A DNA stretch of 64,000 bases, taken from contig CAIRAW010000075.1 in the NCBI GenBank assembly GCA_903876735.1, positions 62,001-126,000 of the forward strand. Reading direction: 5' to 3'. Below, piece by piece: positions 1 to 64,000 of this stretch. The stretch is from an uncultured beta proteobacterium (GTDB lineage Bacteria > Pseudomonadota > Gammaproteobacteria > Burkholderiales > Burkholderiaceae_C). A program made the position numbers and the translations under genes. Under the pieces are notes generated by a model. It was not told the origin of the DNA. It was given only the letters and a program-made list of their open reading frames with translations, and ran no database searches. Every line of letters starts with the position of its first letter. The first letter of the stretch is position 1.

Positions 1-1008
1 GGCTTTGGCTTGGGTGGGGTTGTAGGGCAGGGGCTTGAGGGCCGGGTCATTACCAAACGAGAGCGTGCCCTGGAAGCTGGCAATCGGCTTGGCGTGTCCG
101 AGCAGAATGGTCTTGATGATGGCGTCGCGGTCCACCGCCATGGTCAGCGCTTTGCGCACCTCGCGGTCCTTCATGATGCCGCGCTGCGTGTTGTAGCGCA
201 GGGCCAGCGCCACCGGGCCGTCAACGCTGACGACTGCCAGCTTGCTGTCCTTCTTGAGCGTTTCGATCATCGCCAGCGGAATCTGGTTGGCAACGTCGAT
301 TCGGCCGGCCTGCAGTTCGGCGGCCTGCGTCGCCGGCTCGCTGATAAAGCGGTAGACAAGCTGGTCAAGCTTGGGCGCGCCGCCCCAGTAGCCTGCGTTG
401 CGCTCGAATGAGGCGCTGACCTTGGGCTTGTATTCCGTGAACTTGAAGGGGCCGGTGCCGACCGGGTTCATGCCGAAGAACTGGCTGCCCTTTTCCTTGA
501 TGTACTTGGGCGGCACGATCATGGCGCCGTAGCCGGCGAGCTTGGTCAAGAGCACTGGGTCCGGGCTTTTGAGCACGAAGTCGACGGTGGTCGGGTTGAC
601 CACCACCACCTTGTCGATCGAGGTGTAGTTCGATTGTTGCGGGCCCTTCTTGCCCTCATCGCCCAGCAGTCGGTCAAACGTGAACTTGACGGCTTCGGCG
701 TCGAAGGGTTCGCCGTTGTGGAACTTCACGTTGGCACGCAGGGTGAAGCGCAACTTGCTGTTCTTCTCGATGAACTCCCACTTGGTGGCCAGACCCGGCA
801 CCAGCTTCATGTCGGGTGTGCGCATGATCAGGCCGTCGAACACCTGGCCGCCGACGGCGCCCCAGGACACCAGAAAGGTGGCAATCGGGTCCCAGTTGCC
901 AGGGTCCTGGTGCAGGGCGACGGTGAGCGTCCCGGCGGCATGGGTGCCGGTGCTGGCCAGACCGGCGAGCGCCAGTGTGGTGCTGGCAAGGAAAGACTTG
1001 AATTTCAT
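1..1008 (-). CDS. ABC transporter periplasmic substrate-binding protein, family 5 (GsiB/DppA-like), 3' end outside window
   Basis: Periplasmic receptor that would deliver a peptide-like ligand to an ABC importer. The open frame runs from an ATG at 1008 to the left edge without a stop, so only the first 336 codons are present (family members are usually about 500-540 residues). The start is supported by AGGAG seven bases upstream. The N-terminus has a Sec signal peptide ending near THA-AG, followed by the typical SBP_bac_5 opening (TLTVALHQDPGNWDP) and the FHNGEPFDAEAVKFTFDRL block seen across this family. It starts 31 bases after the stop of the dual ATPase gene, giving the gsiA-gsiB order of glutathione-type importers, so the permeases are expected just beyond the left edge. 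The ligand is inferred only by context; dipeptides, glutathione or other gamma-glutamyl or lactam compounds are all possible. Confidence 0.9.
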   Translation of the reverse strand, partial: MKFKSFLASTTLALAGLASTGTHAAGTLTVALHQDPGNWDPIATFLVSWGAVGGQVFDGLIMRTPDMKLVPGLATKWEFIEKNSKLRFTLRANVKFHNGEPFDAEAVKFTFDRLLGDEGKKGPQQSNYTSIDKVVVVNPTTVDFVLKSPDPVLLTKLAGYGAMIVPPKYIKEKGSQFFGMNPVGTGPFKFTEYKPKVSASFERNAGYWGGAPKLDQLVYRFISEPATQAAELQAGRIDVANQIPLAMIETLKKDSKLAVVSVDGPVALALRYNTQRGIMKDREVRKALTMAVDRDAIIKTILLGHAKPIASFQGTLSFGNDPALKPLPYNPTQAKA

Positions 1009-1039
1009 GGGGCTTCTCCTGGGTAAAAAATTTGAGATA

Positions 1040-2896
1040 TCAGGCCGCGGCTTGCGCCACCCGGTGGCCTGGGTTGACTTCGATAAACCGGTGGATGACG
1101 GGCTCATTGCCAACCTTGCGCACCGGGCTGGGTATTTCGCCCTGGATCAGGCGCGGGTCGATCAGGCGGCCCGGCTCGGCGACCGGCACGGCTGCCAGCA
1201 GCTTGCGTGTGTACGGATGCTGCGGATTCTCGAAGATGTCCTGGCGAGCGCCGATCTCCACGATCTGCCCCAGGTACATGACGGCGACGCGGTGGCTGAT
1301 GCGCTCGACCACCGCCATGTCGTGCGTGATGAACAGGTAGGCCAGCCCGTGCTGCGCCTGCAAGGCCATCAGCAGGTCGATGATCTGGGCCTGAATCGAG
1401 ACGTCGAGCGCCGAGACCGATTCGTCCGCGATGATCAGTTTGGGCTTGCAGGCCAGGGCCCGCGCAATGCAGATGCGCTGGCGCTGCCCGCCCGAGAATT
1501 CATGTGGATAGCGCGCGCCGTGTTCCGGGCGCAGGCCGACGCTTTCGAGCAGTTCGGCCAGACGCTGCTGCACCGCTCTGGCGTCGCCCAGCAGGCTGTG
1601 CGTCATGATCGGCTCGGTGATGCTGAAGCCGACCGTCTTGCGCGGGTCGAGCGAGGCATAGGGATCCTGGAAGATGTACTGGATGTCCTGATGCAACTGG
1701 CGCCGGCCCGCTGCGCCCAGCGTGCGGATGTCCTGACCGGCAAAGCGGATCGTACCGCTGGCGGCCCTGACCAGTTGCTGCAAGGTCTTGCCGATGGTGG
1801 TCTTGCCGCTGCCCGACTCGCCGACCAGGGCCAGCGTTTGGCCGGGGTAGATCTCGAAGCTGACTTCTTCCACCGCGTGCACGCGGTGCGTGACGCGCCC
1901 AAGCAGCGTGTGCGCGATGTCGAAGCGGGTGCTGAGTTTTTCGACCGTCAGCAGCGGTGTGGTCGGGTCGACCGTGTCCTGCACCTGCTCGGCGCCGACC
2001 TCGATCAATTCATTGCCTTCGAGCAGCGTCAGCGGCATGCGCCGGGGCAGGGTCTGGCCGCGCTGGCTGCCCAGGCGTGGCACAGCCGACAACAGGGCGC
2101 GCGTATACGGGTGTTGCGGCGCCTTGAAAATCCGCTCGACCGGACCGTGTTCGACCTGGCGCCCGCGCCACATCACGACCACGTCGTCGGCCATCTGCGC
2201 CACCACACCCATGTCGTGGGTGATGAAGATCACGGCGGTGTTGAGGTCGCGTTGCAACTCGCGAATGATGTTGAGGATCTGGGCCTGAATCGTCACGTCG
2301 AGCGCAGTGGTCGGCTCGTCGGCGATCAGCAGCGCCGGCTGGCAGGACAGCGCCATGGCAATCATGGCGCGCTGGCGCATGCCGCCCGACAGCGCGTGCG
2401 GGTAGGCGTTGAGCAGGCGCGCCGCATCCGGCAGACGCACTTTTTCCAAGAGGGCCAGGGCTTGCTGGCGGGCCTGCGCCGGGCTCAGACCCTGGTGCAG
2501 GATCAGCGTCTCGGCGATCTGGTTGCCGATCGTGAAGACCGGGTTGAGCGAGGTCATCGGCTCCTGAAAGATCATGGCAATCTCGTTGCCGCGAATGGCG
2601 CGCAGGCTGTCGTCGCTGGCTTGCACCAGGTCCTGCAGGCCGCTCAGCGGTGAGCGGAACAGCACCTGGCCACTGACGATTTTTCCGTCGGTGTAGTCGG
2701 TCAGCCGCATGATGGCCTGCGCTGTCACCGATTTGCCCGAGCCCGATTCGCCGACGATGGCCAGGGTGCGCCCGGCCGTGACATCGAAGCTCAGCCCTTC
2801 AACCGCCCTGAAGCGCCCGCCCGGAACCGCGAACTCGACGCTCAGATCGCGAACGCTGAGCAGCGCGTCTGCGGCGGGCAGGTCGGACTGGCTCAT
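1040..2896 (-). CDS. ABC transporter dual ATP-binding protein (GsiA/DppDF-type)
   Basis: Cytoplasmic energy-coupling subunit of an oligopeptide/dipeptide-class importer. The 618-residue protein has two complete ABC domains in tandem. The first runs from about 12 to 270 with Walker A GESGSGKS, signature LSGGMRQR and Walker B ALLIADEP. The second runs from about 315 to 600 with [16 protein letters not shown] and KLIIADES. Each domain is followed by the oligopeptide-transporter C-terminal segment ([16 protein letters not shown]). Length and fusion match GsiA/YejF-type ATPases (about 530-625 residues). No strong Shine-Dalgarno precedes the ATG. It is first in an operon with the substrate-binding protein and is divergent from the winged-helix regulator, 112 bases away. 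Assignment to glutathione rather than other peptides is inference from gene order. Confidence 0.93.
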
Positions 2897-2943
2897 GGGC
2901 GGGGTGCGTGACGAAGGTTCATTGATGTCAACAAAAAGTCGAT

Positions 2944-2970
2944 GAATTGTAGATTAGTTACTTACAATTC
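2944..2970. promoter_or_regulatory. Palindromic operator candidate in the divergent promoter
   Basis: GAATTGTA (2944-2951) and TACAATTC (2963-2970) form a perfect 8-bp inverted repeat with an 11-bp AT-rich spacer. It lies between the importer operon (start 2896) and the winged-helix regulator (start 3009), which is the expected place for the regulator's own binding site. The symmetry is seen directly; binding by the neighbouring regulator is inferred. Confidence 0.5.
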
Positions 2971-3008
2971 CTGCTGGTTGGGTCTGTTGCTCACACTGGA
3001 GTTTGTCG

Positions 3009-3560
3009 ATGACGAAGAAGCTAGCTGTCAAGCCGTCTGCGCCGCCGCTCCAGGCGGCGAAGGCGCCCATCGTCTCGTCGGCGCATCTGGTCTCACCGCG
3101 CAGCGCCGAAATGAGTGAGTTCGAGTTCGGTCTGATCGTGGCCGGCAACGCCTTTGAGCGCTGGGTTGCCCATTGCATGAGCGCGGCCGGCCTGAAAGAC
3201 CTGATGCCGCTCGATGTGCTGGTGCTGCACCATGTGACGCACCGCGCGCGCGACAAGCGACTGGCCGACATCTGCTTCATCATGAATGTCGAAGACACGC
3301 ACCTGATCAATTACTCCCTCAAGAAACTGCAGAACCTGGGCGTCGTGGTCTCGCGCAAGAGTGGCAAGGATGTGACTTATGCCGCAACCGAACTCGGGCG
3401 CCAGTATGTCGAGCGCTACCGCGCCATCCGCGAGTCCTGCCTGATCAATGCCTTGAACGCCGACGACGCGCTCAACCGTGACATTGGTGAACTGGCGCGC
3501 TTGCTGCGTCTGCTCTCGGGCATCTACGACCAGGCCGCGCGTTCGGCCGCCAGCCTGTAG
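3009..3560 (+). CDS. Winged-helix (MarR-like) transcriptional regulator
   Basis: Predicted DNA-binding regulator of 183 residues. After a basic, disordered N-terminal tail of about 35 residues, the segment from about 55 to 150 reads as a winged-helix fold. It contains LMPLDVLVLHHVTHRARDKR, then LADICFIMNVEDTHLINYSL as recognition region, then KKLQNLGVVVSRKSGKDVTY as wing, a pattern found in a MarR-type group described as winged helix DNA-binding proteins. The ATG at 3009 has GGAG seven bases upstream. An earlier TTG at 3003 is less likely. The gene leads a plus-strand unit with the racemase and oxoprolinase genes, 16 bases before the former, and diverges from the ABC importer. It therefore probably controls both sides. 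The effector is unknown. Confidence 0.85.
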   Translation: MTKKLAVKPSAPPLQAAKAPIVSSAHLVSPRSAEMSEFEFGLIVAGNAFERWVAHCMSAAGLKDLMPLDVLVLHHVTHRARDKRLADICFIMNVEDTHLINYSLKKLQNLGVVVSRKSGKDVTYAATELGRQYVERYRAIRESCLINALNADDALNRDIGELARLLRLLSGIYDQAARSAASL

Positions 3561-3576
3561 CGCGCGGACTGAACGC

Positions 3577-4245
3577 ATGTCGTTTCTCGGCGTTTTGATG
3601 CTCGATACGCGTTTTGTGCGACCGCTGGGCGACATCGGCAATGCGGAGACTTTTGCGCGATTGCAGATACCCGTGCGCTATCGCACGGTTGGCGGCGCAA
3701 GTCCGCAGCGCGTGGTGCGCGATAGCGATCAACTGGCACTGCGGGATTTCATTGCAGCTGCGCAGGAACTGGTGGCGCAGGGTGCCACGCTGCTCGCCAC
3801 CAGTTGTGGTTTTCTGGCGCGCTACCAGCGTGAGCTGCAGGCCGCTGTGCCGGTGCCGCTGCTGAGCTCGAGCCTGTTGTGGTTGACCACGCCCGAACTG
3901 GCAAAGCAGCGCTGCGCCGTTCTGACCATCGATGCGCAGGCCTTCGACGCGCGCCAGTTGGTCGGCGTTGGTGCCGACCCGGCGACGATCGTCGCAGGTG
4001 TGGCGCAAGGCTGCGAATTTCAGCGCCGCATCCTGGGCGACGCGCTTGAGATGGACCTGCGCCAGGCCGAACAGGATGTGGTCGATGGCGCATTGGCCCT
4101 GACCCGCAGTCACCCCGAAGTCAGCACACTGGTGCTTGAATGCACCAACATGCCACCCTATGCGAGTGCCGTGGCCGCGGCCACGGGCAAGCGGGTGGAA
4201 CACATTGTTTCCTTGATCGAACAAAAATGGAGCGCACTCGCATGA
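3577..4245 (+). CDS. Aspartate/glutamate/hydantoin racemase family protein
   Basis: Small cofactor-independent racemase-fold protein of 222 residues. Two cysteines sit where the paired acid/base thiols of Asp/Glu racemases lie: Cys77 in ATSCGFL and Cys189 in VLECTNMPPYA. The ATG at 3577 gives a start at the conserved MSFLGVLMLDTRF; upstream codons would run back into the regulator gene. Its stop overlaps the next gene's start as ATGA, so it is translationally coupled to the oxoprolinase/hydantoinase. Such racemases often accompany hydantoin or 5-oxoproline hydrolysis and would feed the stereoisomer accepted by the hydrolase. The true substrate cannot be read from sequence. AroM-like or maleate-isomerase-like proteins share the fold and are alternatives. 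Confidence 0.85.
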   Translation: MSFLGVLMLDTRFVRPLGDIGNAETFARLQIPVRYRTVGGASPQRVVRDSDQLALRDFIAAAQELVAQGATLLATSCGFLARYQRELQAAVPVPLLSSSLLWLTTPELAKQRCAVLTIDAQAFDARQLVGVGADPATIVAGVAQGCEFQRRILGDALEMDLRQAEQDVVDGALALTRSHPEVSTLVLECTNMPPYASAVAAATGKRVEHIVSLIEQKWSALA

Positions 4246-7200
4246 CCATGCCACCCCTGACACCCAAACGCTGGCAGTTCTGGATCGACCGTGGCGGCAC
4301 TTTCACCGACGTGGTGGGCCGACGACCCGATGGCACGCTGATCACGCACAAACTGCTCAGCGAGAACCCGGAGCAGTACCGCGATGCGGCCGTGGCCGGC
4401 ATCCGCCATCTGCTCGGCTTGCGTGCTGATCAGCCGGTGACACCGCAGCAGGTTGAATGCGTGAAGATGGGCACCACCGTGGCCACCAACGCGCTGCTGG
4501 AGCGCAAGGGCGAGCCGACGCTGCTGGTGACGACGCAGGGTTTTCGCGACGCGCTGCGCATCGCCTACCAGAACCGGCCGCGCATTTTTGATCGCAACAT
4601 CATCCTGCCCGAGCTTCTGTACAGCGCCGTGGTGCAGGCGCAGGAGCGCGTTGGCGCACACGGCGATGTGCTGGTGCCGCTCGATGAAGCGCAGCTCAGG
4701 CGCGAATTGCAGGCGCAGTACCGGGCCGGCCTGCGCAGCGTTGCGATTGTCTTCATGCACGGTTACCGCTACACGGCGCATGAAGTGGCGGCGCGCGCGA
4801 TTGCGGCCGAGGTGGGCTTCACGCAGATCAGCACCTCGCACGAAACCAGCCCGATGATGAAGTTCGTGAGCCGTGGCGACACCACGGTGGTCGACGCTTA
4901 TCTGTCGCCCATCCTGCGCCGCTACGTCGAGCAGGTGGCACTCGAGATGCCGGGTGTCAAGCTGTTCTTCATGCAGTCATCCGGCGGATTGACCGATGCC
5001 CACGTCTTTGCAGGCAAGGACGCGATCCTGAGCGGCCCGGCAGGCGGCATCGTCGGCATGGCGCGCACGGCGGCCATCGCTGGCATCGACAAGGTGATCG
5101 GCTTTGACATGGGCGGCACCTCGACCGATGTCTCGCATTTCGCCGGTGAATTCGAGCGCGAGTTCGAGACCCAGGTGGCCGGCGTGCGCATGCGCGCGCC
5201 GATGATGAGCATCCACACCGTGGCCGCGGGCGGCGGCTCGATTCTGGCGTTTGACGGCGCGCGCTTTCGCGTCGGGCCGCAGAGCGCTGGCGCCAATCCG
5301 GGGCCAGCCAGCTACCGGCGTGGCGGGCCGCTGGCGGTGACCGATGCCAATGTGATGGTCGGCAAGATCGTGCCGCGTTATTTTCCCAAAGTGTTCGGCG
5401 CAGCCGCCAACGAGGCGCTCGACGATGCGGTGGTGCGCGAGAAGTTTGCGGCGCTGGCGGCACAGACCGGGCGCACAGCCGAGGATGTGGCCGAAGGCTT
5501 CATCAGCATCGCGGTGCAGCAGATGGCCAACGCCATCAAGAAGATTTCGGTGGCGCGCGGTTACGACGTGACGCGCTACACGCTGCAGTGCTTTGGCGGT
5601 GCCGGCGGCCAGCATGCCTGTCTGGTGGCCGATGCGCTGGGCATGACGCAGGTCTTTGTGCACCCGCTGGCGGGGGTGCTGTCGGCTTACGGCATGGGCC
5701 TGGCGGACCAGAGCGTGATCCGCGAGCAGGCGGTGGAACTCAAACTGGGTGCGCCAGCACTGCCGCAGATTGGCGCGCAACTGGAGCGTCTGGCGACCCA
5801 GGCGCGTGATGAACTGGTACGCCAGCAGGTCAGCCAGGGCGGCATCAGCGTACAGCGGCGCGTGCATGTGCGCTACGAGGGCAGCGACGCGGCGCTGGTC
5901 GTCGCGTATGCGCCGGTTGAAGCCGCGACGCCCGAGGCCGTGGTGGCCGCTATCGTGGCCGGCTTTGAGGCCGCCTACCGGCAGCGCTTCGCCTTTCTGA
6001 TGCAGGGCAAGGCGCTGGTGGTGGAGGCGGTCTCGGTCGAAGCCGTGGTGGCTGGCGACGCGCCGGATGAGCCTTGTCATGAACTGCAGGCCTGGCGCAA
6101 TCTGCGCACCTGTGGTGTCGTGCGCGAGACCGTTCCCATGTACAGCGGCGGGCGCTGGCTGCAGGCCGCGCTGTTGCTGCGCGAGGACCTGCGCCCGGGT
6201 GATTGCGTGCGTGGCCCGGCCATCATTGCCGAGCAGAATGCGACCACCGTGGTCGAGGATGGCTGGGACGCCGAGGTGACCGCGTTTGATCACCTGGCCC
6301 TGAGCCGCAGTGTGCCGCGCGCGCAGACTTTTGCCGTCGGCACCACGGTGGACCCGGTTTTGCTGGAGGTGTTCAACAACCTGTTCATGAACATCGCCGA
6401 ACAGATGGGCCTGCAACTGCAGAACACCGCCTACTCGGTCAACATCAAGGAGCGTCTGGATTTCAGTTGCGCGCTGTTTGACGCCGCGGGCAACCTGATT
6501 GCGAACGCGCCGCACATGCCGGTGCACCTGGGATCGATGGGCGAGAGCATCAAGACCGTGATCCGTGAGAACGCCAACAGCATGCACAACGGCGACGTCT
6601 TCGTGCTCAACGACCCCTACCACGGCGGCACGCACCTGCCCGACATCACCGTCATCACGCCGGTGTACCTGGGTGATGCGCCGAGCTTTTATGTCGGTTC
6701 GCGCGGCCACCACGCCGACATCGGTGGCATCTCGCCCGGATCGATGCCACCCTTCTCAACCAGCATCGCGGAAGAGGGTGTGCAGATCAACAACGTCAAG
6801 CTGGTGGACCGTGGCGTGTTGCAGGAGGCCAGCATCATCGCCCTGTTGCAAAGTGGCCCATACCCTTCACGTAACCCGCAACAGAACCTGGCCGACTTGA
6901 AGGCGCAGATCGCCGCCAACGAAAAGGGCGTGCAGGAACTGCGCAAGATGGTCGAGCACTTCGGTCTGGACATGGTGCAGGCCTATATGCGCCACGTGCA
7001 GGACAACGCCGAGGAATCGGTGCGCCGTGTCATCACGCGCTTGAAGGATGGTTCATTTGCGCTGCCGCTCGATAACGGCGCCCAGATCCAGGTGGCGATC
7101 CGCGTCAACGCCGCCGAGCGCAGCGCCGTGATTGACTTCACCGGTACCTCGGCGCAGCAGAGCAACAACTTCAACGCGCCCACAGCGGTCTGCATGGCCG

Positions 7201-7871
7201 CCGTGCTCTACGTCTTTCGCAGCCTGGTTGATGACGACATCCCGCTCAATGCGGGTTGCCTCAAACCGCTGTCGGTCATCATCCCGGCCGGCTCCATGCT
7301 CAACCCGAATCCGCCGGCCTCGGTGGTGGCGGGCAATGTCGAGACGTCGAGCTGCATCACCAACGCGCTCTATGGCGCGCTTGGCGTGATGGCGGCGAGC
7401 CAGTGCACCATGAACAACTTCACTTTCGGCAATGCGCGTTACCAGTACTACGAGACGATCTCGGGCGGCTCTGGCGCCGGCGACGGCTTCAACGGAACCG
7501 ACGTGGTGCAAACGCACATGACCAACTCGCGCCTGACCGACCCCGAGGTGCTGGAGTTCCGCTTCCCGGTGCGTCTGGACAGCTATGAGATCCGTGCCGG
7601 CTCCGGCGGCGCTGGCCACTGGCACGGCGGCAACGGCGGCGTGCGCCGCGTGCGCTTTCTCGAACCCATGACGGCCAGCATCCTGTCCAACGGTCGCGTG
7701 CATGGCGCTTTTGGCGCGGCCGGTGGCCAGCCCGGGCAGGTCGGCATCAACCGCGTGCTGCGCGCCGATGGGCCAGTGGAGGAACTGGCGCACATCGGAC
7801 AAGCACAGATGCAACCGGGTGATGTGTTCGAGGTCTCCACGCCGGGTGGTGGAGGGTTTGGCACAGCGTGA
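4242..7871 (+). CDS. 5-oxoprolinase / hydantoinase A-B fusion protein
   Basis: ATP-dependent amidohydrolase of the HyuA-HyuB/5-oxoprolinase family, which opens 5-oxoproline (pyroglutamate) or hydantoin rings. The 1209-residue protein has the complete fused layout. A HyuA-like half (about 1-690) begins [19 protein letters not shown] and contains the actin-like ATP-binding motifs [11 protein letters not shown] and [15 protein letters not shown] HyuB-like half (about 700-1209) begins near [20 protein letters not shown] and contains [12 protein letters not shown] and GHWHGGNGG. The start at 4242 overlaps the racemase stop (ATGA); the frame is open farther upstream but overlaps that gene. Length matches fused bacterial and eukaryotic 5-oxoprolinases. 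With the importer and racemase alongside, it probably degrades an imported lactam, hydantoin or gamma-glutamyl-derived compound. Confidence 0.93.
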
Positions 7872-7977
7872 TCGTGGTGGCAGTGCTTTGGGCCGTCACG
7901 AATTTTTTTCTTGCCTATTGCCGCCGCAGGAATTTCGACTTTGAGGGCGGCAGGGCAGCGGAAGCGGGTCCTCGTGA

Positions 7978-8220
7978 CCGGCGGCTTCCTGGAAGACCAG
8001 CCACAAAATTGGTATTGACCTGTACCGATCGATGGACTGGAAAGATATATCCCTCCAGCAAAAGTATTGTGACGATTGGCAAAGGTTTGTCGAACCAGCA
8101 GATCCAAAATGGTCGGCGTGACCCTTTGATCCGACGCGTATGGATGCGCTTGGTAGAGTCACGATTGGTCGGTCTATTCCATCAAGGATTACAAGGAGCG
8201 CAGGAGCACCCCCCACTTAA
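7978..8220 (+). pseudogene. Possible remnant reading frame in a 406-base gap
   Basis: The gap between 7872 and 8277 holds no intact gene. In one frame, from the stop at 7975, the codons read as protein-like sequence (around SHKIGIDLYRSMDWKDISL, then DDWQRFVEPADPKWSA). They meet a TGA at 8119-8121, then continue as PFDPTRMDALGRVTIGRSIP to a TAA at 8218-8220. The composition is more protein-like than the other frames, and the sense continues across the TGA, which suggests a decayed gene. No family is recognised. It could be chance, so confidence is low. Confidence 0.25.
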
Positions 8221-8277
8221 CGCTGGTGCGCGGTTCGTGCCTTGATCTGTTCGATGAATATTTTTTGAGAGATTTTT

Positions 8278-10332
8278 ATGAAGCAGTCGTATTTGGCATC
8301 ATTCAAACCCCTTGCCAGTCTGTGTCTTTCGGGTATTGCACTGGCCGTGCTGAGCGCCTGCGGCGGCGGCTCTTCGGGCAGCGCTCCGGTGCCGCTAAAC
8401 GGAACCTGCCTGGACGGTAATGTCAACAACACGGTGGGCGTTGACGACCCGTTCTATGTCAATTCATGGCACCTCAAGAACACTGGCACGACGCAGGTGG
8501 TATCGGCGTTTGATAATTTTGGTGTGGCCGGCATCGATGCCAATGTCGAGAAAGTGCACCTGGCCGGCAAGGGCTGCACTGGTAAAGGCGTGACCATTGC
8601 CATCGTTGACACCGGCATGGAGATCGGGCACGAGGACCTCAAAGGCAACGTGGTCCCCAACAAGTCCTTCAATTTTCTCGACACCAACAGAGACCCGAGT
8701 CCTAATTTGAAGCAGAGCACATTGGACCATGGCACGGGCGTGGCCGGCATCGCTGCGGCAGGTGGCTGGAACGGTATGGGCTCCAGAGGGATCGCGCCTT
8801 TTGCCTCGCTGGTGGCCTATCCAATCGTTGATCTACCGACGCTGCCGCCGTACGATACAAGCCCCTACGTTGACCCCTTGACAACAGAGAGCGATTTGGC
8901 TTACCTGGCTTTTGGCGCCAGGGCGCTGGCTGACCGCGAACACAGCGTGACAGAAAAGTTTGGCGATCGGGCCGATGCCAGCAGTATTTTCAATTACAGC
9001 GCTGGGGATGATTACGCGGCGCCTCGTCAGGTCATTGGAAAGTACTATGCCGTCTTTGAATTAACCGGAAAGTACGGCACAAAGAATCTGCGCGGTGGTC
9101 TGGGCGCCATTTATTTCCAGGCGGCTGGCAACGAATTTTCCAGTATGAAGGCGGGATTTCTGCCCAACGGGACAACACTTCCTGTGAACTGCCCAGTCAC
9201 ACTGAAAGCTGACGCCAGCAGCTTGGGTGGAGAGTTGTCGAATCTGGCGGGCATGTCGTGTGGCAATTCCAACCAAGAACCGGATGGAAAGCCCTACTTC
9301 TACCAGGTTGCGGCCATTCACAATACCGGCAAGGCATCCTCCTATTCAAGCGCCAGTGCCGCCAACTGGATCACCGGATTTGGAGGAGAGTTTGGAACAG
9401 AGGCGGCGGCCATCATCACCACCGACAACAGTGGCTGCGACAGCGGCACCAACAACACCAGCAACCGGCAAGGCTGGCTTGACGACTATGGCAGCAAGAT
9501 CAGCAAGCTGATCGCCGACCTGTTTGGTGCAACAGGGTCCAAGGACGCCTCCTGCAAATACACCGGCACCATGAACGGAACCTCCGCCGCTACCCCGAGC
9601 GTCTCTGGGGTAGCAGCGCTAATGCTTGAGGCCAACCCCAAGCTGACCTGGCAGGACGTGGGCTACATCTTGGCCAAGACCGCACGCAAGGTGGATGACG
9701 GTATAGCCTCGGGCGTCAATGCGGTCACCTTCAAACCCACGGGCGCGACGGCCAGCTGGAACATTGAAGAATCCTGGACCAAAAATGCGGCGGGCTTCAA
9801 TTTTCAGAATCGTTATGGTTTCGGTCTGGTGGACGCCTATGAAGCTGTCAAACTGGCAGCAGGCTACACGGCACCAGCGGGCAGGCGTGCAGCAGCGCTG
9901 ATCGCAAGCGCAAGCAAGTCCACTTCCTCGGTCGCACCATCTTCAACCAGAGTTGGCCTGAATACCTCTGATGTCCAGTTCGCCGATCAAAGCGCCATCA
10001 CTGGAGCCTTGCGGCTGGATTTGAAGATCACCAACAAGACCGGCGTTGACATCAATCCGGGCTTTCTGCAGTTCGAGATACTCAACACTGCGACCGGCAC
10101 CAAGTCGATCGTATTGCCGGCCTTCAGCTCCTGGTACGTGGGGGGAAAGAATTTCCCGATTGCGGGGGTAAAAGGCCCAGGCCAACTCGAGCTGAGATTC
10201 CAGACCAACGCCTTCTATGGTGAGGCTGTCAAGGGTTTATACAGGATCAGTGTGATCGACTTTTCGGGCTCTTCAGGTGCCGCTGACAAGACGCTGGACT
10301 TCGAGTCGACCCTGACCTCCTACAGTATGTGA
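8278..10332 (+). CDS. S8 (subtilisin-like) serine peptidase lipoprotein, kexin-like C-terminus
   Basis: Exported serine protease of 684 residues. The N-terminus is a lipoprotein signal with lipobox LSAC followed by glycines (about residues 25-31), so it is probably anchored in the outer membrane. The catalytic triad is visible: Asp in IVDTGMEIGHED (about 110), His in DHGTGVAGIAAA (about 155) and Ser in MNGTSAATPSVSGVAALMLE (about 437). The final 120 residues resemble a P-domain-like beta-sandwich (GALRLDLKITN, then GQLELRFQTNAFYGE and GLYRISVIDFSG), as in proprotein-convertase-type proteases. The gene is followed after 10 bases by a small membrane-anchored partner gene. Base composition looks less GC-rich than neighbouring genes, compatible with acquisition. 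The presumed substrate is unknown. Confidence 0.9.
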   Translation: MKQSYLASFKPLASLCLSGIALAVLSACGGGSSGSAPVPLNGTCLDGNVNNTVGVDDPFYVNSWHLKNTGTTQVVSAFDNFGVAGIDANVEKVHLAGKGCTGKGVTIAIVDTGMEIGHEDLKGNVVPNKSFNFLDTNRDPSPNLKQSTLDHGTGVAGIAAAGGWNGMGSRGIAPFASLVAYPIVDLPTLPPYDTSPYVDPLTTESDLAYLAFGARALADREHSVTEKFGDRADASSIFNYSAGDDYAAPRQVIGKYYAVFELTGKYGTKNLRGGLGAIYFQAAGNEFSSMKAGFLPNGTTLPVNCPVTLKADASSLGGELSNLAGMSCGNSNQEPDGKPYFYQVAAIHNTGKASSYSSASAANWITGFGGEFGTEAAAIITTDNSGCDSGTNNTSNRQGWLDDYGSKISKLIADLFGATGSKDASCKYTGTMNGTSAATPSVSGVAALMLEANPKLTWQDVGYILAKTARKVDDGIASGVNAVTFKPTGATASWNIEESWTKNAAGFNFQNRYGFGLVDAYEAVKLAAGYTAPAGRRAAALIASASKSTSSVAPSSTRVGLNTSDVQFADQSAITGALRLDLKITNKTGVDINPGFLQFEILNTATGTKSIVLPAFSSWYVGGKNFPIAGVKGPGQLELRFQTNAFYGEAVKGLYRISVIDFSGSSGAADKTLDFESTLTSYSM

Positions 10333-10342
10333 GTGCCAGGCG

Positions 10343-10984
10343 ATGGACAAACTGAAGCTGCTCGCGGTTGCTGCGCTGGCGCTGGCCCTGGCCCTGGCCC
10401 TGATCTGGTACCTGCTGCCGGTTTCACCGCCGCTTACGGCCACCCAGGGCGAGGGCGCACGGCGAGTCAGCGCAGCGGCAGTTCCAGCACCCACGGGCCA
10501 ACCGGCAGCTGTGCCCATCGAAGCGGCCACGGCCACCGTGCCGATCAAGGTACAGGCTCAAGCGGCAATCGGCGCCAGCACGCCTTCGAGCGGCGCGCGC
10601 AACCCAGCCAACATGCCCGAGTTGACGCGTCCCCTGGAGCAGGTGCAGAGCGTGCAAATGGCCGGACGTGAATGGTCGGTTCTGGGCACCAACGATGTCG
10701 TTAACGATCGGGGCAAGCAGTCCGTATTGGTGCTGCGTGATGAGCTCAGCGGCCAGCTCGAGTACCGGCAATCTGCCTTGCGCTTGGTGCTCAGGGAAGG
10801 CGAGGACTATGAATCCTTCATCCGGGCTCTGCCCCATGCGAGGCGCTTGTTTGTCAATCCACTGTATGGCGAAATTGGTGTTGACGCGGCGTACATCGGT
10901 GCTCAATATGCTGCGCTCGCCAGCGACTCGCGCGTGTTGCAGGTCAACTTCATTCCCCTGGCAGTGCCGGCCAGAGCGCGATAG
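10343..10984 (+). CDS. Membrane-anchored hypothetical protein paired with the S8 protease (possible external chaperone)
   Basis: A 213-residue protein with one N-terminal transmembrane helix built from Leu-Ala repeats (about residues 6-27). A Pro/Ala/Thr-rich linker follows (about 28-100), then a compact C-terminal region (about 105-213) that ends in NFIPLAVPARAR. No family is recognised. It begins 10 bases after the protease stop with only a weak ribosome-binding site, so it is almost certainly co-transcribed. The arrangement resembles the Aeromonas sobria kexin-like protease ASP and its downstream ORF2 chaperone, which the protease needs for maturation. That role is inference from position, size and predicted periplasmic location, not from recognised similarity. 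Confidence 0.75.
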   Translation: MDKLKLLAVAALALALALALIWYLLPVSPPLTATQGEGARRVSAAAVPAPTGQPAAVPIEAATATVPIKVQAQAAIGASTPSSGARNPANMPELTRPLEQVQSVQMAGREWSVLGTNDVVNDRGKQSVLVLRDELSGQLEYRQSALRLVLREGEDYESFIRALPHARRLFVNPLYGEIGVDAAYIGAQYAALASDSRVLQVNFIPLAVPARAR

Positions 10985-11170
10985 GCCGATTTCTCGGCTT
11001 CGGAGCGACCGACTGCTATAGCCACGGCAGCTCCGTAATTCGACGGACTGGTTTGTGTCTGGTGCCGTCGGTCAAAATGACTGAAAGCTTTTGCTTATCC
11101 ACAAACTTGAAGGAGCAAACATCAAAGATGTACAGCGTATCTCCAATATAGATGCTCCACCAGCTTCGCC

Positions 11171-11401
11171 ATGAAGAACCTAGTCGTCGCATCTTTCGAC
11201 AGTCCGACCGGGGATTACTGCGTCGATATCTTCGAGCGTGACGATGGGACGTTCGGGCTTGAGGAGTACCGCCGAGATCCAGAAGACCTTAAGGGATGGT
11301 TTCCGCTGCATCGCCACACTGGGCAGGTCTTCGTAAGTTCCGAGGGTGCTCTGGATCACGCAAATGCGGTCATCGTATGGATGATTGCAGACACAAGGTA
11401 A
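11171..11401 (+). CDS. Small hypothetical protein (76 aa)
   Basis: Short acidic protein beginning MKNLVVASFDSPTGDYCVDI and ending in an amphipathic helix (GALDHANAVIVWMIADTR). Composition and periodicity look coding: a beta-rich first half with aromatic residues, then a helix. It has no signal peptide or transmembrane segment. No family is assigned with confidence. Upstream bases 10985-11170 show no gene, and no good Shine-Dalgarno is visible before the ATG. The next 256 bases (11402-11657) carry no convincing frame. Confidence 0.6.
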   Translation: MKNLVVASFDSPTGDYCVDIFERDDGTFGLEEYRRDPEDLKGWFPLHRHTGQVFVSSEGALDHANAVIVWMIADTR

Positions 11402-11657
11402 CTTCACCAACTCAGAAGTCTGTGAACGCTGTAAGGCGATCAGTTCGGAAATCTGTGCAGCCGGTATGTCTCTGCTACAGACGGACACCTGGAGTTATTG
11501 AATGTCAGCTATCCTCACCGGGTGCCAAGTTAATGGCTCTGACGCCTGCTAGCGAGGTCCCTGTAGTGCGCCTTTTGGCACCATAGGGGCGACGATCACG
11601 ATCACGGCGTTCAACGCAGATCTGCAAGGCAACCCCATTCGCACCGAGGGCAAACAC

Positions 11658-11942
11658 ATGACCGATCTGACGCCGCTGCCGACCATCGAGTTGGGCCGCT
11701 ACCGCCATTACAAGGGCGGCGAATACGAGGTTCTGGGTGTTGTGCGCCACAGCGAAACCCTGGAGCCCATGGTTCTTTACCGGCCGCTCTACAAACTGTC
11801 CGGCCTGTGGGTTCGCCCTTTTGCCATGTTTCTGGAGCCCGTCGCGTTCAACGGTACGGTTCAAGCCCGATTCAGCCGGCTGGGCCCGGGCGAAACGGGT
11901 GGGCCGACCGAAACCGGCGGCGGTGCGTCATGCCAAAAATGA
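11658..11942 (+). CDS. DUF1653 domain-containing protein
   Basis: A 94-residue protein carrying the DUF1653 core: LGRYRHYKGGEYEVLGVVRH, then SETLEPMVLYRPLY and LWVRPFAMFLEPV (about residues 12-65). These short soluble proteins are widespread in proteobacteria, fold as a small beta domain and have no established function. The ATG at 11658 is preceded by GAGGG with suitable spacing. The last 20 residues are Gly/Thr-rich and poorly conserved in character. It stands alone between hypothetical genes. Confidence 0.85.
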   Translation: MTDLTPLPTIELGRYRHYKGGEYEVLGVVRHSETLEPMVLYRPLYKLSGLWVRPFAMFLEPVAFNGTVQARFSRLGPGETGGPTETGGGASCQK

Positions 11943-12094
11943 CCTGCTGTTTGCAATTGTTACAAACTCGGCAGCAACAAATCGGCTAAACCGACATAAT
12001 CTGGCATGACGTAATTTCCCGCGGGGATGTCATTTTCTGGATCTCAGGATTATCTGGTTCGCCTCGATTGGGGCACACTGCTTTGGGTACATAC

Positions 12095-12625
12095 ATGTTT
12101 GAATTTTTTGGCTTTGGTCGGAACCGCAAGGCACAGAAGACGGAAAAGCAAGGCGACATGGTTCGGTATGCCTTGACCAGTGTTCTGCGTCATCGCGGTA
12201 TTGCAGCGCAATCAATCGACTGCGAATTGGTGCCGATGGCCCGGCGTGGCGCGACTGATGTCATGCTCACAAAATTGGTGATCCTCAGATGGCCGGAGGG
12301 TCTGATGCGCCTGGCGCCTCTGCTTGAAGACGAGTTGTTTAACGAGATTCGCCGGTTTGACGGGAGTGCCGTCGCTTCCGATTTCATCTTTGTCTGGAAG
12401 TTCGCCCTTGACCCGAGTTACGTCAGCGAAAAAGTGGAAAAGGTGAGCGCAGGCCAGGCAGCGCCTGACCTGAAAAATGAAATCCCGGTGCCGGCGCCCG
12501 CCGCAAGTGTTGCTGAGCCGGCGACGCCTGCACCCGCCGCGAAGTTTGATTTGCCGAAATCGGCGCTGGACAGTGATGAACCCAATGACCACGGTTTCGC
12601 GGCCACGATGATCGCCGATCGATAA
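12095..12625 (+). CDS. Hypothetical protein (176 aa)
   Basis: No family recognised. The first 115 residues look like a compact alpha/beta domain (RYALTSVLRHRGIAAQ, VILRWPEGLMRLAPLLEDEL, FIFVWKFALDPSY). The last 60 residues are a low-complexity Pro/Ala/Val-rich tail ending in acidic sequence. The ATG at 12095 (MFEFFGFGRN) is preferred over the TTG at 12068 because the intervening codons are not protein-like. It has no signal peptide. Its 3' end faces a convergent membrane-protein gene across a short hairpin. The tail may be a flexible linker for partner binding, which is speculation. Confidence 0.65.
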   Translation: MFEFFGFGRNRKAQKTEKQGDMVRYALTSVLRHRGIAAQSIDCELVPMARRGATDVMLTKLVILRWPEGLMRLAPLLEDELFNEIRRFDGSAVASDFIFVWKFALDPSYVSEKVEKVSAGQAAPDLKNEIPVPAPAASVAEPATPAPAAKFDLPKSALDSDEPNDHGFAATMIADR

Positions 12626-12631
12626 GGGTGG

Positions 12632-12653
12632 TGCCCGCCTTTTTTTGCGGGCA
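12632..12653. terminator. Hairpin between convergent genes, terminator-like
   Basis: TGCCCGC (12632-12638) pairs with GCGGGCA (12647-12653) around an eight-base loop made almost only of T. It lies in the 31-base gap between two convergent genes. The T-run is in the loop rather than after the stem, so it is not a textbook intrinsic terminator, but position and symmetry suggest a shared 3' end structure. Confidence 0.4.
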
Positions 12654-12656
12654 GGC

Positions 12657-12986
12657 TCAGAAACTGGCCATGGTGCTGACAAAGACCACCTTGACCGCCA
12701 GCCAGGTGGCCACCACAAGAAGCCATGATTTCCATTTCGCCCGCAGCGCATTGAACCTGTTTTCAGACAGTGTGAAAACGACGGCGCAAACAGCGCCGAA
12801 CAGCAGGCCAAACAAGCCCTGGTACAGCCGCTGTTGCCAATCCTGGTTGTTGTCCGCGATGACCGGCTGGAACAGGCCAAGGACGCCGCCAAAGATCAGC
12901 CAGCGCACGGTGTAGCCACGCCACCGGTGCCACAGTCCGGCCTCGTTGTTCGACCAATGTGCTTTGTCCGGCACGGAGGGTTGCAT
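12657..12986 (-). CDS. Small inner-membrane hypothetical protein (about 3 TM helices)
   Basis: A 109-residue protein with a polar N-terminus (MQPSVPDKAHWSNNEAGLWH) and three hydrophobic stretches: about 28-45 (WLIFGGVLGLFQPVIA), about 57-76 (GLFGLLFGAVCAVVFTL) and about 87-107 (WLLVVATWLAVKVVFVSTM). The ATG at 12986 is preferred to a TTG at 13034. No family is recognised. It is convergent with the preceding gene and lies opposite a small secreted protein gene. Function unknown. Confidence 0.7.
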   Translation of the reverse strand: MQPSVPDKAHWSNNEAGLWHRWRGYTVRWLIFGGVLGLFQPVIADNNQDWQQRLYQGLFGLLFGAVCAVVFTLSENRFNALRAKWKSWLLVVATWLAVKVVFVSTMASF

Positions 12987-13106
12987 AGTCGGTTTCCAGT
13001 AGGGTTCAGGTTGATGAGGTGCAGACCCGGGCAATCATTACTAAAATCGGGGGCAAGTGTGCGGCCAGCCAATTTCGGTCAGGGCCGCTGTCAAGCCAAT
13101 CCATCC

Positions 13107-13379
13107 ATGTTCAATACCAAGTCACTCGTCGCCGCCCTGTTATTGTCCAGCATTGCCTCGCTGTCATGCGCGCAGGCGTCGGCGGATGGGGCTAACCAGC
13201 GCTCAGCCACACCTGCTGCAGCGGGTTCGGCTGAAGCGTCCAGCGCAAAAGCCAAACCTCAGCAAGTCAAGCCCCAGGCGAAGAAGAAAAATAAAGCCAA
13301 GCAACGGGCAGTGAAGGCCAAGAAGCACCAGGCGGCGGGTAAATCCAAGTCCAAAGGACCTGGGTTGGAAGCCTACTGA
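13107..13379 (+). CDS. Secreted Lys/Ala-rich small protein
   Basis: A 90-residue protein with a clear Sec signal peptide (MFNTKSLVAALLLSSIASLS, cleavage probably after CAQA near residue 24). The mature part is very basic and low in complexity: Ser/Ala-rich first, then lysine-dense (about 50-85) with KKKNKAKQ and KAKKHQAAGKSKSK. No domain is recognised. Such lysine-rich exported proteins in Burkholderiales are annotated as hypothetical. It could bind nucleic acid, lipid A or other polyanions, but nothing in sequence settles this. The reading frame remains open upstream to 12834, but codons before the signal peptide are not protein-like. Confidence 0.7.
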   Translation: MFNTKSLVAALLLSSIASLSCAQASADGANQRSATPAAAGSAEASSAKAKPQQVKPQAKKKNKAKQRAVKAKKHQAAGKSKSKGPGLEAY

Positions 13380-13427
13380 GGCCAGGCAAGTCCGGCCCGT
13401 GCCAGGTTCGAACTTGAGGAGCATGCC

Positions 13428-13799
13428 ATGCAAGACTTTGACTTCGACTACTGGAAGAATCTGTTCACCCAGTCACCGGGTGAGTTTGAGGTGCAGCGGC
13501 GCGCCGCGCTGCAGGAAGTGGTGGACAGTTCGCCGCCATCCCACCGCCCCGGCTTGGCCACAATGGTGGACACTTTGTGCGCACCGCAGCAAGGCAGCCC
13601 CCATGAGCGGGCCGCCAACGCCCAGACCCTGATGTTCGAGTCGCTCGACTACCTGAAGGCGGCATGGCTCAGTCTGGCTGAAGAGACCGGAGAAGGTTCA
13701 GCCTTCGAGAGGGCGCTCTTGAACGCACAGATCCGGCTTTCACCCTCGATCCTGGCCCGGATTCAGGATCAATCTGGCAGAAATCACGGGTTTCCCTAG
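13428..13799 (+). CDS. DUF3135 domain-containing protein
   Basis: A 123-residue soluble protein starting MQDFDFDYWKNLFTQSPGEF, which matches the opening of DUF3135 proteins (an aspartate/phenylalanine-rich start, then a helix with EVQRRAALQEVV). The middle segment is predicted helical and contains MFESLDYLKAAWLSLAEE. The ATG at 13428 follows a good GAGGA Shine-Dalgarno. It is separated by 11 bases from the downstream esterase and may be co-transcribed with it. Family function is not known. Confidence 0.75.
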   Translation: MQDFDFDYWKNLFTQSPGEFEVQRRAALQEVVDSSPPSHRPGLATMVDTLCAPQQGSPHERAANAQTLMFESLDYLKAAWLSLAEETGEGSAFERALLNAQIRLSPSILARIQDQSGRNHGFP

Positions 13800-13810
13800 G
13801 GAAGCACCCC

Positions 13811-14782
13811 ATGCGCCGCTGGCTTGAGATGTTTGCCTCGCGTCAGTTGCCGCGCCGGATCGCGCTCGATGCCGGCATGCATGCCCTGGCGGGCCTGGCC
13901 GACTTGCTGCCCCGCATGAAGCAGCGCATGCGCACTTGCCGCTTGTTGGAAGATGTTGAATATGCCCGCCACGGCGGCGTGGTTCTGCGCCTTGATGTTT
14001 TGCAACCCGTGCATCCCGGGCCGCATCCGGTGCTGATCTATTTCCACGGCGGCGGCTTTGCCATCGGCTCCAAGCGCACGCACCGCGCCTTGGCTGCAGC
14101 GTATGCCGCGCAGGGCTACCTGGTGTTCAATGTGGATTACCGGCTCGCGCCCGAGCATCCGTTTCCGGCTGCGCTGCAGGATGCCTGCGCCGCCTGGCTT
14201 TGGGCGGCGGACCATGCGCAAGCCTATGGCGGCGATGTCGCGCGCATGGGTTTGTGCGGTGAATCGGCGGGTGCCAATCTGGCGCTGGCTGTCACGCTGG
14301 CCTGCTGCACGCCACGGCCGGAACCTTTTGCCGCGCCCTTGTTCGAGCGCGGTCTGCGCCCGGCGCTGGCCCTGCTTTATTGCGGTTTCCTGCAAGCCAG
14401 CCATCCCGAGCGCTACCGTCGAACCGATGTGTCCACATTCGCTGCCGGCATTGCAAGGGATGCGGCACTTTCCTACCTCGGAAAATTTGCCAGCCAGCCA
14501 CAGGCGGCGCAGGCGCTGGCCGACCCGCTGTGTGTGCTTGAGGCCATGACTCTGGCACCGGGCCTGCCGCCGCTGTTCATCGCAGCCGGGCTGGCTGACC
14601 CGGTGCTGGCTGACTCGCAGCGGCTCGAACGCACGCTGCAGCGCCTGGATTCGCCCTTTACGGCCCATTACTACCCGGGTGAAACCCACGCTTTTCATGT
14701 CATGTTCTGGCGCGAGCAGGCGATGCGTTGCTGGCGCGACAGTTTCGCGTTTCTTCAGCAACATCTGCCGCCTCAGGTCTAG
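13811..14782 (+). CDS. Alpha/beta hydrolase, hormone-sensitive-lipase (fold-3) family esterase
   Basis: Cytoplasmic carboxylesterase-type enzyme of 323 residues, the typical length for the HSL family. The oxyanion-hole motif HGGGFAIGS is at about 78-86 and the nucleophile elbow GESAGAN, with its serine, at about 153-159. The catalytic Asp is probable in ADPVLAD (about 259) and the catalytic His in GETHAFHVM (about 294-298). It would cleave short-chain acyl esters; the natural substrate is not deducible. It follows the DUF3135 gene closely. A perfect hairpin lies 52 bases after its stop. Confidence 0.9.
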   Translation: MRRWLEMFASRQLPRRIALDAGMHALAGLADLLPRMKQRMRTCRLLEDVEYARHGGVVLRLDVLQPVHPGPHPVLIYFHGGGFAIGSKRTHRALAAAYAAQGYLVFNVDYRLAPEHPFPAALQDACAAWLWAADHAQAYGGDVARMGLCGESAGANLALAVTLACCTPRPEPFAAPLFERGLRPALALLYCGFLQASHPERYRRTDVSTFAAGIARDAALSYLGKFASQPQAAQALADPLCVLEAMTLAPGLPPLFIAAGLADPVLADSQRLERTLQRLDSPFTAHYYPGETHAFHVMFWREQAMRCWRDSFAFLQQHLPPQV

Positions 14783-14833
14783 GGCGCAGCGATTGCCAGT
14801 CAATGCCGGGGCCTGCTTTGTGCTGACGAAAAC

Positions 14834-14855
14834 GGTGCCCAGGTGATTGGGCACC
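14834..14855. other. Perfect hairpin in an intergenic gap
   Basis: GGTGCCCA (14834-14841) and TGGGCACC (14848-14855) pair perfectly around a six-base loop. It lies between the esterase and the methyltransferase genes, 46 bases before the latter's start. No T-run follows, so it is either a transcript-stabilising 3' structure or a protein-binding palindrome rather than a standard terminator. Confidence 0.4.
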
Positions 14856-14901
14856 TGCACAGCGCCTAAACTCGGGTCAATCTTCAAGCAAGGTATTACC
14901 C

Positions 14902-15513
14902 ATGGCAGGCCCCAAGTCCCAGTTTTGGCAGGAACGGTTCGAAAAAAATGAAATCAGCTGGGATCGTGGCGCACCCAGCCCGCAATTGATCGCCTGGATC
15001 GAGAGCGGTGCACTGCAGCCTTGCCGCATCGTCGTGCCGGGTTGCGGCACGGGCTGGGAGGTGGCGGAACTGGCGCGGCGTGGTTTTGCGGTGACCGGTC
15101 TCGACTACACCGCAGCAGCCGTCGAAAAGACGCGCGCGCTGCTTGATGCCGAGGGTCTGCAGGCTGAGGTGCTGCAGGCCGATGTGCTGCACTACCGGCC
15201 GGCGACGCTGTTCGATGCGGTCTACGAGCAGACCTGCCTGTGCGCGATTCACCCGGAGCACTGGCTCGAGTACGCGCAGCAGTTGCAGCAATGGCTCAAG
15301 CCCGGCGGCAGTCTGTGGGTGTTGTACTTGCAGATGATTCGTCCGGCCGCAAGCGAGGAGGGCGTGATTCACGGCCCGCCCTATCACTGCGACATTAACG
15401 CGATGCGGGCATTGTTTCCCGAGAAGACCTGGATCTGGCCCAAGCCGCCCTACGACAAGATCAAGCATCCGACCTTGTCACACGAGTTGGCCGTGCGACT
15501 GGTGCGCCGTTGA
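14902..15513 (+). CDS. TPMT-like SAM-dependent methyltransferase
   Basis: Class I methyltransferase of 203 residues in the thiopurine S-methyltransferase-like group. The N-terminal FWQERFEKNEISWDRGAPSP is the characteristic TPMT lead-in. SAM motif I is VVPGCGTGWEVAELA (about 44-58), followed by the acidic motif II region GLDYTAAAVEKTRALL and motif FDAVYEQTCLCAIHP (about 105-119). Bacterial relatives methylate small thiols, selenium or tellurium oxyanions, or halides; the substrate here is unknown. The next gene begins 3 bases after its stop, suggesting one transcript. Confidence 0.9.
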   Translation: MAGPKSQFWQERFEKNEISWDRGAPSPQLIAWIESGALQPCRIVVPGCGTGWEVAELARRGFAVTGLDYTAAAVEKTRALLDAEGLQAEVLQADVLHYRPATLFDAVYEQTCLCAIHPEHWLEYAQQLQQWLKPGGSLWVLYLQMIRPAASEEGVIHGPPYHCDINAMRALFPEKTWIWPKPPYDKIKHPTLSHELAVRLVRR

Positions 15514-15516
15514 CCG

Positions 15517-16638
15517 ATGTGGATTGGGCCCATGCGCGCTACACCAACACCTGCTCCCTTGACCGACGACCCGCTCCAGGCCTTCACCCACGCATTGCCC
15601 AAGGTGGAACTGCATTGCCATTTGCTGGGCACGGTGCGGCGCGACACCTTTACCGATCTGGTACGGCGCGCAGGTTCACCGATCAGTGATGCGGAAATTG
15701 AAGCCTTCTACACGCGGGGCGAAAAGCCGGTGGGTGTGCTGCGCGTGCTGCGTGCGCTCGACGCGCAACTGATCCGTACACCGGACGATCTGCACCGCAT
15801 CTGCTACGAGTACCTGCAGGACGCCGCTGCACACAACGTGCGCTATGCGGAGTTTTTCTGGAACCCGACTGGCACGGCGCGCGCTTCGGGCATTGCCTAT
15901 CCGGCGGCCTTGTCGGCCATCGTGCGTGCGATCGCCGATGCGCAGCGCGATCACGGCATCACCGGCCGCCTGATCGCGGCGATCGACCGCGAGGCCGAGC
16001 CGCAGGCTGCGCTGGAGATGGTGCAGTGGGTCAAGGCGCATCGTTGCGATGAGGTGCTGGGCATTGGCATCGATTACCGCGAGGTGGATCGCCCGCCGGA
16101 GTTGTTCGCCGCCGCTTATGCCGAAGCGCGTCGCGCCGGCCTCAAGACGACGGCGCATGCTGGTGAATTCGGCATGCCCTGGACTAACGTGCAGACCGCA
16201 GTCGAACGGCTGCAGGTGGACCGCATCGACCATGGCTACACGGTGCTCGAGTCGCCGGAATTCACACGAGCCTGCGCGCAGCGCGAAATCGTCTTCACCG
16301 TGGTGCCGACCAACTCCTACTACCTGCGCACACTGCAACCGCAGCGCTGGGCGCTTGATCACCCAATCCGCCACATGCCGGCGGCCGGGTTGCGCATCCA
16401 CCCCAACACCGACGACCCGGCCCTGCATCACGTCACGCCGACAATGGCCTGGGCGATGATGGTGCGCGATTTTGGCTTCGGCCTCGAAGATCTGCGTGGC
16501 TTCATGCTTAACGGGCTCGACGCGGCCTGGATCGACGACAGCACGCGCCGCGCCTGGCGCACCGATGCGCTGCAGCACTTCGAGACCTTGCGCCCGCTCT
16601 GGCCGGCCTCTTTTTCTTTTTCCCATCAAGGAGTTTGA
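15517..16638 (+). CDS. Adenosine deaminase family protein
   Basis: Metal-dependent purine deaminase-fold hydrolase of about 370 residues. Metal and catalytic motifs of the family are present: PKVELHCHLLGT near the N-terminus, TAHAGE (about 207-212), RIDHGYTVLE (about 235-244) and HPNTDDPALH (about 290-299). Adenosine, adenine or N6-modified adenine deamination are all possible in this family. Two ATGs are available (15517 and 15532) and neither has a strong ribosome-binding site. It lies 3 bases after the methyltransferase gene. The AAGGAG for the next gene is inside its last codons, so at least three genes may share a transcript. Confidence 0.88.
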   Translation: MWIGPMRATPTPAPLTDDPLQAFTHALPKVELHCHLLGTVRRDTFTDLVRRAGSPISDAEIEAFYTRGEKPVGVLRVLRALDAQLIRTPDDLHRICYEYLQDAAAHNVRYAEFFWNPTGTARASGIAYPAALSAIVRAIADAQRDHGITGRLIAAIDREAEPQAALEMVQWVKAHRCDEVLGIGIDYREVDRPPELFAAAYAEARRAGLKTTAHAGEFGMPWTNVQTAVERLQVDRIDHGYTVLESPEFTRACAQREIVFTVVPTNSYYLRTLQPQRWALDHPIRHMPAAGLRIHPNTDDPALHHVTPTMAWAMMVRDFGFGLEDLRGFMLNGLDAAWIDDSTRRAWRTDALQHFETLRPLWPASFSFSHQGV

Positions 16639-16640
16639 CC

Positions 16641-17636
16641 ATGTTCCATGAGCTTTCCCGTCGCCAGGGCTTGCGCCTTGCGTTCACGTTGCTGGCCTGT
16701 TGTGCCGGCCTTGCCGCGAACGCGCAGGTGGCCTGGCCAAGCGCCAAACCGATCACGCTGATCGTGCCTTTTAGCGCCGGCGGCAATGTGGACGTGACGG
16801 CGCGCCTGATCGGGCAGAAACTTTCGGAGCGATTGAAGCAGAGCGTCGTGATCGAGAACGTGGTGGGCGCAGGCGGCATCATCGGCGTCGAGAAGGCGGT
16901 GCGCGCCGCGCCCGACGGCTACACGCTGGTGCTGGGTGCCGACAGCCCGGTCGCGATTGCCAAACTGGTGAACCCGGCGGCCGTGCGTTACGACGGGCTC
17001 AAGGACCTGGCGCCGATCGGCCTGGTGACGACGGCGCCGATGGTCATCATCGCCCGGCCCGGTTTGCCGGTCAACAACCTCGCCGATGTGATCCGGCTCG
17101 CAAAGGAGAAGCCGGGGCAGCTCAGCTATGCCACTTCGGGCGTGGGAACGGTGCTGCACCTGACGATGGAAATGATCAAGGATACGAGCAAGATCTACAT
17201 GGTGCATGTTCCGTATCGCGGTGGGGCGCAGATCGTCACCGACGTGATTGGCAATCAGGTTGATCTGGCCATGGTCGTGAGCGTCACGGCCACGCCGCAC
17301 ATCCACAGCAAGAAGCTCAGGGGCATTGCTGTGACCGATGGCCATCGTGTCGCTTCGCTGGCGGAGCTCGCGACCGTGGCCGAGACACCCGGCTTCAAGG
17401 GTTTCGAGATGGTCTCGTGGACTGGCCTGTTCGCGCCGGCCCAGACGCCGCCTGCTGTGCTGGAGCGCCTGAACCGCGAACTGATGGAACTCCTGCACAC
17501 CGATGAGATGCGCGCCAAGCTGGCCGAGGGAGGCGCGTCTGCAGGGGCGGGCACGCCAGCCGAGTTCGCCCGCTTCGTGCAAAAGGAGCAGGCGCGTTAT
17601 GCCGGTGTTGTGAAAGCCGCGAACATCCGCGATTGA
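16641..17636 (+). CDS. Tripartite tricarboxylate transporter receptor (Bug/TctC family) protein
   Basis: Periplasmic solute receptor of 331 residues. A Sec signal peptide (LRLAFTLLACCAGLAANAQ, cleavage near residue 29) is followed by the family signature WPSAKPITLIVPFSAGGNVD and later GAGGIIGVEKAVRAAPDGYT. Bug proteins are hugely expanded in Burkholderiales and bind carboxylates, often without dedicated TctA/TctB partners nearby, as here. The ATG at 16641 has AAGGAG ten bases upstream and starts 2 bases after the deaminase gene. An acyl-CoA ligase follows, which suggests the ligand could be a carboxylic acid activated by that enzyme. Confidence 0.92.
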   Translation: MFHELSRRQGLRLAFTLLACCAGLAANAQVAWPSAKPITLIVPFSAGGNVDVTARLIGQKLSERLKQSVVIENVVGAGGIIGVEKAVRAAPDGYTLVLGADSPVAIAKLVNPAAVRYDGLKDLAPIGLVTTAPMVIIARPGLPVNNLADVIRLAKEKPGQLSYATSGVGTVLHLTMEMIKDTSKIYMVHVPYRGGAQIVTDVIGNQVDLAMVVSVTATPHIHSKKLRGIAVTDGHRVASLAELATVAETPGFKGFEMVSWTGLFAPAQTPPAVLERLNRELMELLHTDEMRAKLAEGGASAGAGTPAEFARFVQKEQARYAGVVKAANIRD

Positions 17637-17687
17637 TTGCTGCTTTCGTTTGACTTCATTGCAGTTTGAAACGGTCTGGAGATTGCC

Positions 17688-19226
17688 ATGAACCTCGCCC
17701 ACCTGCTGCTGCGCCACGCGCGCCTGACGCCCGAAAGGGCGGCCATCTTTCATGGCACAAGCCTGTGCGCCACCTATGGCCAGTGGGCCGAGCGCAGCGC
17801 TGGCCTGGCCCTGCGCCTGCGTCAGGCCGGCTTGTTGCCGGGCGAGCGGATTTTGCTGTTTCTGCACAACCACCCGCGTTATCTGGAGTTGTTGTGGGCC
17901 TGCTGGTGGGCCGGTCTGGTGGTGGTGCCGGTGAACGCCAAACTGCACCCACGCGAGGTTGAATGGATTGTTGAGAATGCGCAGGCGCGCTGGGGTTTTG
18001 TCAGCGCGGAGCTGGCGCCCGAACCGCTGATCGGACTGGAGCGCCAGATCGACATCCAATCCGCCGAGTGCGACGCCTTGCTGGCGCCGCTGGCAGATGC
18101 CTTCTCGGTGGCTGTGTCCGAGCGTGCGCCTGATGATGTGGCCTGGCTGTTTTACACCAGCGGAACGACCGGTCGCCCCAAGGGCGTGATGATCACGCAC
18201 CGCAATCTGATGACCATGGGCTTGACCTATTTCATCGATGTCGATCCGGTTGGTGCCGGCGATGCCATCGTCTATGGCGCACCGATGTCGCACGGTGCCG
18301 GCATCTACGCCATCCCGCATGTGATGGCAGGCGCGCGCCACGTCGTGCCCTTGTCCGGTGGCGTCGATGCGGCCGAATTGTTTGAACTGGGGTGGCAGAT
18401 GGGCGCGCTCACGACCTTTGCCGCGCCCACCATCGTCAAGCGCCTCGTTGATCACGTCGAGCAGGCGCAGATCGGTGTCGGGGCCGTCGCGCGCGCTTTC
18501 AAGACCATCGTCTACGGCGGTGCACCCATGTACGTGGCGGACATCGAGCGCGCCCTGCGCCTGATGGGGCCGCGTTTTGTGCAGATTTACGGGCAGGGTG
18601 AAACGCCGATGGTGGCGACAGCGCTGTCGCGCCAGCAACTTGGCGACACGGCGCACCCGCGCTACCTGGCGCGCATCGCCTCGGTCGGCGTGGCGCAGAC
18701 GCCGGTGCAACTGCGCATTGCCGACGCGCAGGGCTGCGAACTGGGCTTGGGTGAAATCGGCGAGGTGCTGGTCAAGGGTGACAGCGTGATGGCCGGTTAC
18801 TGGCGCAACCCCGAGGCCACGGCAGCCGCGCTGCGCGAGGGCTGGCTGTTCACTGGCGATGTCGGTTGCCTCGATGCCGACGGCTTTCTCACGCTGAAGG
18901 ACCGCAGCAAGGACTTGATCATCAGCGGCGGCTCCAACATCTACCCGCGCGAGGTTGAAGAGCTGTTGCTGACGCTGCCCGGCGTGGCCGAGGTGGCCGT
19001 GGTCGGTGCGCCGGACCCCGAGTGGGGCGAGCTTGTGGTGGCCTTTGTGGTGGCCAAACCAGGCGCGCTGCTTAGCCCGGAACTGCTGGACCAGCATTGC
19101 CTGGCGCAGATGGCGCGCTTCAAGCGCCCGAAACGTTACCTGTTTTTGTCTGAATTGCCCAAGAATAATTACGGCAAGGTGCTCAAGACGGTGCTGCGCG
19201 AGCGACTGGCCGCAGACCTGGCATGA
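17688..19226 (+). CDS. AMP-dependent acyl-CoA synthetase/ligase
   Basis: ANL-superfamily enzyme of 512 residues that would activate a carboxylic acid to its CoA thioester through an acyl-adenylate. The P-loop-like motif LFYTSGTTGRPKGVMITH (about 151-168), the adenylate-binding motif IYGQGETPM (about 301-309), FTGDVGCLDADGFL and LKDRSKDLIISGGSNIYP (about 404-424) and the C-terminal lysine in NNYGKVLK (about 498-505) are all present. The enzyme therefore appears intact. Context with a Bug receptor upstream suggests an imported organic acid. It is a medium/long-chain or aryl-type ligase by length; chain specificity is not readable. The downstream gene's frame begins with an ATGA overlap, but its true start is probably later. 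Confidence 0.92.
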   Translation: MNLAHLLLRHARLTPERAAIFHGTSLCATYGQWAERSAGLALRLRQAGLLPGERILLFLHNHPRYLELLWACWWAGLVVVPVNAKLHPREVEWIVENAQARWGFVSAELAPEPLIGLERQIDIQSAECDALLAPLADAFSVAVSERAPDDVAWLFYTSGTTGRPKGVMITHRNLMTMGLTYFIDVDPVGAGDAIVYGAPMSHGAGIYAIPHVMAGARHVVPLSGGVDAAELFELGWQMGALTTFAAPTIVKRLVDHVEQAQIGVGAVARAFKTIVYGGAPMYVADIERALRLMGPRFVQIYGQGETPMVATALSRQQLGDTAHPRYLARIASVGVAQTPVQLRIADAQGCELGLGEIGEVLVKGDSVMAGYWRNPEATAAALREGWLFTGDVGCLDADGFLTLKDRSKDLIISGGSNIYPREVEELLLTLPGVAEVAVVGAPDPEWGELVVAFVVAKPGALLSPELLDQHCLAQMARFKRPKRYLFLSELPKNNYGKVLKTVLRERLAADLA

Positions 19227-19285
19227 AGGACGGCAAGCGGCACTCGGTCTTGCAAGTTGCGGCGGCCAGGGTCAAAATTTCGCCC

Positions 19286-19789
19286 ATGTCATACCCGATT
19301 CACCGCGCGCTGCTTCTGCTTGGCTTGACGCTCGTTTTGTCAGGCTGCGCCACGACGCCCAGGTCTGCCTTTGTTGCGGTGGCTAGGGAAGGCGGCGACC
19401 TGTCATCGGCACTCACGCCGGAGCAGGCGGCCGATGTCAGCATTCATGCGATTGGCCTGGTCGGCACACCGTATCGCTATGGCGGCAACACGCCCGAAGC
19501 GGGTTTTGACTGCAGTGGGCTGATTGGCTTTATCTATCAGACGCGGGCTGGACTGGCAGCGCCGCGTACCGTCGCGAAGTTGCAGGCCTGGGGCCGCACT
19601 GTCACGATCGACACGCTTCGCTCGGGTGACCTGGTTCTGTTTGCGCAGCGCAATGAGGTGACCCACGCCGGCATCTACGTCGGGGCCGGCCGCTTTGTCC
19701 ACGCGCCGTCGACTGGCGGTGAAGTGCGACTGGACCACTTGAACGCAAGCTACTGGGCTGCGCAGCAGGTGGCTTTCCGTCGGCCCTGA
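19286..19789 (+). CDS. NlpC/P60 family cell-wall hydrolase lipoprotein
   Basis: Peptidoglycan DL-endopeptidase-type protein of 167 residues. The ATG at 19286 gives a perfect lipoprotein signal with lipobox LSGC (about residue 20). The NlpC/P60 domain (about 50-165) has the catalytic cysteine in GFDCSGLIGFIYQ, the histidine in VTHAGIYVGAGRFVHAPS and a polar third residue near the latter. Length fits single-domain Spr/NlpC lipoproteins. An upstream ATG at 19223 overlaps the ligase stop but would bury the signal peptide, so the later start is chosen. It probably trims peptide crosslinks from the outer-membrane side of the periplasm. Confidence 0.92.
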   Translation: MSYPIHRALLLLGLTLVLSGCATTPRSAFVAVAREGGDLSSALTPEQAADVSIHAIGLVGTPYRYGGNTPEAGFDCSGLIGFIYQTRAGLAAPRTVAKLQAWGRTVTIDTLRSGDLVLFAQRNEVTHAGIYVGAGRFVHAPSTGGEVRLDHLNASYWAAQQVAFRRP

Positions 19790-19802
19790 TGCATCCGGGG
19801 GA

Positions 19803-20312
19803 TCAACGGCGATTTTCATCCCGGTTGTCATGGCGGTTGCCGTCGCGTTCGCCGCGCCGCCCGTCGCCCTGCTCGGCGCGTCGGTGTTCCACTTGACCAT
19901 GGGGTCGATTGCCGTGTGCATTCTCGTGCGCCCACCAGCGGTTGCGCTGATCGACCCGCACGAAATTGACCGGTCGGCCGCAGGCGTTGTAGCGTCCGCA
20001 ATAACGGCCCCAGTGACGGTACTCGTCCGGTGAGACATGGAGGTACATCACGGGCGCGCCATAGACGGGTCGGCCGACGATGACCGGCTGCAGGTTGATC
20101 AGCGGCGGTGGCATGCTGTCGCCAAAGGCGATCTGGCCGTAAACACCGGGTGCAAAAGCACCGCCGATGGTCATGTTCATGTAGGTCTGCGCCTTGGCCG
20201 GCGTGGCGAAGGCGATGCACAGTGCCGCGATGGGCAAGGCAAACCAGCGCAGGGTGGTGCGGACTGAATCAGGCAAGGGCGTGGCCAATTCTTTGGAGGG
20301 CATGGTTGTCAT
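19803..20312 (-). CDS. Secreted hypothetical protein, Arg/His/Asn-rich C-terminus
   Basis: A 169-residue exported protein. The ATG at 20312 has AAGG upstream and gives a start MTTMPSKELATP followed by a hydrophobic signal segment (ALPIAALCIAFATPAKAQ, cleavage near residue 42). The mature N-terminal half contains YMNMTIGGAFAPGVYGQIAF and an aromatic/Cys segment HWGRYCGRYNACGRPVNFV. This kind of protein recurs in Burkholderiales as an uncharacterised YXXW-rich exported protein. The last 40 residues are low-complexity basic sequence (NRHDNRDENRR). Function unknown. It is convergent with the NlpC/P60 gene. Confidence 0.75.
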   Translation of the reverse strand: MTTMPSKELATPLPDSVRTTLRWFALPIAALCIAFATPAKAQTYMNMTIGGAFAPGVYGQIAFGDSMPPPLINLQPVIVGRPVYGAPVMYLHVSPDEYRHWGRYCGRYNACGRPVNFVRVDQRNRWWAHENAHGNRPHGQVEHRRAEQGDGRRGERDGNRHDNRDENRR

Positions 20313-20540
20313 GATGGGTTTGCCTTGTATGTTGCGGTAGTGATACAACGCGCAGGCCCGTCTGACGGCGCACCGCGAAGGGTAACGGTTGATGCGCAAG
20401 CGCAAGCAGATGTAAGTGAGCGTTTGTCCTGGCGCCTGCGTTCAACTGCCAGATGGCGGACGGTGCTACATTCATCAGGCCTCGCATGGATTCCCGTACG
20501 AAGCAGGTTTTGCAGGGTTTGATGGGCAGATGAATTCAAG

Positions 20541-21101
20541 ATGAACAAGGCTTTTGTCAAAGAATCCGATGACGCGGATGACGAGGAGCCGCTCGCGCCG
20601 GCGCTGGCGCCCGGCAGCAGGAACTACATGACACCAGCGGGCTATCAGCGCATTCATGCGGAGTTGCTGGACCTGATTGACAACGAGCGCCCCAAGGTTG
20701 TCGAGATTGTTCACTGGGCGGCCAGCAACGGCGACCGCTCCGAGAATGGCGACTACATCTACGGCAAGAAGCGTTTGCGCGAGATTGACCGGCGCATTCG
20801 TTTTCTGAGCAAGCGGCTTGAAATCGCTGAAATCGTTGATCCGTCGGTTCACCATGGCAGCGACCAGATTTTTTTTGGCGCGACGGTGACTTACATCGAT
20901 GACGCCGATGTGGAGCGGACCATCACCATTCTGGGCATCGATGAGGTGGAGAGTTCGCAGCAGCAGGTCAGTTGGGTTGCGCCGATTGCCCGGACGCTGC
21001 TCAAGGCGCACACCGGTGACACGCTCAGGCTTGTGACGCCGGCCGGGATCAGCGAAATAGAGGTCATCCGGGTTCAATACCCGGCGCCGGCCTTGCGCTG
21101 A
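20541..21101 (+). CDS. greB: Transcription elongation factor GreB
   Basis: RNA-polymerase secondary-channel factor that stimulates cleavage of backtracked transcripts. The 186-residue protein has an acidic N-terminal extension (DDADDEEPLAPALAPG), then the N-terminal coiled-coil (MTPAGYQRIHAELLDL to about residue 100) with the GreB-type pair ENGDYIYGKKRLREIDRRIRF. A C-terminal FKBP-like domain carries FFGATVTYIDDADVE and LLKAHTGDTL. The GREB acidic tip (NGDRSENGDY) is intact. It is convergent with spoT, their stops lying only 2 bases apart, so no room exists for a terminator between them. Confidence 0.95.
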   Translation: MNKAFVKESDDADDEEPLAPALAPGSRNYMTPAGYQRIHAELLDLIDNERPKVVEIVHWAASNGDRSENGDYIYGKKRLREIDRRIRFLSKRLEIAEIVDPSVHHGSDQIFFGATVTYIDDADVERTITILGIDEVESSQQQVSWVAPIARTLLKAHTGDTLRLVTPAGISEIEVIRVQYPAPALR

Positions 21102-21102
21102 C

Positions 21103-23382
21103 TTACTCGGTGCCGTTGGCGCGCTGCGCCTTCAGCACGGACGCGGTCTTGCGCAGGTTGCGCAGCGCGGTCTCCAACTGATTGCGGTCACGCACCGCGA
21201 TCAGGAAACCCAGCACCGTTGCGTCCTGGCCGCCTTCGTCGTCCATGTCGATGTGGGTGATGTCGGCCTCGGCCGCAGCCAGAGCGGCTGCTACGCGTGC
21301 CAGCACCCCTTTACCGTTGATGACGGTCACGCGGATTTCGGTTTCGAAGGTTCGCACCGGTTCATCGGACCATTCGACACCAATAAAACGCTCGCTGTCC
21401 TTGTGCTTGAGTTTTCTGGCGACTGCGCAGTCGTCCGCATGCACGATCAAGCCCTCGCCGCGTCCGAGGTAACCGACGATGCCGTCGCCTGGAACCGGCC
21501 GGCAGCAATGGGCATAGGAGACGGAGGCGTTTTCGCTGCCGTCGAGCATGATGCCGCCTTGTGCTTCGGTCTCGTTCATGGCGTAGCGTTCACGCGTCAG
21601 CAGCACGGCGTCCAGCGTTGCACCGCTGTCGGTCAGGAGCGCACGCAGGCGCTTGGCGACGATGCTGGCAATGCGTTTGCCCATTCCGATATCGGCAAAA
21701 AGTTCAGCCCGATTCCTGTTGCCACTGAAGCGCAGCAGCTTTTCCCAAATCGCCTTGTTCTTGCCGATTTCATCGGGCGCCTTGTCTATTCCCTCGGCGC
21801 GCAGGGCCTGGGCCAGCATCTTTTCACCCAGGTTTTCCGAGTCTGCCAATGCCAGGGTCTTGAGATGGTGCCGGATTTTCGAGCGCGCGCGGGCGGTTCG
21901 GACAAAACCTAGCCAGGCCGGGTTCGGCGTGGCGTCATTTGCCGTGACGATCTCGATCACATCGCCATTCTTGAGTTCGGTTCGCAAGGGCGCCTGTTCG
22001 CCATTGATCCGCGCGCCCTGCGTCTTGTCGCCAACGTTGCTGTGGATGGCGTAGGCAAAGTCGACGACGGTGGCGCCCCGGGGCAGGGCCATGATCTGGC
22101 TTTTTGGCGTCACCACATAGACGGCGTCCGGGAACAGGTCGACCTTGACGTGGTCCCAGAATTCCGCGGCGTCGCGGTTTTCGTCCTGGATGTCGAGCAG
22201 TGACTGCAACCATTTTGAGCCCATCCGGTCGCTCGGGCTGGCGCCGTTCGGGTTGTTGGCCTTGTAGAGCCAGTGTGCCGCCACGCCGGACTCGGCAACG
22301 ACGTTCATGGCTTCGGTGCGGATCTGGAATTCCACGTTGATGCCGGCCGGACCGACCAGCGTCGTGTGCAGCGACTGGTAGCCGTTGACCTTGCCGATGG
22401 CAATGTGGTCCTTGAAGCGTCCCGGCACCGGTTTGAACAGCTGGTGCAGCAGACCGAGCGCCGTGTAGCAGTCGATCACGCTCGGCGCCAGCACCCGCAG
22501 GCCGTAGATGTCGGTCACCTGGGCAAAGCTCAGGTGTTTTTCGTCCATCTTCTTGTAAATCGAGTACAGGGTCTTTTCCCGCCCCGAGATCTTGACCTTC
22601 ATGCCGTTGTTGGCGAAGGTGGCTTCAACCTCGCGCTGAACCTTCTGGATCAGGTCCCTTCTGCGGCTGCGCGCTTTTGCCACCGCCTTGGACAAAATGG
22701 CGTAACGCCAGGGGCGTAAATGGCGAAAGGCCAGATTTTGCAGCTCACGGTAGGTCTGGTTCAAGCCCAGCCGGTGTGCAATCGGGGCGTAGATGTCCAG
22801 CGTTTCGGAGGCGATGCGGACCCATTTTTCGCGTGGCGCCTCCGACAGCGTGCGCATGTTATGGGTCCGGTCCGCCAGTTTGATCAGGATGACGCGCACG
22901 TCGCGCGCCATCGCCAGCAGCATTTTGCGAAAGGACTCGGCCTGGTTTTCTTCCCGGGTGTTGAAATGCAGCTTGTCGAGCTTGGTCAGGCCGTCCACCA
23001 GTTCGGCCACCGGCGAGCCAAAGCGTTCGATCAGTTCGATCTTGGTGACGCCGCAGTCTTCCATGGCATCGTGCAGCAGCGCCGCCATCAGCGCCTGGGC
23101 ATCGAGTTTCCATTCGGCGCATTGGGCGGCGACGGCGATCGGGTGTGTGATGTAGGGCTCGCCACTGTTGCGAATCTGGCCCAGATGGGCCTGATCGGCA
23201 AAACGATAGGCCATGCGCACCTGGTCCAGATCCGTTGCCGGCAGGTAGTCGAGCTTGGCGGTCAAGCCGGCGAAACTGGCTGCTGCGGCATTGGCAGCAG
23301 CCGGACTGGGTGTCGTTGTCGCGAGTCGACCCGCGCCCGAAACCGGGGTTTTGCTGGTGGGTGAATTGAGCGTTGTACTCAC
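21103..23382 (-). CDS. spoT: Bifunctional (p)ppGpp synthetase/hydrolase SpoT/Rel
   Basis: Stringent-response enzyme of about 759 residues. Domains in order: HD hydrolase (about 60-215) with HDAMEDCGVT, so the HD/ED catalytic residues are intact; RelA/SpoT synthetase (about 255-375) with RFKDHIAIGKVNGYQSLHTT; TGS domain (about 415-475); and C-terminal ACT domain (about 675-755). The enzyme should both make and degrade (p)ppGpp. The most plausible start is GTG at 23382. The earlier TTG at 23424 lies inside the terminator hairpin tail after rpoZ. The gene follows gmk-rpoZ as in most proteobacteria and is separated from rpoZ by an intrinsic terminator, so its expression may rely on read-through or an own promoter. 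Confidence 0.95.
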   Translation of the reverse strand: MSTTLNSPTSKTPVSGAGRLATTTPSPAAANAAAASFAGLTAKLDYLPATDLDQVRMAYRFADQAHLGQIRNSGEPYITHPIAVAAQCAEWKLDAQALMAALLHDAMEDCGVTKIELIERFGSPVAELVDGLTKLDKLHFNTREENQAESFRKMLLAMARDVRVILIKLADRTHNMRTLSEAPREKWVRIASETLDIYAPIAHRLGLNQTYRELQNLAFRHLRPWRYAILSKAVAKARSRRRDLIQKVQREVEATFANNGMKVKISGREKTLYSIYKKMDEKHLSFAQVTDIYGLRVLAPSVIDCYTALGLLHQLFKPVPGRFKDHIAIGKVNGYQSLHTTLVGPAGINVEFQIRTEAMNVVAESGVAAHWLYKANNPNGASPSDRMGSKWLQSLLDIQDENRDAAEFWDHVKVDLFPDAVYVVTPKSQIMALPRGATVVDFAYAIHSNVGDKTQGARINGEQAPLRTELKNGDVIEIVTANDATPNPAWLGFVRTARARSKIRHHLKTLALADSENLGEKMLAQALRAEGIDKAPDEIGKNKAIWEKLLRFSGNRNRAELFADIGMGKRIASIVAKRLRALLTDSGATLDAVLLTRERYAMNETEAQGGIMLDGSENASVSYAHCCRPVPGDGIVGYLGRGEGLIVHADDCAVARKLKHKDSERFIGVEWSDEPVRTFETEIRVTVINGKGVLARVAAALAAAEADITHIDMDDEGGQDATVLGFLIAVRDRNQLETALRNLRKTASVLKAQRANGTE

Positions 23383-23423
23383 ACCCCGAATATAGCGCGC
23401 AGAAGGTGCTTTGCGACGACCCA

Positions 23424-23450
23424 ATAAAAAAGCACCGCAAGCGGTGCTTT
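23424..23450 (-). terminator. Intrinsic terminator after rpoZ
   Basis: On the minus strand an 8-bp stem AAGCACCG/CGGTGCTT (plus coordinates 23430-23437 and 23442-23449, loop of four) is followed by a run of T. It sits 19 bases after the rpoZ stop and before the spoT start. Confidence 0.8.
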
Positions 23451-23468
23451 CAATGGATCAGAAGCTGT

Positions 23469-23672
23469 TTACAGGGGCACTTTTTTCAGCATTTCCAGGC
23501 CGATCTTGCCAGCGGCGATTTCGCGCAGGGCGGTGACGGCGGGCTTGTTCTTGCTGGTGACCTTGGGCGCGTGGCCCTGGCTCAGCATGCGGGCGCGGTA
23601 GGTTGCTGCCAACACCAGTTGGAAACGATTGGGAATCTGCAGCAGGCAGTCTTCAACGGTAATACGGGCCAT
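23469..23672 (-). CDS. rpoZ: DNA-directed RNA polymerase subunit omega
   Basis: Small core-polymerase subunit of 67 residues that helps fold and retain beta-prime. The N-terminal [20 protein letters not shown] and the YRARML segment are the family hallmark, and the length is as in other betaproteobacteria. It lies between gmk and spoT in the widely conserved gmk-rpoZ-spoT order, 27 bases downstream of gmk. An intrinsic terminator follows. Confidence 0.96.
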
Positions 23673-23699
23673 AAAAATCTCCGAAAGACCAGGGGTGCA

Positions 23700-24320
23700 C
23701 TAAGGGATGTGCAGTGCTTTGAACGTTTCAGCCCTGGCGCGACGTTGCGCCGAGAACTTGAGTCGCTGGGAGTGAATGATGGCCTTGAGGTCAAACAGGG
23801 CCCGATCAAACAACTCGTTGATTATAACGAAGTCGAACTGATAGGCCTGTGCCACCTCGACGGCTGCGTTCTGCAGGCGCAATTCGATGACTTCCGGCGA
23901 GTCCTCGCCGCGGCGTTCCAGGCGCGAGCGCAGTTCTTCCCAACTCGGGGGCAGGATAAAGATGCTGATGGCATTGGCGAAGATTTTCTTGATTTGCAGG
24001 GCGCCCTGGAAATCAATTTCGAGAATGACGTCGGCACCCTGGGACATCCGCTCTTCAATTGCCTTCTTGGACGTTCCGTACCGGTGGTTGTGCACGTGGG
24101 CCCATTCCACGAAGGCGTTGGCCTGAACCATTGCATCGAATTCTGCCTCGGAGGCAAAGAAATACTCGCGTCCGTGCTTTTCCTGGCCTCGGGGGGCGCG
24201 TGTCGTGTGCGAGACCGAGGGTTGCACATGCGAGTCGAGTTCCAGCAGGGCTCTGACCAGGCTGGATTTGCCAGCCCCGCTGGGGGCGGCGACGACAAAC
24301 AGGTTTCCGGGATAGTCCAT
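23700..24320 (-). CDS. gmk: Guanylate kinase
   Basis: Phosphorylates GMP to GDP with ATP. The 206-residue protein begins [20 protein letters not shown], with the P-loop at about 11-20, and carries the GMP-binding segments [18 protein letters not shown] and [14 protein letters not shown] plus [15 protein letters not shown]. Length is normal. It forms an operon with yicC upstream (35 bases apart) and rpoZ-spoT downstream, linking guanine nucleotide supply to (p)ppGpp metabolism. Confidence 0.96.
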
Positions 24321-24355
24321 AGGCGGTGGCTTTGATGGCGAATAAAAGGGTCGCG

Positions 24356-25267
24356 CTATTCTATGTTCTGGACCTGCTCGCGCATCTGCTCGATCAACAC
24401 CTTCATATCGACAGAAATATGAGTCAACTCCAGCGCCGCTGATTTAGAGCCCATGGTGTTGGCTTCGCGGTGCAGCTCCTGGATCAGGAAATCGAGTCGT
24501 TTGCCGATTTCTCCGCCCTTATTGATCAGGCGACCAAGCTCATCAAGGTGGGATTTGATGCGGGTAATTTCTTCGGCTACGTCAATGCGAATGGCAAAGG
24601 CTGTGGCTTCGGTCAGCGCCCGGTCCTGAGCCGCTTCGGGCAGGGCCGAGCCTTCTGTAAGGTCCATGGCCTCTTTCCAGCGGTCCATGAAGCGTTGACG
24701 CTGTTGGGCTACCAGTTGCGGCACCAGTGGCCCGGCCTGTTCCGTCAGGGCGCGCAGTTGATCAATGTGCGCCAGCAGCATGCTGGCCAGGCGCGCGCCC
24801 TCACGCTCGCGCGCTGACAGCAGGTCGCCCACCGTTTGCCCGGCCAGGGCAACCAGGTCTTCGCGCCAGTCGCGGCTGGTTCCGGTTTCGCTGACAGACA
24901 GGCGGATGACATCGGCCACGCTCAAGGGCCTGGCGTCGGGCAACCAGGCCTTGACGCTGTCCTGCACCGCGTTGAGTCGCTGCAGCAAGCGGGGCGTCGG
25001 CTCTGGCAGCAGGCCTTGCGAATTGCTTTCAATGGCCGCGCGGACCTCAACCTTGCCCCGTTTGATGCGCGCCACCACCATTTCACGCAGAACCGGCTCG
25101 TATTGCCGCAGTTCTTCTGGCAAGCGGAAGGAAAGGTCGAGGAAGCGGCTGTTGACCGAGCGGATTTCGAGCCCCAATTGGCTGGGCGCGGCGTTTCTGG
25201 ATTCGGGTTCGGAATGGACTGTGCTGTGCTGTGCACTGGCATAGCCCGTCATGCTATAAACTGGCAT
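24356..25267 (-). CDS. yicC: YicC family protein (endoribonuclease-related)
   Basis: A 303-residue protein with the family start SMTGYASAQ and the YicC_N core ([20 protein letters not shown], then [20 protein letters not shown]). The C-terminal DUF1732 segment contains [20 protein letters not shown] and [23 protein letters not shown], the most conserved part of the family. YicC proteins in E. coli have been linked to RNase activity affecting small RNAs and to stationary-phase survival. It precedes gmk, as in many proteobacteria, and diverges from the kinase gene 75 bases away. Confidence 0.94.
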
Positions 25268-25342
25268 CGCGACTCTTTGAACAATGGAATGAGCCTGAGA
25301 ATAACCCGGTTCAGCTAGTCAACGGGAGTTCGCCCGAAAATT

Positions 25343-26350
25343 ATGTCAAAGGTCAAACCAGCTCCCCTACCTCCAGACTCCGTCATCGGCGGTTACCGCA
25401 TCGTGCGCAAAGTGGCTGCGGGCGGATTCGGCGTGGTTTACCTGGCCATGGATTCGGAGGCCCAACAGGTCGCCATCAAGGAATACCTGCCGTCCTCATT
25501 GGCCAGTCGCGCTCCGGGCGCGCTGCTGCCCGAGGTGCCGCCGGAAAAGCTGTCACTGTACCGGCTTGGCCTCAAAAGTTTCTTTGAGGAAGGCCGCGCG
25601 TTGGCGCAGATCTCGCACCCCTCGGTGGTCAGTGTGATGAACTTCTTCCGGGAGAATGAAACCGTTTACATGGTGATGAATTATCTGGAAGGTGCGTCCT
25701 TGCAGGATTTCATCATCACGGCGCGCGACCAGAAAAAGGCCAAGGTGTTTCGCGAGTCGACGATCCGTTCGCTTTTTGATGAAATTCTGCGTGGTTTGAG
25801 AATTGTTCACCAGCACAAGATGCTGCATCTGGACATCAAGCCGGCCAATATTTTCATCACCGATGACAACCGTGCGGTCCTGATTGACTTTGGCGCCGCG
25901 CGCGAAGTCCTGAGCAAGGAAGGCAACTTTGTCCGCCCCATGTACACGCCCGGTTTCGCGGCACCGGAAATGTACCGGCGCGACACGACCATGGGCCCCT
26001 GGACCGACATCTACGCGATCGGCGCCTGCATTTACGCCTGCATGCAGGGCTATCCGCCGAACGAGGCGCCACAAAGACTGGACAAGGACCGCATCGCCAT
26101 TGCCTTGACGCGCTTGCGGGGGGTTTATTCGGACAACCTGATCGAAGTGGTGGAGTGGTGCATGGCCCTGGACCCGAAAGCACGGCCTCAGTCGGTGTTT
26201 GCATTGCAAAAAGAGTTGGGTCGCGAGGGCGAGCGCCGCTATACCAAGCTGAGCGTGGGCGAGAAGGTTCGTCTTCAGTTCGACACGATGGTGACCGATA
26301 CCAAGAAGAGCGTGCAGAAAGTGACCGGCCTGGGCGCCAAGCTGAAATGA
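25343..26350 (+). CDS. Hanks-type Ser/Thr protein kinase (soluble, non-RD)
   Basis: Bacterial eukaryotic-like kinase of 335 residues. The glycine loop AAGGFGVVYLAMD (about 25-37), catalytic lysine in VAIKEYLP (about 46), HLDIKPANIFI catalytic loop (about 157-167) and DFGAAR (about 177-182) are all present, so it should be active. The catalytic loop has Leu where most kinases have Arg (HLD for HRD), a non-RD form. No transmembrane helix or sensor domain follows; the C-terminal 55 residues are basic. The stop overlaps the phosphatase start (ATGA), so the pair is translationally coupled. Its position beside gmk-yicC and rph-rdgB-hemW is shared with related Burkholderiales. Confidence 0.93.
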   Translation: MSKVKPAPLPPDSVIGGYRIVRKVAAGGFGVVYLAMDSEAQQVAIKEYLPSSLASRAPGALLPEVPPEKLSLYRLGLKSFFEEGRALAQISHPSVVSVMNFFRENETVYMVMNYLEGASLQDFIITARDQKKAKVFRESTIRSLFDEILRGLRIVHQHKMLHLDIKPANIFITDDNRAVLIDFGAAREVLSKEGNFVRPMYTPGFAAPEMYRRDTTMGPWTDIYAIGACIYACMQGYPPNEAPQRLDKDRIAIALTRLRGVYSDNLIEVVEWCMALDPKARPQSVFALQKELGREGERRYTKLSVGEKVRLQFDTMVTDTKKSVQKVTGLGAKLK

Positions 26351-27168
26351 AGTTTTCTGTTTTTCAGCTCAGTCGCAAGGGTGGCCGCGACAACAATGAA
26401 GATCGGATGGGCTATTGCTATACCAGCGGATCGGCCCTGTTTCTGCTGGCTGACGGCATGGGCGGGCACCCGCAGGGCGAAGTGGCAGCCGACCTGGCAC
26501 TGCAGATGATCGCAGCGCTGTTTCAGGACGAGGCCAAGCCGGAACTTCCCGATGTTGGTGCTTTTCTGAGTGCAGCCGTGCTGGCAGCGCATCAACATAT
26601 TCTTCGGCATGCGGTTCTGAACAAGATGGCCGACACGCCCAGAACCACCATTGTGGCGGCGGTCGTGCAGGCCGGAACGGTCAGCTGGATTCATTGTGGC
26701 GACTCCAGGCTCTACATGGTGCGTCAGGGGACGATGCTGGTACGAACGCGCGATCATTCTTTTGCCGAGCGACGCCTCGCCGTGGCCGCCGGCAAGCGCC
26801 TGTCCAAAACATTTAATCGCCATGTGCTGTTCACCTGCCTGGGCTCGCCGATCAAGCCGGTGTTTGAGCTCACCGGTCCGGTGGCATTGCTCAAGGGCGA
26901 CCGTTTGCTGCTGTGTTCAGATGGACTCTGGAACAGCCTGACCGACTCCGACATTGCTCTTCAACTGAGTCAAAAGTCGGTTGGCGAAGCGGTTGCCACC
27001 CTGGTTGAGAACGCTCTCATCAAGGCTGGACCGAAGAGTGACAACGTGACCGCCATTGCCATGGAATGGGAAACCCCGGATGCGGCCAAACCAACTGCCG
27101 GACGCGTCTCGACCGACACGATGAGCGCCGGCTTTTTCGAGTCCACGGTCCATGCCGGTTTGCGCTAA
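26347..27168 (+). CDS. PP2C-family Ser/Thr protein phosphatase
   Basis: Metal-dependent protein phosphatase of 273 residues, the expected partner of the upstream kinase. Metal-binding motifs are intact: RDNNEDRMGY (about 14-23), ADGMGGHPQGE (about 37-47), GDSRLYMV, CSDGLWNSLTD (about 195) and KSDNVTAIAME near the C-terminus. The start at 26347 overlaps the kinase stop as ATGA. The open frame extends upstream inside the kinase gene but is out of frame with it and not protein-like. No transmembrane segment is seen. The pair probably sets reversible phosphorylation of cytosolic targets; targets are not evident. Confidence 0.93.
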   Translation: MKFSVFQLSRKGGRDNNEDRMGYCYTSGSALFLLADGMGGHPQGEVAADLALQMIAALFQDEAKPELPDVGAFLSAAVLAAHQHILRHAVLNKMADTPRTTIVAAVVQAGTVSWIHCGDSRLYMVRQGTMLVRTRDHSFAERRLAVAAGKRLSKTFNRHVLFTCLGSPIKPVFELTGPVALLKGDRLLLCSDGLWNSLTDSDIALQLSQKSVGEAVATLVENALIKAGPKSDNVTAIAMEWETPDAAKPTAGRVSTDTMSAGFFESTVHAGLR

Positions 27169-27191
27169 CTTGATCGATAACCAAGGTTTTT

Positions 27192-27920
27192 ATGACTGAA
27201 TATTCCAGGAGCGGCGCACGTGCCGCAAACCAACTGCGACCAGTGCGCATCACGCGCGCCTACACCATTCATGCCGAAGGCTCGGTGCTGATTGAGTTTG
27301 GGGCTACCAAGGTCTTGTGCACGGCGTCGGTCGAAGAAAAAGTGCCGCCGCACAAGCGCGGTAGCGGCGAGGGCTGGGTCACGGCCGAATACGGCATGCT
27401 GCCGCGCGCAACGCATACCCGCAGCGACCGTGAAGCCGCGCGTGGCAAGCAAAGCGGGCGCACGCAGGAAATTCAACGTCTGATCGGTCGCTCCATGCGC
27501 GCCGTTTTTGATCTGAGCCTGCTTGGCGAGCGCACGATTCATCTCGACTGTGACGTATTGCAGGCCGATGGCGGCACCCGCACAGCCGCCATCACCGGTG
27601 CTTTTGTCGCGGCGCAGGATGCGGTGTCCAAACTGATGGCCCAGGGCAAATTGCAGCAGACCCCGATTCGCGACCATATCGCCGCGATTTCGGTCGGCAT
27701 CGTGCAGGGCACGCCCCTGCTCGATCTCGAGTACATCGAAGACTCGGCTTGCGACACCGACATGAACGTGGTGATGACTGGCGCCGGGCATTTCGTCGAA
27801 GTGCAGGGCACGGCCGAGGGTGCGGCCTTCTCGCGTCGCGAAATGGATGCGCTGCTGGCGCTGGCCGAAAAAGGAATCAGCGATCTGGTGCAACTGCAGA
27901 AGCAGGCCTTGAACCCATGA
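27192..27920 (+). CDS. rph: Ribonuclease PH
   Basis: Phosphate-dependent 3'-5' exonuclease that finishes tRNA 3' ends. The 242-residue protein shows the family sequence throughout: [40 protein letters not shown] (phosphate-binding Arg/Ser region, about 75-95), [20 protein letters not shown] and [19 protein letters not shown]. Length is standard and no frameshift of the E. coli K-12 type is seen. It starts 23 bases after the phosphatase gene and is followed by a REP-like element and then rdgB. Confidence 0.96.
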
Positions 27921-27930
27921 ACGCGGAAAT

Positions 27931-28057
27931 GTCATTGCGGGCTCCGACCCGCAATTCATGGCAGGCGTGGCACGGGATGCCCCTGGTTGTCATACCGGAC
28001 TTGATCCGGTATCCATCGCCAGAAACAGCCTGGATTGCGGATCAAGTCCGCAATGAC
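27931..28057. repeat. REP-like composite palindromic element, copy A (three hairpins)
   Basis: Three related palindromes in the rph-rdgB gap. ATTGCGGG/CCCGCAAT lies at 27934-27955, ATACCGG/CCGGTAT at 27992-28012 and ATTGCGG/CCGCAAT at 28034-28054. The second is flanked by GTC and CCA, and the third is the same unit inverted (starting TGG and ending GAC). The shared core ACTTGATCCGG, or its complement, links it to copies near 32.6 and 49.5 kb. Confidence 0.8.
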
Positions 28058-28074
28058 GCCTGTATTTATTGTTG

Positions 28075-28086
28075 TTGTGATCACAA
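28075..28086. promoter_or_regulatory. 12-bp palindrome just upstream of rdgB
   Basis: TTGTGATCACAA is a perfect palindrome ending 9 bases before the rdgB ATG. It resembles the half-sites of CRP/FNR-type operators but without their central spacer. It may be a binding site or chance. The position also overlaps where a ribosome-binding site would be, and none is obvious there. Confidence 0.3.
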
Positions 28087-28095
28087 GACAAGCCC

Positions 28096-28704
28096 ATGAA
28101 AATCGTTCTGGCCTCGAATAACCCCGGCAAACTGACCGAACTGCGCGCCATGCTGGCGCCGCTGGGGCTGGAACTGATCGCGCAGGGCGAGCTTGGCATT
28201 CCGGAAGCGGCCGAGCCGTTCCACACCTTTGTCGAAAATGCGCTCGCCAAAGCGCGCCATGCGGCCCAGCACAGTGGCCTGCCGGCGCTGGCCGACGACG
28301 CTGGCCTGTGTGTTGACGCCTTTGGTGGTCTGCCCGGTGTCGATACCGCATATTACGCGACCCAGTTTGGTTATGCCAAGAGCGACGCCAACAATGTGCG
28401 CGCGCTGCTTGAGCAAATGCAGGGTTTGCCGAACCGGCGCGCGGCCATGGTCAGCACGCTGGTGGCGGTGCGCTCGGCACAAGACCCCGAGCCTCTGATC
28501 GCGGTTGGTCGCGTCAGCGGCGAGATCGCGCTCGAGCCGCTTGGCAGCAACGGTTTCGGCTTCGATCCCGTGATGTTTCTGCCCGAGTTTGGCAAGACCT
28601 TTGCGCAGTTGCCGGTGGAAGTCAAGAATGCCAACAGCCATCGCGGTCGCGCCGTGCGGGCCATGGCTGAATTGATGCGCGAGCGCTGGCTTGGCGCAGC
28701 ATGA
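28096..28704 (+). CDS. rdgB: XTP/dITP diphosphatase (RdgB/HAM1 family)
   Basis: House-cleaning pyrophosphatase that removes deaminated purine nucleotides (XTP, dITP). The 202-residue protein starts MKIVLASNNPGKLTELRAML, the SxNxxK nucleotide-binding signature. It contains FVENALAKARHAA, LADDAGLCVDAFGGLPGVDT and GSNGFGFDPVMFLPE with the C-terminal SHRGRA motif. All typical catalytic segments are present. Its stop overlaps the hemW start (ATGA), so the two are coupled. It follows rph across a REP-like element. Confidence 0.95.
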   Translation: MKIVLASNNPGKLTELRAMLAPLGLELIAQGELGIPEAAEPFHTFVENALAKARHAAQHSGLPALADDAGLCVDAFGGLPGVDTAYYATQFGYAKSDANNVRALLEQMQGLPNRRAAMVSTLVAVRSAQDPEPLIAVGRVSGEIALEPLGSNGFGFDPVMFLPEFGKTFAQLPVEVKNANSHRGRAVRAMAELMRERWLGAA

Positions 28705-29933
28705 TCCCGATCAGCACCGAATTGCCCGAGGCGGCCACGCTGCACGATGTGCAGCACTACTTGAGACCCGGTACGCTGCAACTGGCGGCGCTGCCTCCGC
28801 TTTCGCTCTACATTCATCTGCCCTGGTGCCTCAAGAAGTGCCCGTACTGTGATTTCAACTCGCATGAGATGCGCGCTGCTGATTTGCCGGAGCAGCATTA
28901 CATCGATGCCCTGATGGCGGATCTGGAGGCGTCGCTGCCGCTGATCTGGGGTCGCACCGTGCACAGCATCTTCATCGGTGGCGGCACGCCCAGCCTGTTC
29001 TCGCCGGAGGCGGTGGACCGCTTGCTGGGCGGTGTGCGGGCACGCCTGCGTCTGGAGGCCGATTGCGAGATCACGCTGGAGGCCAATCCGGGAACTTTCG
29101 AGAAATACCGCTTTCGTGCCTTTCGGGCGGCCGGCGTTACGCGCCTGTCGGTCGGCGTGCAGAGTTTCAATGATGACTTCCTGCAGGCGCTGGGCCGCGT
29201 GCATGACCGCGCGCAGGCTATCGCTGCGGTGGAGGAGGCGGCGCAGGCCTTCGATACCTTCAACCTCGACATCATGTACGCGCTGCCGGGTCAGACCTTG
29301 GACCTGCTGCGCACCGACATGGCTACCGCGTTGGCGCTGGCGCCGCCGCACATCTCGGTCTACCACCTGACGCTCGAGCCCAATACTTTTTTTGCGCGCC
29401 ATCCCCCGGCGCTGCCGGACGAAGACACGGCCTATGACATGCTGGACCTGATCACCGACATGACCGGTGCCGCAGGCTTGCAGCGCTACGAAGTCTCGGC
29501 TTATGCGGCGGCGGGCCACCGCTGTTTTCACAACCTCAATTACTGGCAGTTCGGTGACTATCTCGGCATAGGCGCCGGGGCCCATAGCAAGCTCAGTTTT
29601 GCGCACCGGGTGGTGCGCCAGGTGCGCTTTCGCGAGCCGCGCCTGTACATGGAAAAAGCCCTGGCCGGAAACTGTCTGGCGCAAGAGGGCGAAGTCAGCC
29701 GCGCCGACCTGGCGTTCGAGTTCATGCTCAATGCCCTGCGTCTGAAGGACGGGTTTGCGCTGCTGCGTTTTAGTGAGCGCACCGGTCTGCCGATCACGGC
29801 GATTCAGAAAGCCTTGGAACTCGCCGAGGGCAAGGGTTTGCTGCAGCGCGATCTGGACCGGGTCCAGCCGACCGTGCGGGGTTTCGATTTTCTGAGCGAC
29901 CTGCAAAGCCTGTTCTTGCCGCCATCGGCCTGA
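28701..29933 (+). CDS. hemW: Radical SAM heme chaperone HemW
   Basis: Radical SAM protein of 410 residues that inserts heme into respiratory enzymes; formerly annotated as an oxygen-independent coproporphyrinogen oxidase-like protein. The Fe-S cluster motif is C43-x3-C47-x2-C50 in CLKKCPYCDFNSH. SAM-binding glycines follow in FIGGGTPSLF (about 92-101), and the C-terminal HemW domain is present (GIGAGAHSK, about 293). True HemN has an extra N-terminal region and different spacing, so HemW is preferred. Overlap with rdgB is 4 bases. Confidence 0.93.
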   Translation: MIPISTELPEAATLHDVQHYLRPGTLQLAALPPLSLYIHLPWCLKKCPYCDFNSHEMRAADLPEQHYIDALMADLEASLPLIWGRTVHSIFIGGGTPSLFSPEAVDRLLGGVRARLRLEADCEITLEANPGTFEKYRFRAFRAAGVTRLSVGVQSFNDDFLQALGRVHDRAQAIAAVEEAAQAFDTFNLDIMYALPGQTLDLLRTDMATALALAPPHISVYHLTLEPNTFFARHPPALPDEDTAYDMLDLITDMTGAAGLQRYEVSAYAAAGHRCFHNLNYWQFGDYLGIGAGAHSKLSFAHRVVRQVRFREPRLYMEKALAGNCLAQEGEVSRADLAFEFMLNALRLKDGFALLRFSERTGLPITAIQKALELAEGKGLLQRDLDRVQPTVRGFDFLSDLQSLFLPPSA

Positions 29934-29945
29934 GCAGAGTCGGCT

Positions 29946-30464
29946 TCAGGCTGGCTTGGCCGCGCGCCGGCGTGATTCCAGATGCCGGCGGCAACTGGCA
30001 TTGATGACGCGCAACTCGGCCAGCGTGGCGTCGATCTGGGCGCGCTTTTGCTCCAGGTCGGCAATCTCGGTATCGGTGCGATCAATCACGTAGCGCAACT
30101 GTTCGGCCCGGCCTTCGCCGTGATCGCCATAGAGGTCGAGGTAGCGTTTGATTTCGGACAGTGGTGAGCCGATGTCCTTGGCCCGCAGAATCAGGGCCAG
30201 ACGGGCGCGGTCGCGCCGCGTGTAGACGCGCGCACCGTTGACCCGTCGCGGCGCCAGCAGGCCCTTGTCTTCGTAGAAGCGCAGGGCGCGCAAGCTGATG
30301 CCGAACTCCTTGCACAGTTCGGTAATGCCAAACAATTCCGTTGTGCCCAGATCCTTGTGCGCATCGACCACGGCCTGCGCCTCGCTGGTGCTGGTGGCAC
30401 TGGCAGACATGCCGGCCTTGCGCCGCGGCACGCGCGCTTGGGCGGTCGAGGTGCTGGTCGCCAT
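29946..30464 (-). CDS. MerR-family transcriptional regulator (LiuR-like)
   Basis: DNA-binding regulator of 172 residues. After a Ser/Thr/Ala-rich N-terminal stretch, the MerR winged helix lies at about 44-115: FGITELCKEFGISLRALRFY, EDKGLLAPRRVNGARVYTRR. A dimerising coiled-coil follows (about 120-160). There is no cysteine pair for metal sensing. Its gene is 23 bases downstream of the SCP2 gene on the same strand and faces away from the carboxylase operon. In proteobacteria LiuR-type MerR proteins control leucine/isovalerate and acyclic-terpene catabolism, so regulation of that operon through the palindrome at 30893 is the natural inference. Confidence 0.88.
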   Translation of the reverse strand: MATSTSTAQARVPRRKAGMSASATSTSEAQAVVDAHKDLGTTELFGITELCKEFGISLRALRFYEDKGLLAPRRVNGARVYTRRDRARLALILRAKDIGSPLSEIKRYLDLYGDHGEGRAEQLRYVIDRTDTEIADLEQKRAQIDATLAELRVINASCRRHLESRRRAAKPA

Positions 30465-30487
30465 GTTGGCCGGGCCCTTGGCAGAAA

Positions 30488-30784
30488 TCAGATGACGCGC
30501 TGCAGACGCATGGCAACGCTCATGTCACCCGTGACCTTGAGCTTGCCCATCATGAAGCCGGTGGCGGGTTCCAGATCGCCGGTGATCATGGCATTGAGAT
30601 TCTCCAGCGTGATGCCCACGGTGCAATCGGCGTCGCCGTTACTGTTGCTCACCGAGTTCGGTGTCGACTTGCCGTCGATGTAGACGGTGCCGTCGGCGCC
30701 GCAGTCAAACTTGAGGGTGGCATTCAGGCCGCTGTCACTGCCGACTTTGGTGCGGATGGCTTCGGTGCAGGCTTCGAGGTTCAT
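30488..30784 (-). CDS. SCP2 sterol-binding domain protein
   Basis: A 98-residue protein made of a single SCP2-like lipid-binding domain (LKFDCGADGTVYIDGK, DCTVGITLENLNAMITGDLE, FMMGKLKVTGDM). The ATG at 30784 has AAGGA upstream; the frame is open farther back but those codons cross the promoter. SCP2 proteins carry hydrophobic acyl chains or acyl-CoA. Co-transcription with the MerR regulator and divergence from the acyl-CoA carboxylase operon fit a role in handling long or branched acyl-CoA intermediates. Confidence 0.9.
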   Translation of the reverse strand: MNLEACTEAIRTKVGSDSGLNATLKFDCGADGTVYIDGKSTPNSVSNSNGDADCTVGITLENLNAMITGDLEPATGFMMGKLKVTGDMSVAMRLQRVI

Positions 30785-30892
30785 GAGGGTCCTTGAAAAA
30801 ATGGGTGTGCATTGGCGGAAAACTGCCGCGCTGGCATCGTAGCAGCGTTGCATGCCGCGCAGTATAGGGGAAATACCTAAACGAAATTTAGT

Positions 30893-30906
30893 TGACGTTA
30901 ACGTCA
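30893..30906. promoter_or_regulatory. LiuR-type operator candidate
   Basis: TGACGTTAACGTCA is a perfect 14-bp palindrome between the SCP2-merR genes and the carboxylase operon, 40 bases before the operon's first ATG. It closely resembles the reconstructed binding motif reported for LiuR-type MerR regulators in beta- and gammaproteobacteria. The palindrome is seen directly; the regulator match is inference from recalled motif and context. Confidence 0.65.
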
Positions 30907-30946
30907 CCATCCGGTTTAATCCGGAGCAATTACAGGATCACAGCCC

Positions 30947-32557
30947 ATGCCAGTTCTGCGTTCAAAGATCAAGATCAAAACCGATTCGTTTGCCGCCAAC
31001 GCGCAGCGCATGCTTGAACTGCTGTCTGAAGTGCAGCGCCTGGAGCAGATGGTGATTGCCGAATCCGAGTCCAAGCGCGCCAAGTTCGAATCCCGGGGCC
31101 AACTGCTGCCACGTGAGCGCGTGGCGCGCCTGCTGGACCGGGGCTCTGCGTTTCTGGAACTCAGCCGCCTGGCGGGTCTGAACATGCACGATGACGATGG
31201 CAAGAAGACGGTGCTGGGCGGCGGCTCCATCGTCGGCATCGGCGTGGTGGCCGGCAAGCGTTGCCTGATTTCCGCCAGCGACAGCGCGGTCAAGGGCGGC
31301 ACCATAGCGCCCATGGGTCTGCGCAAGGCGCTGCGCGCGCAGGAGATTGCGCGCGAGAACAAATTGCCGCTGATCTATCTGGTTGAAAGTGGCGGCGCGA
31401 ATCTGATGTACCAAAGTGAAATCTTCATCGAAGGCGGGCGCAGCTTTGCGAATCAGGCGCGCATGTCGGCCGCCGGTTTGCCGCAGATCGCCGTCGTCCA
31501 CGGTTCGTCGACCGCAGGTGGTGCCTACCTGCCGGGCCTGTCTGACTACGTGATCCTGGTGCGCGGTCGCTCCAACATCTTTCTGGCCGGCCCGCCGCTG
31601 GTCAAAGCGGCCATTGGCGAGGACTGCACCGAAGACGAGATCGGCGGCGCAGAAACCCACGCCCAGGTGACCGGTCTGGGCGAGTACCTGTGTGAGGACG
31701 ACGCCCATGCCATTGGCATGGCGCGCGAGGTGATGGACAAACTCAACTGGGACCAGACTGCGGCCGCGTCCAGCTTTGCAGAGCCTTTGTTTGACGAGCA
31801 GGAATTGCTGGGTCTGGTGCCGGCAGACGAGCGTCAGCCTTACGATGTGCGCGAGGTCATCGCGCGGCTCGTCGATGGTTCCGACTTTCTGGAATTCAAG
31901 GCCGAGTACGCAGCGGAGACGATGTGTGGGCACGCCCGCATCCAGGGCCGGTTGGTCGGGATTTTGGGCAATAACGGCCCGATCCAGCCCAGCGGTTCCA
32001 CCAAGGCTGGCCAGTTCATCCAGCTCTGCGATCAAAGCGCAACGCCGCTGATTTTTCTGCAAAACACGACCGGCTACATGGTGGGCTCGGTGGCCGAGCG
32101 CAGCGGCGCCATCAAGCATGGCTCCAAGATGATCCAGGCGGTGGCCAATGCGCGCGTGCCCAAGTTCACCATCGTGCTCGGTGGCTCGTATGGCGCTGGC
32201 AACTACGGCATGTGCGGGCGCGGTTTCGATCCGAACTTCATCTTCTCGTGGCCGACCGCGCGCACGGCGGTGATGGGCGGCGCGCAGGCGGCCAAGGTGA
32301 TGGACATCCTGAACCGCGCCAAGATCGAACGCAGCGGCATGGCTGCCAACGAGGACGCCCTCAAAGCCATGTCAGACGGCCTGCGCCTGCGCCTGGACAA
32401 GGAGTCGGCAGCACTGTTTGGCACGGCACGCTTGTGGGACGACGGCATCATCGACCCGCGCGACACGCGCCGCCTGCTTGGCCTGTGCCTGGCCATAGCC
32501 GAGGAAGCGCGGCAGCGCAAGCTCAACGCCAATACCTTTGGCGTGGCGCGGATGTAG
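30947..32557 (+). CDS. Acyl-CoA carboxylase carboxyltransferase (beta) subunit, geranyl-CoA (AtuC)-like
   Basis: Biotin-dependent carboxyltransferase of 536 residues with paired crotonase-like domains (about 30-270 and 280-530). Conserved segments include GGTIAPMGLRKALRAQEIA, VHGSSTAGGAYLPGLSDY and GGSYGAGNYGMCGRGFDPNF. It would transfer CO2 from biotin to a beta-methyl-branched enoyl-CoA. At residues 160-170 it reads FIEGGRSFANQ, where methylcrotonyl-CoA carboxylases have an FGRIFFNQ-like pattern. Gly163 lies where a Phe-to-Gly change is reported to separate methylcrotonyl- from geranyl-CoA carboxylases (alignment by eye). First gene of a five-gene operon; its partner alpha subunit is the fourth. 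Confidence 0.9.
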   Translation: MPVLRSKIKIKTDSFAANAQRMLELLSEVQRLEQMVIAESESKRAKFESRGQLLPRERVARLLDRGSAFLELSRLAGLNMHDDDGKKTVLGGGSIVGIGVVAGKRCLISASDSAVKGGTIAPMGLRKALRAQEIARENKLPLIYLVESGGANLMYQSEIFIEGGRSFANQARMSAAGLPQIAVVHGSSTAGGAYLPGLSDYVILVRGRSNIFLAGPPLVKAAIGEDCTEDEIGGAETHAQVTGLGEYLCEDDAHAIGMAREVMDKLNWDQTAAASSFAEPLFDEQELLGLVPADERQPYDVREVIARLVDGSDFLEFKAEYAAETMCGHARIQGRLVGILGNNGPIQPSGSTKAGQFIQLCDQSATPLIFLQNTTGYMVGSVAERSGAIKHGSKMIQAVANARVPKFTIVLGGSYGAGNYGMCGRGFDPNFIFSWPTARTAVMGGAQAAKVMDILNRAKIERSGMAANEDALKAMSDGLRLRLDKESAALFGTARLWDDGIIDPRDTRRLLGLCLAIAEEARQRKLNANTFGVARM

Positions 32558-32583
32558 ATGCAATGGAATACGGACCCTGATTT

Positions 32584-32652
32584 GTCATTGCGGGCCCCGA
32601 CCCGCAATCCATGCGACAGAAGGCATGGATGCCGGATCAAGTCCGGCATGAC
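32584..32652. repeat. REP-like palindromic element, copy B (two facing units)
   Basis: Two hairpins of the same family as copy A sit head to head between the carboxyltransferase and acyl-CoA dehydrogenase genes. ATTGCGGG/CCCGCAAT lies at 32587-32608 and ATGCCGG/CCGGCAT at 32629-32649, bounded by GTCAT and ATGAC. The element is inside an operon and could stabilise or divide its transcript. Confidence 0.8.
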
Positions 32653-32706
32653 AAGGAAGATGGATTGCGTTTGCCATCCAATTTTGAATTCACCTGAAAG
32701 GCTGCT

Positions 32707-33858
32707 ATGAAATTCACCCCGGAACACGAACAGATCGCCGACACCGTGCGCAAGTTTGTTGCCAAGGAAATCAACCCCTTTGTTGCCGAGTGGGAGGCGG
32801 CCGGGATCTTTCCGGCGCATGCCTTGTTCAAGAAGTTGGGCGACCTCGGGCTGCTGGGCATCAAGTACCCGGTGGAGTACGGCGGCATGGGGCTGGACTT
32901 CAGCTACTCGATGGTGATGGCCGAGGCGCTGGGCGAGTGCAACGGCGGCGGCGTGCCGATGGCCATCGGCGTGCACACCGATATGTGCACGCCAGCGCTG
33001 GCGCGCTTTGGCTCGGACGAACTCAAGCGCGAGTTTCTGGCGCCCAGCATTGCCGGCGACGTGGTTGGCTGCATCGGCGTCAGCGAGGTCGGTGGCGGCT
33101 CCGACGTGGCCGCAGTCAAGACCACGGCGCGCAAGGATGGTGGCGACTACCTCATCAACGGCTCCAAGATGTGGATCACCAACGGCATGCAGGCAGACTG
33201 GTGCTGTCTGCTGGCCAACACATCGGAGGGACCGGTGCACAAGAACAAGTCGCTGATCATCGTGCCAATGGACGCCGCCGGCATCACGCGCCAGAAGATC
33301 GACAAGATCGGCATGCATTCGTCGGACACGGCGCAACTGTTTTTTGACAACGTGCGCGTGCCACAGCGCAACCTGATCGGGCAGGAGGGCATCGGCTTCA
33401 TGCTGCAGATGCTGCAGTTCCAGGAGGAACGGCTCTACGGTGCCGCTGGCACGCTGCGTTCGCTCGATCGGCAGATTGACCAGACCATTGCGTACACGCG
33501 CCAGCGAAAGACTTTTGGCAAGCCGATTCTGGACAACCAGGTGGTTCATTTCAGGATGGCCGAATTGCGCACCGAAGTCGAAGCGCTGCGCGCCTTGACC
33601 TACCGCGCAGTCGAGTCCTACATCTCGGGCAAGGATGTCACCAAGCTGGCCTCCATGGCAAAACTCAAGGCCGGGCGCCTGAGTCGCGAGGTGGCCGACA
33701 GTTGCCTGCAGTACTGGGGCGGCATGGGCTTTACGGCCGACAACCCGATTTCGCAGGCCTTCCGCGACAGCCGCTTGATCTCGATTGGCGGCGGCGCCGA
33801 CGAAATCATGCTGGGCATCATCTGCAAGCTCGAAGGCACCTTGCCCGGCAAGGCCTGA
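32707..33858 (+). CDS. Acyl-CoA dehydrogenase, citronellyl-CoA (AtuD)-like
   Basis: FAD enzyme of 383 residues that desaturates acyl-CoA at the alpha-beta position, passing electrons to ETF. FAD/substrate motifs include VGCIGVSEVGGGSDVAAVKT and MWITNG (about 120-160), RQRKTFGKPI and QYWGGMGF. The usual C-terminal catalytic glutamate (YEGT) is replaced by IGGGADEI. Instead Glu240/241 in FQEERLYGAAG lies where isovaleryl-type dehydrogenases place the base, which suits a branched or terpenoid substrate. AAGG-type ribosome site precedes the ATG. Second gene of the operon, downstream of a REP-like element. Citronellyl-CoA is the favoured substrate by gene order; isovaleryl-CoA is the alternative. 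Confidence 0.9.
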   Translation: MKFTPEHEQIADTVRKFVAKEINPFVAEWEAAGIFPAHALFKKLGDLGLLGIKYPVEYGGMGLDFSYSMVMAEALGECNGGGVPMAIGVHTDMCTPALARFGSDELKREFLAPSIAGDVVGCIGVSEVGGGSDVAAVKTTARKDGGDYLINGSKMWITNGMQADWCCLLANTSEGPVHKNKSLIIVPMDAAGITRQKIDKIGMHSSDTAQLFFDNVRVPQRNLIGQEGIGFMLQMLQFQEERLYGAAGTLRSLDRQIDQTIAYTRQRKTFGKPILDNQVVHFRMAELRTEVEALRALTYRAVESYISGKDVTKLASMAKLKAGRLSREVADSCLQYWGGMGFTADNPISQAFRDSRLISIGGGADEIMLGIICKLEGTLPGKA

Positions 33859-33863
33859 GGCAC

Positions 33864-34676
33864 ATGGAATTTGAAACCCTACAAGTTGAGCCCACCGGCG
33901 CGGTGCTGCGTGTCACGCTGAACCGTCCCGAGTCGCGCAACGCGATGTCGCTGCGCATGGTGAGCGAGTTGCGCGCGGCATTGCACAGCGCTGAAGCCGG
34001 TGGCGTGCGCGTGCTGGTGCTGCGCGGCGCTGGCGGGCATTTCTGTGCGGGTGCGGACCTGAAAGACATGGCGGCGGCGCGCATGCGCGCCATGCAGGGT
34101 GATGCGTCAGGCGATGCTGCGCCTGATGCGATTGCGCAGGCCAACCAACAGTTTGGCGAACTCTGCGCCGCCTATGCAAATACACCGCTGGCACTGGTGG
34201 CCTTGCTCGAAGGCACAGTGATGGGCGGCGGCTTCGGCCTGGCCTGTGTCGCCGATGTGGCGCTGGCAGCTGAGACGGCGCTGTTCCGTTTGCCCGAGAC
34301 CGCGCTTGGCGTGGTGCCGGCGCAGGTTGCGCCGTTTCTGGTGGAGCGTCTCGGTTACTCGCAAGCCAAGCGGCTCGCTGTGACGGGTGGGCGCATCACG
34401 GCCAGCGAGGCCCTGGCCATCGGCCTGGTCCATGCCGTGCACGCCAGCGACCAGTTTGACGCCGCGCTGACTGCCGTGCTGACCGACATCCTGGCTTGTG
34501 CGCCCGGCGCCATTGCCGCGACCAAGGCACTGATGGTCAAAGCGCGCCTGACGCCGCCCGCCGATCTGGTGCAGGAAGCAGCGCTGGTCTTCTCGCGCGC
34601 CGCGCAAGGACCTGAGGGAATGGAAGGCGCAGTGGCCTTTCTTCAAAAACGCAAACCGAACTGGGCCATGCCATGA
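33864..34676 (+). CDS. Enoyl-CoA hydratase/isomerase, AtuE-like
   Basis: Crotonase-fold enzyme of 270 residues that would hydrate the carboxylated enoyl-CoA. Oxyanion-hole segments are HFCAGADLKDMAAAR (about 57-71) and GTVMGGGFGLACVADVALA (about 114-132), with the LPETALGVVPAQVAPFL segment following. The stretch between the two, ARMRAMQGDASGDAAPDA, is longer than in short-chain hydratases, as in glutaconyl-CoA-type members. The ATG at 33864 comes 5 bases after the dehydrogenase stop. Its stop overlaps the next start (ATGA). Methylglutaconyl-CoA or isohexenylglutaconyl-CoA would be the substrates in liu or atu pathways. Confidence 0.9.
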   Translation: MEFETLQVEPTGAVLRVTLNRPESRNAMSLRMVSELRAALHSAEAGGVRVLVLRGAGGHFCAGADLKDMAAARMRAMQGDASGDAAPDAIAQANQQFGELCAAYANTPLALVALLEGTVMGGGFGLACVADVALAAETALFRLPETALGVVPAQVAPFLVERLGYSQAKRLAVTGGRITASEALAIGLVHAVHASDQFDAALTAVLTDILACAPGAIAATKALMVKARLTPPADLVQEAALVFSRAAQGPEGMEGAVAFLQKRKPNWAMP

Positions 34677-36637
34677 GTTTTTCCAAGATCCTGATTGCCA
34701 ATCGGGGAGAGATCGCGTGCCGCGTCATACGCACGGCGCGCAAGCTCGGCTACCAAACCGTTGCCGTCTACAGCGACGCCGATCAGGCGGCACCGCATGT
34801 GCGACTGGCCGACGAGGCGGTGCACATCGGCGCTTCGGCGGCGGCTGATTCCTACCTGAATGTGCCGTCCCTGCTGGATGCCGCGCGCAAGACCGGCGCC
34901 GACGCCGTGCACCCGGGCTACGGCTTTCTGAGCGAAAACGCCGGCTTTGCACAAGCCTGCATTGATGCCGGTCTGGTCTTCATCGGCCCGCCACCCTCGG
35001 CCATGCTGGCGATGGGCGACAAGGCGCTGGCCAAGCGCCGCATGCTGGCCGCTGGCGTGCCCTGTGCGCCCGGCTATCTGGGTGAGGAACAGGACGATGC
35101 GACGCTGACGCAGGAAGCGCTGAAGCTGGGCTTTCCGCTGCTGGTCAAGGCCGTGGCCGGTGGCGGCGGGCGCGGCATGCGGCTGGTGCGCTCGGCCGAT
35201 GAGATCGCGCCGGCACTGGCCGGGGCCCGGCGCGAGGCGCAAAGCGCATTCGCGGACGGCACGCTGATGCTCGAGCGCCTGATTGATGACGGCCGGCATA
35301 TCGAGATCCAGATCTTTGCCGACGCCCATGGCAACGCCATCTACCTGGGCGAGCGCGACTGCACGGCGCAGCGCCGCCGGCAAAAGGTGATCGAGGAAGC
35401 GCCTTCACCGGTGGTCAATGCCGGCATGCGCGAGGCCATGGGCCGCGACGCCGTGGCCGCCGCGCTGGCGGTCGGCTACCGCGGCGCGGGAACGGTGGAG
35501 TTCATCGTCGACGGTGCGCTCAAGCACTACTTTCTGGAGATGAACACAAGGCTGCAGGTTGAGCATCCGGTGACCGAAATGGTGACCGGCTTCGATCTGG
35601 TGGAGTGGCAACTGATGATCGCGGCGGGTTTGCCGCTGCCGGTGGCGCAGGATGAAGTGCGGATCACGGGCCACGCGATCGAGGCGCGCCTTTACGTGGA
35701 AGACCCCTACGCCGGTTTTGCACCGCAGACCGGCAGCGTGCGCTGCTGGCGGCCGCAGCAGGCTTTGCTCGAGGGCGTGCGCATTGACCACGGCATCGAG
35801 GAGGGCAGCGAGGTCTCGCCGTTTTACGATCCGATGGTGGCCAAGTTCATCGCGTACGGCCGCGACCGCGACGACGCGATCCGGCGCCTGCGCGCGGCGC
35901 TGGCCAACGCGCCGCTGCTGGGCCTGCGCAACAACGCTCGCTTTCTGTCCGACCTGCTGAACCACCCGGCGTTTCGCACGGCAAGCATGACGACCACGCT
36001 GATCGACCAGTGGCAGGAGCGCTTTGATCCGCTGCTGCAGCGCCCGCTGCCGGACGACGCAAGCTGGTGCCTGGCGGCTGCAGCCTTTGCCTTGCAGAAC
36101 GGTGCCAACTGGCGCGCGGACAGTGTGGCGGCGTTTGATATTCCCCTGCGCTGTGACGAGGACCTGCGCAGTCTGCGCGTGCAGCCGGATCGCATCGGTC
36201 AGGTGAAGGTCACGCTGGGTGGGCAGACGCACCGCGTGCGCATTCTTCATTTTGACGCCGGTGAAATGCAGTACGAAGTCGACGGTGTTACCCGGCGCGC
36301 CGCTGCCGTGATGCAGCAGCATGAACTGCACCTGGCCCTGGGCGCGGCCACCTTTGTCTTCACCGAGGTTTCGCCTTTTCCCGACAAGAGCGCCCTGCAG
36401 GACGCGACGCGCGCGCGCTCGCCGGTGGCGGGCAAGGTCACGCAGATTCTGCTGACGGTCGGTGACCGGGTGCAGGAGGGCCAGGCCCTGCTGTGCGTCG
36501 AAGCCATGAAGATGGAGATGTGGCTCTCTGCCCAGACTGCGGGCACGGTGAGCGCGGTGCACGCGCAGGTTGGCGAACAGGTTGAATCGGGCGCCGTGCT
36601 GGTTGAAATTGAACTCGATGCGAAAAAGGAAACGTGA
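34673..36637 (+). CDS. Acyl-CoA carboxylase biotin carboxylase/carrier (alpha) subunit, AtuF/LiuD-like
   Basis: ATP-dependent biotin carboxylase fused to a biotin carrier, 654 residues. It begins FSKILIANRGEIACRVIRTA, has the ATP-grasp loop KAVAGGGGRGMRLVR (about 157-171) and FLEMNTRLQVEHPVTEMVTG (about 288-307). The C-terminal biotinyl domain carries the AMKM biotinylation site with Lys at about 613. A central BT-like linker region (about 470-570) joins it to the beta subunit, as in methylcrotonyl/geranyl-CoA carboxylases. Start overlaps the hydratase stop (ATGA), and its TGA overlaps the next ATG by one base. It forms the holoenzyme with the first gene of the operon. Confidence 0.92.
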   Translation: MSFSKILIANRGEIACRVIRTARKLGYQTVAVYSDADQAAPHVRLADEAVHIGASAAADSYLNVPSLLDAARKTGADAVHPGYGFLSENAGFAQACIDAGLVFIGPPPSAMLAMGDKALAKRRMLAAGVPCAPGYLGEEQDDATLTQEALKLGFPLLVKAVAGGGGRGMRLVRSADEIAPALAGARREAQSAFADGTLMLERLIDDGRHIEIQIFADAHGNAIYLGERDCTAQRRRQKVIEEAPSPVVNAGMREAMGRDAVAAALAVGYRGAGTVEFIVDGALKHYFLEMNTRLQVEHPVTEMVTGFDLVEWQLMIAAGLPLPVAQDEVRITGHAIEARLYVEDPYAGFAPQTGSVRCWRPQQALLEGVRIDHGIEEGSEVSPFYDPMVAKFIAYGRDRDDAIRRLRAALANAPLLGLRNNARFLSDLLNHPAFRTASMTTTLIDQWQERFDPLLQRPLPDDASWCLAAAAFALQNGANWRADSVAAFDIPLRCDEDLRSLRVQPDRIGQVKVTLGGQTHRVRILHFDAGEMQYEVDGVTRRAAAVMQQHELHLALGAATFVFTEVSPFPDKSALQDATRARSPVAGKVTQILLTVGDRVQEGQALLCVEAMKMEMWLSAQTAGTVSAVHAQVGEQVESGAVLVEIELDAKKET

Positions 36638-37524
36638 TGGACAAAGCCATTCTGACCTGCGCCCTGACTGGCGTTTTGACCAACCCCAAGCAGCATCCGG
36701 TGCCGGTGACGCCGGCCCAGATGGCACAGGAGGCGCGTGATGCCTTCAACGCAGGCGCCTCCATCATGCATGTGCACCTGCGCATGCAGGAGGAGGGCCT
36801 GGGCCATATGCCATCGTGGGACCCGGATGTGGCGGATGCGGTGGTCAGCGCCATCCGGGCTGCTTGTCCTGGTGTCATCATCAACCTCACCACTGGCGTT
36901 ATCGGCAAGGACATCTCAGGGCCGCTGGCCTGCATCCGGCGTGTCAGGCCCGAGATTGCGGCCTGCAATGCCGGCAGCCTGAACTACCTCAAGATCAAGG
37001 ACGACGGCCAATGGGCCTGGCCGCCGATGGTGTTCGACAACCCGGTCGCCAAGGTGCAGCAGTTTCTCGATGTGATGCAGGAATGCCAGGTGCACCCGGA
37101 GTTCGAATGCTTCGATGTCGGCATCGTGCGCTCGGTCGGCATGTTTCTCAAGAGCGGCATGCTCAAAGCCGACATGGGCCGCGCCGAATACAACCTGGTG
37201 ATGGGGGTCGCTTCCGGCATGCCGTGCGACGCCGATCTGCTGGCGCTGATTCCGCGCTGGATGGCACAGGGCAGTGTCTGGCAGGCGACCCTGATCGGGC
37301 GCAGCGAAATCTGGCCGGTGCACCAGAAGACAGCCGAACTCGGTGGCATGCTGCGCACCGGTCTTGAAGACACGTTCTATTTGCCCAATGGCGACAAGGC
37401 CAGTGGCAACGGGGCGCTGATCACCGCACTGGCCGACTGTGCAAACAGGGCAGGGCGCGCTGTGGCGAGTCCGGCCGAGGCGCGGGCTCTGCTGGGTCTG
37501 CGGGAGGCTACTCAGGTCCGCTGA
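36637..37524 (+). CDS. 3-keto-5-aminohexanoate cleavage-type enzyme (BKACE, DUF849)
   Basis: Beta-keto acid cleavage enzyme of 295 residues. The TIM-barrel BKACE family condenses a beta-keto acid with acetyl-CoA to give acetoacetate and a new acyl-CoA. The zinc-binding HVH motif is at residues 45-47 (MHVHLR), and the family segments NLTTGVIGKD and the GLED motif near residue 245 are present. AAGGA precedes the ATG, which overlaps the alpha-subunit stop (TGATG). As the last gene of the operon it may process a beta-keto acid produced by the lyase step of the pathway. Its substrate cannot be told from sequence alone. Confidence 0.9.
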   Translation: MDKAILTCALTGVLTNPKQHPVPVTPAQMAQEARDAFNAGASIMHVHLRMQEEGLGHMPSWDPDVADAVVSAIRAACPGVIINLTTGVIGKDISGPLACIRRVRPEIAACNAGSLNYLKIKDDGQWAWPPMVFDNPVAKVQQFLDVMQECQVHPEFECFDVGIVRSVGMFLKSGMLKADMGRAEYNLVMGVASGMPCDADLLALIPRWMAQGSVWQATLIGRSEIWPVHQKTAELGGMLRTGLEDTFYLPNGDKASGNGALITALADCANRAGRAVASPAEARALLGLREATQVR

Positions 37525-37658
37525 CTGGCAGATGACCCAGCCCGTGACCGGTGCGTGAGGGGGGCACTACCGCCACAGGATCACAGCATCAGACAGACGC
37601 CGACCCAAATCGAAACCATGATTTTCTTCTTCACCACTGAGGAGCCAGAAAAGCACGC

Positions 37659-39479
37659 TTACTTGCAGCCATAGTTACAGAAAGTCGGGAACAGTGTCTG
37701 CAACTTCTGCGCCATCGCTGGCGTCAGTTTCTTGAAAAGCTCCGCGTTGTAAGACCCGCCGGGCATGCGGTGGATGCTGGCGTCGCCGGTGGGGTTGACG
37801 TCTTCAATGGCATCAGCACCCTTGACGATTTGCGTCGCCGCAATGGCGTAGGAACGCGATTTTGCGGCAGGGGTTCCGTTCTGAATCGCCGGGTCGACAT
37901 CGGTGGCGACGATCGAGAGGGTGCTGTCGGCGTTCCAGTAAATCTCGAAGGTGCGGAACTGCTGCGGGAAATCCCGCAAAGATGGCGTTTCAACCTGCCA
38001 GAAGCTGTTTTCAGCTTGCGGCGCCACAAAGGCCTTGACGACATTGACATGCCGATGCCCTGACAGCCACAGCAGCAAATTCGGATGCCTGTGCAGTTCT
38101 GAAATCAGGTCGGGCAGACTGACCGCGTTTTGCACGGGCGCTTTGGCGTCCGGGTTGACCCACCAACCCATCGGACTCGTTTTACCTGCGGGAGGGGGAT
38201 TGGTCTCGTCAACGGCCAGGGGGATGTGCGCCGCAATGATCATGAGCTGACCCGCAGCGTCGCCTGCGGCCAGTTCGGCCTTGAGCCAGCTCCAGCGCGG
38301 CAGGTCCAGAAAACCATGACCATGAACATCGCTGGAGCCGTCGTCGTCGCGCTGGGTGTTGTCGAGCACGATCATCTTGAGCGGCAGATTGGCCTTGGGC
38401 AAAAAGCTGTAGCATGCAAACCCGGCCTTGGCATCGGTCAGGTTGAAACCGTGTCCGACCGGGCTGGAGGATGTCTTGAAAAATTCCGCCATCCACTGAT
38501 CGCGGTTGATGGCCCGGCGGTCCTTGTCGACAACCACGGTGGGCGGCCCCGCCGGAAACTTTTCCTTCGGGCCTGCGCACTTGATGTCACCATTGGGGGT
38601 CGAGCCATCGATCACGCCCATGAAAGCGAGTGGTTTATTGATCGCTGTGGGATCTGTCAGGATGTTGCCAGTCGCAAAGACTTTGTCGCTGGTGTAGGTA
38701 TCGCGCAAGTCGGGTCGCAAAGGAGTATCCAGAGGGATCGAACCCATCCAGAAGTGATCGTGGTTACCCAGGGTCTGGTACCAGGGAATCGCCTTGTTCA
38801 ACCCGGCTGCCTGGTAGGGCTTCTGGTAGTCGATGCGGTCGGAGCCCAGGCGAGCACCAGAACTCGGGTTAATGAGCTTGCCGTCGAGCACGTCGATGTA
38901 CCAGCGCAACTCGTTGTACTGGGAACTGTTGCAGCAGTCGCCCAGAGAGAGGCCAAAATCAATCGGGCTTTTGGCGTGCAAGGCGTTGACGGTCTGGATT
39001 GCCGCGTCCAGCACATGCGTGGTGCACATCATTACAGGTGAATACATCGAAGCCGAAAACGGACTGACGGCTTCAGTCTGCAGTCCCAGGTAGATTAACT
39101 GATTGGGAGATTCCTTGTCGGTGATGTGAATGTCACTGATGGTGAAGAAACTCAGCAGCTTGGCTTTTTGACTGGCGCCGGAAACCTCATACCCAGCGGG
39201 CATCAGATCCGTGCGTTTTTCCGCCGCCAATGGCGCGCCAAGTGTCCAGTTGCCATAGCCATATTGTCGGAATGTGGCCACTTCGTAGAGATGGGCAGCT
39301 TTTGCTGGCTTTGCCCCCCGCACGACCGTATTCTGGAGCGTTGTAAAAACCTCCGAAGCGATGGCATAGCCCGCACTAGAGCCTTGCACACCACCAGCGC
39401 TGCCAGCCGTGGCCGGGCCACTGGCGAGCGGCACGGTTGTGAAGATCGAATACTTGAGGAAATCACGACGATCAAACAT
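37659..39479 (-). CDS. Tat-exported metallophosphoesterase (TIGR03768-like)
   Basis: Calcineurin-like phosphoesterase of 606 residues. The N-terminus MFDRRDFLKYSIFTTVPLAS is a twin-arginine signal (RRDFLK). Metal-binding blocks are all visible: SDIHITD (about 116), LSLGDCCNSSQYNE (about 178), TLGNHDHFW (about 238), IIAAHIPL (about 415) and LSGHRHVNVV (about 477). The protein is longer than small cytosolic members and fits the TIGR03768 group of exported phosphoesterases. A weak AGGAG (GAGAATTTTCC region) precedes the ATG. It stands alone. Substrate (phosphodiester, phospholipid or nucleotide) is unknown. Confidence 0.9.
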   Translation of the reverse strand: MFDRRDFLKYSIFTTVPLASGPATAGSAGGVQGSSAGYAIASEVFTTLQNTVVRGAKPAKAAHLYEVATFRQYGYGNWTLGAPLAAEKRTDLMPAGYEVSGASQKAKLLSFFTISDIHITDKESPNQLIYLGLQTEAVSPFSASMYSPVMMCTTHVLDAAIQTVNALHAKSPIDFGLSLGDCCNSSQYNELRWYIDVLDGKLINPSSGARLGSDRIDYQKPYQAAGLNKAIPWYQTLGNHDHFWMGSIPLDTPLRPDLRDTYTSDKVFATGNILTDPTAINKPLAFMGVIDGSTPNGDIKCAGPKEKFPAGPPTVVVDKDRRAINRDQWMAEFFKTSSSPVGHGFNLTDAKAGFACYSFLPKANLPLKMIVLDNTQRDDDGSSDVHGHGFLDLPRWSWLKAELAAGDAAGQLMIIAAHIPLAVDETNPPPAGKTSPMGWWVNPDAKAPVQNAVSLPDLISELHRHPNLLLWLSGHRHVNVVKAFVAPQAENSFWQVETPSLRDFPQQFRTFEIYWNADSTLSIVATDVDPAIQNGTPAAKSRSYAIAATQIVKGADAIEDVNPTGDASIHRMPGGSYNAELFKKLTPAMAQKLQTLFPTFCNYGCK

Positions 39480-39789
39480 GGAAAATTCTCCTGTGATGAG
39501 TTAACGCGCTGGTGAAACCGGTCCCGACCCGTGCGAGTGGTCCATCGAAGCCGCCGGGTAACGAAACCAAGCTTGCGATGCCAAGGGAAAAGGCGAGTTT
39601 GCTATTTTTTCGAGCGTCATCCGCTATTGCCTGTTGGTTTCGCCAGGATGGCTAGGCCCGAGACATGAATGAAATTGAACACGCATGGCTGATGCTAGTA
39701 CGAGTCGTGCAGCAAACCTTTGTTGAACGGCGCAATGCTTTTGATTGACGCATCTAAATTTGGTGTGCGGCAGTCAATATCGGTCAATA
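39480..39789. other. 310-base intergenic stretch
   Basis: No convincing gene is seen. It is richer in A and T than the surroundings. Near its end a 9-bp direct repeat GTCAATATC occurs twice (39773-39781 and 39783-39791) with a 10-bp period. The 39480-39600 part is upstream of the phosphoesterase gene and should hold its promoter. Confidence 0.5.
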
Positions 39790-40059
39790 TCAATTCTGTG
39801 ACCAGCCCCCCAGGAAGCAGGCGTTAACCAGGTTTCGGTCGCTTGGCAACTTGACCAAGGCCGCATTGCGTGGCGCTGCCGTTCTAACTCGTTGGCCGAC
39901 GTTTGTTTCAGTGGGGAACTGCGCCAACAATCGCTCGGCCTCAGCTTGGCCTTGCTCTGACGTGGCGTCCTTCACATCGAACAGACGCATCAGACCGTCC
40001 GCGGCAGCGATGCATACGGCTGGCAGGGATACGGCAATGACGGTTTGGGTGATAGACAT
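39790..40059 (-). CDS. Possible small hypothetical protein (89 aa)
   Basis: Starts MSITQTVIAVSLPAVCIAAA, which could be a signal or transmembrane segment. It continues with an acidic helix (DVKDATSEQGQAEAERLLAQ) and ends in FLGGWSQN. Composition is plausible for a protein, but no family is recognised and no Shine-Dalgarno is visible. The opposite strand is open as well. It lies in a weakly coding stretch between the phosphoesterase and a tRNA. Treat as tentative. Confidence 0.35.
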   Translation of the reverse strand: MSITQTVIAVSLPAVCIAAADGLMRLFDVKDATSEQGQAEAERLLAQFPTETNVGQRVRTAAPRNAALVKLPSDRNLVNACFLGGWSQN

Positions 40060-40071
40060 AGTTTTGGACAC

Positions 40072-40440
40072 CGGTCGTAAAGCGGCGCAGGGTCTATGGC
40101 GTATCGCAGCAACCGTGCCAAGCCGTCATAAGCCAGCCAATGAGTTTTGGTTTGCCGCTGAAAATTGACGGATTGGGTCAAGCCTTGAAGAAATACTGCG
40201 AATTTGGCGTCCAAGGCGACATTGGAACTCGCCGGTCAGGAGCACCCGCTATGGATTGGCCGCCATGGGTATGGCGTTCGTTACCGAAGAAAGGCCAACC
40301 CAATAGCCGCCTGTTTTGACGGCCATCCGCCGGGCACAACGAATTCGACTCGGGCGCTGACGAAGTTGCCGGGATACATTGGCAGCAAGGCATACTCTGC
40401 CCAACGCTGTCACATGACAAATAGCAGACTTTCAGAGGGA
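40072..40440. other. 370-base stretch without a supported gene
   Basis: Between the small hypothetical frame and the tRNA terminator no credible gene is seen. An open frame across this part and the tRNA is only the translation of the tRNA and its flanks. No repeat or clear regulatory element was found. Confidence 0.5.
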
Positions 40441-40480
40441 AAAAGAAAAAGTCCGGAAGGTTTTGAACCATTCCGGACTT
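40441..40480 (-). terminator. Intrinsic terminator of the tRNA-Leu gene
   Basis: A 10-bp perfect stem, AAGTCCGGAA (plus 40449-40458) and TTCCGGACTT (40471-40480), is followed on the minus strand by a T-rich run (plus 40441-40450 is nearly all A). It begins 6 bases after the tRNA 3' end. Confidence 0.85.
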
Positions 40481-40485
40481 ATCTT

Positions 40486-40570
40486 TGGTGCCTCGGGCCG
40501 GAATCGAACCGGCACACCTTTCGGTACAGGATTTTGAGTCCAGCGCGTCTACCAATTCCACCACCGAGGC
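40486..40570 (-). tRNA. tRNA-Leu (anticodon CAA)
   Basis: The 85-base minus-strand sequence starts GCCTCGG, pairs with CCGAGGC at the 3' side, and ends in discriminator A plus encoded CCA. The T-arm is CCGG-TTCGATT-CCGG and the D-arm contains GGTAGAC. The anticodon loop is CTCAAAA (anticodon CAA), and a long variable arm (TGTACCGAAAGGTGT) marks a class II tRNA. One anticodon-stem position appears mismatched (T-T). A terminator follows immediately. Confidence 0.95.
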
Positions 40571-40610
40571 TGGTATGAGGTGAGGCGCGAATTATGGCAC
40601 AGTGTGGGGT

Positions 40611-41513
40611 ATGAACTATCCAAGCATTGAAGATTCCATCGGAAAAACCCCTCTTGTCAGATTACAGCGTATCGGGGCACAGGAATGCAGCCAGCGCGGC
40701 AACGTGGTTCTGGGCAAACTCGAAGGCAACAATCCGGCCGGCTCGGTGAAGGACCGCCCCGCTTTGTCAATGATCCGCAGGGCCCAGGAGCGCGGTGAAA
40801 TCAAGCCCGGCGACACCCTGATCGAGGCCACCTCAGGCAATACCGGCATTGCGCTGGCAATGGCGGCGGCCATCAAGGGCTACCGCATGATTCTGATCAT
40901 GCCGGAGGATTTGTCGATCGAGCGGGCCCAGACCATGAAAGCCTTTGGCGCCGAACTGATTCTCACGCCCAAGAGCGGCGGCATTGAGTACGCGCGCGAT
41001 CTGGCCCTGCAAATGCAGGGTGACGGCAAGGGCAAAGTGCTGGACCAGTTCGCCAATGCCGATAACCCGCGTATTCATTACGAGACCACCGGCCCCGAAA
41101 TCTGGGCCGATACCAAGGGGCAAGTGACGCACTTCGTCAGTGCCATGGGCACCACCGGCACCATCACCGGTGTTTCGCAGTTCCTGAAGGAAAAGAATCC
41201 CAAGGTGCAGGTCATCGGCGTGCAGCCGATGGACGGTTCGCGCATTCCCGGCATCCGCAAGTGGCCGCAGGAGTACCTGCCAAAAATCTACAACCCGGCC
41301 AATGTCGATGAGCTGCTGTACGTCAGCCAGGAAACGGCCGAGGACATGTGCCGGCGCTTGGCGCGCGAGGAGGGCATCTTTGGCGGCATCTCCGCCGCTG
41401 GCGCCTGCTGGGTGGCGCAGGAGATTGCCAAACGCGAAAACAATGCCACCATCGTCTTCATTGTCTGCGACCGTGGCGACCGCTACCTTTCGACCGGCGT
41501 TTTCCCGGCCTGA
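40611..41513 (+). CDS. cysM: Cysteine synthase B (O-acetylserine sulfhydrylase)
   Basis: PLP enzyme making cysteine from O-acetylserine with sulfide or thiosulfate. The 300-residue protein starts MNYPSIEDSIGKTPLVRLQR. The PLP lysine is Lys47 in NPAGSVKDRPALSM, and the substrate loop is ATSGNTGIALAMAA (about 71-84). GTTGTITGVSQFL binds the PLP phosphate. Length and the NPAGSVKDRP form match CysM rather than CysK. It diverges from the tRNA gene. The following Nudix gene is 24 bases downstream. Confidence 0.94.
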   Translation: MNYPSIEDSIGKTPLVRLQRIGAQECSQRGNVVLGKLEGNNPAGSVKDRPALSMIRRAQERGEIKPGDTLIEATSGNTGIALAMAAAIKGYRMILIMPEDLSIERAQTMKAFGAELILTPKSGGIEYARDLALQMQGDGKGKVLDQFANADNPRIHYETTGPEIWADTKGQVTHFVSAMGTTGTITGVSQFLKEKNPKVQVIGVQPMDGSRIPGIRKWPQEYLPKIYNPANVDELLYVSQETAEDMCRRLAREEGIFGGISAAGACWVAQEIAKRENNATIVFIVCDRGDRYLSTGVFPA

Positions 41514-41537
41514 TGACACCTCAGAGAAAATTAACCC

Positions 41538-42068
41538 ATGAGCCCTGCTTTTCGTTTTTGCCCGCAATGCGCCACACCACTGAGCCTGGTTACCCAGGCC
41601 GAGGACGGCGGCGACAAGGCGCGCCTGCGCTGCGGCGCCTGTGATTACACGCACTGGAACAACCCGACGCCGGTGCTGGCGGCGGTGATCGAGTACCAGG
41701 GCAAGGTTCTGTTGGCGCAGAACGCTGCCTGGCCAGGCAAGATGTTTGCGTTGATCACCGGCTTCATGGAGGCCGGTGAAACGCCACAGGGCGGCATGAG
41801 CCGCGAGATCAAGGAAGAGACCAACCTGGACACGAGCGAACTCAAACTGATCGGTGTCTACGACTTTCAGCGCATGAACCAGGTCATCATCGCTTACCAC
41901 GCGGTCTGCGATGGCGAAGTCAGCCTGTCGCCAGAACTGGTGGACTACCGGTTGATGGAGCTGGCCGACGTCAAGTGCTGGCCGGCCGGTACCGGCTACG
42001 CGCTGGCCGACTGGTTGCGCTCGCGCGGCCACGAGCCAGAGTTTGTCGAGTTTGCGCGACGGCGCTGA
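41538..42068 (+). CDS. Nudix hydrolase with N-terminal zinc ribbon
   Basis: Pyrophosphohydrolase of 176 residues. A zinc ribbon is formed by Cys8, Cys11, Cys32 and Cys35 (FCPQC, RCGAC). The Nudix domain carries the complete box G75-F-M-E-A-G-E-T through REIKEET (to residue 95), so it should be catalytically active. The layout resembles NudC/Npy1-type and ADP-ribose-type Nudix proteins but is too short for NudC (about 257 residues). Substrate is probably an NDP-linked metabolite. It is probably co-transcribed with cysM. Confidence 0.9.
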   Translation: MSPAFRFCPQCATPLSLVTQAEDGGDKARLRCGACDYTHWNNPTPVLAAVIEYQGKVLLAQNAAWPGKMFALITGFMEAGETPQGGMSREIKEETNLDTSELKLIGVYDFQRMNQVIIAYHAVCDGEVSLSPELVDYRLMELADVKCWPAGTGYALADWLRSRGHEPEFVEFARRR

Positions 42069-42182
42069 TGCCAGTGGACAGCCAAATATCACGTTATTTG
42101 TTGGGGACAGAGCTTGTTCACTTCGTGTAACGGCGGACTGTCCCACAAGGCTTTACTATTGCCCCCATTCCAAGGAACCTTG

Positions 42183-42410
42183 ATGCACATCGACAAAGAG
42201 CTTGACGCCCGCGGCCTGAACTGCCCGCTGCCCATCCTGAAAGCGAAGAAGGCCCTGTCCGACATGCAAAGCGGCCAGACCCTGCGCGTGCTCGCCACCG
42301 ATGCCGGTTCGGTGCGCGATTTCCAGGCTTTTGCCAAGCAGACTGGTAATGAACTGCTGGAGCAGCAGACCGAGGGTGTTGAGTTCACCCACGTGCTGCG
42401 CCGGCGCTAG
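42183..42410 (+). CDS. tusA: TusA-family sulfurtransferase
   Basis: Sulfur-carrier protein of 75 residues. It begins MHIDKELDARGLNCPLPILKAKKAL with the conserved CPxP motif, whose cysteine carries the persulfide. AAGGA precedes the ATG at 42183. Length matches TusA/SirA-like proteins (about 75-81 residues), which relay sulfur for 2-thiouridine in tRNA or for molybdenum cofactor and dissimilatory sulfur routes. It is convergent with valS, 7 bases apart. Proximity to cysM fits sulfur metabolism. Confidence 0.9.
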   Translation: MHIDKELDARGLNCPLPILKAKKALSDMQSGQTLRVLATDAGSVRDFQAFAKQTGNELLEQQTEGVEFTHVLRRR

Positions 42411-42417
42411 GCTCGTT

Positions 42418-45294
42418 TTATCCCAGACGCGTCAACTGGTCTTTCAATTTAGCCAGGGTCGCTACAAAGTCTGCCACGCGCTTGCGTTCTTGAGCAATGA
42501 CAGCGGGCGGTGCTTTGGCGACGAAGGCCTCGTTGCCGAGTTTGCCTTCGGCCTTGACGATTTCACCTTCGAGCCGCGCGGCTTCCTTGCCCAGGCGAAT
42601 CTTTTCCGCTGCAAGGTCGATTTCCATGTGCAGGCAGATGCGGGCTTCGCCCACCACCGCGACCGGCGCCGCTTGCGCCGCCGCAGCCCAACTGGCTTCA
42701 TTGTCAAAGATACGCACTTCGCTGAGTTTGGCCAGTGCTTGCAAGACAGGGGCCGAGCGCTGCAGGAACGCCGCTTCTTCGGCTTGCGCCGAGATCACGA
42801 ACAGCGGCAAGCGGGTGGCCGGTGAGACGTTCATCTCGCCGCGCAGATTGCGGCAGGCGTCGACCAGCAGTTTGAGCTTGCCGACCTGCGCCATCGCGTC
42901 GGCGTCGATGCGCTCGGGCTGGCTGACGGGGTAGGCGGCGATCGACACGGATTCGCCCGCGCGACCAGCCACCGGCGCCACCTTTTGCCACAACTCTTCG
43001 GTCACGAAGGGGATCAGCGGGTGCGCCAGGCGCAAAATGGTTTCGAGCGTGCGGATCAGCGTGCGCCGGGTCGCGCGTTTTTGCGCGTCATCGCCGGTCT
43101 GGATCTGGACTTTGGCGATCTCCAGGTACCAGTCGCAGAACTGGTTCCAGACAAAGTCGTAAATCGTGCCGGCGACGTTGTCCAGACGGTATTCTTCGAA
43201 GCCCTTGGCCACCTCGGCTTCGACCTGCTGCAGCAGCGAGACGATCCAGCGGTCGGCCGTGCTGAAGTTCAGGTAGCCGCCAGCGCACTCCTGCGCCGTG
43301 TGCTCGCTCAGACCGCAATCCTGGCCTTCGCAGTTCATCAGCACAAAGCGGCTGGCGTTCCAGAGTTTGTTGCAGAAGTTGCGGTAGCCCTCGCAACGCT
43401 TGGCGTCGAAATTGATGCTGCGCCCGAGCGAAGCCAGCGAGGCAAAGGTGAAGCGCAGCGCATCGGCACCAAAGGCCGGTATGCCGGTGGGGAACTCTTT
43501 TTCGGTGTTCTTGCGCACCTGCGGCGCGGTCTCGGGCTTGCGCAGGCCTTCCGAGCGTTTGACCAGCAGTTCGGGCAGCGCAATGCCATCGATCAGGTCG
43601 ACCGGATCAAGCACGTTGCCCTCGGACTTGCTCATTTTCTTGCCCTGCGCATCGCGCACCAGGCCGTGGATGTAGACATGCTTGAACGGCACGCGACCGG
43701 TGAAGTGCGTGGTCATCATGATCATGCGCGCGACCCAGAAGAAGATGATGTCGTAGCCGGTTACCAGCACGGAGGAGGGCAGGTAGAGGTCGTAGTCTTC
43801 TGTCTTTTCAGGCCAGCCCATGGTGCTGAACGGCACCAGTGCGGAGGAGTACCAGGTGTCAAGCACGTCTTCGTCGCGCCTGAGCGTTTTGCCGGGGGCT
43901 TGCGCTTGTGCATCGGCTTCGTTGCGCGCCACATAGACCTTGCCGTCTTCGTCGTACCAGGCCGGGATCTGATGGCCCCACCAGAGCTGGCGGCTGATGC
44001 ACCAGTCCTGGATGTTGTTCATCCACTGGTTGTAGGTGTTGACCCAGTTCTCGGGCACAAAGCGGACTTCGCCGGATTGCACGGCGTCGATGGCTTTTTG
44101 CGCGATCGATTTGCCGCTCGGGTCCGACGCACTGACTTCGCGCATGGCTACAAACCACTGGTCTGTCAGCATGGGTTCGATGATCTGGTTGGTGCGGGCG
44201 CAGCGCGGCACCATCAGCTTGTGCTTCTTCACTTCGATCAGCACTTGCAGCGCTTCAAGGTCCTTGACGATCTGCTTGCGCGCCACGAAGCGGTCCATGC
44301 CCTGGTAGGCAGCCGGTGCCTGCTCGTTGATTTTGGCGTCGAGCGTCAGCACGCCGATCATGGGCAGCTTGTGGCGCTGGCCAACGGCGTAGTCGTTCTG
44401 GTCGTGCGCCGGCGTGACCTTGACGACGCCGGTACCGAAAGCGCGGTCCACATAGTCGTCGGCAATGATGGGGATATTGCGCTGGCACAGCGGCAGGCTG
44501 ACTTCTTGCCCGATCAGGTGCGTGTAACGCTCGTCTTCGGGGTGCACCATCAGCGCCACGTCCCCAAGCATGGTTTCAGGGCGCGTTGTGGCCACCGTCA
44601 GGCCGGCCAGGCCGTCACGCGGGCCACCGACGAAGGGGTAGAGGATGTGCCAGAGAAAACCGTCTTCCTCTTCGCTTTCGACTTCGAGGTCGCTGACCGC
44701 GCTCATCAGCACCGGGTCCCAGTTGACCAGGCGCTTGCCGCGGTAGATCAGGCCTTGCTGGTAGAGCTGGACAAAGGTTTCGGTCACGGTTTTGGACAAC
44801 TTGTCGTCCATCGTGAAGTACTCGCGGCTCCAGTCCACGCTGTCGCCCATGCGCCGCATCTGCGTCGTGATGGTGTTGCCTGATTTTTCTTTCCACTCCC
44901 AGACCTTGGAGACAAAGTTCTTGCGCCCGAGTTCGTGGCGGCGGATGTTCTGCGCCTGCAATTGGCGTTCGACCACGATCTGCGTGGCGATGCCGGCGTG
45001 GTCGGTGCCCGGAATCCAGGCTGTGTTGGCGCCGCTCATGCGGTGGTAGCGCGTGAGCGAGTCCATGATGGTCTGGTTGAAGGCGTGCCCCATGTGCAGT
45101 GTGCCGGTGACATTGGGCGGCGGCAACTGGATGGAGAAAGACTCGGCGCCGGCCTTGGGTTCCTTGGTTCCGCGATAGCCCGCTTGGGCATAGCCGCGGC
45201 GCTCCCACTCGGGGCCCCACTGCGCCTCGATGGCAGCAGGTTCGAAGGATTTGGACAGGCTGTTGAGGCCTGGTTGTTGGACAGTGTCGGTCAT
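42418..45294 (-). CDS. valS: Valine--tRNA ligase
   Basis: Class I aminoacyl-tRNA synthetase of 958 residues, full length. The HIGH motif appears as [10 protein letters not shown] in [13 protein letters not shown] (about 60-70). The KMSKS motif is in [14 protein letters not shown] (about 575), and an editing CP1 domain lies between (about 210-410). Anticodon-binding and C-terminal coiled-coil regions follow (about 900-955). The ATG at 45294 begins [19 protein letters not shown]; an in-frame upstream ATG at 45339 would add 15 residues encoded across a hairpin. Neither has a strong Shine-Dalgarno. Confidence 0.96.
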
Positions 45295-45313
45295 GGCGGA
45301 GGGTTCAATGACG

Positions 45314-45335
45314 AACGGCACCCGCAGGTGCCGTT
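45314..45335 (-). promoter_or_regulatory. Perfect 9-bp hairpin in the valS leader
   Basis: AACGGCACC (45314-45322) and GGTGCCGTT (45327-45335) pair perfectly around a four-base loop, 20 bases upstream of the valS ATG and about 60 bases after the ahpF stop. No T-run follows, so it may be a leader structure influencing valS translation or a degraded terminator. The tighter upstream ATG of valS lies beside it. Confidence 0.45.
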
Positions 45336-45396
45336 CCATACAAAAGGTGGAATCTGATCCGATTTTACCGGGCCGCCACTGCAGCCGGCTGCGCTA

Positions 45397-46959
45397 TCAA
45401 GTCGCTGGCGTTCGGATCAGGTAATCAAAGGCGCTCAGCGCCGCCTTGGCGCCTTCGCCGGTGGCGATGATGATTTGCTTGAAAGGCACGGTCGTTACGT
45501 CGCCGGCAGCAAAAACACCGGGCAGCGAGGTCTGGCCCCTGGCGTCAATCACGATCTCGCCGTGCTTGCTCAGTTCCAGTGTGCCTTTGAGCCACTCGGT
45601 ATTGGGCACCAGGCCGATTTGCACAAAGACACCTTCGAGTGCGATGAGCTGGCTCTGGCCGCTGGCGCGCTCGGTGTAGCGCAAGCCGTTGACTTTACCG
45701 GCCGCGCCGGTGATCTCGGTGGTCTGCACGTTGCTCAGGATCGTGACGTTGGGCAAGCTCTTGAGCTTCCTCACCAGCACCGCGTCGGCGCGCAACTCCG
45801 GCATAAATTCGAGCAGCGTGACATGGGCCACCACGCCGGCCAGGTCAATCGCCGCTTCAACGCCGGAGTTGCCGCCGCCGATTACGGCCACATGCTTGCC
45901 TTTGAACAGCGGGCCGTCGCAGTGCGGGCAGTAGGCCACGCCATGGTTCTTGTATTCCTGCTCGCCCGGCACGTTGACATTGCGCCAGCGCGCGCCGGTC
46001 GTGAGGATGATGCTGCGCGACTTCAGCGTGGCGCCGTTGGCCAGTTGCAGTTCGATCAGGCCGCCGGGGGTGGCGGCCGGGACCAGCTTGTCGGCGCGTT
46101 GCAGGTTCATCACGTCGACGTCGTAAGCCTTGACGTGCGCTTCCAGTCCGGCGACGAATTTGGGGCCATCGGTCTCGGGCACCGAGATGTAGTTCTCGAT
46201 CGCCAGCGTGTCGTTGACCTGGCCGCCGAAGCGTTCGGCGGCAATGCCGGTGCGTATGCCTTTGCGTGCCGCGTAGACCGCGGCTGCGGCGCCGGCGGGG
46301 CCACCGCCGACGATCAGCACCTCGTAGGGCGCCTTGGCCGAGAGCTTGGCGGCGTCGCGCGCTGCCGTGCCGGTGTCGAGCTTGGCCAGAATTTCGGCTA
46401 CGTCCATGCGGCCCGAGCCAAAGTGCGCGCCGTTGAGGTAAACGCTGGGCACGGCCATGATCTGGCGCTCGTCCACTTCGGCCGGGAACAGGCCGCCGTC
46501 GATGACCACCGTCTTGATGCGCGGGTTGAGCACCGCCATCAGGCTCAGGGCCTGGACCACGTCCGGGCAGTTGTGGCAGGTCAGGGACATGTAGACTTCA
46601 AAATTGAAGTCGCCGTCCAGCGCCTTGATTTGTTCGATCAGGTCGGCTTCGACCTTGGGTGGGTGGCCACCGGTCCACAAAAGGGCCAGCACCAGGGAGG
46701 TGAATTCGTGGCCGAGCGGAATCGCGGCAAAGCGCAGATTCATCTCGGTGCCGCTGCGGCGCAGACTGAAGGATGGCTTGCGCGCATCCGTGCCGTCCGT
46801 GCGCAGCGTGATTTTGTCGGACAGGCTGGCGACGGTCTGCAGCAGGTTCTGCATCTCGCGCGCGCTGTCCGAATCATCCAGGGATGCCACCATCTCAAAC
46901 GGCTGGGTCACCCGTTCCAGATAGGCCTGGAGCTGGGTCTTGAGATCGTCGTCCAACAT
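45397..46959 (-). CDS. ahpF: Alkyl hydroperoxide reductase subunit F
   Basis: NAD(P)H-dependent flavoprotein disulfide reductase that regenerates AhpC. The 520-residue protein has an N-terminal thioredoxin-like tandem with CHNC at 128-131, then a thioredoxin-reductase-like module with FAD motif [18 protein letters not shown] (about 213-230), NAD motif IGGGNSG and redox pair CPHC (about 343-346). Length matches E. coli AhpF (521). ATG at 46959 is chosen: AGGA is 8 bases upstream, whereas for ATG 46968 it would abut the codon. It follows ahpC by 28 bases. Confidence 0.96.
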
Positions 46960-46987
46960 GGTGTGCATCCTTTTTGCGAGCTTAAAT

Positions 46988-47551
46988 TTAGATCTTGCCG
47001 ACGAGGTCGAGCGAAGGCTTCAGCGTGGCAGCGCCGGCGGTCCACTTGGCGGGGCAGACTTCACCCGGGTGGCTTGCAACGTACTGGGCAGCCTTGACCT
47101 TGCGCAGCAGTTCCGTGGCGTCACGGCCGATGCCGTTGTCATGGATTTCGCACAGCTTGATCTGGCCTTCCGGGTTGATCACGAAGGTGCCGCGCAGGGC
47201 CAGGCCGGCTTCTTCGATCATGACGTCGAAGTTGCGGGTCAGCGTACCGGTGGGGTCGCCGATCATCACGTAGTTGACCTTCTTGATGGCGGCCGAGGTG
47301 TCGTGCCATGCCTTGTGGGCAAAGTGGGTGTCGGTAGACACGGCATAGACCTCGACGCCCATCTTCTGGAATTCGGCGTAGTTGTCGGCCATGTCTTCGA
47401 GTTCGGTCGGGCAGACAAAAGTGAAGTCGGCCGGGTAGAACATCACCACCGACCATTTGCCCTTGAGGCTGTCCTGGTTGACGGGAACGAACTTGCCGGC
47501 GTGGAATGCGGTGGCGCTGAAAGGCTTGATTTCGGTATTGATCAAAGACAT
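46988..47551 (-). CDS. ahpC: Alkyl hydroperoxide reductase subunit C (peroxiredoxin)
   Basis: Typical 2-Cys peroxiredoxin of 187 residues that reduces organic peroxides and H2O2. The peroxidatic Cys47 is in [13 protein letters not shown] and the resolving Cys166 in GEVCPAKW, matching E. coli positions 46/47 and 165/166. GGAG-type ribosome site precedes the ATG (GGAGTTCTCC). It leads the ahpC-ahpF operon. Upstream lies a shared region with yaaA that contains 30-bp-spaced AAAGCTATC repeats, likely regulatory (OxyR is the usual controller). Confidence 0.97.
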
Positions 47552-47613
47552 GGAGAACTCCTGGGGTGGTTGAAAAAGGGTCTCGGTGTGAGCCGATGGA
47601 CGAAGTTTAGTTG

Positions 47614-47652
47614 AAAGCTATCGGGTTTGTGATTTATTAAACCAAAGCTATC
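47614..47652. promoter_or_regulatory. Direct repeat pair upstream of ahpC, candidate peroxide-regulator site
   Basis: AAAGCTATC occurs at 47614-47622 and 47644-47652, exactly 30 bp apart (about three helical turns). The second copy is followed by AATAG, giving the palindrome CTATCAATAG-like arrangement. The site is 63-101 bases upstream of the ahpC ATG. It is AT-rich and is where an OxyR-type four-half-site operator would lie, but it does not match the classic ATAG-N7-CTAT spacing throughout. Confidence 0.4.
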
Positions 47653-47836
47653 AATAGGCAATCCCTATGCGGCTTTGCCAGCCGGCTCGCAGAGCCGTCA
47701 TGCCTGCTGATGCGCGGCCGGTGTGGGCCTGCTTCGTCGCGCTGGCGTGCCGCAGCGCCGTCATGATAGGCGCGGCCTTCTTGCCTGACAATCGCTTATT
47801 GACCCTGACTTGATATCGCCCATTCTTTTTCACCAT
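47651..47836 (-). CDS. Possible small basic protein (61 aa) upstream of ahpC
   Basis: A minus-strand frame starting [20 protein letters not shown] and ending in WQSRIGIAY. It has a perfect Shine-Dalgarno: AAGGAG seven bases before the ATG. Its ATG overlaps the yaaA ATG on the other strand (CATG). It is strongly basic and holds two MTALR copies. The Shine-Dalgarno lies inside yaaA codons and could be coincidence. No family is recognised. If real, it would be the first gene upstream of ahpC on that strand. Confidence 0.3.
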   Translation of the reverse strand: MVKKNGRYQVRVNKRLSGKKAAPIMTALRHASATKQAHTGRASAGMTALRAGWQSRIGIAY

Positions 47837-48608
47837 GCTGTTTCTCCTTTCCCCCGCCAAATCGCTTGATTTCCAGCCGCCGGCGAGCGACGTCGTACAC
47901 ACGAAACCGCTGTTTGTCGAACAGTCGACCGAGTTGATCGCCTTGCTGCAGCAAAAGTCGCCGCAGCAGATTGCGACCCTGATGAGTTTGAGCGACGCAC
48001 TCGCGCAGCAGAACCTTGCGCGATACCAGGCGTGGCGACCGCGCTTCACTGCGCACAATTCCAAGCAGGCCGTGCTGGCGTTTGACGGTGCGGTTTACCG
48101 GGGTCTGGACGCCGCCACGCTGGAGCAGCCGGAACTGGCCTGGCTTCAGGACCATGTCTGTCTGCTCAGTGGTTTGTACGGCGTGCTGCGACCGCTGGAC
48201 TGGATGCAGCCCTATCGGCTGGAAATGGGCACGGCGCTGGAAAACGCGCAGGGCCACAATCTGTACCAGTTCTGGGGCAGCCAGATTTCCGAGTACCTGA
48301 ACAAGCGCCTGCGCGCTGAGCTCACGCCGCTGGTGGTGAACCTGGCATCGCAGGAGTATTTCAAGGCCGTCGATTTGAAGGCGCTCAAGGCGCGCGTCAT
48401 TGAGTGCGTGTTTCAGGAATACCGCGCCGGCAAGTACACGGTCAATGCTTTCTACGCCAAGCGCGCGCGCGGCCTGATGACGCGTTACGCCGCCACGCAG
48501 CGCGTTACAAGTCCCGAAGGTCTCAAGGGTTTCGACACCGAAGGCTACGCCTTTGACGCCGCCGCTTCGGGACTGGATCGTTTCGTTTTCCGGCGCAAGC
48601 AACTATGA
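47835..48608 (+). CDS. yaaA: Peroxide stress protein YaaA
   Basis: YaaA/DUF328 protein of 257 residues that limits free iron and peroxide damage to DNA and proteins. It starts [16 protein letters not shown], the standard family opening. The rest shows [35 protein letters not shown] and [14 protein letters not shown], all family hallmarks, with normal length (about 258). No clear ribosome-binding site precedes the ATG. It is divergent from ahpC, with which it shares a 283-base upstream region, giving a compact peroxide-defence locus. Its stop overlaps queF (ATGA). Confidence 0.95.
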
Positions 48609-49465
48609 ACCGGCCTGAAGAATCACAGCTTGGCAAGGCTGCCAGCTACATCGACCAGTACGACGCTTCGCTGCTGTTCCCGATCCCGCGCGCGTCCAAA
48701 CGCGCCGAGATCGGCATTGCGGCAGCGCTGCCTTTTTTGGGTGCCGACATGTGGACTGCGTTTGAGTTGAGCTGGCTCAATTCGCGTGGCAAGCCGCAGG
48801 TGGCGCTGGCGCATTTCACGGTGCCATGCGAGACGCCCAACATCATCGAGAGCAAGTCCTTCAAACTCTACCTCAACAGCTTCAACAACACGCGCTTTGC
48901 CGATGTCGATGCCGTGCGCGCGCGTCTGCGCCGCGACCTCAGCGAAGCGGTCTGGCGCAATGGCACGCCGGACGACGATGCCACTGTGCCTGCCATCGGT
49001 GTGCGAATCCTGCTGCCGGACCTGTTCGACCGTGAACCGGTACATGAGCTCGACGGAATCAATCTGGACCGGCTTGATGTCGCTTGCGATCGCTACACGC
49101 CGGCGCCCGATCTGCTCAAGGTGGACCAGGGCGAGGCACCGGTCAGCGAGGTGCTGGTGAGCAATCTGCTCAAGAGCAACTGCCTGGTGACCGGGCAGCC
49201 CGATTGGGGTGCGGTGCAGATCAGCTACAGCGGTGTTCCCATTGACCAGGAAAGCCTGTTGCAGTACCTGGTGAGCTTTCGCAACCACAACGAGTTTCAC
49301 GAGCAATGCGTCGAGCGCATCTTCATGGACATCTGGACGCGCTGCAAGCCAACCCGGCTCGCGGTCTATGCGCGCTACACGCGTCGTGGCGGCCTGGACA
49401 TCAATCCGTTTCGCAGCAGCTACGCGCAGGTGTTGCCGCCCAATATCCGCACTGCGCGGCAGTAA
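48605..49465 (+). CDS. queF: NADPH-dependent 7-cyano-7-deazaguanine reductase QueF
   Basis: Reduces preQ0 to preQ1 in queuosine biosynthesis. The 286-residue protein is a type II (E. coli-like, tandem-fold) QueF. The substrate-binding [17 protein letters not shown] segment is at about 93-109, the catalytic Cys is in [15 protein letters not shown] (about 193) with the Asp following, and the C-terminal [10 protein letters not shown] and [11 protein letters not shown] segments are present. The start overlaps the yaaA stop by 4 bases. A REP-like element separates it from ackA. Confidence 0.96.
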
Positions 49466-49472
49466 ACAAATG

Positions 49473-49597
49473 CATGGATTGCGGGTCGGGGCCCGCACTG
49501 ACAGCGAGTGCCATGCCGGTCCGTCAGATGTCACCCCGGCCCCAGGTTGTCACCCCGGCCCAAAGGCTGTCATCCCGGACTTGATCCGGGATCCATG
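49473..49597. repeat. REP-like element, copy C, with extra half-units
   Basis: Between the convergent queF and ackA genes. TGCGGG/CCCGCA lies at 49480-49497, and a full unit ATCCCGG/CCGGGAT at 49572-49592 is bounded by GTC and CCA. Before it, TGTCACCCCGG starts at 49529 and 49548 and TGTCATCCCGG at 49568, so the left arm is repeated with about 19-20 bp periodicity. Same family as the elements near 27.9 and 32.6 kb. Confidence 0.8.
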
Positions 49598-49599
49598 CC

Positions 49600-50781
49600 T
49601 TACGACAGCAAGCGCGCGGCCTCGCGCGCCACCACCAGACCTTCGTCGGTCGGAATCACCCAGACCTGCACAGCTGATTCGGCGCTGTGGATGGCCACTT
49701 CCTGATCGCCGGTCGCCTGTTCGTTGCGCTGCGGGTCGATCGCCACGCCAAGCCAGGCCAGGCGTTCGCAGACCTGGGCACGCAGCGCGGTATCGTGCTC
49801 GCCGATGCCGCCGCTGAAGCTCAGCACATCAAGCCCGCCCAGGCAGGCCACCATGGCTCCGGACTCGCGCACCACGCGATGCGTGAAGAGCTCGATGGCG
49901 CGCTGCGCCGCCGCGCTGCCGTCGGTGCGCAGCGTGCGCATGTCAGCCGAAATGCCGGAGACACCGAGCAGACCGCTTTGTTTGTAGAGCAGGGTTTGCA
50001 ACTGCGCATGGGTCCAGCCCTGTTCCATCAGGTACAGCATGACGCCAACGTCGAGCGTGCCGCTGCGTGTGCCCATGACGAGGCCGTCGAGCGTTGAAAA
50101 GCCCATGGTGGTGGCGCAACTGCGACCATCGCGCGCGGCACACAGGCTGGCGCCGTTGCCAAGGTGCGCCATCAGCACCCGGCCCTTGGCCTGCGGGCTG
50201 TGTCCCTGCAGCGCGCCCATCACGTACTGGTAGGACAGGCCATGAAAACCATAGCGCCGCACGCCTTGTTCGGCCAGTGCCTGGGTCAGGGCAAAGCTGT
50301 AATCGGCCTCGCCCAGTGTGGCGTGGAAGGCGGTGTCAAAGCAGGCGACCTGCGGTGTTGAAGGAAAGGCCTTTTGAAAGGCGCGCACACCTTTGAGGTT
50401 TTGCGGTTGGTGCAGGGGCGCGAGCGAATTGAGTTTTGTGAGCTGCGCCAGCACGTCATCGTCCACCAGCACACTGGCGCTGAAGTCTTGCCCGCCATGC
50501 ACCACGCGATGGGCGATGGCATCGAGCTTGGCAACCGCCGGGATGCTGGTCAGCAATTCGCCCAGACTGCGCAGCGCCTGTTCGAACGGGTCGCCGTCCG
50601 TGGCTGGCAGTTGGCGACTGTGGCGCTGGCCTTCGTAGTTCCAGCCCAGCACGGCGCTGCCGCCGGGCTCCAGGCCTTCAACGTTGCCGTTGAGGATGCT
50701 GCGCTGGGCGGCTCCAGCAAGTAGTGGGTGAAGTGAAAATTTCAGGCTCGAAGAGCCAGCGTTGACGGCAAGAATGGCCAT
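49600..50781 (-). CDS. ackA: Acetate kinase (acetate/propionate kinase family)
   Basis: Interconverts acetate and acetyl phosphate with ATP. The 393-residue protein begins MAILAVNAGSSSLKFSLHPL and contains AHRVVHGGQDF (about 98), FDTAFHATL (about 147), YGFHGLSYQYV, LAHLGNGASLCA and SGGIGEHDTALRAQ, the ASKHA nucleotide-binding and catalytic segments. No pta gene is adjacent in the window. Propionate kinase activity cannot be excluded. It is convergent with queF across the REP-like element. Confidence 0.94.
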   Translation of the reverse strand: MAILAVNAGSSSLKFSLHPLLAGAAQRSILNGNVEGLEPGGSAVLGWNYEGQRHSRQLPATDGDPFEQALRSLGELLTSIPAVAKLDAIAHRVVHGGQDFSASVLVDDDVLAQLTKLNSLAPLHQPQNLKGVRAFQKAFPSTPQVACFDTAFHATLGEADYSFALTQALAEQGVRRYGFHGLSYQYVMGALQGHSPQAKGRVLMAHLGNGASLCAARDGRSCATTMGFSTLDGLVMGTRSGTLDVGVMLYLMEQGWTHAQLQTLLYKQSGLLGVSGISADMRTLRTDGSAAAQRAIELFTHRVVRESGAMVACLGGLDVLSFSGGIGEHDTALRAQVCERLAWLGVAIDPQRNEQATGDQEVAIHSAESAVQVWVIPTDEGLVVAREAARLLS

Positions 50782-50913
50782 GCTGCGTTCCGGTTAAATT
50801 CATGGGGTTTTACGGACTCAAAGCCCGTGACTGGCACAGGCTTGAGTATCTACGGGAAAACCCTAGGTTTGCTGCCGGGCCTGCATTATTCTTGATGCAG
50901 GTCACTAATTGGT

Positions 50914-51747
50914 TCAGCCTAGATCGCGAAACCCCTGCAGCGGCTGCAAGGGCGCAAAGACACCGGCGCGCTTGCCTTTCATGGCCGTGACGGCTTCGAG
51001 CACCTGCTGATTGCTCCAGACAGCGCCCTGCAGCCAACCCATCTGTTTGAGCGCATCGTCCACCGAATGGTCGCGCGCGTAGTGCAGCGCCTGCTTCGTG
51101 CCCCAGATTGCCACTGGTGGTTTGGCTGCAATTTCACGCGCGCATTGCATGGCGCCTGCCAGCAGTGCCTCGTGCGTATCAAAGACCTCGTTAACCAGGC
51201 CGCAGGCCATGGCCTTGGCAGCGCTCATGCGCCGACCGGTATAGGCCAGTTCCTTCACCAACGCGAGCGGGATCAGCTTGGGCAGGCGCTGCAGTGTGCC
51301 GACGTCGGCCACCATGCCGATGTTGATTTCCTGGATGCAGAAAAAAGCGTCCGCAGTGGCGTAGCGGATGCAGCAAGCGGTGACCATGTCCACCGCGCCG
51401 CCAATGCAGCCGCCCTGGATGGCGGCGATCACCGGCATGCGCAAGGTTTCAAGTTTGGTAAACGTGGCCTGCATGTCGCTCAGCAGGTCGAATACGGCTG
51501 CGCGCCCTTGCGGGGTCTGGTCATCCATCTGGATGGCACCCGCAAAGGTCTCCAGTGCCATGCCGGCGCTGAAGTGCTTGCCGGTGCTGCTGATGACCAG
51601 GACACGGGCCGGCGCATCCTTGTGCAGCGTGGTCAGCACCTCATCGAGCTCGCGCCAGAAGGTCGGGTGCATGGTGTTGAGCGCCTCGGGCTGGTTGAGC
51701 ACCAGGTGGGCGATGTTGTGATCGAGGGTGAGGGAAAAGCAGTGCAT
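50914..51747 (-). CDS. Crotonase-family enzyme, dienoyl-CoA isomerase (ECH1)-like
   Basis: CoA-binding hydratase/isomerase of 277 residues. Oxyanion-hole segments KHFSAGMALETFA (about 58-70) and GGCIGGAVDMVTACC (about 112-126) are present. The run CIQEINIGMVADVGTLQRLP (about 137-156) has the Glu and Asp pair that, in peroxisomal delta3,5-delta2,4-dienoyl-CoA isomerase, does the chemistry (KEVDVGLAADVGT). Those acidic residues suggest isomerisation of dienoyl-CoA from unsaturated fatty acids or aromatic-derived intermediates rather than simple hydration. It lies upstream-facing in the same orientation as the CheB-CheR gene, 23 bases downstream of it. Confidence 0.9.
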   Translation of the reverse strand: MHCFSLTLDHNIAHLVLNQPEALNTMHPTFWRELDEVLTTLHKDAPARVLVISSTGKHFSAGMALETFAGAIQMDDQTPQGRAAVFDLLSDMQATFTKLETLRMPVIAAIQGGCIGGAVDMVTACCIRYATADAFFCIQEINIGMVADVGTLQRLPKLIPLALVKELAYTGRRMSAAKAMACGLVNEVFDTHEALLAGAMQCAREIAAKPPVAIWGTKQALHYARDHSVDDALKQMGWLQGAVWSNQQVLEAVTAMKGKRAGVFAPLQPLQGFRDLG

Positions 51748-51770
51748 GGCGGGGTGTTGTTATTGAAGAA

Positions 51771-54700
51771 TCAGACGCTCGCCGAAATGGCGCGCTCGGT
51801 GGTGGTAATCGCGTAGACCTTGCCGGCGGCGTCGAGCAGGGTGCCTGCGATCAGGCTGACATTCAAGATGGCACCGGTGCTTGTCAGGCGCTGCGTGTGG
51901 CAGGGCGCAAAGTCCGGTGTCTGGCCCAACTGCGCCAGCGTGCTCAGCGCGCCTTCGCGCAGTGCCGGCGGGATGCGCGCCAGTACGTTGAGCTGCAGCG
52001 CCTCGGCTTCGCTCCAGCCATACAGGCGCTGTGCACCCGGACTCCAGGACAGCGTCTGGCCTTGCAGGTCGTGCGCCGTGATGGCGTCGCGCGCATCGCA
52101 CGCCAAACGCACAAGCTTGGCCAACTCTTCGGCTTTTTGCAGGGCCTCACGGTGCAGCACGGCTTCGGTGGCGTCGATGAAGGAGATCACGGCGCCCTCG
52201 ATCACGTTGTCGAGGGTGCGATAGGGACGGATGCGCAGATTGAACCACTTGCCCTGCGTGGTCTGCACTTCCACCTCTTTTGGCGCCAGCGTGTCGAGCA
52301 CGCGCTTGACGTCCGCTACCAGACTGTCGTAGCCCTTGAGGTTGGAGACGATGTGACCGACCGGGCGTCCGACGTCGCTCAGGATCAGGTTCAGGATTTC
52401 CGAGGCCGTTGGCGTGAAGCGCAGGATATGCAGCTGATGGTCAACGAAGACGGTGACGATGCCGGTGCCCGCCAGCAGGTTGTTCATGTCGTTATTGAGC
52501 CGCGACAGGTCAAGCACCTTGGTCTGCAGTTCGTTGTTGACGGTGGCCAGTTCCTCGTTCACCGATTGCAGTTCTTCCTTCGAGGTTTCCAGTTCCTCGT
52601 TGGTTGACTGCAGTTCCTCGTTGACCGACTGCATTTCTTCGTTCGACGATTTGAGTTCCTCGTTGGAACTCTCGAGCTGCTCGTGGGTGCTCTGGATGTA
52701 CTCATCCTTGGCGCGCAGTTCGTCGCGCAGCGCAGCGATCTGGGCCATGGTGCCGCCGGCTTCAGTGCCACTTGCAGGGGCTGCCGGTTCGGCTTGCGCC
52801 AGGCCAATTTCAGGTGTCGGAACTTCTTCGACGATTACAAGAAAAAGTTGCGGCTGGGCGGCATCGGGCGATTTCGCCGGCAACTCGCCCAGCACTGGCC
52901 GCACACTCAGATTGACCAGATTCAAAGCGTCGTTGGTCTTTACGCGCAGGCCAGGCACACGAACCATCGTGTGCATGATCACCGCTTTGTGCAGGGCTGT
53001 CGCCAGCGCGGCGCGAAGACCTTCGCGTGCCATCTTGAGTACATTGTTGACGCTGGCCTCGCCTGGCACCAGTTCGAGGTAGCGGCCGAACCGGCCATGC
53101 AGGTAGAGCACGTCGCCGTGTTCATTGATCAGGGCGCCCGTGGGTGCGATCTGCTGCAACAGCGCCTGCTCGGTGAGTTCGCGCAAGGGCAGCTTGGCAC
53201 TGGTGACCGTTTTGCTGCTGGCGCGCGCATGGCCGGACGGGTTGCTCATGGGGGGCAGGAAAGAAAAACGGTCCACCATGGCGCGCTGCATGCCCTGAAA
53301 GTCCTGCTTGCGCTGATACAGCTTGGTCTTGCGGTCGAGCACGCCAAACAGGTCGCCAAAGTCGCCCACGCCTTCGGAGGTGCCCAGAAACAGGATGCCA
53401 CCCGGTTTCAGTGCGTAGTGGAACAGGGGAATCAGCCTTTTTTGCAACTCGGCGCCAAGGTAGATCAGCAGGTTGCGGCAGCTCAGCAGATCGAGCCGCG
53501 AGAACGGCGGGTCCTTGATCACGTCCTGCTCCGAGAAAACCAGCATGTCGCGGATCACCTTGTGCACGCGGTAGGCGCCGAGGTCTGGTTCGATGGTAAA
53601 GAAACGCGCCAGTCGCTCGGGGCTGATGTCGGCTGCAATGCTGAGCGGGTAGAGACCGGCGCGGGCGGTAGCAATCGCGCGACTGTCGATGTCGGTGGCG
53701 AAAACCTGCACCGTGTAGCTCTGTTTGAGCGCCTCGATGCGCTCCTGCATCAGGATGGCGATGGAATAGGCTTCCTCGCCGGTCGAGCAGCCGGGTACCC
53801 AGACCCGCAGCAAGCCGCCGGCCGGCTTGTCGGCAAATAGCTTGGGCAGGATCTGTTGCTCCAGCGCGGTAAACGCGTCGGGGTCGCGGAAGAAGTTGGT
53901 CACGCCGATGAGCAGGTCACGAAACAGCGCTTCCACCTCGGGCGCAGACTGCTGCAGGAACTTGACGTAGCTCTCGAGCGCTTCGATCTGGTGCACGGCC
54001 ATGCGGCGTTCGATGCGGCGGTGGATGGTGCTGGGCTTGTACTGCGAAAAATCATGCCCGGTCTGGGCCCGCAGCAGGATGAAAATGCGCTTGAGCGAAT
54101 TTTCTGTTTGCGGTGCTGCAGTGCCGCTCATGCGCGGCAGTGTGCCAAAAGCGCGCGCAACGTAGGCCATCAGTTGGGTTGCCATTTCGTTCGGTGGCAA
54201 CTCAAAATCGACCAGCCCGGTGTCCAGCGCGCTGCGTGGCATGCCATCAAATTCTGTGCTATCCGGGCGCTGCGCCATCACCATGCCGGCTTCACCCTTG
54301 ATCGCACGCACGCCGGCCGTGCCGTCGCTGCCGGTACCCGACAGAATGATGCCAATAGCGTGTTCGCGCTGGTCCTGCGCCAGCGAGCGAAAGAAGAAGT
54401 CGATCGGCAGGCGCTGTCCGCGCGGTGCTGCCGGTTCGAGTAATTGCAGGTGGCCGTTCAGAAACGCCATGTCGCGGTTCGGCGGAATGATGTAGGTGCA
54501 GTTGATATGGACCTGCATGCCGTCTTCCACCTCGAACACCTGCATGCGGGTGTAGCGCCGGATCAGGTCGACCAGAATGCTCTTGTGGTCGGGTGCCAGG
54601 TGTTGCACCAGCACAAAAGCCATACCGGGCTCTGCGTCCTTGGGCATGCCGGTGAAGAAGGCCTCGAACGCGGCCAGGCCGCCGGCCGAAGCGCCAATGC

Positions 54701-54803
54701 CCACGACAGGGAAATGGGCTGCTACCGCTGCCTGCACCTCGGCCGGCGCGATGGCCACCGGTGTTGCGGGTGTTTGGGCTTTGCCGACTTTTTTTGTGCT
54801 CAT
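51771..54803 (-). CDS. CheB-CheR-PAS fusion protein (methylesterase/methyltransferase)
   Basis: Large signalling protein of 1010 residues. CheB methylesterase domain (about 30-215) has the catalytic Ser39 in GIGASAGGL, the His in VQHLAPDHKS and Asp in GTGSDGTAG. CheR methyltransferase domain (about 245-500) has FRDPDAF, VPGCSTGEEAYSIA and RNLLIYL. A long heptad coiled-coil of SNEELKS-type repeats (about 690-775) and two PAS domains (about 785-1005) follow. There is no kinase or receiver domain at the end. ATG 54803 has GAGGA upstream; an earlier frame start overlaps the neighbouring gene. It is transcribed with the oxidoreductase upstream (10-base gap). No other chemotaxis gene is near. Confidence 0.92.
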   Translation of the reverse strand: MSTKKVGKAQTPATPVAIAPAEVQAAVAAHFPVVGIGASAGGLAAFEAFFTGMPKDAEPGMAFVLVQHLAPDHKSILVDLIRRYTRMQVFEVEDGMQVHINCTYIIPPNRDMAFLNGHLQLLEPAAPRGQRLPIDFFFRSLAQDQREHAIGIILSGTGSDGTAGVRAIKGEAGMVMAQRPDSTEFDGMPRSALDTGLVDFELPPNEMATQLMAYVARAFGTLPRMSGTAAPQTENSLKRIFILLRAQTGHDFSQYKPSTIHRRIERRMAVHQIEALESYVKFLQQSAPEVEALFRDLLIGVTNFFRDPDAFTALEQQILPKLFADKPAGGLLRVWVPGCSTGEEAYSIAILMQERIEALKQSYTVQVFATDIDSRAIATARAGLYPLSIAADISPERLARFFTIEPDLGAYRVHKVIRDMLVFSEQDVIKDPPFSRLDLLSCRNLLIYLGAELQKRLIPLFHYALKPGGILFLGTSEGVGDFGDLFGVLDRKTKLYQRKQDFQGMQRAMVDRFSFLPPMSNPSGHARASSKTVTSAKLPLRELTEQALLQQIAPTGALINEHGDVLYLHGRFGRYLELVPGEASVNNVLKMAREGLRAALATALHKAVIMHTMVRVPGLRVKTNDALNLVNLSVRPVLGELPAKSPDAAQPQLFLVIVEEVPTPEIGLAQAEPAAPASGTEAGGTMAQIAALRDELRAKDEYIQSTHEQLESSNEELKSSNEEMQSVNEELQSTNEELETSKEELQSVNEELATVNNELQTKVLDLSRLNNDMNNLLAGTGIVTVFVDHQLHILRFTPTASEILNLILSDVGRPVGHIVSNLKGYDSLVADVKRVLDTLAPKEVEVQTTQGKWFNLRIRPYRTLDNVIEGAVISFIDATEAVLHREALQKAEELAKLVRLACDARDAITAHDLQGQTLSWSPGAQRLYGWSEAEALQLNVLARIPPALREGALSTLAQLGQTPDFAPCHTQRLTSTGAILNVSLIAGTLLDAAGKVYAITTTERAISASV

Positions 54804-54813
54804 GGGTTTGTCC

Positions 54814-57800
54814 TCAGGCGGCCTGCGCCATTGCCGGCGTCTGTGTTGCAAGCAGGGTCAGGCGTTCGCTGTCGGCCGTCGCAGCCGAGGCTTCGCGCAC
54901 ATGGCCGTAGCCGCGGATCTTTTGTGGCAGGGCCGCCAGCGCAATGGCTTTTTCCAGACTGCGTGCCTGCGGCGCCGCCAGCAGGGCTGCGATGTCCTGC
55001 TCGTATTGCGCCAGCAGGCGCGCGTCGAGCCGGCGCTCGGCGTTGTTGCGAAACGGGTCGAGCCAACTGCCGCGCAGGCCGCGCAACGCGTTCATGAGCT
55101 TGAAGGCGCGCATCACCCAAGGGCCGAGCTCGCGCTTTTTCACTTTGCCGCTGATCGGGTCGGCCTTGCCGAAGGGCCAGGCGCCGAGGTGAAAGTGCAG
55201 CGTGTAGTCGCCCTCGAAGGTGGCAGCGAGCTGCTGGCGGAAAGCGTCCGAGCTGTACAGACGCGCCACCTCCCATTCGTTTTTGGCTGCCAGCAGCTTG
55301 AAGTAGCTCAGGGCCACCGCCTTGCTCAGGCGCTCGCCGGCGCCCAGTTCGTAGTCCAGTTTGACAACCCTCTCCAGCAGTGTGTGGTAGCGCGCGGCGT
55401 AGGCGGCGTTGTCGTAGTCGGTCAGGAAACTCTCATGGCGCTGCATCAGTTTGGCCAGCGACTCGTTGGCGCGCGGCACGAACTGCACCACGTTGGCCGG
55501 CGTTGCCACTTTCTGCACTGCCGCCAGGTCGGTGGCGGCGCGCCGGCCCCAGAGAAAGGCCTTGCGGTTGAACTCGATCTGAACGCCGTTGAGTTCAATC
55601 GCCTTGTCCAGTGCCGCCAGCGAGACCGGAATCCAGCCCTTTTGCCAGGCGGCGCCGAGCATGAACATATTGGCCGCGACGCTGTCGCCCATGAGCGCGC
55701 GCGCTATCTCGATGCCATTGGCGGCAAAGAACTGTTCGCCGCAGACGGCCTGGATGCTGCCCAGCATGGCGCTGGCGTCGACGCTCCAGTCGGCGTTGCG
55801 CGCGAAGTCGGCGGTTGGAATGACGTCGGTGCAGACCACGGTGCGCGTGCGCCCGGCGCGCATGCGCGACAGCGCTTCGTCGCCGGCGGTGACGATCAGG
55901 TCGCAGCCGATCACGGTATCGGCCTCGCCCGGTGCGATGCGGGTGGCGTGCAACTGGTCGGCGCTCGGGGCAATGTGCACATGCGAGAGCACGGCGCCGT
56001 ATTTCTGCGACAGACCGGTGACGTCCAGAATCGAACAGGCCAGGCCGTCGATGTGGGCCGCCATGCCGAGCAACTGCCCGATTGTCACGACGCCGGTGCC
56101 GCCAATGCCACCGACCAGCACGCTGATGGAGCGGCTTGGCCGCTCGATCACGGGCAGCGCCGGCAGCGGCAGCTCCTCGGTTGTCGCGCTTGTGAGCTTG
56201 GCCGGCTTGCTCAGCGCGCCGCCGTGCACCGTGACAAAGCTCGGGCAAAAGCCCTCGATGCAGGTGTAGTCCTTGTTGCAACTGTTCTGGTTGATCTTGC
56301 GCTTGCGCCCCAGCGGCGTCTCCAGTGGTTCGATCGAGAGGCAGTTCGACGCGGTGCCGCAGTCGCCGCAGCCTTCGCAAACCGCCGCGTTGATGAAGCT
56401 GCGCTTGGCCGGGTCTGCCCATTTTCCACGCTTGCGCAGGCGCCGGCGTTCCGTGGCGCAGGGCTGTTCGTAAAGCAGAACGGTCACGGCCTTGATGTCG
56501 CGCAAGCGCATCTGGACCGCTTCCAGATCGTCGCGGTGGTGCACCTTGACTTCAGTCGGCAGGCCGGCATTGGCGTATTTCTCCGGTTCATCGCTGACCA
56601 GGGCGATCTCGTGCACGCCTTCAGCCAGCAGTTCACGGATGGTCTGCGGAACCGTCAGTTCACCATCGACGGGCTGGCCGCCGGTCATGGAGACAAAGCC
56701 GTTGACCAGCAGCTTGTAGGTCATTGGCACCTTGGCTGCCACGGCCTGGCGGATGGCCAGAAAACCGGAGTGGAAATAAGTACCGTCGCCCATGTTGGCG
56801 AAGACATGGGCTTCGTCGGTGAAGGGCTGCTGACCCAGCCACATCGCGCCTTCGCCGCCCATGTGCGACACGGTGCCGGTGGTTTTCGGGTTTTGCAGCA
56901 TGGCGATGGTGTGGCAGCCGATGCCGGCCAGCGCGCGCGAACCGGCAATCACCTTGGTCGAGCGGTTGTGCGGGCAGCCCGAGCAAAAACTCGCGCTGCG
57001 CTGCGACGCTGACGGCGCCTTCGGTCCGGGCAGTGTGATCGGTTGCAGGCCGCAGGCCGGGTTGAGCATCAGCATCACGTCAAGCAGGACCTTGGCCACG
57101 ATGGCCGGCGAAATCTCGGCGTTGTTCGGGAACACGCGCATGCCGCGCTCCAGGCCGTAGGTCGGCGCGCCAACCGCCTTGCCAATCACCTTGGGGTGCT
57201 TGGCAAGTTTGATGTCGTAAAGGATGGACTTGATCTGCTCTTCGAGCAGCGGGCGTTTTTCTTCCACCACCAGAATGGCGTCAACATCCTGCGCCAGGGT
57301 GCGCACAAACTCGGGATCGAGCGGCCAGATCATGCCGACCTTGGCAATGCGGATGCCCATTTCCTGCAGCCTGGCATCGGTCCAGCCCAGTTCCAGCGCC
57401 GCCTGGCACACGTCCTGGTAGGCCTTGCCGGCCGACACGATCGCCAAGCGTGGCGTCGATGTTTCGTGCGAGATGCGGTTGAGCCGGTTGGCGCGGGCGT
57501 AGGCGGCAGCGGCGTAGATCTTGTGGTTGTAGAGCCGGTCTTCCGCCAGTAGCGGCATGTCAATCGGGCGGATGCTCAGGCTGGGCGCGCCCAGCGGGTT
57601 GGGAGCGGGCAGGGACGGCACTTCGGGCAGCACGATCTGCGGTGAATCCGGCGCCACGTAAATCGTGCCGCCGCCTTCGACCACGTCGGTCACCACCTTC
57701 ATGCCGACCCAGCAACCCGAGAAGCGCGACATGGCGATGCCGTGCAGGCCGAAGTCGAGCAACTCCTGCGTATTGGACGGATAGAGCACCGGCATGCCGG

Positions 57801-58314
57801 CGGCGATGAAGATCTGGTCCGAGAAGTTCGTGATGGTCGAGGACTTGGCGCCGTGGTCGTCACCAGCGAGCGCCAGCACACCACCCAGGGCGCTGGTGCC
57901 GGCGCTGTTGGCGTGGCGCAGCACGTCGCCGCTGCGGTCAACGCCCGGGCCCTTGCCGTACCAGATGCCAAACACGCCGTCCACCCGCGCACCCGGGAAA
58001 CTGCCCACGTGCTGCGCACCCCAGATCGCCGTGGCGGCCAGGTCTTCGTTGACCGCAGGGCGGAAGAAAACCCGGTTTTCCTTGAGGATGGTCTCTGCAT
58101 GCCACAGGTCCATGTCGTAACGCCCCAGAGGCGAGCCACGGTAGCCCGAGACATAGCCGCCGGTGTTCTTGCCCTCGGCTTCGTCGCGCAATCGTTGCTG
58201 GATTGGCAGGCGCACCAGGGCCTGGGTGCCGGCCAGAAAGACCCAGCCTTCTTTGACCCGGTATTTGTCGTCAAGCGCCACGTCGGGGCGAACCAAATCA
58301 AGGGATGTGTTCAT
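54814..58314 (-). CDS. Fused indolepyruvate ferredoxin oxidoreductase
   Basis: 2-oxoacid:ferredoxin oxidoreductase of 1166 residues joining alpha and gamma-like parts. It would decarboxylate aryl pyruvates to aryl-acetyl-CoA. The N-terminal TPP domain includes GGYVSGYRGSPLGRYD; the central TPP-binding domain has SFCSGCPHNRSTK and ANMGDGTYFHSGFLAI (about 530-560). A cysteine cluster CEGCGDC with CPSF follows (about 640-690). A C-terminal gamma-like domain is marked by VGGIGGTGVVTIGQLLGMAA. Length fits the fused aerobic betaproteobacterial form. It is the first gene of a unit with the CheB-CheR gene. Confidence 0.92.
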   Translation of the reverse strand: MNTSLDLVRPDVALDDKYRVKEGWVFLAGTQALVRLPIQQRLRDEAEGKNTGGYVSGYRGSPLGRYDMDLWHAETILKENRVFFRPAVNEDLAATAIWGAQHVGSFPGARVDGVFGIWYGKGPGVDRSGDVLRHANSAGTSALGGVLALAGDDHGAKSSTITNFSDQIFIAAGMPVLYPSNTQELLDFGLHGIAMSRFSGCWVGMKVVTDVVEGGGTIYVAPDSPQIVLPEVPSLPAPNPLGAPSLSIRPIDMPLLAEDRLYNHKIYAAAAYARANRLNRISHETSTPRLAIVSAGKAYQDVCQAALELGWTDARLQEMGIRIAKVGMIWPLDPEFVRTLAQDVDAILVVEEKRPLLEEQIKSILYDIKLAKHPKVIGKAVGAPTYGLERGMRVFPNNAEISPAIVAKVLLDVMLMLNPACGLQPITLPGPKAPSASQRSASFCSGCPHNRSTKVIAGSRALAGIGCHTIAMLQNPKTTGTVSHMGGEGAMWLGQQPFTDEAHVFANMGDGTYFHSGFLAIRQAVAAKVPMTYKLLVNGFVSMTGGQPVDGELTVPQTIRELLAEGVHEIALVSDEPEKYANAGLPTEVKVHHRDDLEAVQMRLRDIKAVTVLLYEQPCATERRRLRKRGKWADPAKRSFINAAVCEGCGDCGTASNCLSIEPLETPLGRKRKINQNSCNKDYTCIEGFCPSFVTVHGGALSKPAKLTSATTEELPLPALPVIERPSRSISVLVGGIGGTGVVTIGQLLGMAAHIDGLACSILDVTGLSQKYGAVLSHVHIAPSADQLHATRIAPGEADTVIGCDLIVTAGDEALSRMRAGRTRTVVCTDVIPTADFARNADWSVDASAMLGSIQAVCGEQFFAANGIEIARALMGDSVAANMFMLGAAWQKGWIPVSLAALDKAIELNGVQIEFNRKAFLWGRRAATDLAAVQKVATPANVVQFVPRANESLAKLMQRHESFLTDYDNAAYAARYHTLLERVVKLDYELGAGERLSKAVALSYFKLLAAKNEWEVARLYSSDAFRQQLAATFEGDYTLHFHLGAWPFGKADPISGKVKKRELGPWVMRAFKLMNALRGLRGSWLDPFRNNAERRLDARLLAQYEQDIAALLAAPQARSLEKAIALAALPQKIRGYGHVREASAATADSERLTLLATQTPAMAQAA

Positions 58315-58401
58315 GTGTGTCTTCCGGTCATCGCAAGGGTTTTCTGATTGTGGCGGTGCGTGCCTGTTTGCGCTGTCGCTTAGTGTACGGGCGCAGGGGT
58401 G

Positions 58402-59607
58402 CTAGAACAACTGATCCGGCAATACATTCGCGGCGGCTGGCGCCGGCCCCGTCTCGCCCTCGCCGGGTCTGGCAAGCGAAGCTACGCGCACACCGAGCAG
58501 GCGCAGGCGTTGCGTCAGGGGCACGCGCTTGAGGCACAGGCCGGCGGCGTGGCGGATGGCCTGCGCGTCGCCGGTGCACTCGGCCAGTGTCAGGTCGCGC
58601 GTGACGCATTTGAAGTCGTCATAACGCAGCTTGATGCCGATGGTCTTGCCGACGTAGCCCTTGCGCTGCAGGTCATCGGCCACCTGCTGGCACAGGCGGC
58701 TGAAGATGGCGCCGAGTTCGGCTTTGTCGCGCACCGCATGCAGGTCGCGCTCGAACGTGGTCTCGCGACTGATCGAGACCGGGTCACTCTCCATCACGAT
58801 CGGTCGACTGTCGCGGCCGTGGGCGGCATCAAACAGCCAGGCACCGGTCTTCTGTCCAAAGTGGTCGATCAGCCAGTCCACCTCCTTTTGCGCCAGTTCG
58901 CCAATGGTGCTGATGCCAAGGGCCTGCAGTTTTTCATCGGCTTTCGGACCGATGCCGTTGATCTTGCGGCAGGCCAGCGGCCAGATCTTTTCCTGCAGGT
59001 CTTTTTCATAAACGATGGAGATACCCTTGGGCTTGTTGAACTCGCTGGCCATCTTGGCCAGCAGCTTGTTCGGCGCCACGCCGATCGAGCAACTCAGCCC
59101 TGTCTGGTCGAATATGGTTTTCTGGATCAGACGCGCCAGCACGCGACCGCCTTCGCGCTGGCCGCCCGGAACCTCGGTGAAATCGATGTAGACCTCGTCG
59201 ATGCCGCGGTCCTCCATGAGCGGTGCAATGTCGGTAATGATGGCCTTGAAGGCGCGCGAGTAACGGCGGATTTCAGGGAAGTCAACCGGCAGCAGGATCG
59301 CCTGCGGGCACAGGCGCGCCGCTTTCATCAGCCCCATGGCCGAGCCAATACCAAACTGGCGCGCGGCATAGGTTGCGGTGGTGATGACGCCGCGCCCGAC
59401 GTAGTCCTTGATTCGGGGAAACTCGTCCAGCGGGATCCTGTGCAACAGGCGTTCGGACTGATCCGGGTCGGTCGCAGCGTCCAGCGCGCGCCGGCCGCCG
59501 CCGATCACTACCGGCAAGTCCTTGAGTTGCGGGTAGCGCAGCAACTCGACGGAAGCGTAAAACGCGTCCATGTCAAGGTGGGCGATGCGGCGTATCTTTT
59601 CGGCCAT
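58402..59607 (-). CDS. dinB: DNA polymerase IV
   Basis: Y-family translesion polymerase of 401 residues. It begins IRRIAHLDMDAFYASVELLR with the first catalytic Asp pair (about 11-15). GIDEVYIDFTEV (about 103-114) supplies the second acidic pair, and SIGVAPNKLLAKMASEF and KINGIGPKADEKLQALG (helix-hairpin-helix) follow. A little-finger domain occupies about 240-350. Length is slightly above E. coli DinB (351), the C-terminal tail being longer. No LexA box is obvious upstream by eye. Confidence 0.94.
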   Translation of the reverse strand: MAEKIRRIAHLDMDAFYASVELLRYPQLKDLPVVIGGGRRALDAATDPDQSERLLHRIPLDEFPRIKDYVGRGVITTATYAARQFGIGSAMGLMKAARLCPQAILLPVDFPEIRRYSRAFKAIITDIAPLMEDRGIDEVYIDFTEVPGGQREGGRVLARLIQKTIFDQTGLSCSIGVAPNKLLAKMASEFNKPKGISIVYEKDLQEKIWPLACRKINGIGPKADEKLQALGISTIGELAQKEVDWLIDHFGQKTGAWLFDAAHGRDSRPIVMESDPVSISRETTFERDLHAVRDKAELGAIFSRLCQQVADDLQRKGYVGKTIGIKLRYDDFKCVTRDLTLAECTGDAQAIRHAAGLCLKRVPLTQRLRLLGVRVASLARPGEGETGPAPAAANVLPDQLF

Positions 59608-59640
59608 GGCCTGAGGATAGCGTGAATGGGTACTGCGTCA

Positions 59641-59700
59641 GGTCAAAGTAAGGGTGGGCAAAAAACGTTATGCTGCAGCGCAATAGTCGCTACTTTGACC
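59641..59700. promoter_or_regulatory. 10-bp inverted repeat flanking the promoter region of the Pat-like gene
   Basis: GGTCAAAGTA (59641-59650) and TACTTTGACC (59691-59700) are perfect inverted copies, 40 bases apart, just upstream of the ATG at 59710. A TATGCT sequence (59669-59674) that could be a -10 element lies between them. The spacing between repeat centres is 50 bp, close to five helical turns, as for a looping repressor pair. Confidence 0.55.
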
Positions 59701-59709
59701 GGAACCCGC

Positions 59710-62388
59710 ATGGACAAGCACTTTTTGACGCCGCTTTTCGCTCCCAGTTCAATCGTTGTGTTTGCCGGGGAGGCTGAAAAGCCGGAATCGCAGACACCCC
59801 AGGCCCGCGCCCTGCACGAGGCCCTGCGTGCGCAGCGCTACACCGGCACTCTGACCTTTATTGACATCCATGCCAGCGGCACCCTGGCCGATCTGGCCCA
59901 CGCACAGGCCGATCTGGCGCTGATCGCCTTGCCGCCGGAAGAATTGGCCGGCGCGCTGGAATTGGCCGGTCGCATCAAGTGCCGGGCCGCGCTGGTGATT
60001 GCCAGCGGTATCGACGGCGCCCAGGCGGCTGAGCTGAACCAGATTGCGCGGCGCGAGGGCATCCACCTGCTCGGGCCCAATTGCCTGGGTTTCCAGCGTC
60101 CGCTGCTGCAACTCAATGCCAGCGTGGCCGGTCCCTTGGCCGCGCCGGGCCCGCTGGCGCTGGTGTCGCAATCGGGTGCGCTGACGGCCTCGATCCTGGA
60201 CTGGGGTCAAAAGAACGGCGTCGGTTTCTCGACCGTGGTCTCGCTCGGTCCCAATACCCCCGTGGACATGGCGCAGGTGCTTGATTTTCTGGCGGCTGAT
60301 CCGCAAACCCACAGCATCGTGGTCTACCTCGAGGGCATCCGCAATGCGCGGCGTTTCATGAGCGCGCTGCGTGCTGCGGCCAATGCGAAGCCGGTGGTGG
60401 TGCTCAAGGGCGGACGCAAGCCCGACGGCAACCGTGCGGCGCTGACCCATTCCGGCACCATTGTCGGCAGCGACGATGTCTTTGACGCTGCCCTGCGCCG
60501 TGCCGGTGCGGTGCGGGTGCGCTCTTTTGTGGCGCTGTTCTCGGCTGCCAAATGCCTGTCCTCGCGCTATCGCGCGGTTGGTCGCCGCCTGGCCATCGTC
60601 ACCAATGGCGGTGGCCCCGGCGTGCTGGCGGCGGACTGGATCAGCGAAATCAATCTGGCACTGGGTGTTTTGACCGAAGTTGAGGCGATCGAACTCAAGA
60701 CCCAGTTGCCCAAGCTGGCGTCCTTGTGTGACTTGATCGATATCTCGGAAGAGGCGGGCCCGGAGCATTTCAAGCTCGCGATCGCGGCTGCCGCCAAATC
60801 GCGCCAGGTCGACGGTGTGCTGGCGATTTGCTCGCCCAAGATCGGCACCGACAGCGCCAGCATTGCCCATGCGCTGGTGGAGTCGAACAAGCAGATCGGC
60901 AAACCCCTGTTCACCTGCCTGATGGGCGACGCCACGGTTGGCGAAGCCAGGCGCATTCTGCACGACGCTGCGATTCCGACCTTTCGCACACCCGAGGCGG
61001 CGGTCGGCGCCTACGGCAATATCGCTTCCTATTACCGCAACCAGCAGTTGCTGCAACAGACGCCGCCGCCGATGTCTGATCTGGCCAAGCCCGACCTGGA
61101 GGGCGCACGCATGCTGGTCGAAAGCGTCCTGGCCGAGCGGCGCAAGGTGCTGACCGAAATGGAATCGAAAGCGCTGCTGGCGGCGTTTCACATTCCGGTG
61201 ACCAAGACCATTCTGGCGCGCAACGTCAACGAAGCCATCATGATCGCCACGCAACTGGGCTTTCCGGTGGCGCTCAAGATTGATTCACCCGACATTACCC
61301 ACAAGTCCGATGTGATGGGCGTGGCGCTCAACGTCGTCAACGCGGTTGGGGTGCGCGACACCTTTCTCGAGATGACGCAGCGCGTGGCGCGCCTGATGCC
61401 CGAGGCCCGCATCAACGGTGTCACCGTGCAGAACATGTCGAGCCAGAAGCGCGGGCGCGAAATTTACATCGGCCTGGTGACGGATGATCCCTTCGGCCCG
61501 GTGATCGCGTTTGGCGCCGGCGGCACCATGATCGAATTGATGAATGACCGTGCCATGGAGTTGCCGCCGCTGAACCAGTTCCTGGCCCGCCGCCTGATCG
61601 ATCGCTCGCGCGTGGCCGAGACCCTGGGTGAATGGCGCGGCGCCGCGCCCGTCAACATGGAAGCGCTGGAACAGGTGTTGTTGCGGGTTTCGGAGATGGT
61701 GTGTGAACTGCCGCAATTGCGCGAGATGGACATCAACCCCATCATCGTTGACGAGTCGGGCGCACTGGCCGTCGATGCGCGCATCGTGGTCGAAAATGCG
61801 GCGCCCTCGGCGCGCAACTACAGCCACCTGGCGATCCTGCCGTATCCGGCGCAGTACGCGCAGACCTGGCCTTTGCGCGGCGGTGGCGAATACACGGTGC
61901 GGCCGATTCATCCGGATGACGCCAGCATGCTGCAGGAGTTTGTGCGCACGCTCTCGCCCGAGAGCCGCTACTTCCGCTTTGTCTCGAGCATGCAGGAGTT
62001 GCCGGCCACCATGCTGGCGCGCTTCACGCTGATCGACTACGACCGCGAAATGGCGCTGGTGGCGGTGCAGCGCGAGCGCACCGTCGGCGCCGACGGCGAG
62101 GTGGTGGAGACCTCCCGCATGCTGGGCGTGTCGCGTTACATCACGAACCCGGACCGCACGACCTGCGAGTTCTCCCTGGTGGTGGCGGACGACCTCAAAG
62201 GCAAAGGCCTGGGCTCACGCCTGATGCTCTCGATCATGGAGTTCGCGCGGGAAAAAGGACTCTCCGAAATCGAAGGCCTGGTGCTGGCCAACAACCCGAC
62301 CATGCTCAAGCTCATGAAGAGCCTGGGCTTTCACATCAAAGCCTTCCCTGAAGACGCAGACTTCAAACTGGTGACGCAGGCGCTGTAA
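59710..62388 (+). CDS. NDP-forming acyl-CoA synthetase / GNAT acetyltransferase fusion (Pat-like)
   Basis: An 892-residue protein. The N-terminal half is an acyl-CoA synthetase (NDP-forming) alpha-like module: CoA-binding domain (about 8-130), then LVSQSGALTAS (about 151-161). The phosphohistidine site is retained as His247 in ALTHSGTIVGSDDV. A beta-like ATP-grasp module follows (about 510-730), then a GNAT acetyltransferase domain (about 755-890) with KGKGLGSRLM as acetyl-CoA loop. PatZ-type lysine acetyltransferases share this layout but commonly lack the catalytic His. It would therefore be either a Pat-type protein acetylator or a ligase with regulation. Start at 59710 is just after the inverted repeat. 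Confidence 0.92.
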   Translation: MDKHFLTPLFAPSSIVVFAGEAEKPESQTPQARALHEALRAQRYTGTLTFIDIHASGTLADLAHAQADLALIALPPEELAGALELAGRIKCRAALVIASGIDGAQAAELNQIARREGIHLLGPNCLGFQRPLLQLNASVAGPLAAPGPLALVSQSGALTASILDWGQKNGVGFSTVVSLGPNTPVDMAQVLDFLAADPQTHSIVVYLEGIRNARRFMSALRAAANAKPVVVLKGGRKPDGNRAALTHSGTIVGSDDVFDAALRRAGAVRVRSFVALFSAAKCLSSRYRAVGRRLAIVTNGGGPGVLAADWISEINLALGVLTEVEAIELKTQLPKLASLCDLIDISEEAGPEHFKLAIAAAAKSRQVDGVLAICSPKIGTDSASIAHALVESNKQIGKPLFTCLMGDATVGEARRILHDAAIPTFRTPEAAVGAYGNIASYYRNQQLLQQTPPPMSDLAKPDLEGARMLVESVLAERRKVLTEMESKALLAAFHIPVTKTILARNVNEAIMIATQLGFPVALKIDSPDITHKSDVMGVALNVVNAVGVRDTFLEMTQRVARLMPEARINGVTVQNMSSQKRGREIYIGLVTDDPFGPVIAFGAGGTMIELMNDRAMELPPLNQFLARRLIDRSRVAETLGEWRGAAPVNMEALEQVLLRVSEMVCELPQLREMDINPIIVDESGALAVDARIVVENAAPSARNYSHLAILPYPAQYAQTWPLRGGGEYTVRPIHPDDASMLQEFVRTLSPESRYFRFVSSMQELPATMLARFTLIDYDREMALVAVQRERTVGADGEVVETSRMLGVSRYITNPDRTTCEFSLVVADDLKGKGLGSRLMLSIMEFAREKGLSEIEGLVLANNPTMLKLMKSLGFHIKAFPEDADFKLVTQAL

Positions 62389-62389
62389 A

Positions 62390-63544
62390 TCAGGTCGGGT
62401 AATGCCCGGGCAGCAGGATGGATTTGTCGATGGTGTTGATGTCGGTGCGCCCGCACAGGGCCATGGTGGTATCGAGTTCCTTGTGGATGATCTCCAGCGA
62501 TTTGGTGACGCCGGCTTGGCCCATGGCGCCCAGACCGTAGATGTAAGAGCGGCCGATGTAGACGCCTTGTGCGCCTAGCGCGCGGGCCTTGAGTACGTCC
62601 TGCCCGCTGCGCACGCCGCCGTCCATGTGCACTTCAATCTGCTTGCCTACCGCGTCCACGATTGGGGGCAGGGCGCAGATGCTCGACTGCGCACCGTCAA
62701 GCTGGCGCCCGCCGTGGTTCGAGACGATCAGCGCATCGGCGCCGGCGCTCACCGCCAGGCGCGCGTCTTCAACGTCCTGAATGCCCTTGAGGATGAGCTT
62801 GCCGCCCCAGCGTTTCTTGATCCACTCGACGTCGTTCCAGTTCAGGGTCGGGTCAAACTGGCTGGCGGTCCACTGCGAGAGCGAACCCATGTCCTCGATG
62901 CCTTTGACGTGGCCGAGGATGTTGCGAAAGCCACGCCGTTTCGTGCCCATCATGCCCAGACCCCAGCGCGGCTTGGTCATCATGTTGAGGATATTGGCCA
63001 GTGTCATCTTGGGTGGCGCGCTCAGGCCGTTCTTGATGTCCTTGTGGCGCTGGCCGATGATCTGCAGGTCCAGCGTCAGCACCAAGGCTGAACAGTTGGC
63101 GGCGCGTGCACGCTCGATCAGGCGCTCGATGAAGTCGCGGTCGCGGATCACATAGACCTGGAACCAGAACGGGTGCCGGTCGGTTCCTTCGGCCACGTCT
63201 TCGAGCGAGCAGATGCTCATGGTCGAGAGCGTGAAGGGCACGCCAAATGCCTTGGCCGCGCGTGCTGCCAGGATCTCGCCGTCGGCGTGCTGCATGCCGG
63301 TCAGGCCCACCGGCGCCAGCGCCACCGGCATCGCCACCGGCTGCCCGATCATGGTGCTGGCGGTGCTGCGATGGTCCATGTTGATGGCCACACGCTGGCG
63401 CAGCAGGATTTTCCGGAAGTCGGACTCGTTGGAACGGTAGGTGCCTTCGGTCCAGGAACCCGAGTCGGCGTAGTCGTAGAACATGCGCGGCACGCGCTTC
63501 TCGGCCAGTACGCGCAGGTCTTCGATGTTGGTGATGACGGTCAT
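62390..63544 (-). CDS. lldD: FMN-dependent alpha-hydroxy acid dehydrogenase (LldD-like)
   Basis: L-lactate dehydrogenase/glycolate oxidase-family flavoenzyme of 384 residues. The TIM-barrel segments include YDYADSGSWTEGTY (about 23-36), the FMN-binding PVALAPVGLTGMQH, and the catalytic histidine/arginine pair in VSNHGGRQLDGA (about 278-289), with DGGVRSGQDVLKARALGAQG following. Length fits LldD (about 380-396). The ATG at 63544 has GGAG with good spacing; an earlier frame start adds residues without support. It converges with the Pat-like gene, the stops one base apart. Lactate oxidation is the best guess; mandelate or glycolate are alternatives. Confidence 0.92.
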   Translation of the reverse strand: MTVITNIEDLRVLAEKRVPRMFYDYADSGSWTEGTYRSNESDFRKILLRQRVAINMDHRSTASTMIGQPVAMPVALAPVGLTGMQHADGEILAARAAKAFGVPFTLSTMSICSLEDVAEGTDRHPFWFQVYVIRDRDFIERLIERARAANCSALVLTLDLQIIGQRHKDIKNGLSAPPKMTLANILNMMTKPRWGLGMMGTKRRGFRNILGHVKGIEDMGSLSQWTASQFDPTLNWNDVEWIKKRWGGKLILKGIQDVEDARLAVSAGADALIVSNHGGRQLDGAQSSICALPPIVDAVGKQIEVHMDGGVRSGQDVLKARALGAQGVYIGRSYIYGLGAMGQAGVTKSLEIIHKELDTTMALCGRTDINTIDKSILLPGHYPT

Positions 63545-63678
63545 GCAAGTCTCCGTGAATAAGCCTGCATGGTAAGGGCTGGCCTGCCGGCATTGCAAGC
63601 CAGTCGATCCCGCAACTCAGTTCCTGCGGCAGTTGGCAGTCAGGAACGAATGGCAGGTCCGGATGCCAAAACGCCCAA

Positions 63679-64000
63679 CTAAGCGCCTGTTTTACGCGCC
63701 CAAATGCCCAGAGCAGTTTTTTCCAGCCGATCAAAATCAATCGGCTTGCCCAATTTCTCTACGCGTTCGGGCAACCCGCCACGCGCATCAATCGAGGAAA
63801 AAGGCAAACCGGTCACCATGACGATGGCCATATTCTTGTAACGCTCCAGATCGCACAACGCGTTAATGATCTGAACGCCATCAACCTCTGGCATGCGTAA
63901 ATCACAGATCAGCAGATCAGGCAGGATTTCACCCACCAAAACCAAACCCTCATAGCCGTTGGGCGCGGTGTGAAGGGTGACCGGAAACCCCCATGCTTCG
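63679..64000 (-). CDS. Response-regulator receiver domain, N-terminus outside the window
   Basis: Two-component receiver fragment (at least 107 residues) open to the right edge. Reading from the edge gives VTLHTAPNGYEGL, then LPDLLICDLRMPEVDG with the phospho-acceptor Asp. VMVTG with the conserved Thr and EKLGKPID with the Lys follow. The protein ends about 12 residues later (IWARKTGA), so no output domain follows; it is a stand-alone or C-terminal receiver. The true start lies beyond 64000, so a fused N-terminal domain is possible. It follows the same orientation as the LldD gene, 134 bases upstream of it. Confidence 0.85.
   Translation of the reverse strand, partial: EAWGFPVTLHTAPNGYEGLVLVGEILPDLLICDLRMPEVDGVQIINALCDLERYKNMAIVMVTGLPFSSIDARGGLPERVEKLGKPIDFDRLEKTALGIWARKTGA

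Follow-up and report, generated by a model that had tools for sequence, protein, structure and literature searches.

Introduction

The described systems closest to the locus analysed here are the atuRABCDEFGH cluster of Pseudomonas, the atu genes of Thauera linaloolentis 47Lol, the liu operon, and the BKACE family of beta-keto acid cleavage enzymes (DUF849, PF05853; Kce, 2Y7D/2Y7F). The cleavage step of the acyclic terpene pathway is disputed: one paper gives the lyase as AtuA, called an acetate lyase, while a review citing Chavez-Aviles 2010 assigns the reaction to LiuE. The beta subunit of geranyl-CoA carboxylase (GCC) is reported to have Gly at the position of a Phe in the methylcrotonyl-CoA carboxylase (MCC) beta subunit and to be without the 3-residue insertion just before it (PMC4673880). 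BKACEs are described as acting on a beta-keto acid and acetyl-CoA and as promiscuous enzymes used in several pathways. Other papers behind this background are PMC4847356, PMC4097962, PMC9636800, PMC12133276, PMC6365646, PMC4922564, PMC12016498, PMC7238569 and PMC8637051.

The locus resembles the Pseudomonas cluster in its gene order (beta, dehydrogenase, hydratase, alpha), its GCC-type beta subunit and its AtuE-type hydratase, but the window (the whole stretch of 64,000 nucleotides analysed here) contains neither atuA nor an atuB-like gene, a BKACE gene stands last, and a MerR regulator and an SCP2 protein replace the TetR regulator AtuR. With liu it shares the types of reaction, a MerR regulator and a proposed HMG-CoA-type lyase step; it differs in that liu has an MCC with the Phe and the 3-residue insertion, and the genome has its own liu-type genes, with LiuE, on contig C62. 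The T. linaloolentis beta subunit (L083) has the same Gly and no insertion, but AtuA is present in that organism, elsewhere in the genome, and no BKACE gene lies near beta. The window BKACE has the fold, metal ligands and catalytic positions of its family, but unlike Kce it is of a type that has a WAWPP insert and Leu for Glu14 and is tied to carboxylase operons.

Organization of the locus

The window lies on contig C75 of a 3.9 Mb genome (G000; 82 contigs, 97.8% complete), referred to below as the own genome. The features of the locus are as follows.

29946..30464, minus strand: MerR-family regulator, divergent from the operon (ORF; PF13411 and PF09278)
30488..30784, minus strand: SCP2 sterol-transfer-domain protein, about 98 aa, start codon assigned by eye (PF02036, E 3.1e-16)
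30893..30906, no strand: perfect palindrome TGACGTTAACGTCA (window scan)
30947..32557, plus strand: geranyl-CoA-carboxylase-type beta subunit, atuC-like (Pfam Carboxyl_trans; GCC/MCC comparison)
32707..33858, plus strand: acyl-CoA dehydrogenase, atuD-like (Pfam Acyl-CoA_dh)
33864..34676, plus strand: enoyl-CoA hydratase, isohexenylglutaconyl-CoA hydratase (AtuE) type (Pfam ECH_1; PDB matches)
34673..36637, plus strand: biotin carboxylase/carrier alpha subunit, atuF-like (Pfam biotin carboxylase and biotin-lipoyl)
36634..37524, plus strand: BKACE, WAWPP-insert subfamily (Pfam PF05853, E 9.6e-83, 278 bits against a cut-off of 24.8)

The preliminary description had proposed a five-gene operon at 30947-37524, with an atuCDEF-type gene order and a BKACE closing it, and this structure is confirmed: there are five same-strand ORFs of the expected Pfam families, the first four follow one another as atuCDEF do in a Pseudomonas locus, and the PF05853 gene, at 36634-37524, is the last. 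Because the cluster is kept in Burkholderiales, Alphaproteobacteria and Myxococcota, it is not a chance arrangement. The listed ORF of the hydratase opens earlier, at a TTG at 33702, and the BKACE gene has a possible alternative start, ATG 36637. Promoter and terminator scans of the locus did no better than shuffled sequence, and among the NCBIfam matches listed no model reached its curated cut-off for the six proteins.

The SCP2 gene, located between the MerR gene and beta, and the palindrome are additions to the preliminary description. TGACGTTAACGTCA gives a single match in the window when up to two mismatches are allowed, where 0.08 would be expected, and a site of this type with 0 or 1 mismatch was found in 13 of the 32 loci scanned; it is a putative, and likely, operator of the MerR regulator. 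Homologues of the MerR and SCP2 genes occur in 10 and 11, respectively, of 42 BKACE loci.

The acyl-CoA dehydrogenase has homologues that hold the atuD position in Pseudomonas and Marinobacter loci (68-73%). In the PDB the hydratase matches 4K3W (248 bits) and 4ZU2 (244 bits) best, the latter named a putative isohexenylglutaconyl-CoA hydratase, and the next match scores 126; against the NCBIfam gamma-carboxygeranoyl-CoA hydratase model, NF004227, it reaches 144 bits, below the cut-off of 426. Hydratase genes, of one type or the other, were detected in 18 of the 42 BKACE loci, so this step is often encoded elsewhere or goes undetected. The best PDB match of the alpha subunit is an MCC alpha.

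Carboxylase type

The sequence GGRSFANQ in the beta subunit, compared with FGRIFFNQ in MCC, had been read in the preliminary description as consistent with geranyl-CoA as substrate, and closer comparison supports a carboxylase of the geranyl-CoA type. The window beta subunit has both published marks of GCC, Gly in place of Phe and no 3-residue insertion: its motif is EGGRSFANQ, against EGARGFANQ in the P. aeruginosa GCC and HFGRIFFNQ plus the insertion in the P. aeruginosa MCC, and it scores 721 bits to the former and 521 to the latter. The extended N-terminal helix that sets GCC and MCC apart from PCC is also predicted, the alignment with GCC beta running from residue 2. Among 79 related beta subunits (the 80 loci of our survey minus L035, whose ORF runs off its contig) the insertion is present in 0 and the Gly, judged by eye, in 77, with Ala in L052 and Ser in L088. 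The operon also has neither of the marks of liu, namely the Phe with its insertion in beta and an HMG-CoA lyase gene among its members. On these comparisons the window carboxylase is very probably of the geranyl-CoA type, and its substrate may be an isoprenoid longer than geranyl-CoA.

BKACE subfamily and linkage to the carboxylase

Score, fold and metal and catalytic residues place the window BKACE in PF05853; four NCBIfam BKACE models matched it, all under their cut-offs. The positions equivalent to Kce 46, 48, 143, 226, 230 and 231, which we take to be the metal and catalytic positions, are conserved in all 28 aligned BKACE members, and Kce Glu14 is replaced by Leu in the same 28. The WAWPP insert is present in 41 of 42 window-type BKACEs, the sole exception being L127, which has WAWSP. 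We infer that the Leu and the insert are compatible with a hydrophobic substrate. The AlphaFold model (pLDDT 85.6 overall, 67-68 in blocks 111-130 around the insert) is closest to DUF849/Kce structures by Foldseek and confirms, as a predicted structure, the BKACE fold.

A window-type BKACE is encoded in 26 of 80 related beta loci, at the end of the operon in Burkholderiales, some Alphaproteobacteria and Myxococcota and upstream of beta in Bradyrhizobium-type loci. A BKACE-anchored search (E <= 1e-70) of 274 class, 399 order and 398 phylum genomes, in overlapping sets, gave 16 genomes besides our own, 9 of which belong to one genus. A carboxylase beta gene lies within 10 kb of the BKACE in 15 of these genomes, representing 6 of 7 genera, and L127 is the only one of the 16 where there is no beta nearby; G722, one of the 15, contains locus L092 and was therefore already in the beta-anchored set. 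As a control, the 274 class genomes have 45 BKACE matches, of which 3 are window-type and 42 are of other types. No listed beta (E <= 1e-130) occurs on the contig of any of the 42, and since 10 of them are in genomes without a listed beta the informative control is 0/32. Two of the 3 window-type matches adjoin a beta, and the third is the gene on C43 of the own genome. For beta and BKACE a mirror-tree comparison of 33 loci gave a correlation of r 0.92, which carries little weight because vertical inheritance alone gives such a value and because one divergent locus, L140, may account for it. That the BKACE belongs to the carboxylase operon is nevertheless well supported by gene neighbourhood.

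This linkage bears on whether the locus could be an ordinary leucine or branched-acid operon in which a promiscuous BKACE happens to be adjacent and has nothing to do with AtuA. The literature describes BKACEs as promiscuous and used in several pathways, and a MerR regulator (LiuR) as typical of liu operons too, but on C62 the own genome encodes, besides LiuE, a distinct MCC that has the Phe signature, and the link between BKACE and carboxylase holds across phyla with a control of 0/42, so we regard such an operon as highly improbable.

AtuA and BKACE

AtuA belongs to PF07287; it gave no PDB match, and we found no structure or activity for it. The window operon has the gene order of a canonical atu operon and lacks atuA. 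Among the 80 beta loci, searched by tblastn with one AtuA query, 26 have BKACE, 34 have AtuA, 0 have both and 20 have neither; the contig ends near beta in the "neither" loci L019, L022, L028, L035, L038, L040 and L072. AtuA lies about 9 kb from beta in L037 and L046, and L088 has a distant AtuA of 34% identity.

A profile search found no AtuA in the own genome, the same model matching in 27 of 50 other genomes, chosen by hand from the 80. AtuA is present in 19 of 19 genomes from the 49 BKACE-less loci outside the window's clade and in 1 of the 5 that have a truncated window-clade locus. Of the 26 BKACE-linked genomes, 5 gave a strong AtuA match, 2 a weak one and 19 none. No window-type beta was found around the five strong AtuAs of BKACE-linked genomes, and in L111 AtuA adjoins another alpha and beta, at 42% identity. 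Supply of AtuA in trans was considered as a candidate and rejected, there being none in the own genome and 5 strong plus 2 weak among the 26.

On the beta tree, whose 99 rows were labelled by hand (42 BKACE, 35 AtuA, 22 neither), AtuA and BKACE must have been exchanged 6 times or more; removing four long or odd rows lowers this minimum to 5. A phylogenetic sign test of the exchange was not significant, with too few pairs: labelled rows gave 4 independent pairs, all of them opposite, as they must be since each labelled row has AtuA or BKACE (p 0.125), and keeping the unlabelled rows gave 9 pairs, with averages of 2.6 opposite, 0 going the same way and 6.4 showing no difference.

The clearest single case is L128, from a gammaproteobacterium (G1004), whose operon matches atu gene for gene except that BKACE stands where atuA would be. 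L128 has a TetR gene followed by BKACE, SDR, beta, dehydrogenase, hydratase, alpha and SDR genes, and Pseudomonas L042 has TetR and AtuA followed by the same six genes. The seven non-BKACE genes of L128 are in the same order as in L042, at 38-66% identity, and a search of the 19.9 kb of L128 gave no AtuA. Since AtuA and BKACE are never found together in the 80 beta loci, were exchanged several times on the beta tree and share a slot in this case, BKACE appears to do the job of AtuA, and we consider it a probable functional substitute with good confidence. Taken as a whole, the locus is best read, with somewhat more confidence than doubt, as a predicted degradation operon for acyclic isoprenoids of the geranyl-CoA type that has BKACE in place of AtuA.

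The own genome holds a second GCC-like carboxylase operon, on C43 (L014), with neither AtuA nor BKACE close by, and two further BKACEs, on C43 and C1. The C43 BKACE, which is window-type and about 34 kb from a beta on the same contig, shares 72-75% identity with Bradyrhizobium-type BKACEs and 61% with the window BKACE; this resemblance suggests that it pairs with L014, which is of the same clade. L066 and L068, the nearest relatives of the L014 operon, have AtuA.

Lyase step and proposed pathway

The preliminary description had noted that the window contains no lyase gene, and this extends to the whole of contig C75, on which no HMG-CoA-lyase-like gene was found. The own genome has two copies of HMG-CoA lyase, LiuE on C62 and a second HMG-CoA-lyase-like gene on C30, and its four PF00682 matches are these and two on C14. 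The C30 gene, used as query for a dedicated lyase travelling with BKACE, was rejected as a candidate: in the 80 beta loci and own-genome loci it matched only itself, LiuE and L085, which has no BKACE. Across 51 genomes, the nearest relatives of the C30 gene are found whether or not BKACE is present, and the gene therefore does not mark the pathway.

HMG-CoA lyase over the curated cut-off was found in 29 of 35 BKACE-linked genome handles, a set that excludes 7 further beta-linked genomes of the BKACE-anchored search, and in 16 of 19 comparison genomes. Two of the six misses are a single genome under two handles, G722 and G029. This genome and G769 represent two species of one genus, are both scored 100% complete and have BKACE and the carboxylase, but lack the lyase; none was found in G002 or G021, and G024 has only a fragment. 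HMG-CoA lyase is usual, not universal, in BKACE-linked genomes, and because one BKACE genus is without it the lyase step is the weak link.

From the enzyme families, the dehydrogenase would produce a 3-methyl-2-enoyl-CoA, the carboxylase would carboxylate its methyl branch, and the hydratase would add water to give a 3-hydroxy-3-alkylglutaryl-CoA. The next step, release of acetyl-CoA and a free branched beta-keto acid, would fall to an enzyme of the HMG-CoA lyase type whose gene lies outside the operon, either the LiuE of the leucine operon or one of its paralogues, and BKACE could convert that beta-keto acid and acetyl-CoA to acetoacetate and a chain-shortened acyl-CoA for beta-oxidation. This chemistry fits both families, since the products of the lyase are the two substrates of BKACE, and by our reckoning about one ATP equivalent would be saved because acetoacetate rather than acetate is released. 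We give a separate lyase followed by BKACE rather better than even chances. The preliminary description had proposed a variant terpene or branched-acyl operon of this kind; sequence comparison upholds the geranyl-CoA-type carboxylase and the BKACE within the operon, and leaves the lyase-then-BKACE chemistry as a proposal.

BKACE might instead act alone, its metal site cleaving the 3-hydroxy-3-alkylglutaryl-CoA and the same pocket passing the acyl group to CoA, with no separate lyase. Such an enzyme would account for the genus in which the carboxylase and BKACE occur without HMG-CoA lyase, and would suit a one-for-one swap with AtuA, called an acetate lyase in the paper mentioned above; it is nevertheless quite improbable, as the catalytic residues are the same as in known BKACEs, these enzymes are described as using beta-keto acids and acetyl-CoA, and the lyase is present in most BKACE-linked genomes.

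The mutual exclusion of AtuA and BKACE would also be expected if AtuA were not a lyase, HMG-CoA-lyase-type cleavage occurring in both versions of the pathway and AtuA and BKACE being two ways to handle the free beta-keto acid. This reading is the same as our preferred one with regard to BKACE and different with regard to AtuA. It agrees with the review that assigns the lyase reaction to LiuE, against the paper that assigns it to AtuA, but the three comparison genomes without HMG-CoA lyase over the cut-off (G040, G041 and G044) all have AtuA, and there is the lack of any AtuA structure or activity that we could find; we think it unlikely.

With lyase and BKACE acting in turn, the replacement of AtuA by BKACE would point to a second way of finishing the acyclic terpene pathway. 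The repeated swap of AtuA for an enzyme of understood chemistry makes the disputed cleavage step testable, the BKACE subfamily would gain a likely natural substrate class, and the pathway becomes recognisable in bacteria without AtuA. A literature search, with most subscription papers outside its reach, found no paper that brings BKACE and geranyl-CoA carboxylase together, and among the matches listed in a mixed search none combined a BKACE term with one for terpenes. For 3-keto-5-aminohexanoate cleavage together with terpene, the only match was a cattle gut metagenome paper.

Substrate range

The route could run as proposed with a natural substrate other than a C10 monoterpene, such as a longer isoprenoid or another 3-methyl-branched acyl-CoA, for example from farnesol or phytol; this is compatible with the lyase-then-BKACE model, and we hold it to be a real but lesser possibility. 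The lipid-binding SCP2 gene adjoining the operon is in its favour, as is the absence, from the window and from its two nearest loci, L019 and L020, of the AtuB-like dehydrogenase gene found in 13 of the 42 BKACE loci. A C10 substrate, on the other hand, agrees better with the published GCC marks of the window beta subunit and with AtuC of T. linaloolentis, which was reported from proteomics on linalool and falls in the same Gly-bearing group.

Related genes and loci

The genome carrying the operon has a second geranyl-CoA carboxylase (GCC)-like operon on contig C43 (L014 7256-12848), and approximately 34 kb from it lies a second beta-keto acid cleavage enzyme (BKACE) gene of the Bradyrhizobium-linked type (L015 6439-7308), which adjoins an acyl-CoA-ligase-like gene. 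The same genome also encodes a second HMG-CoA-lyase-like protein (C30:12555-13520; L017 6553-7521, minus strand) with 40% identity to LiuE, the HMG-CoA lyase of its leucine-type genes. Carboxylase, ligase, hydratase and BKACE are all present at L130 and L133, loci from two genomes of one genus (G722 and G769) in which no HMG-CoA lyase over the cut-off was found.

Because the AtuA family members at L109-L114 stand apart from GCC-type carboxylases, and the one at L111 adjoins a different alpha and beta pair, this family may have further roles.

A glutathione-S-transferase-like gene occurs in 21 of the 42 BKACE loci (L074, L076, L082 and L129-L139, among others), chiefly those of the Bradyrhizobium type. 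L127 (G827 C11) has a window-type BKACE with WAWSP replacing WAWPP and no carboxylase beta found within 10 kb. At L140 (G087 C5), from a 1.5 Mb genome, a divergent BKACE (52%) is accompanied by a dehydrogenase and by a carboxylase beta of distant relationship (43%).

Facing the operon in the window, and recognised by eye only, is:
37659-39479, minus strand, metallophosphatase-like ORF
Its N-terminus appears twin-arginine-like, likewise by eye only.
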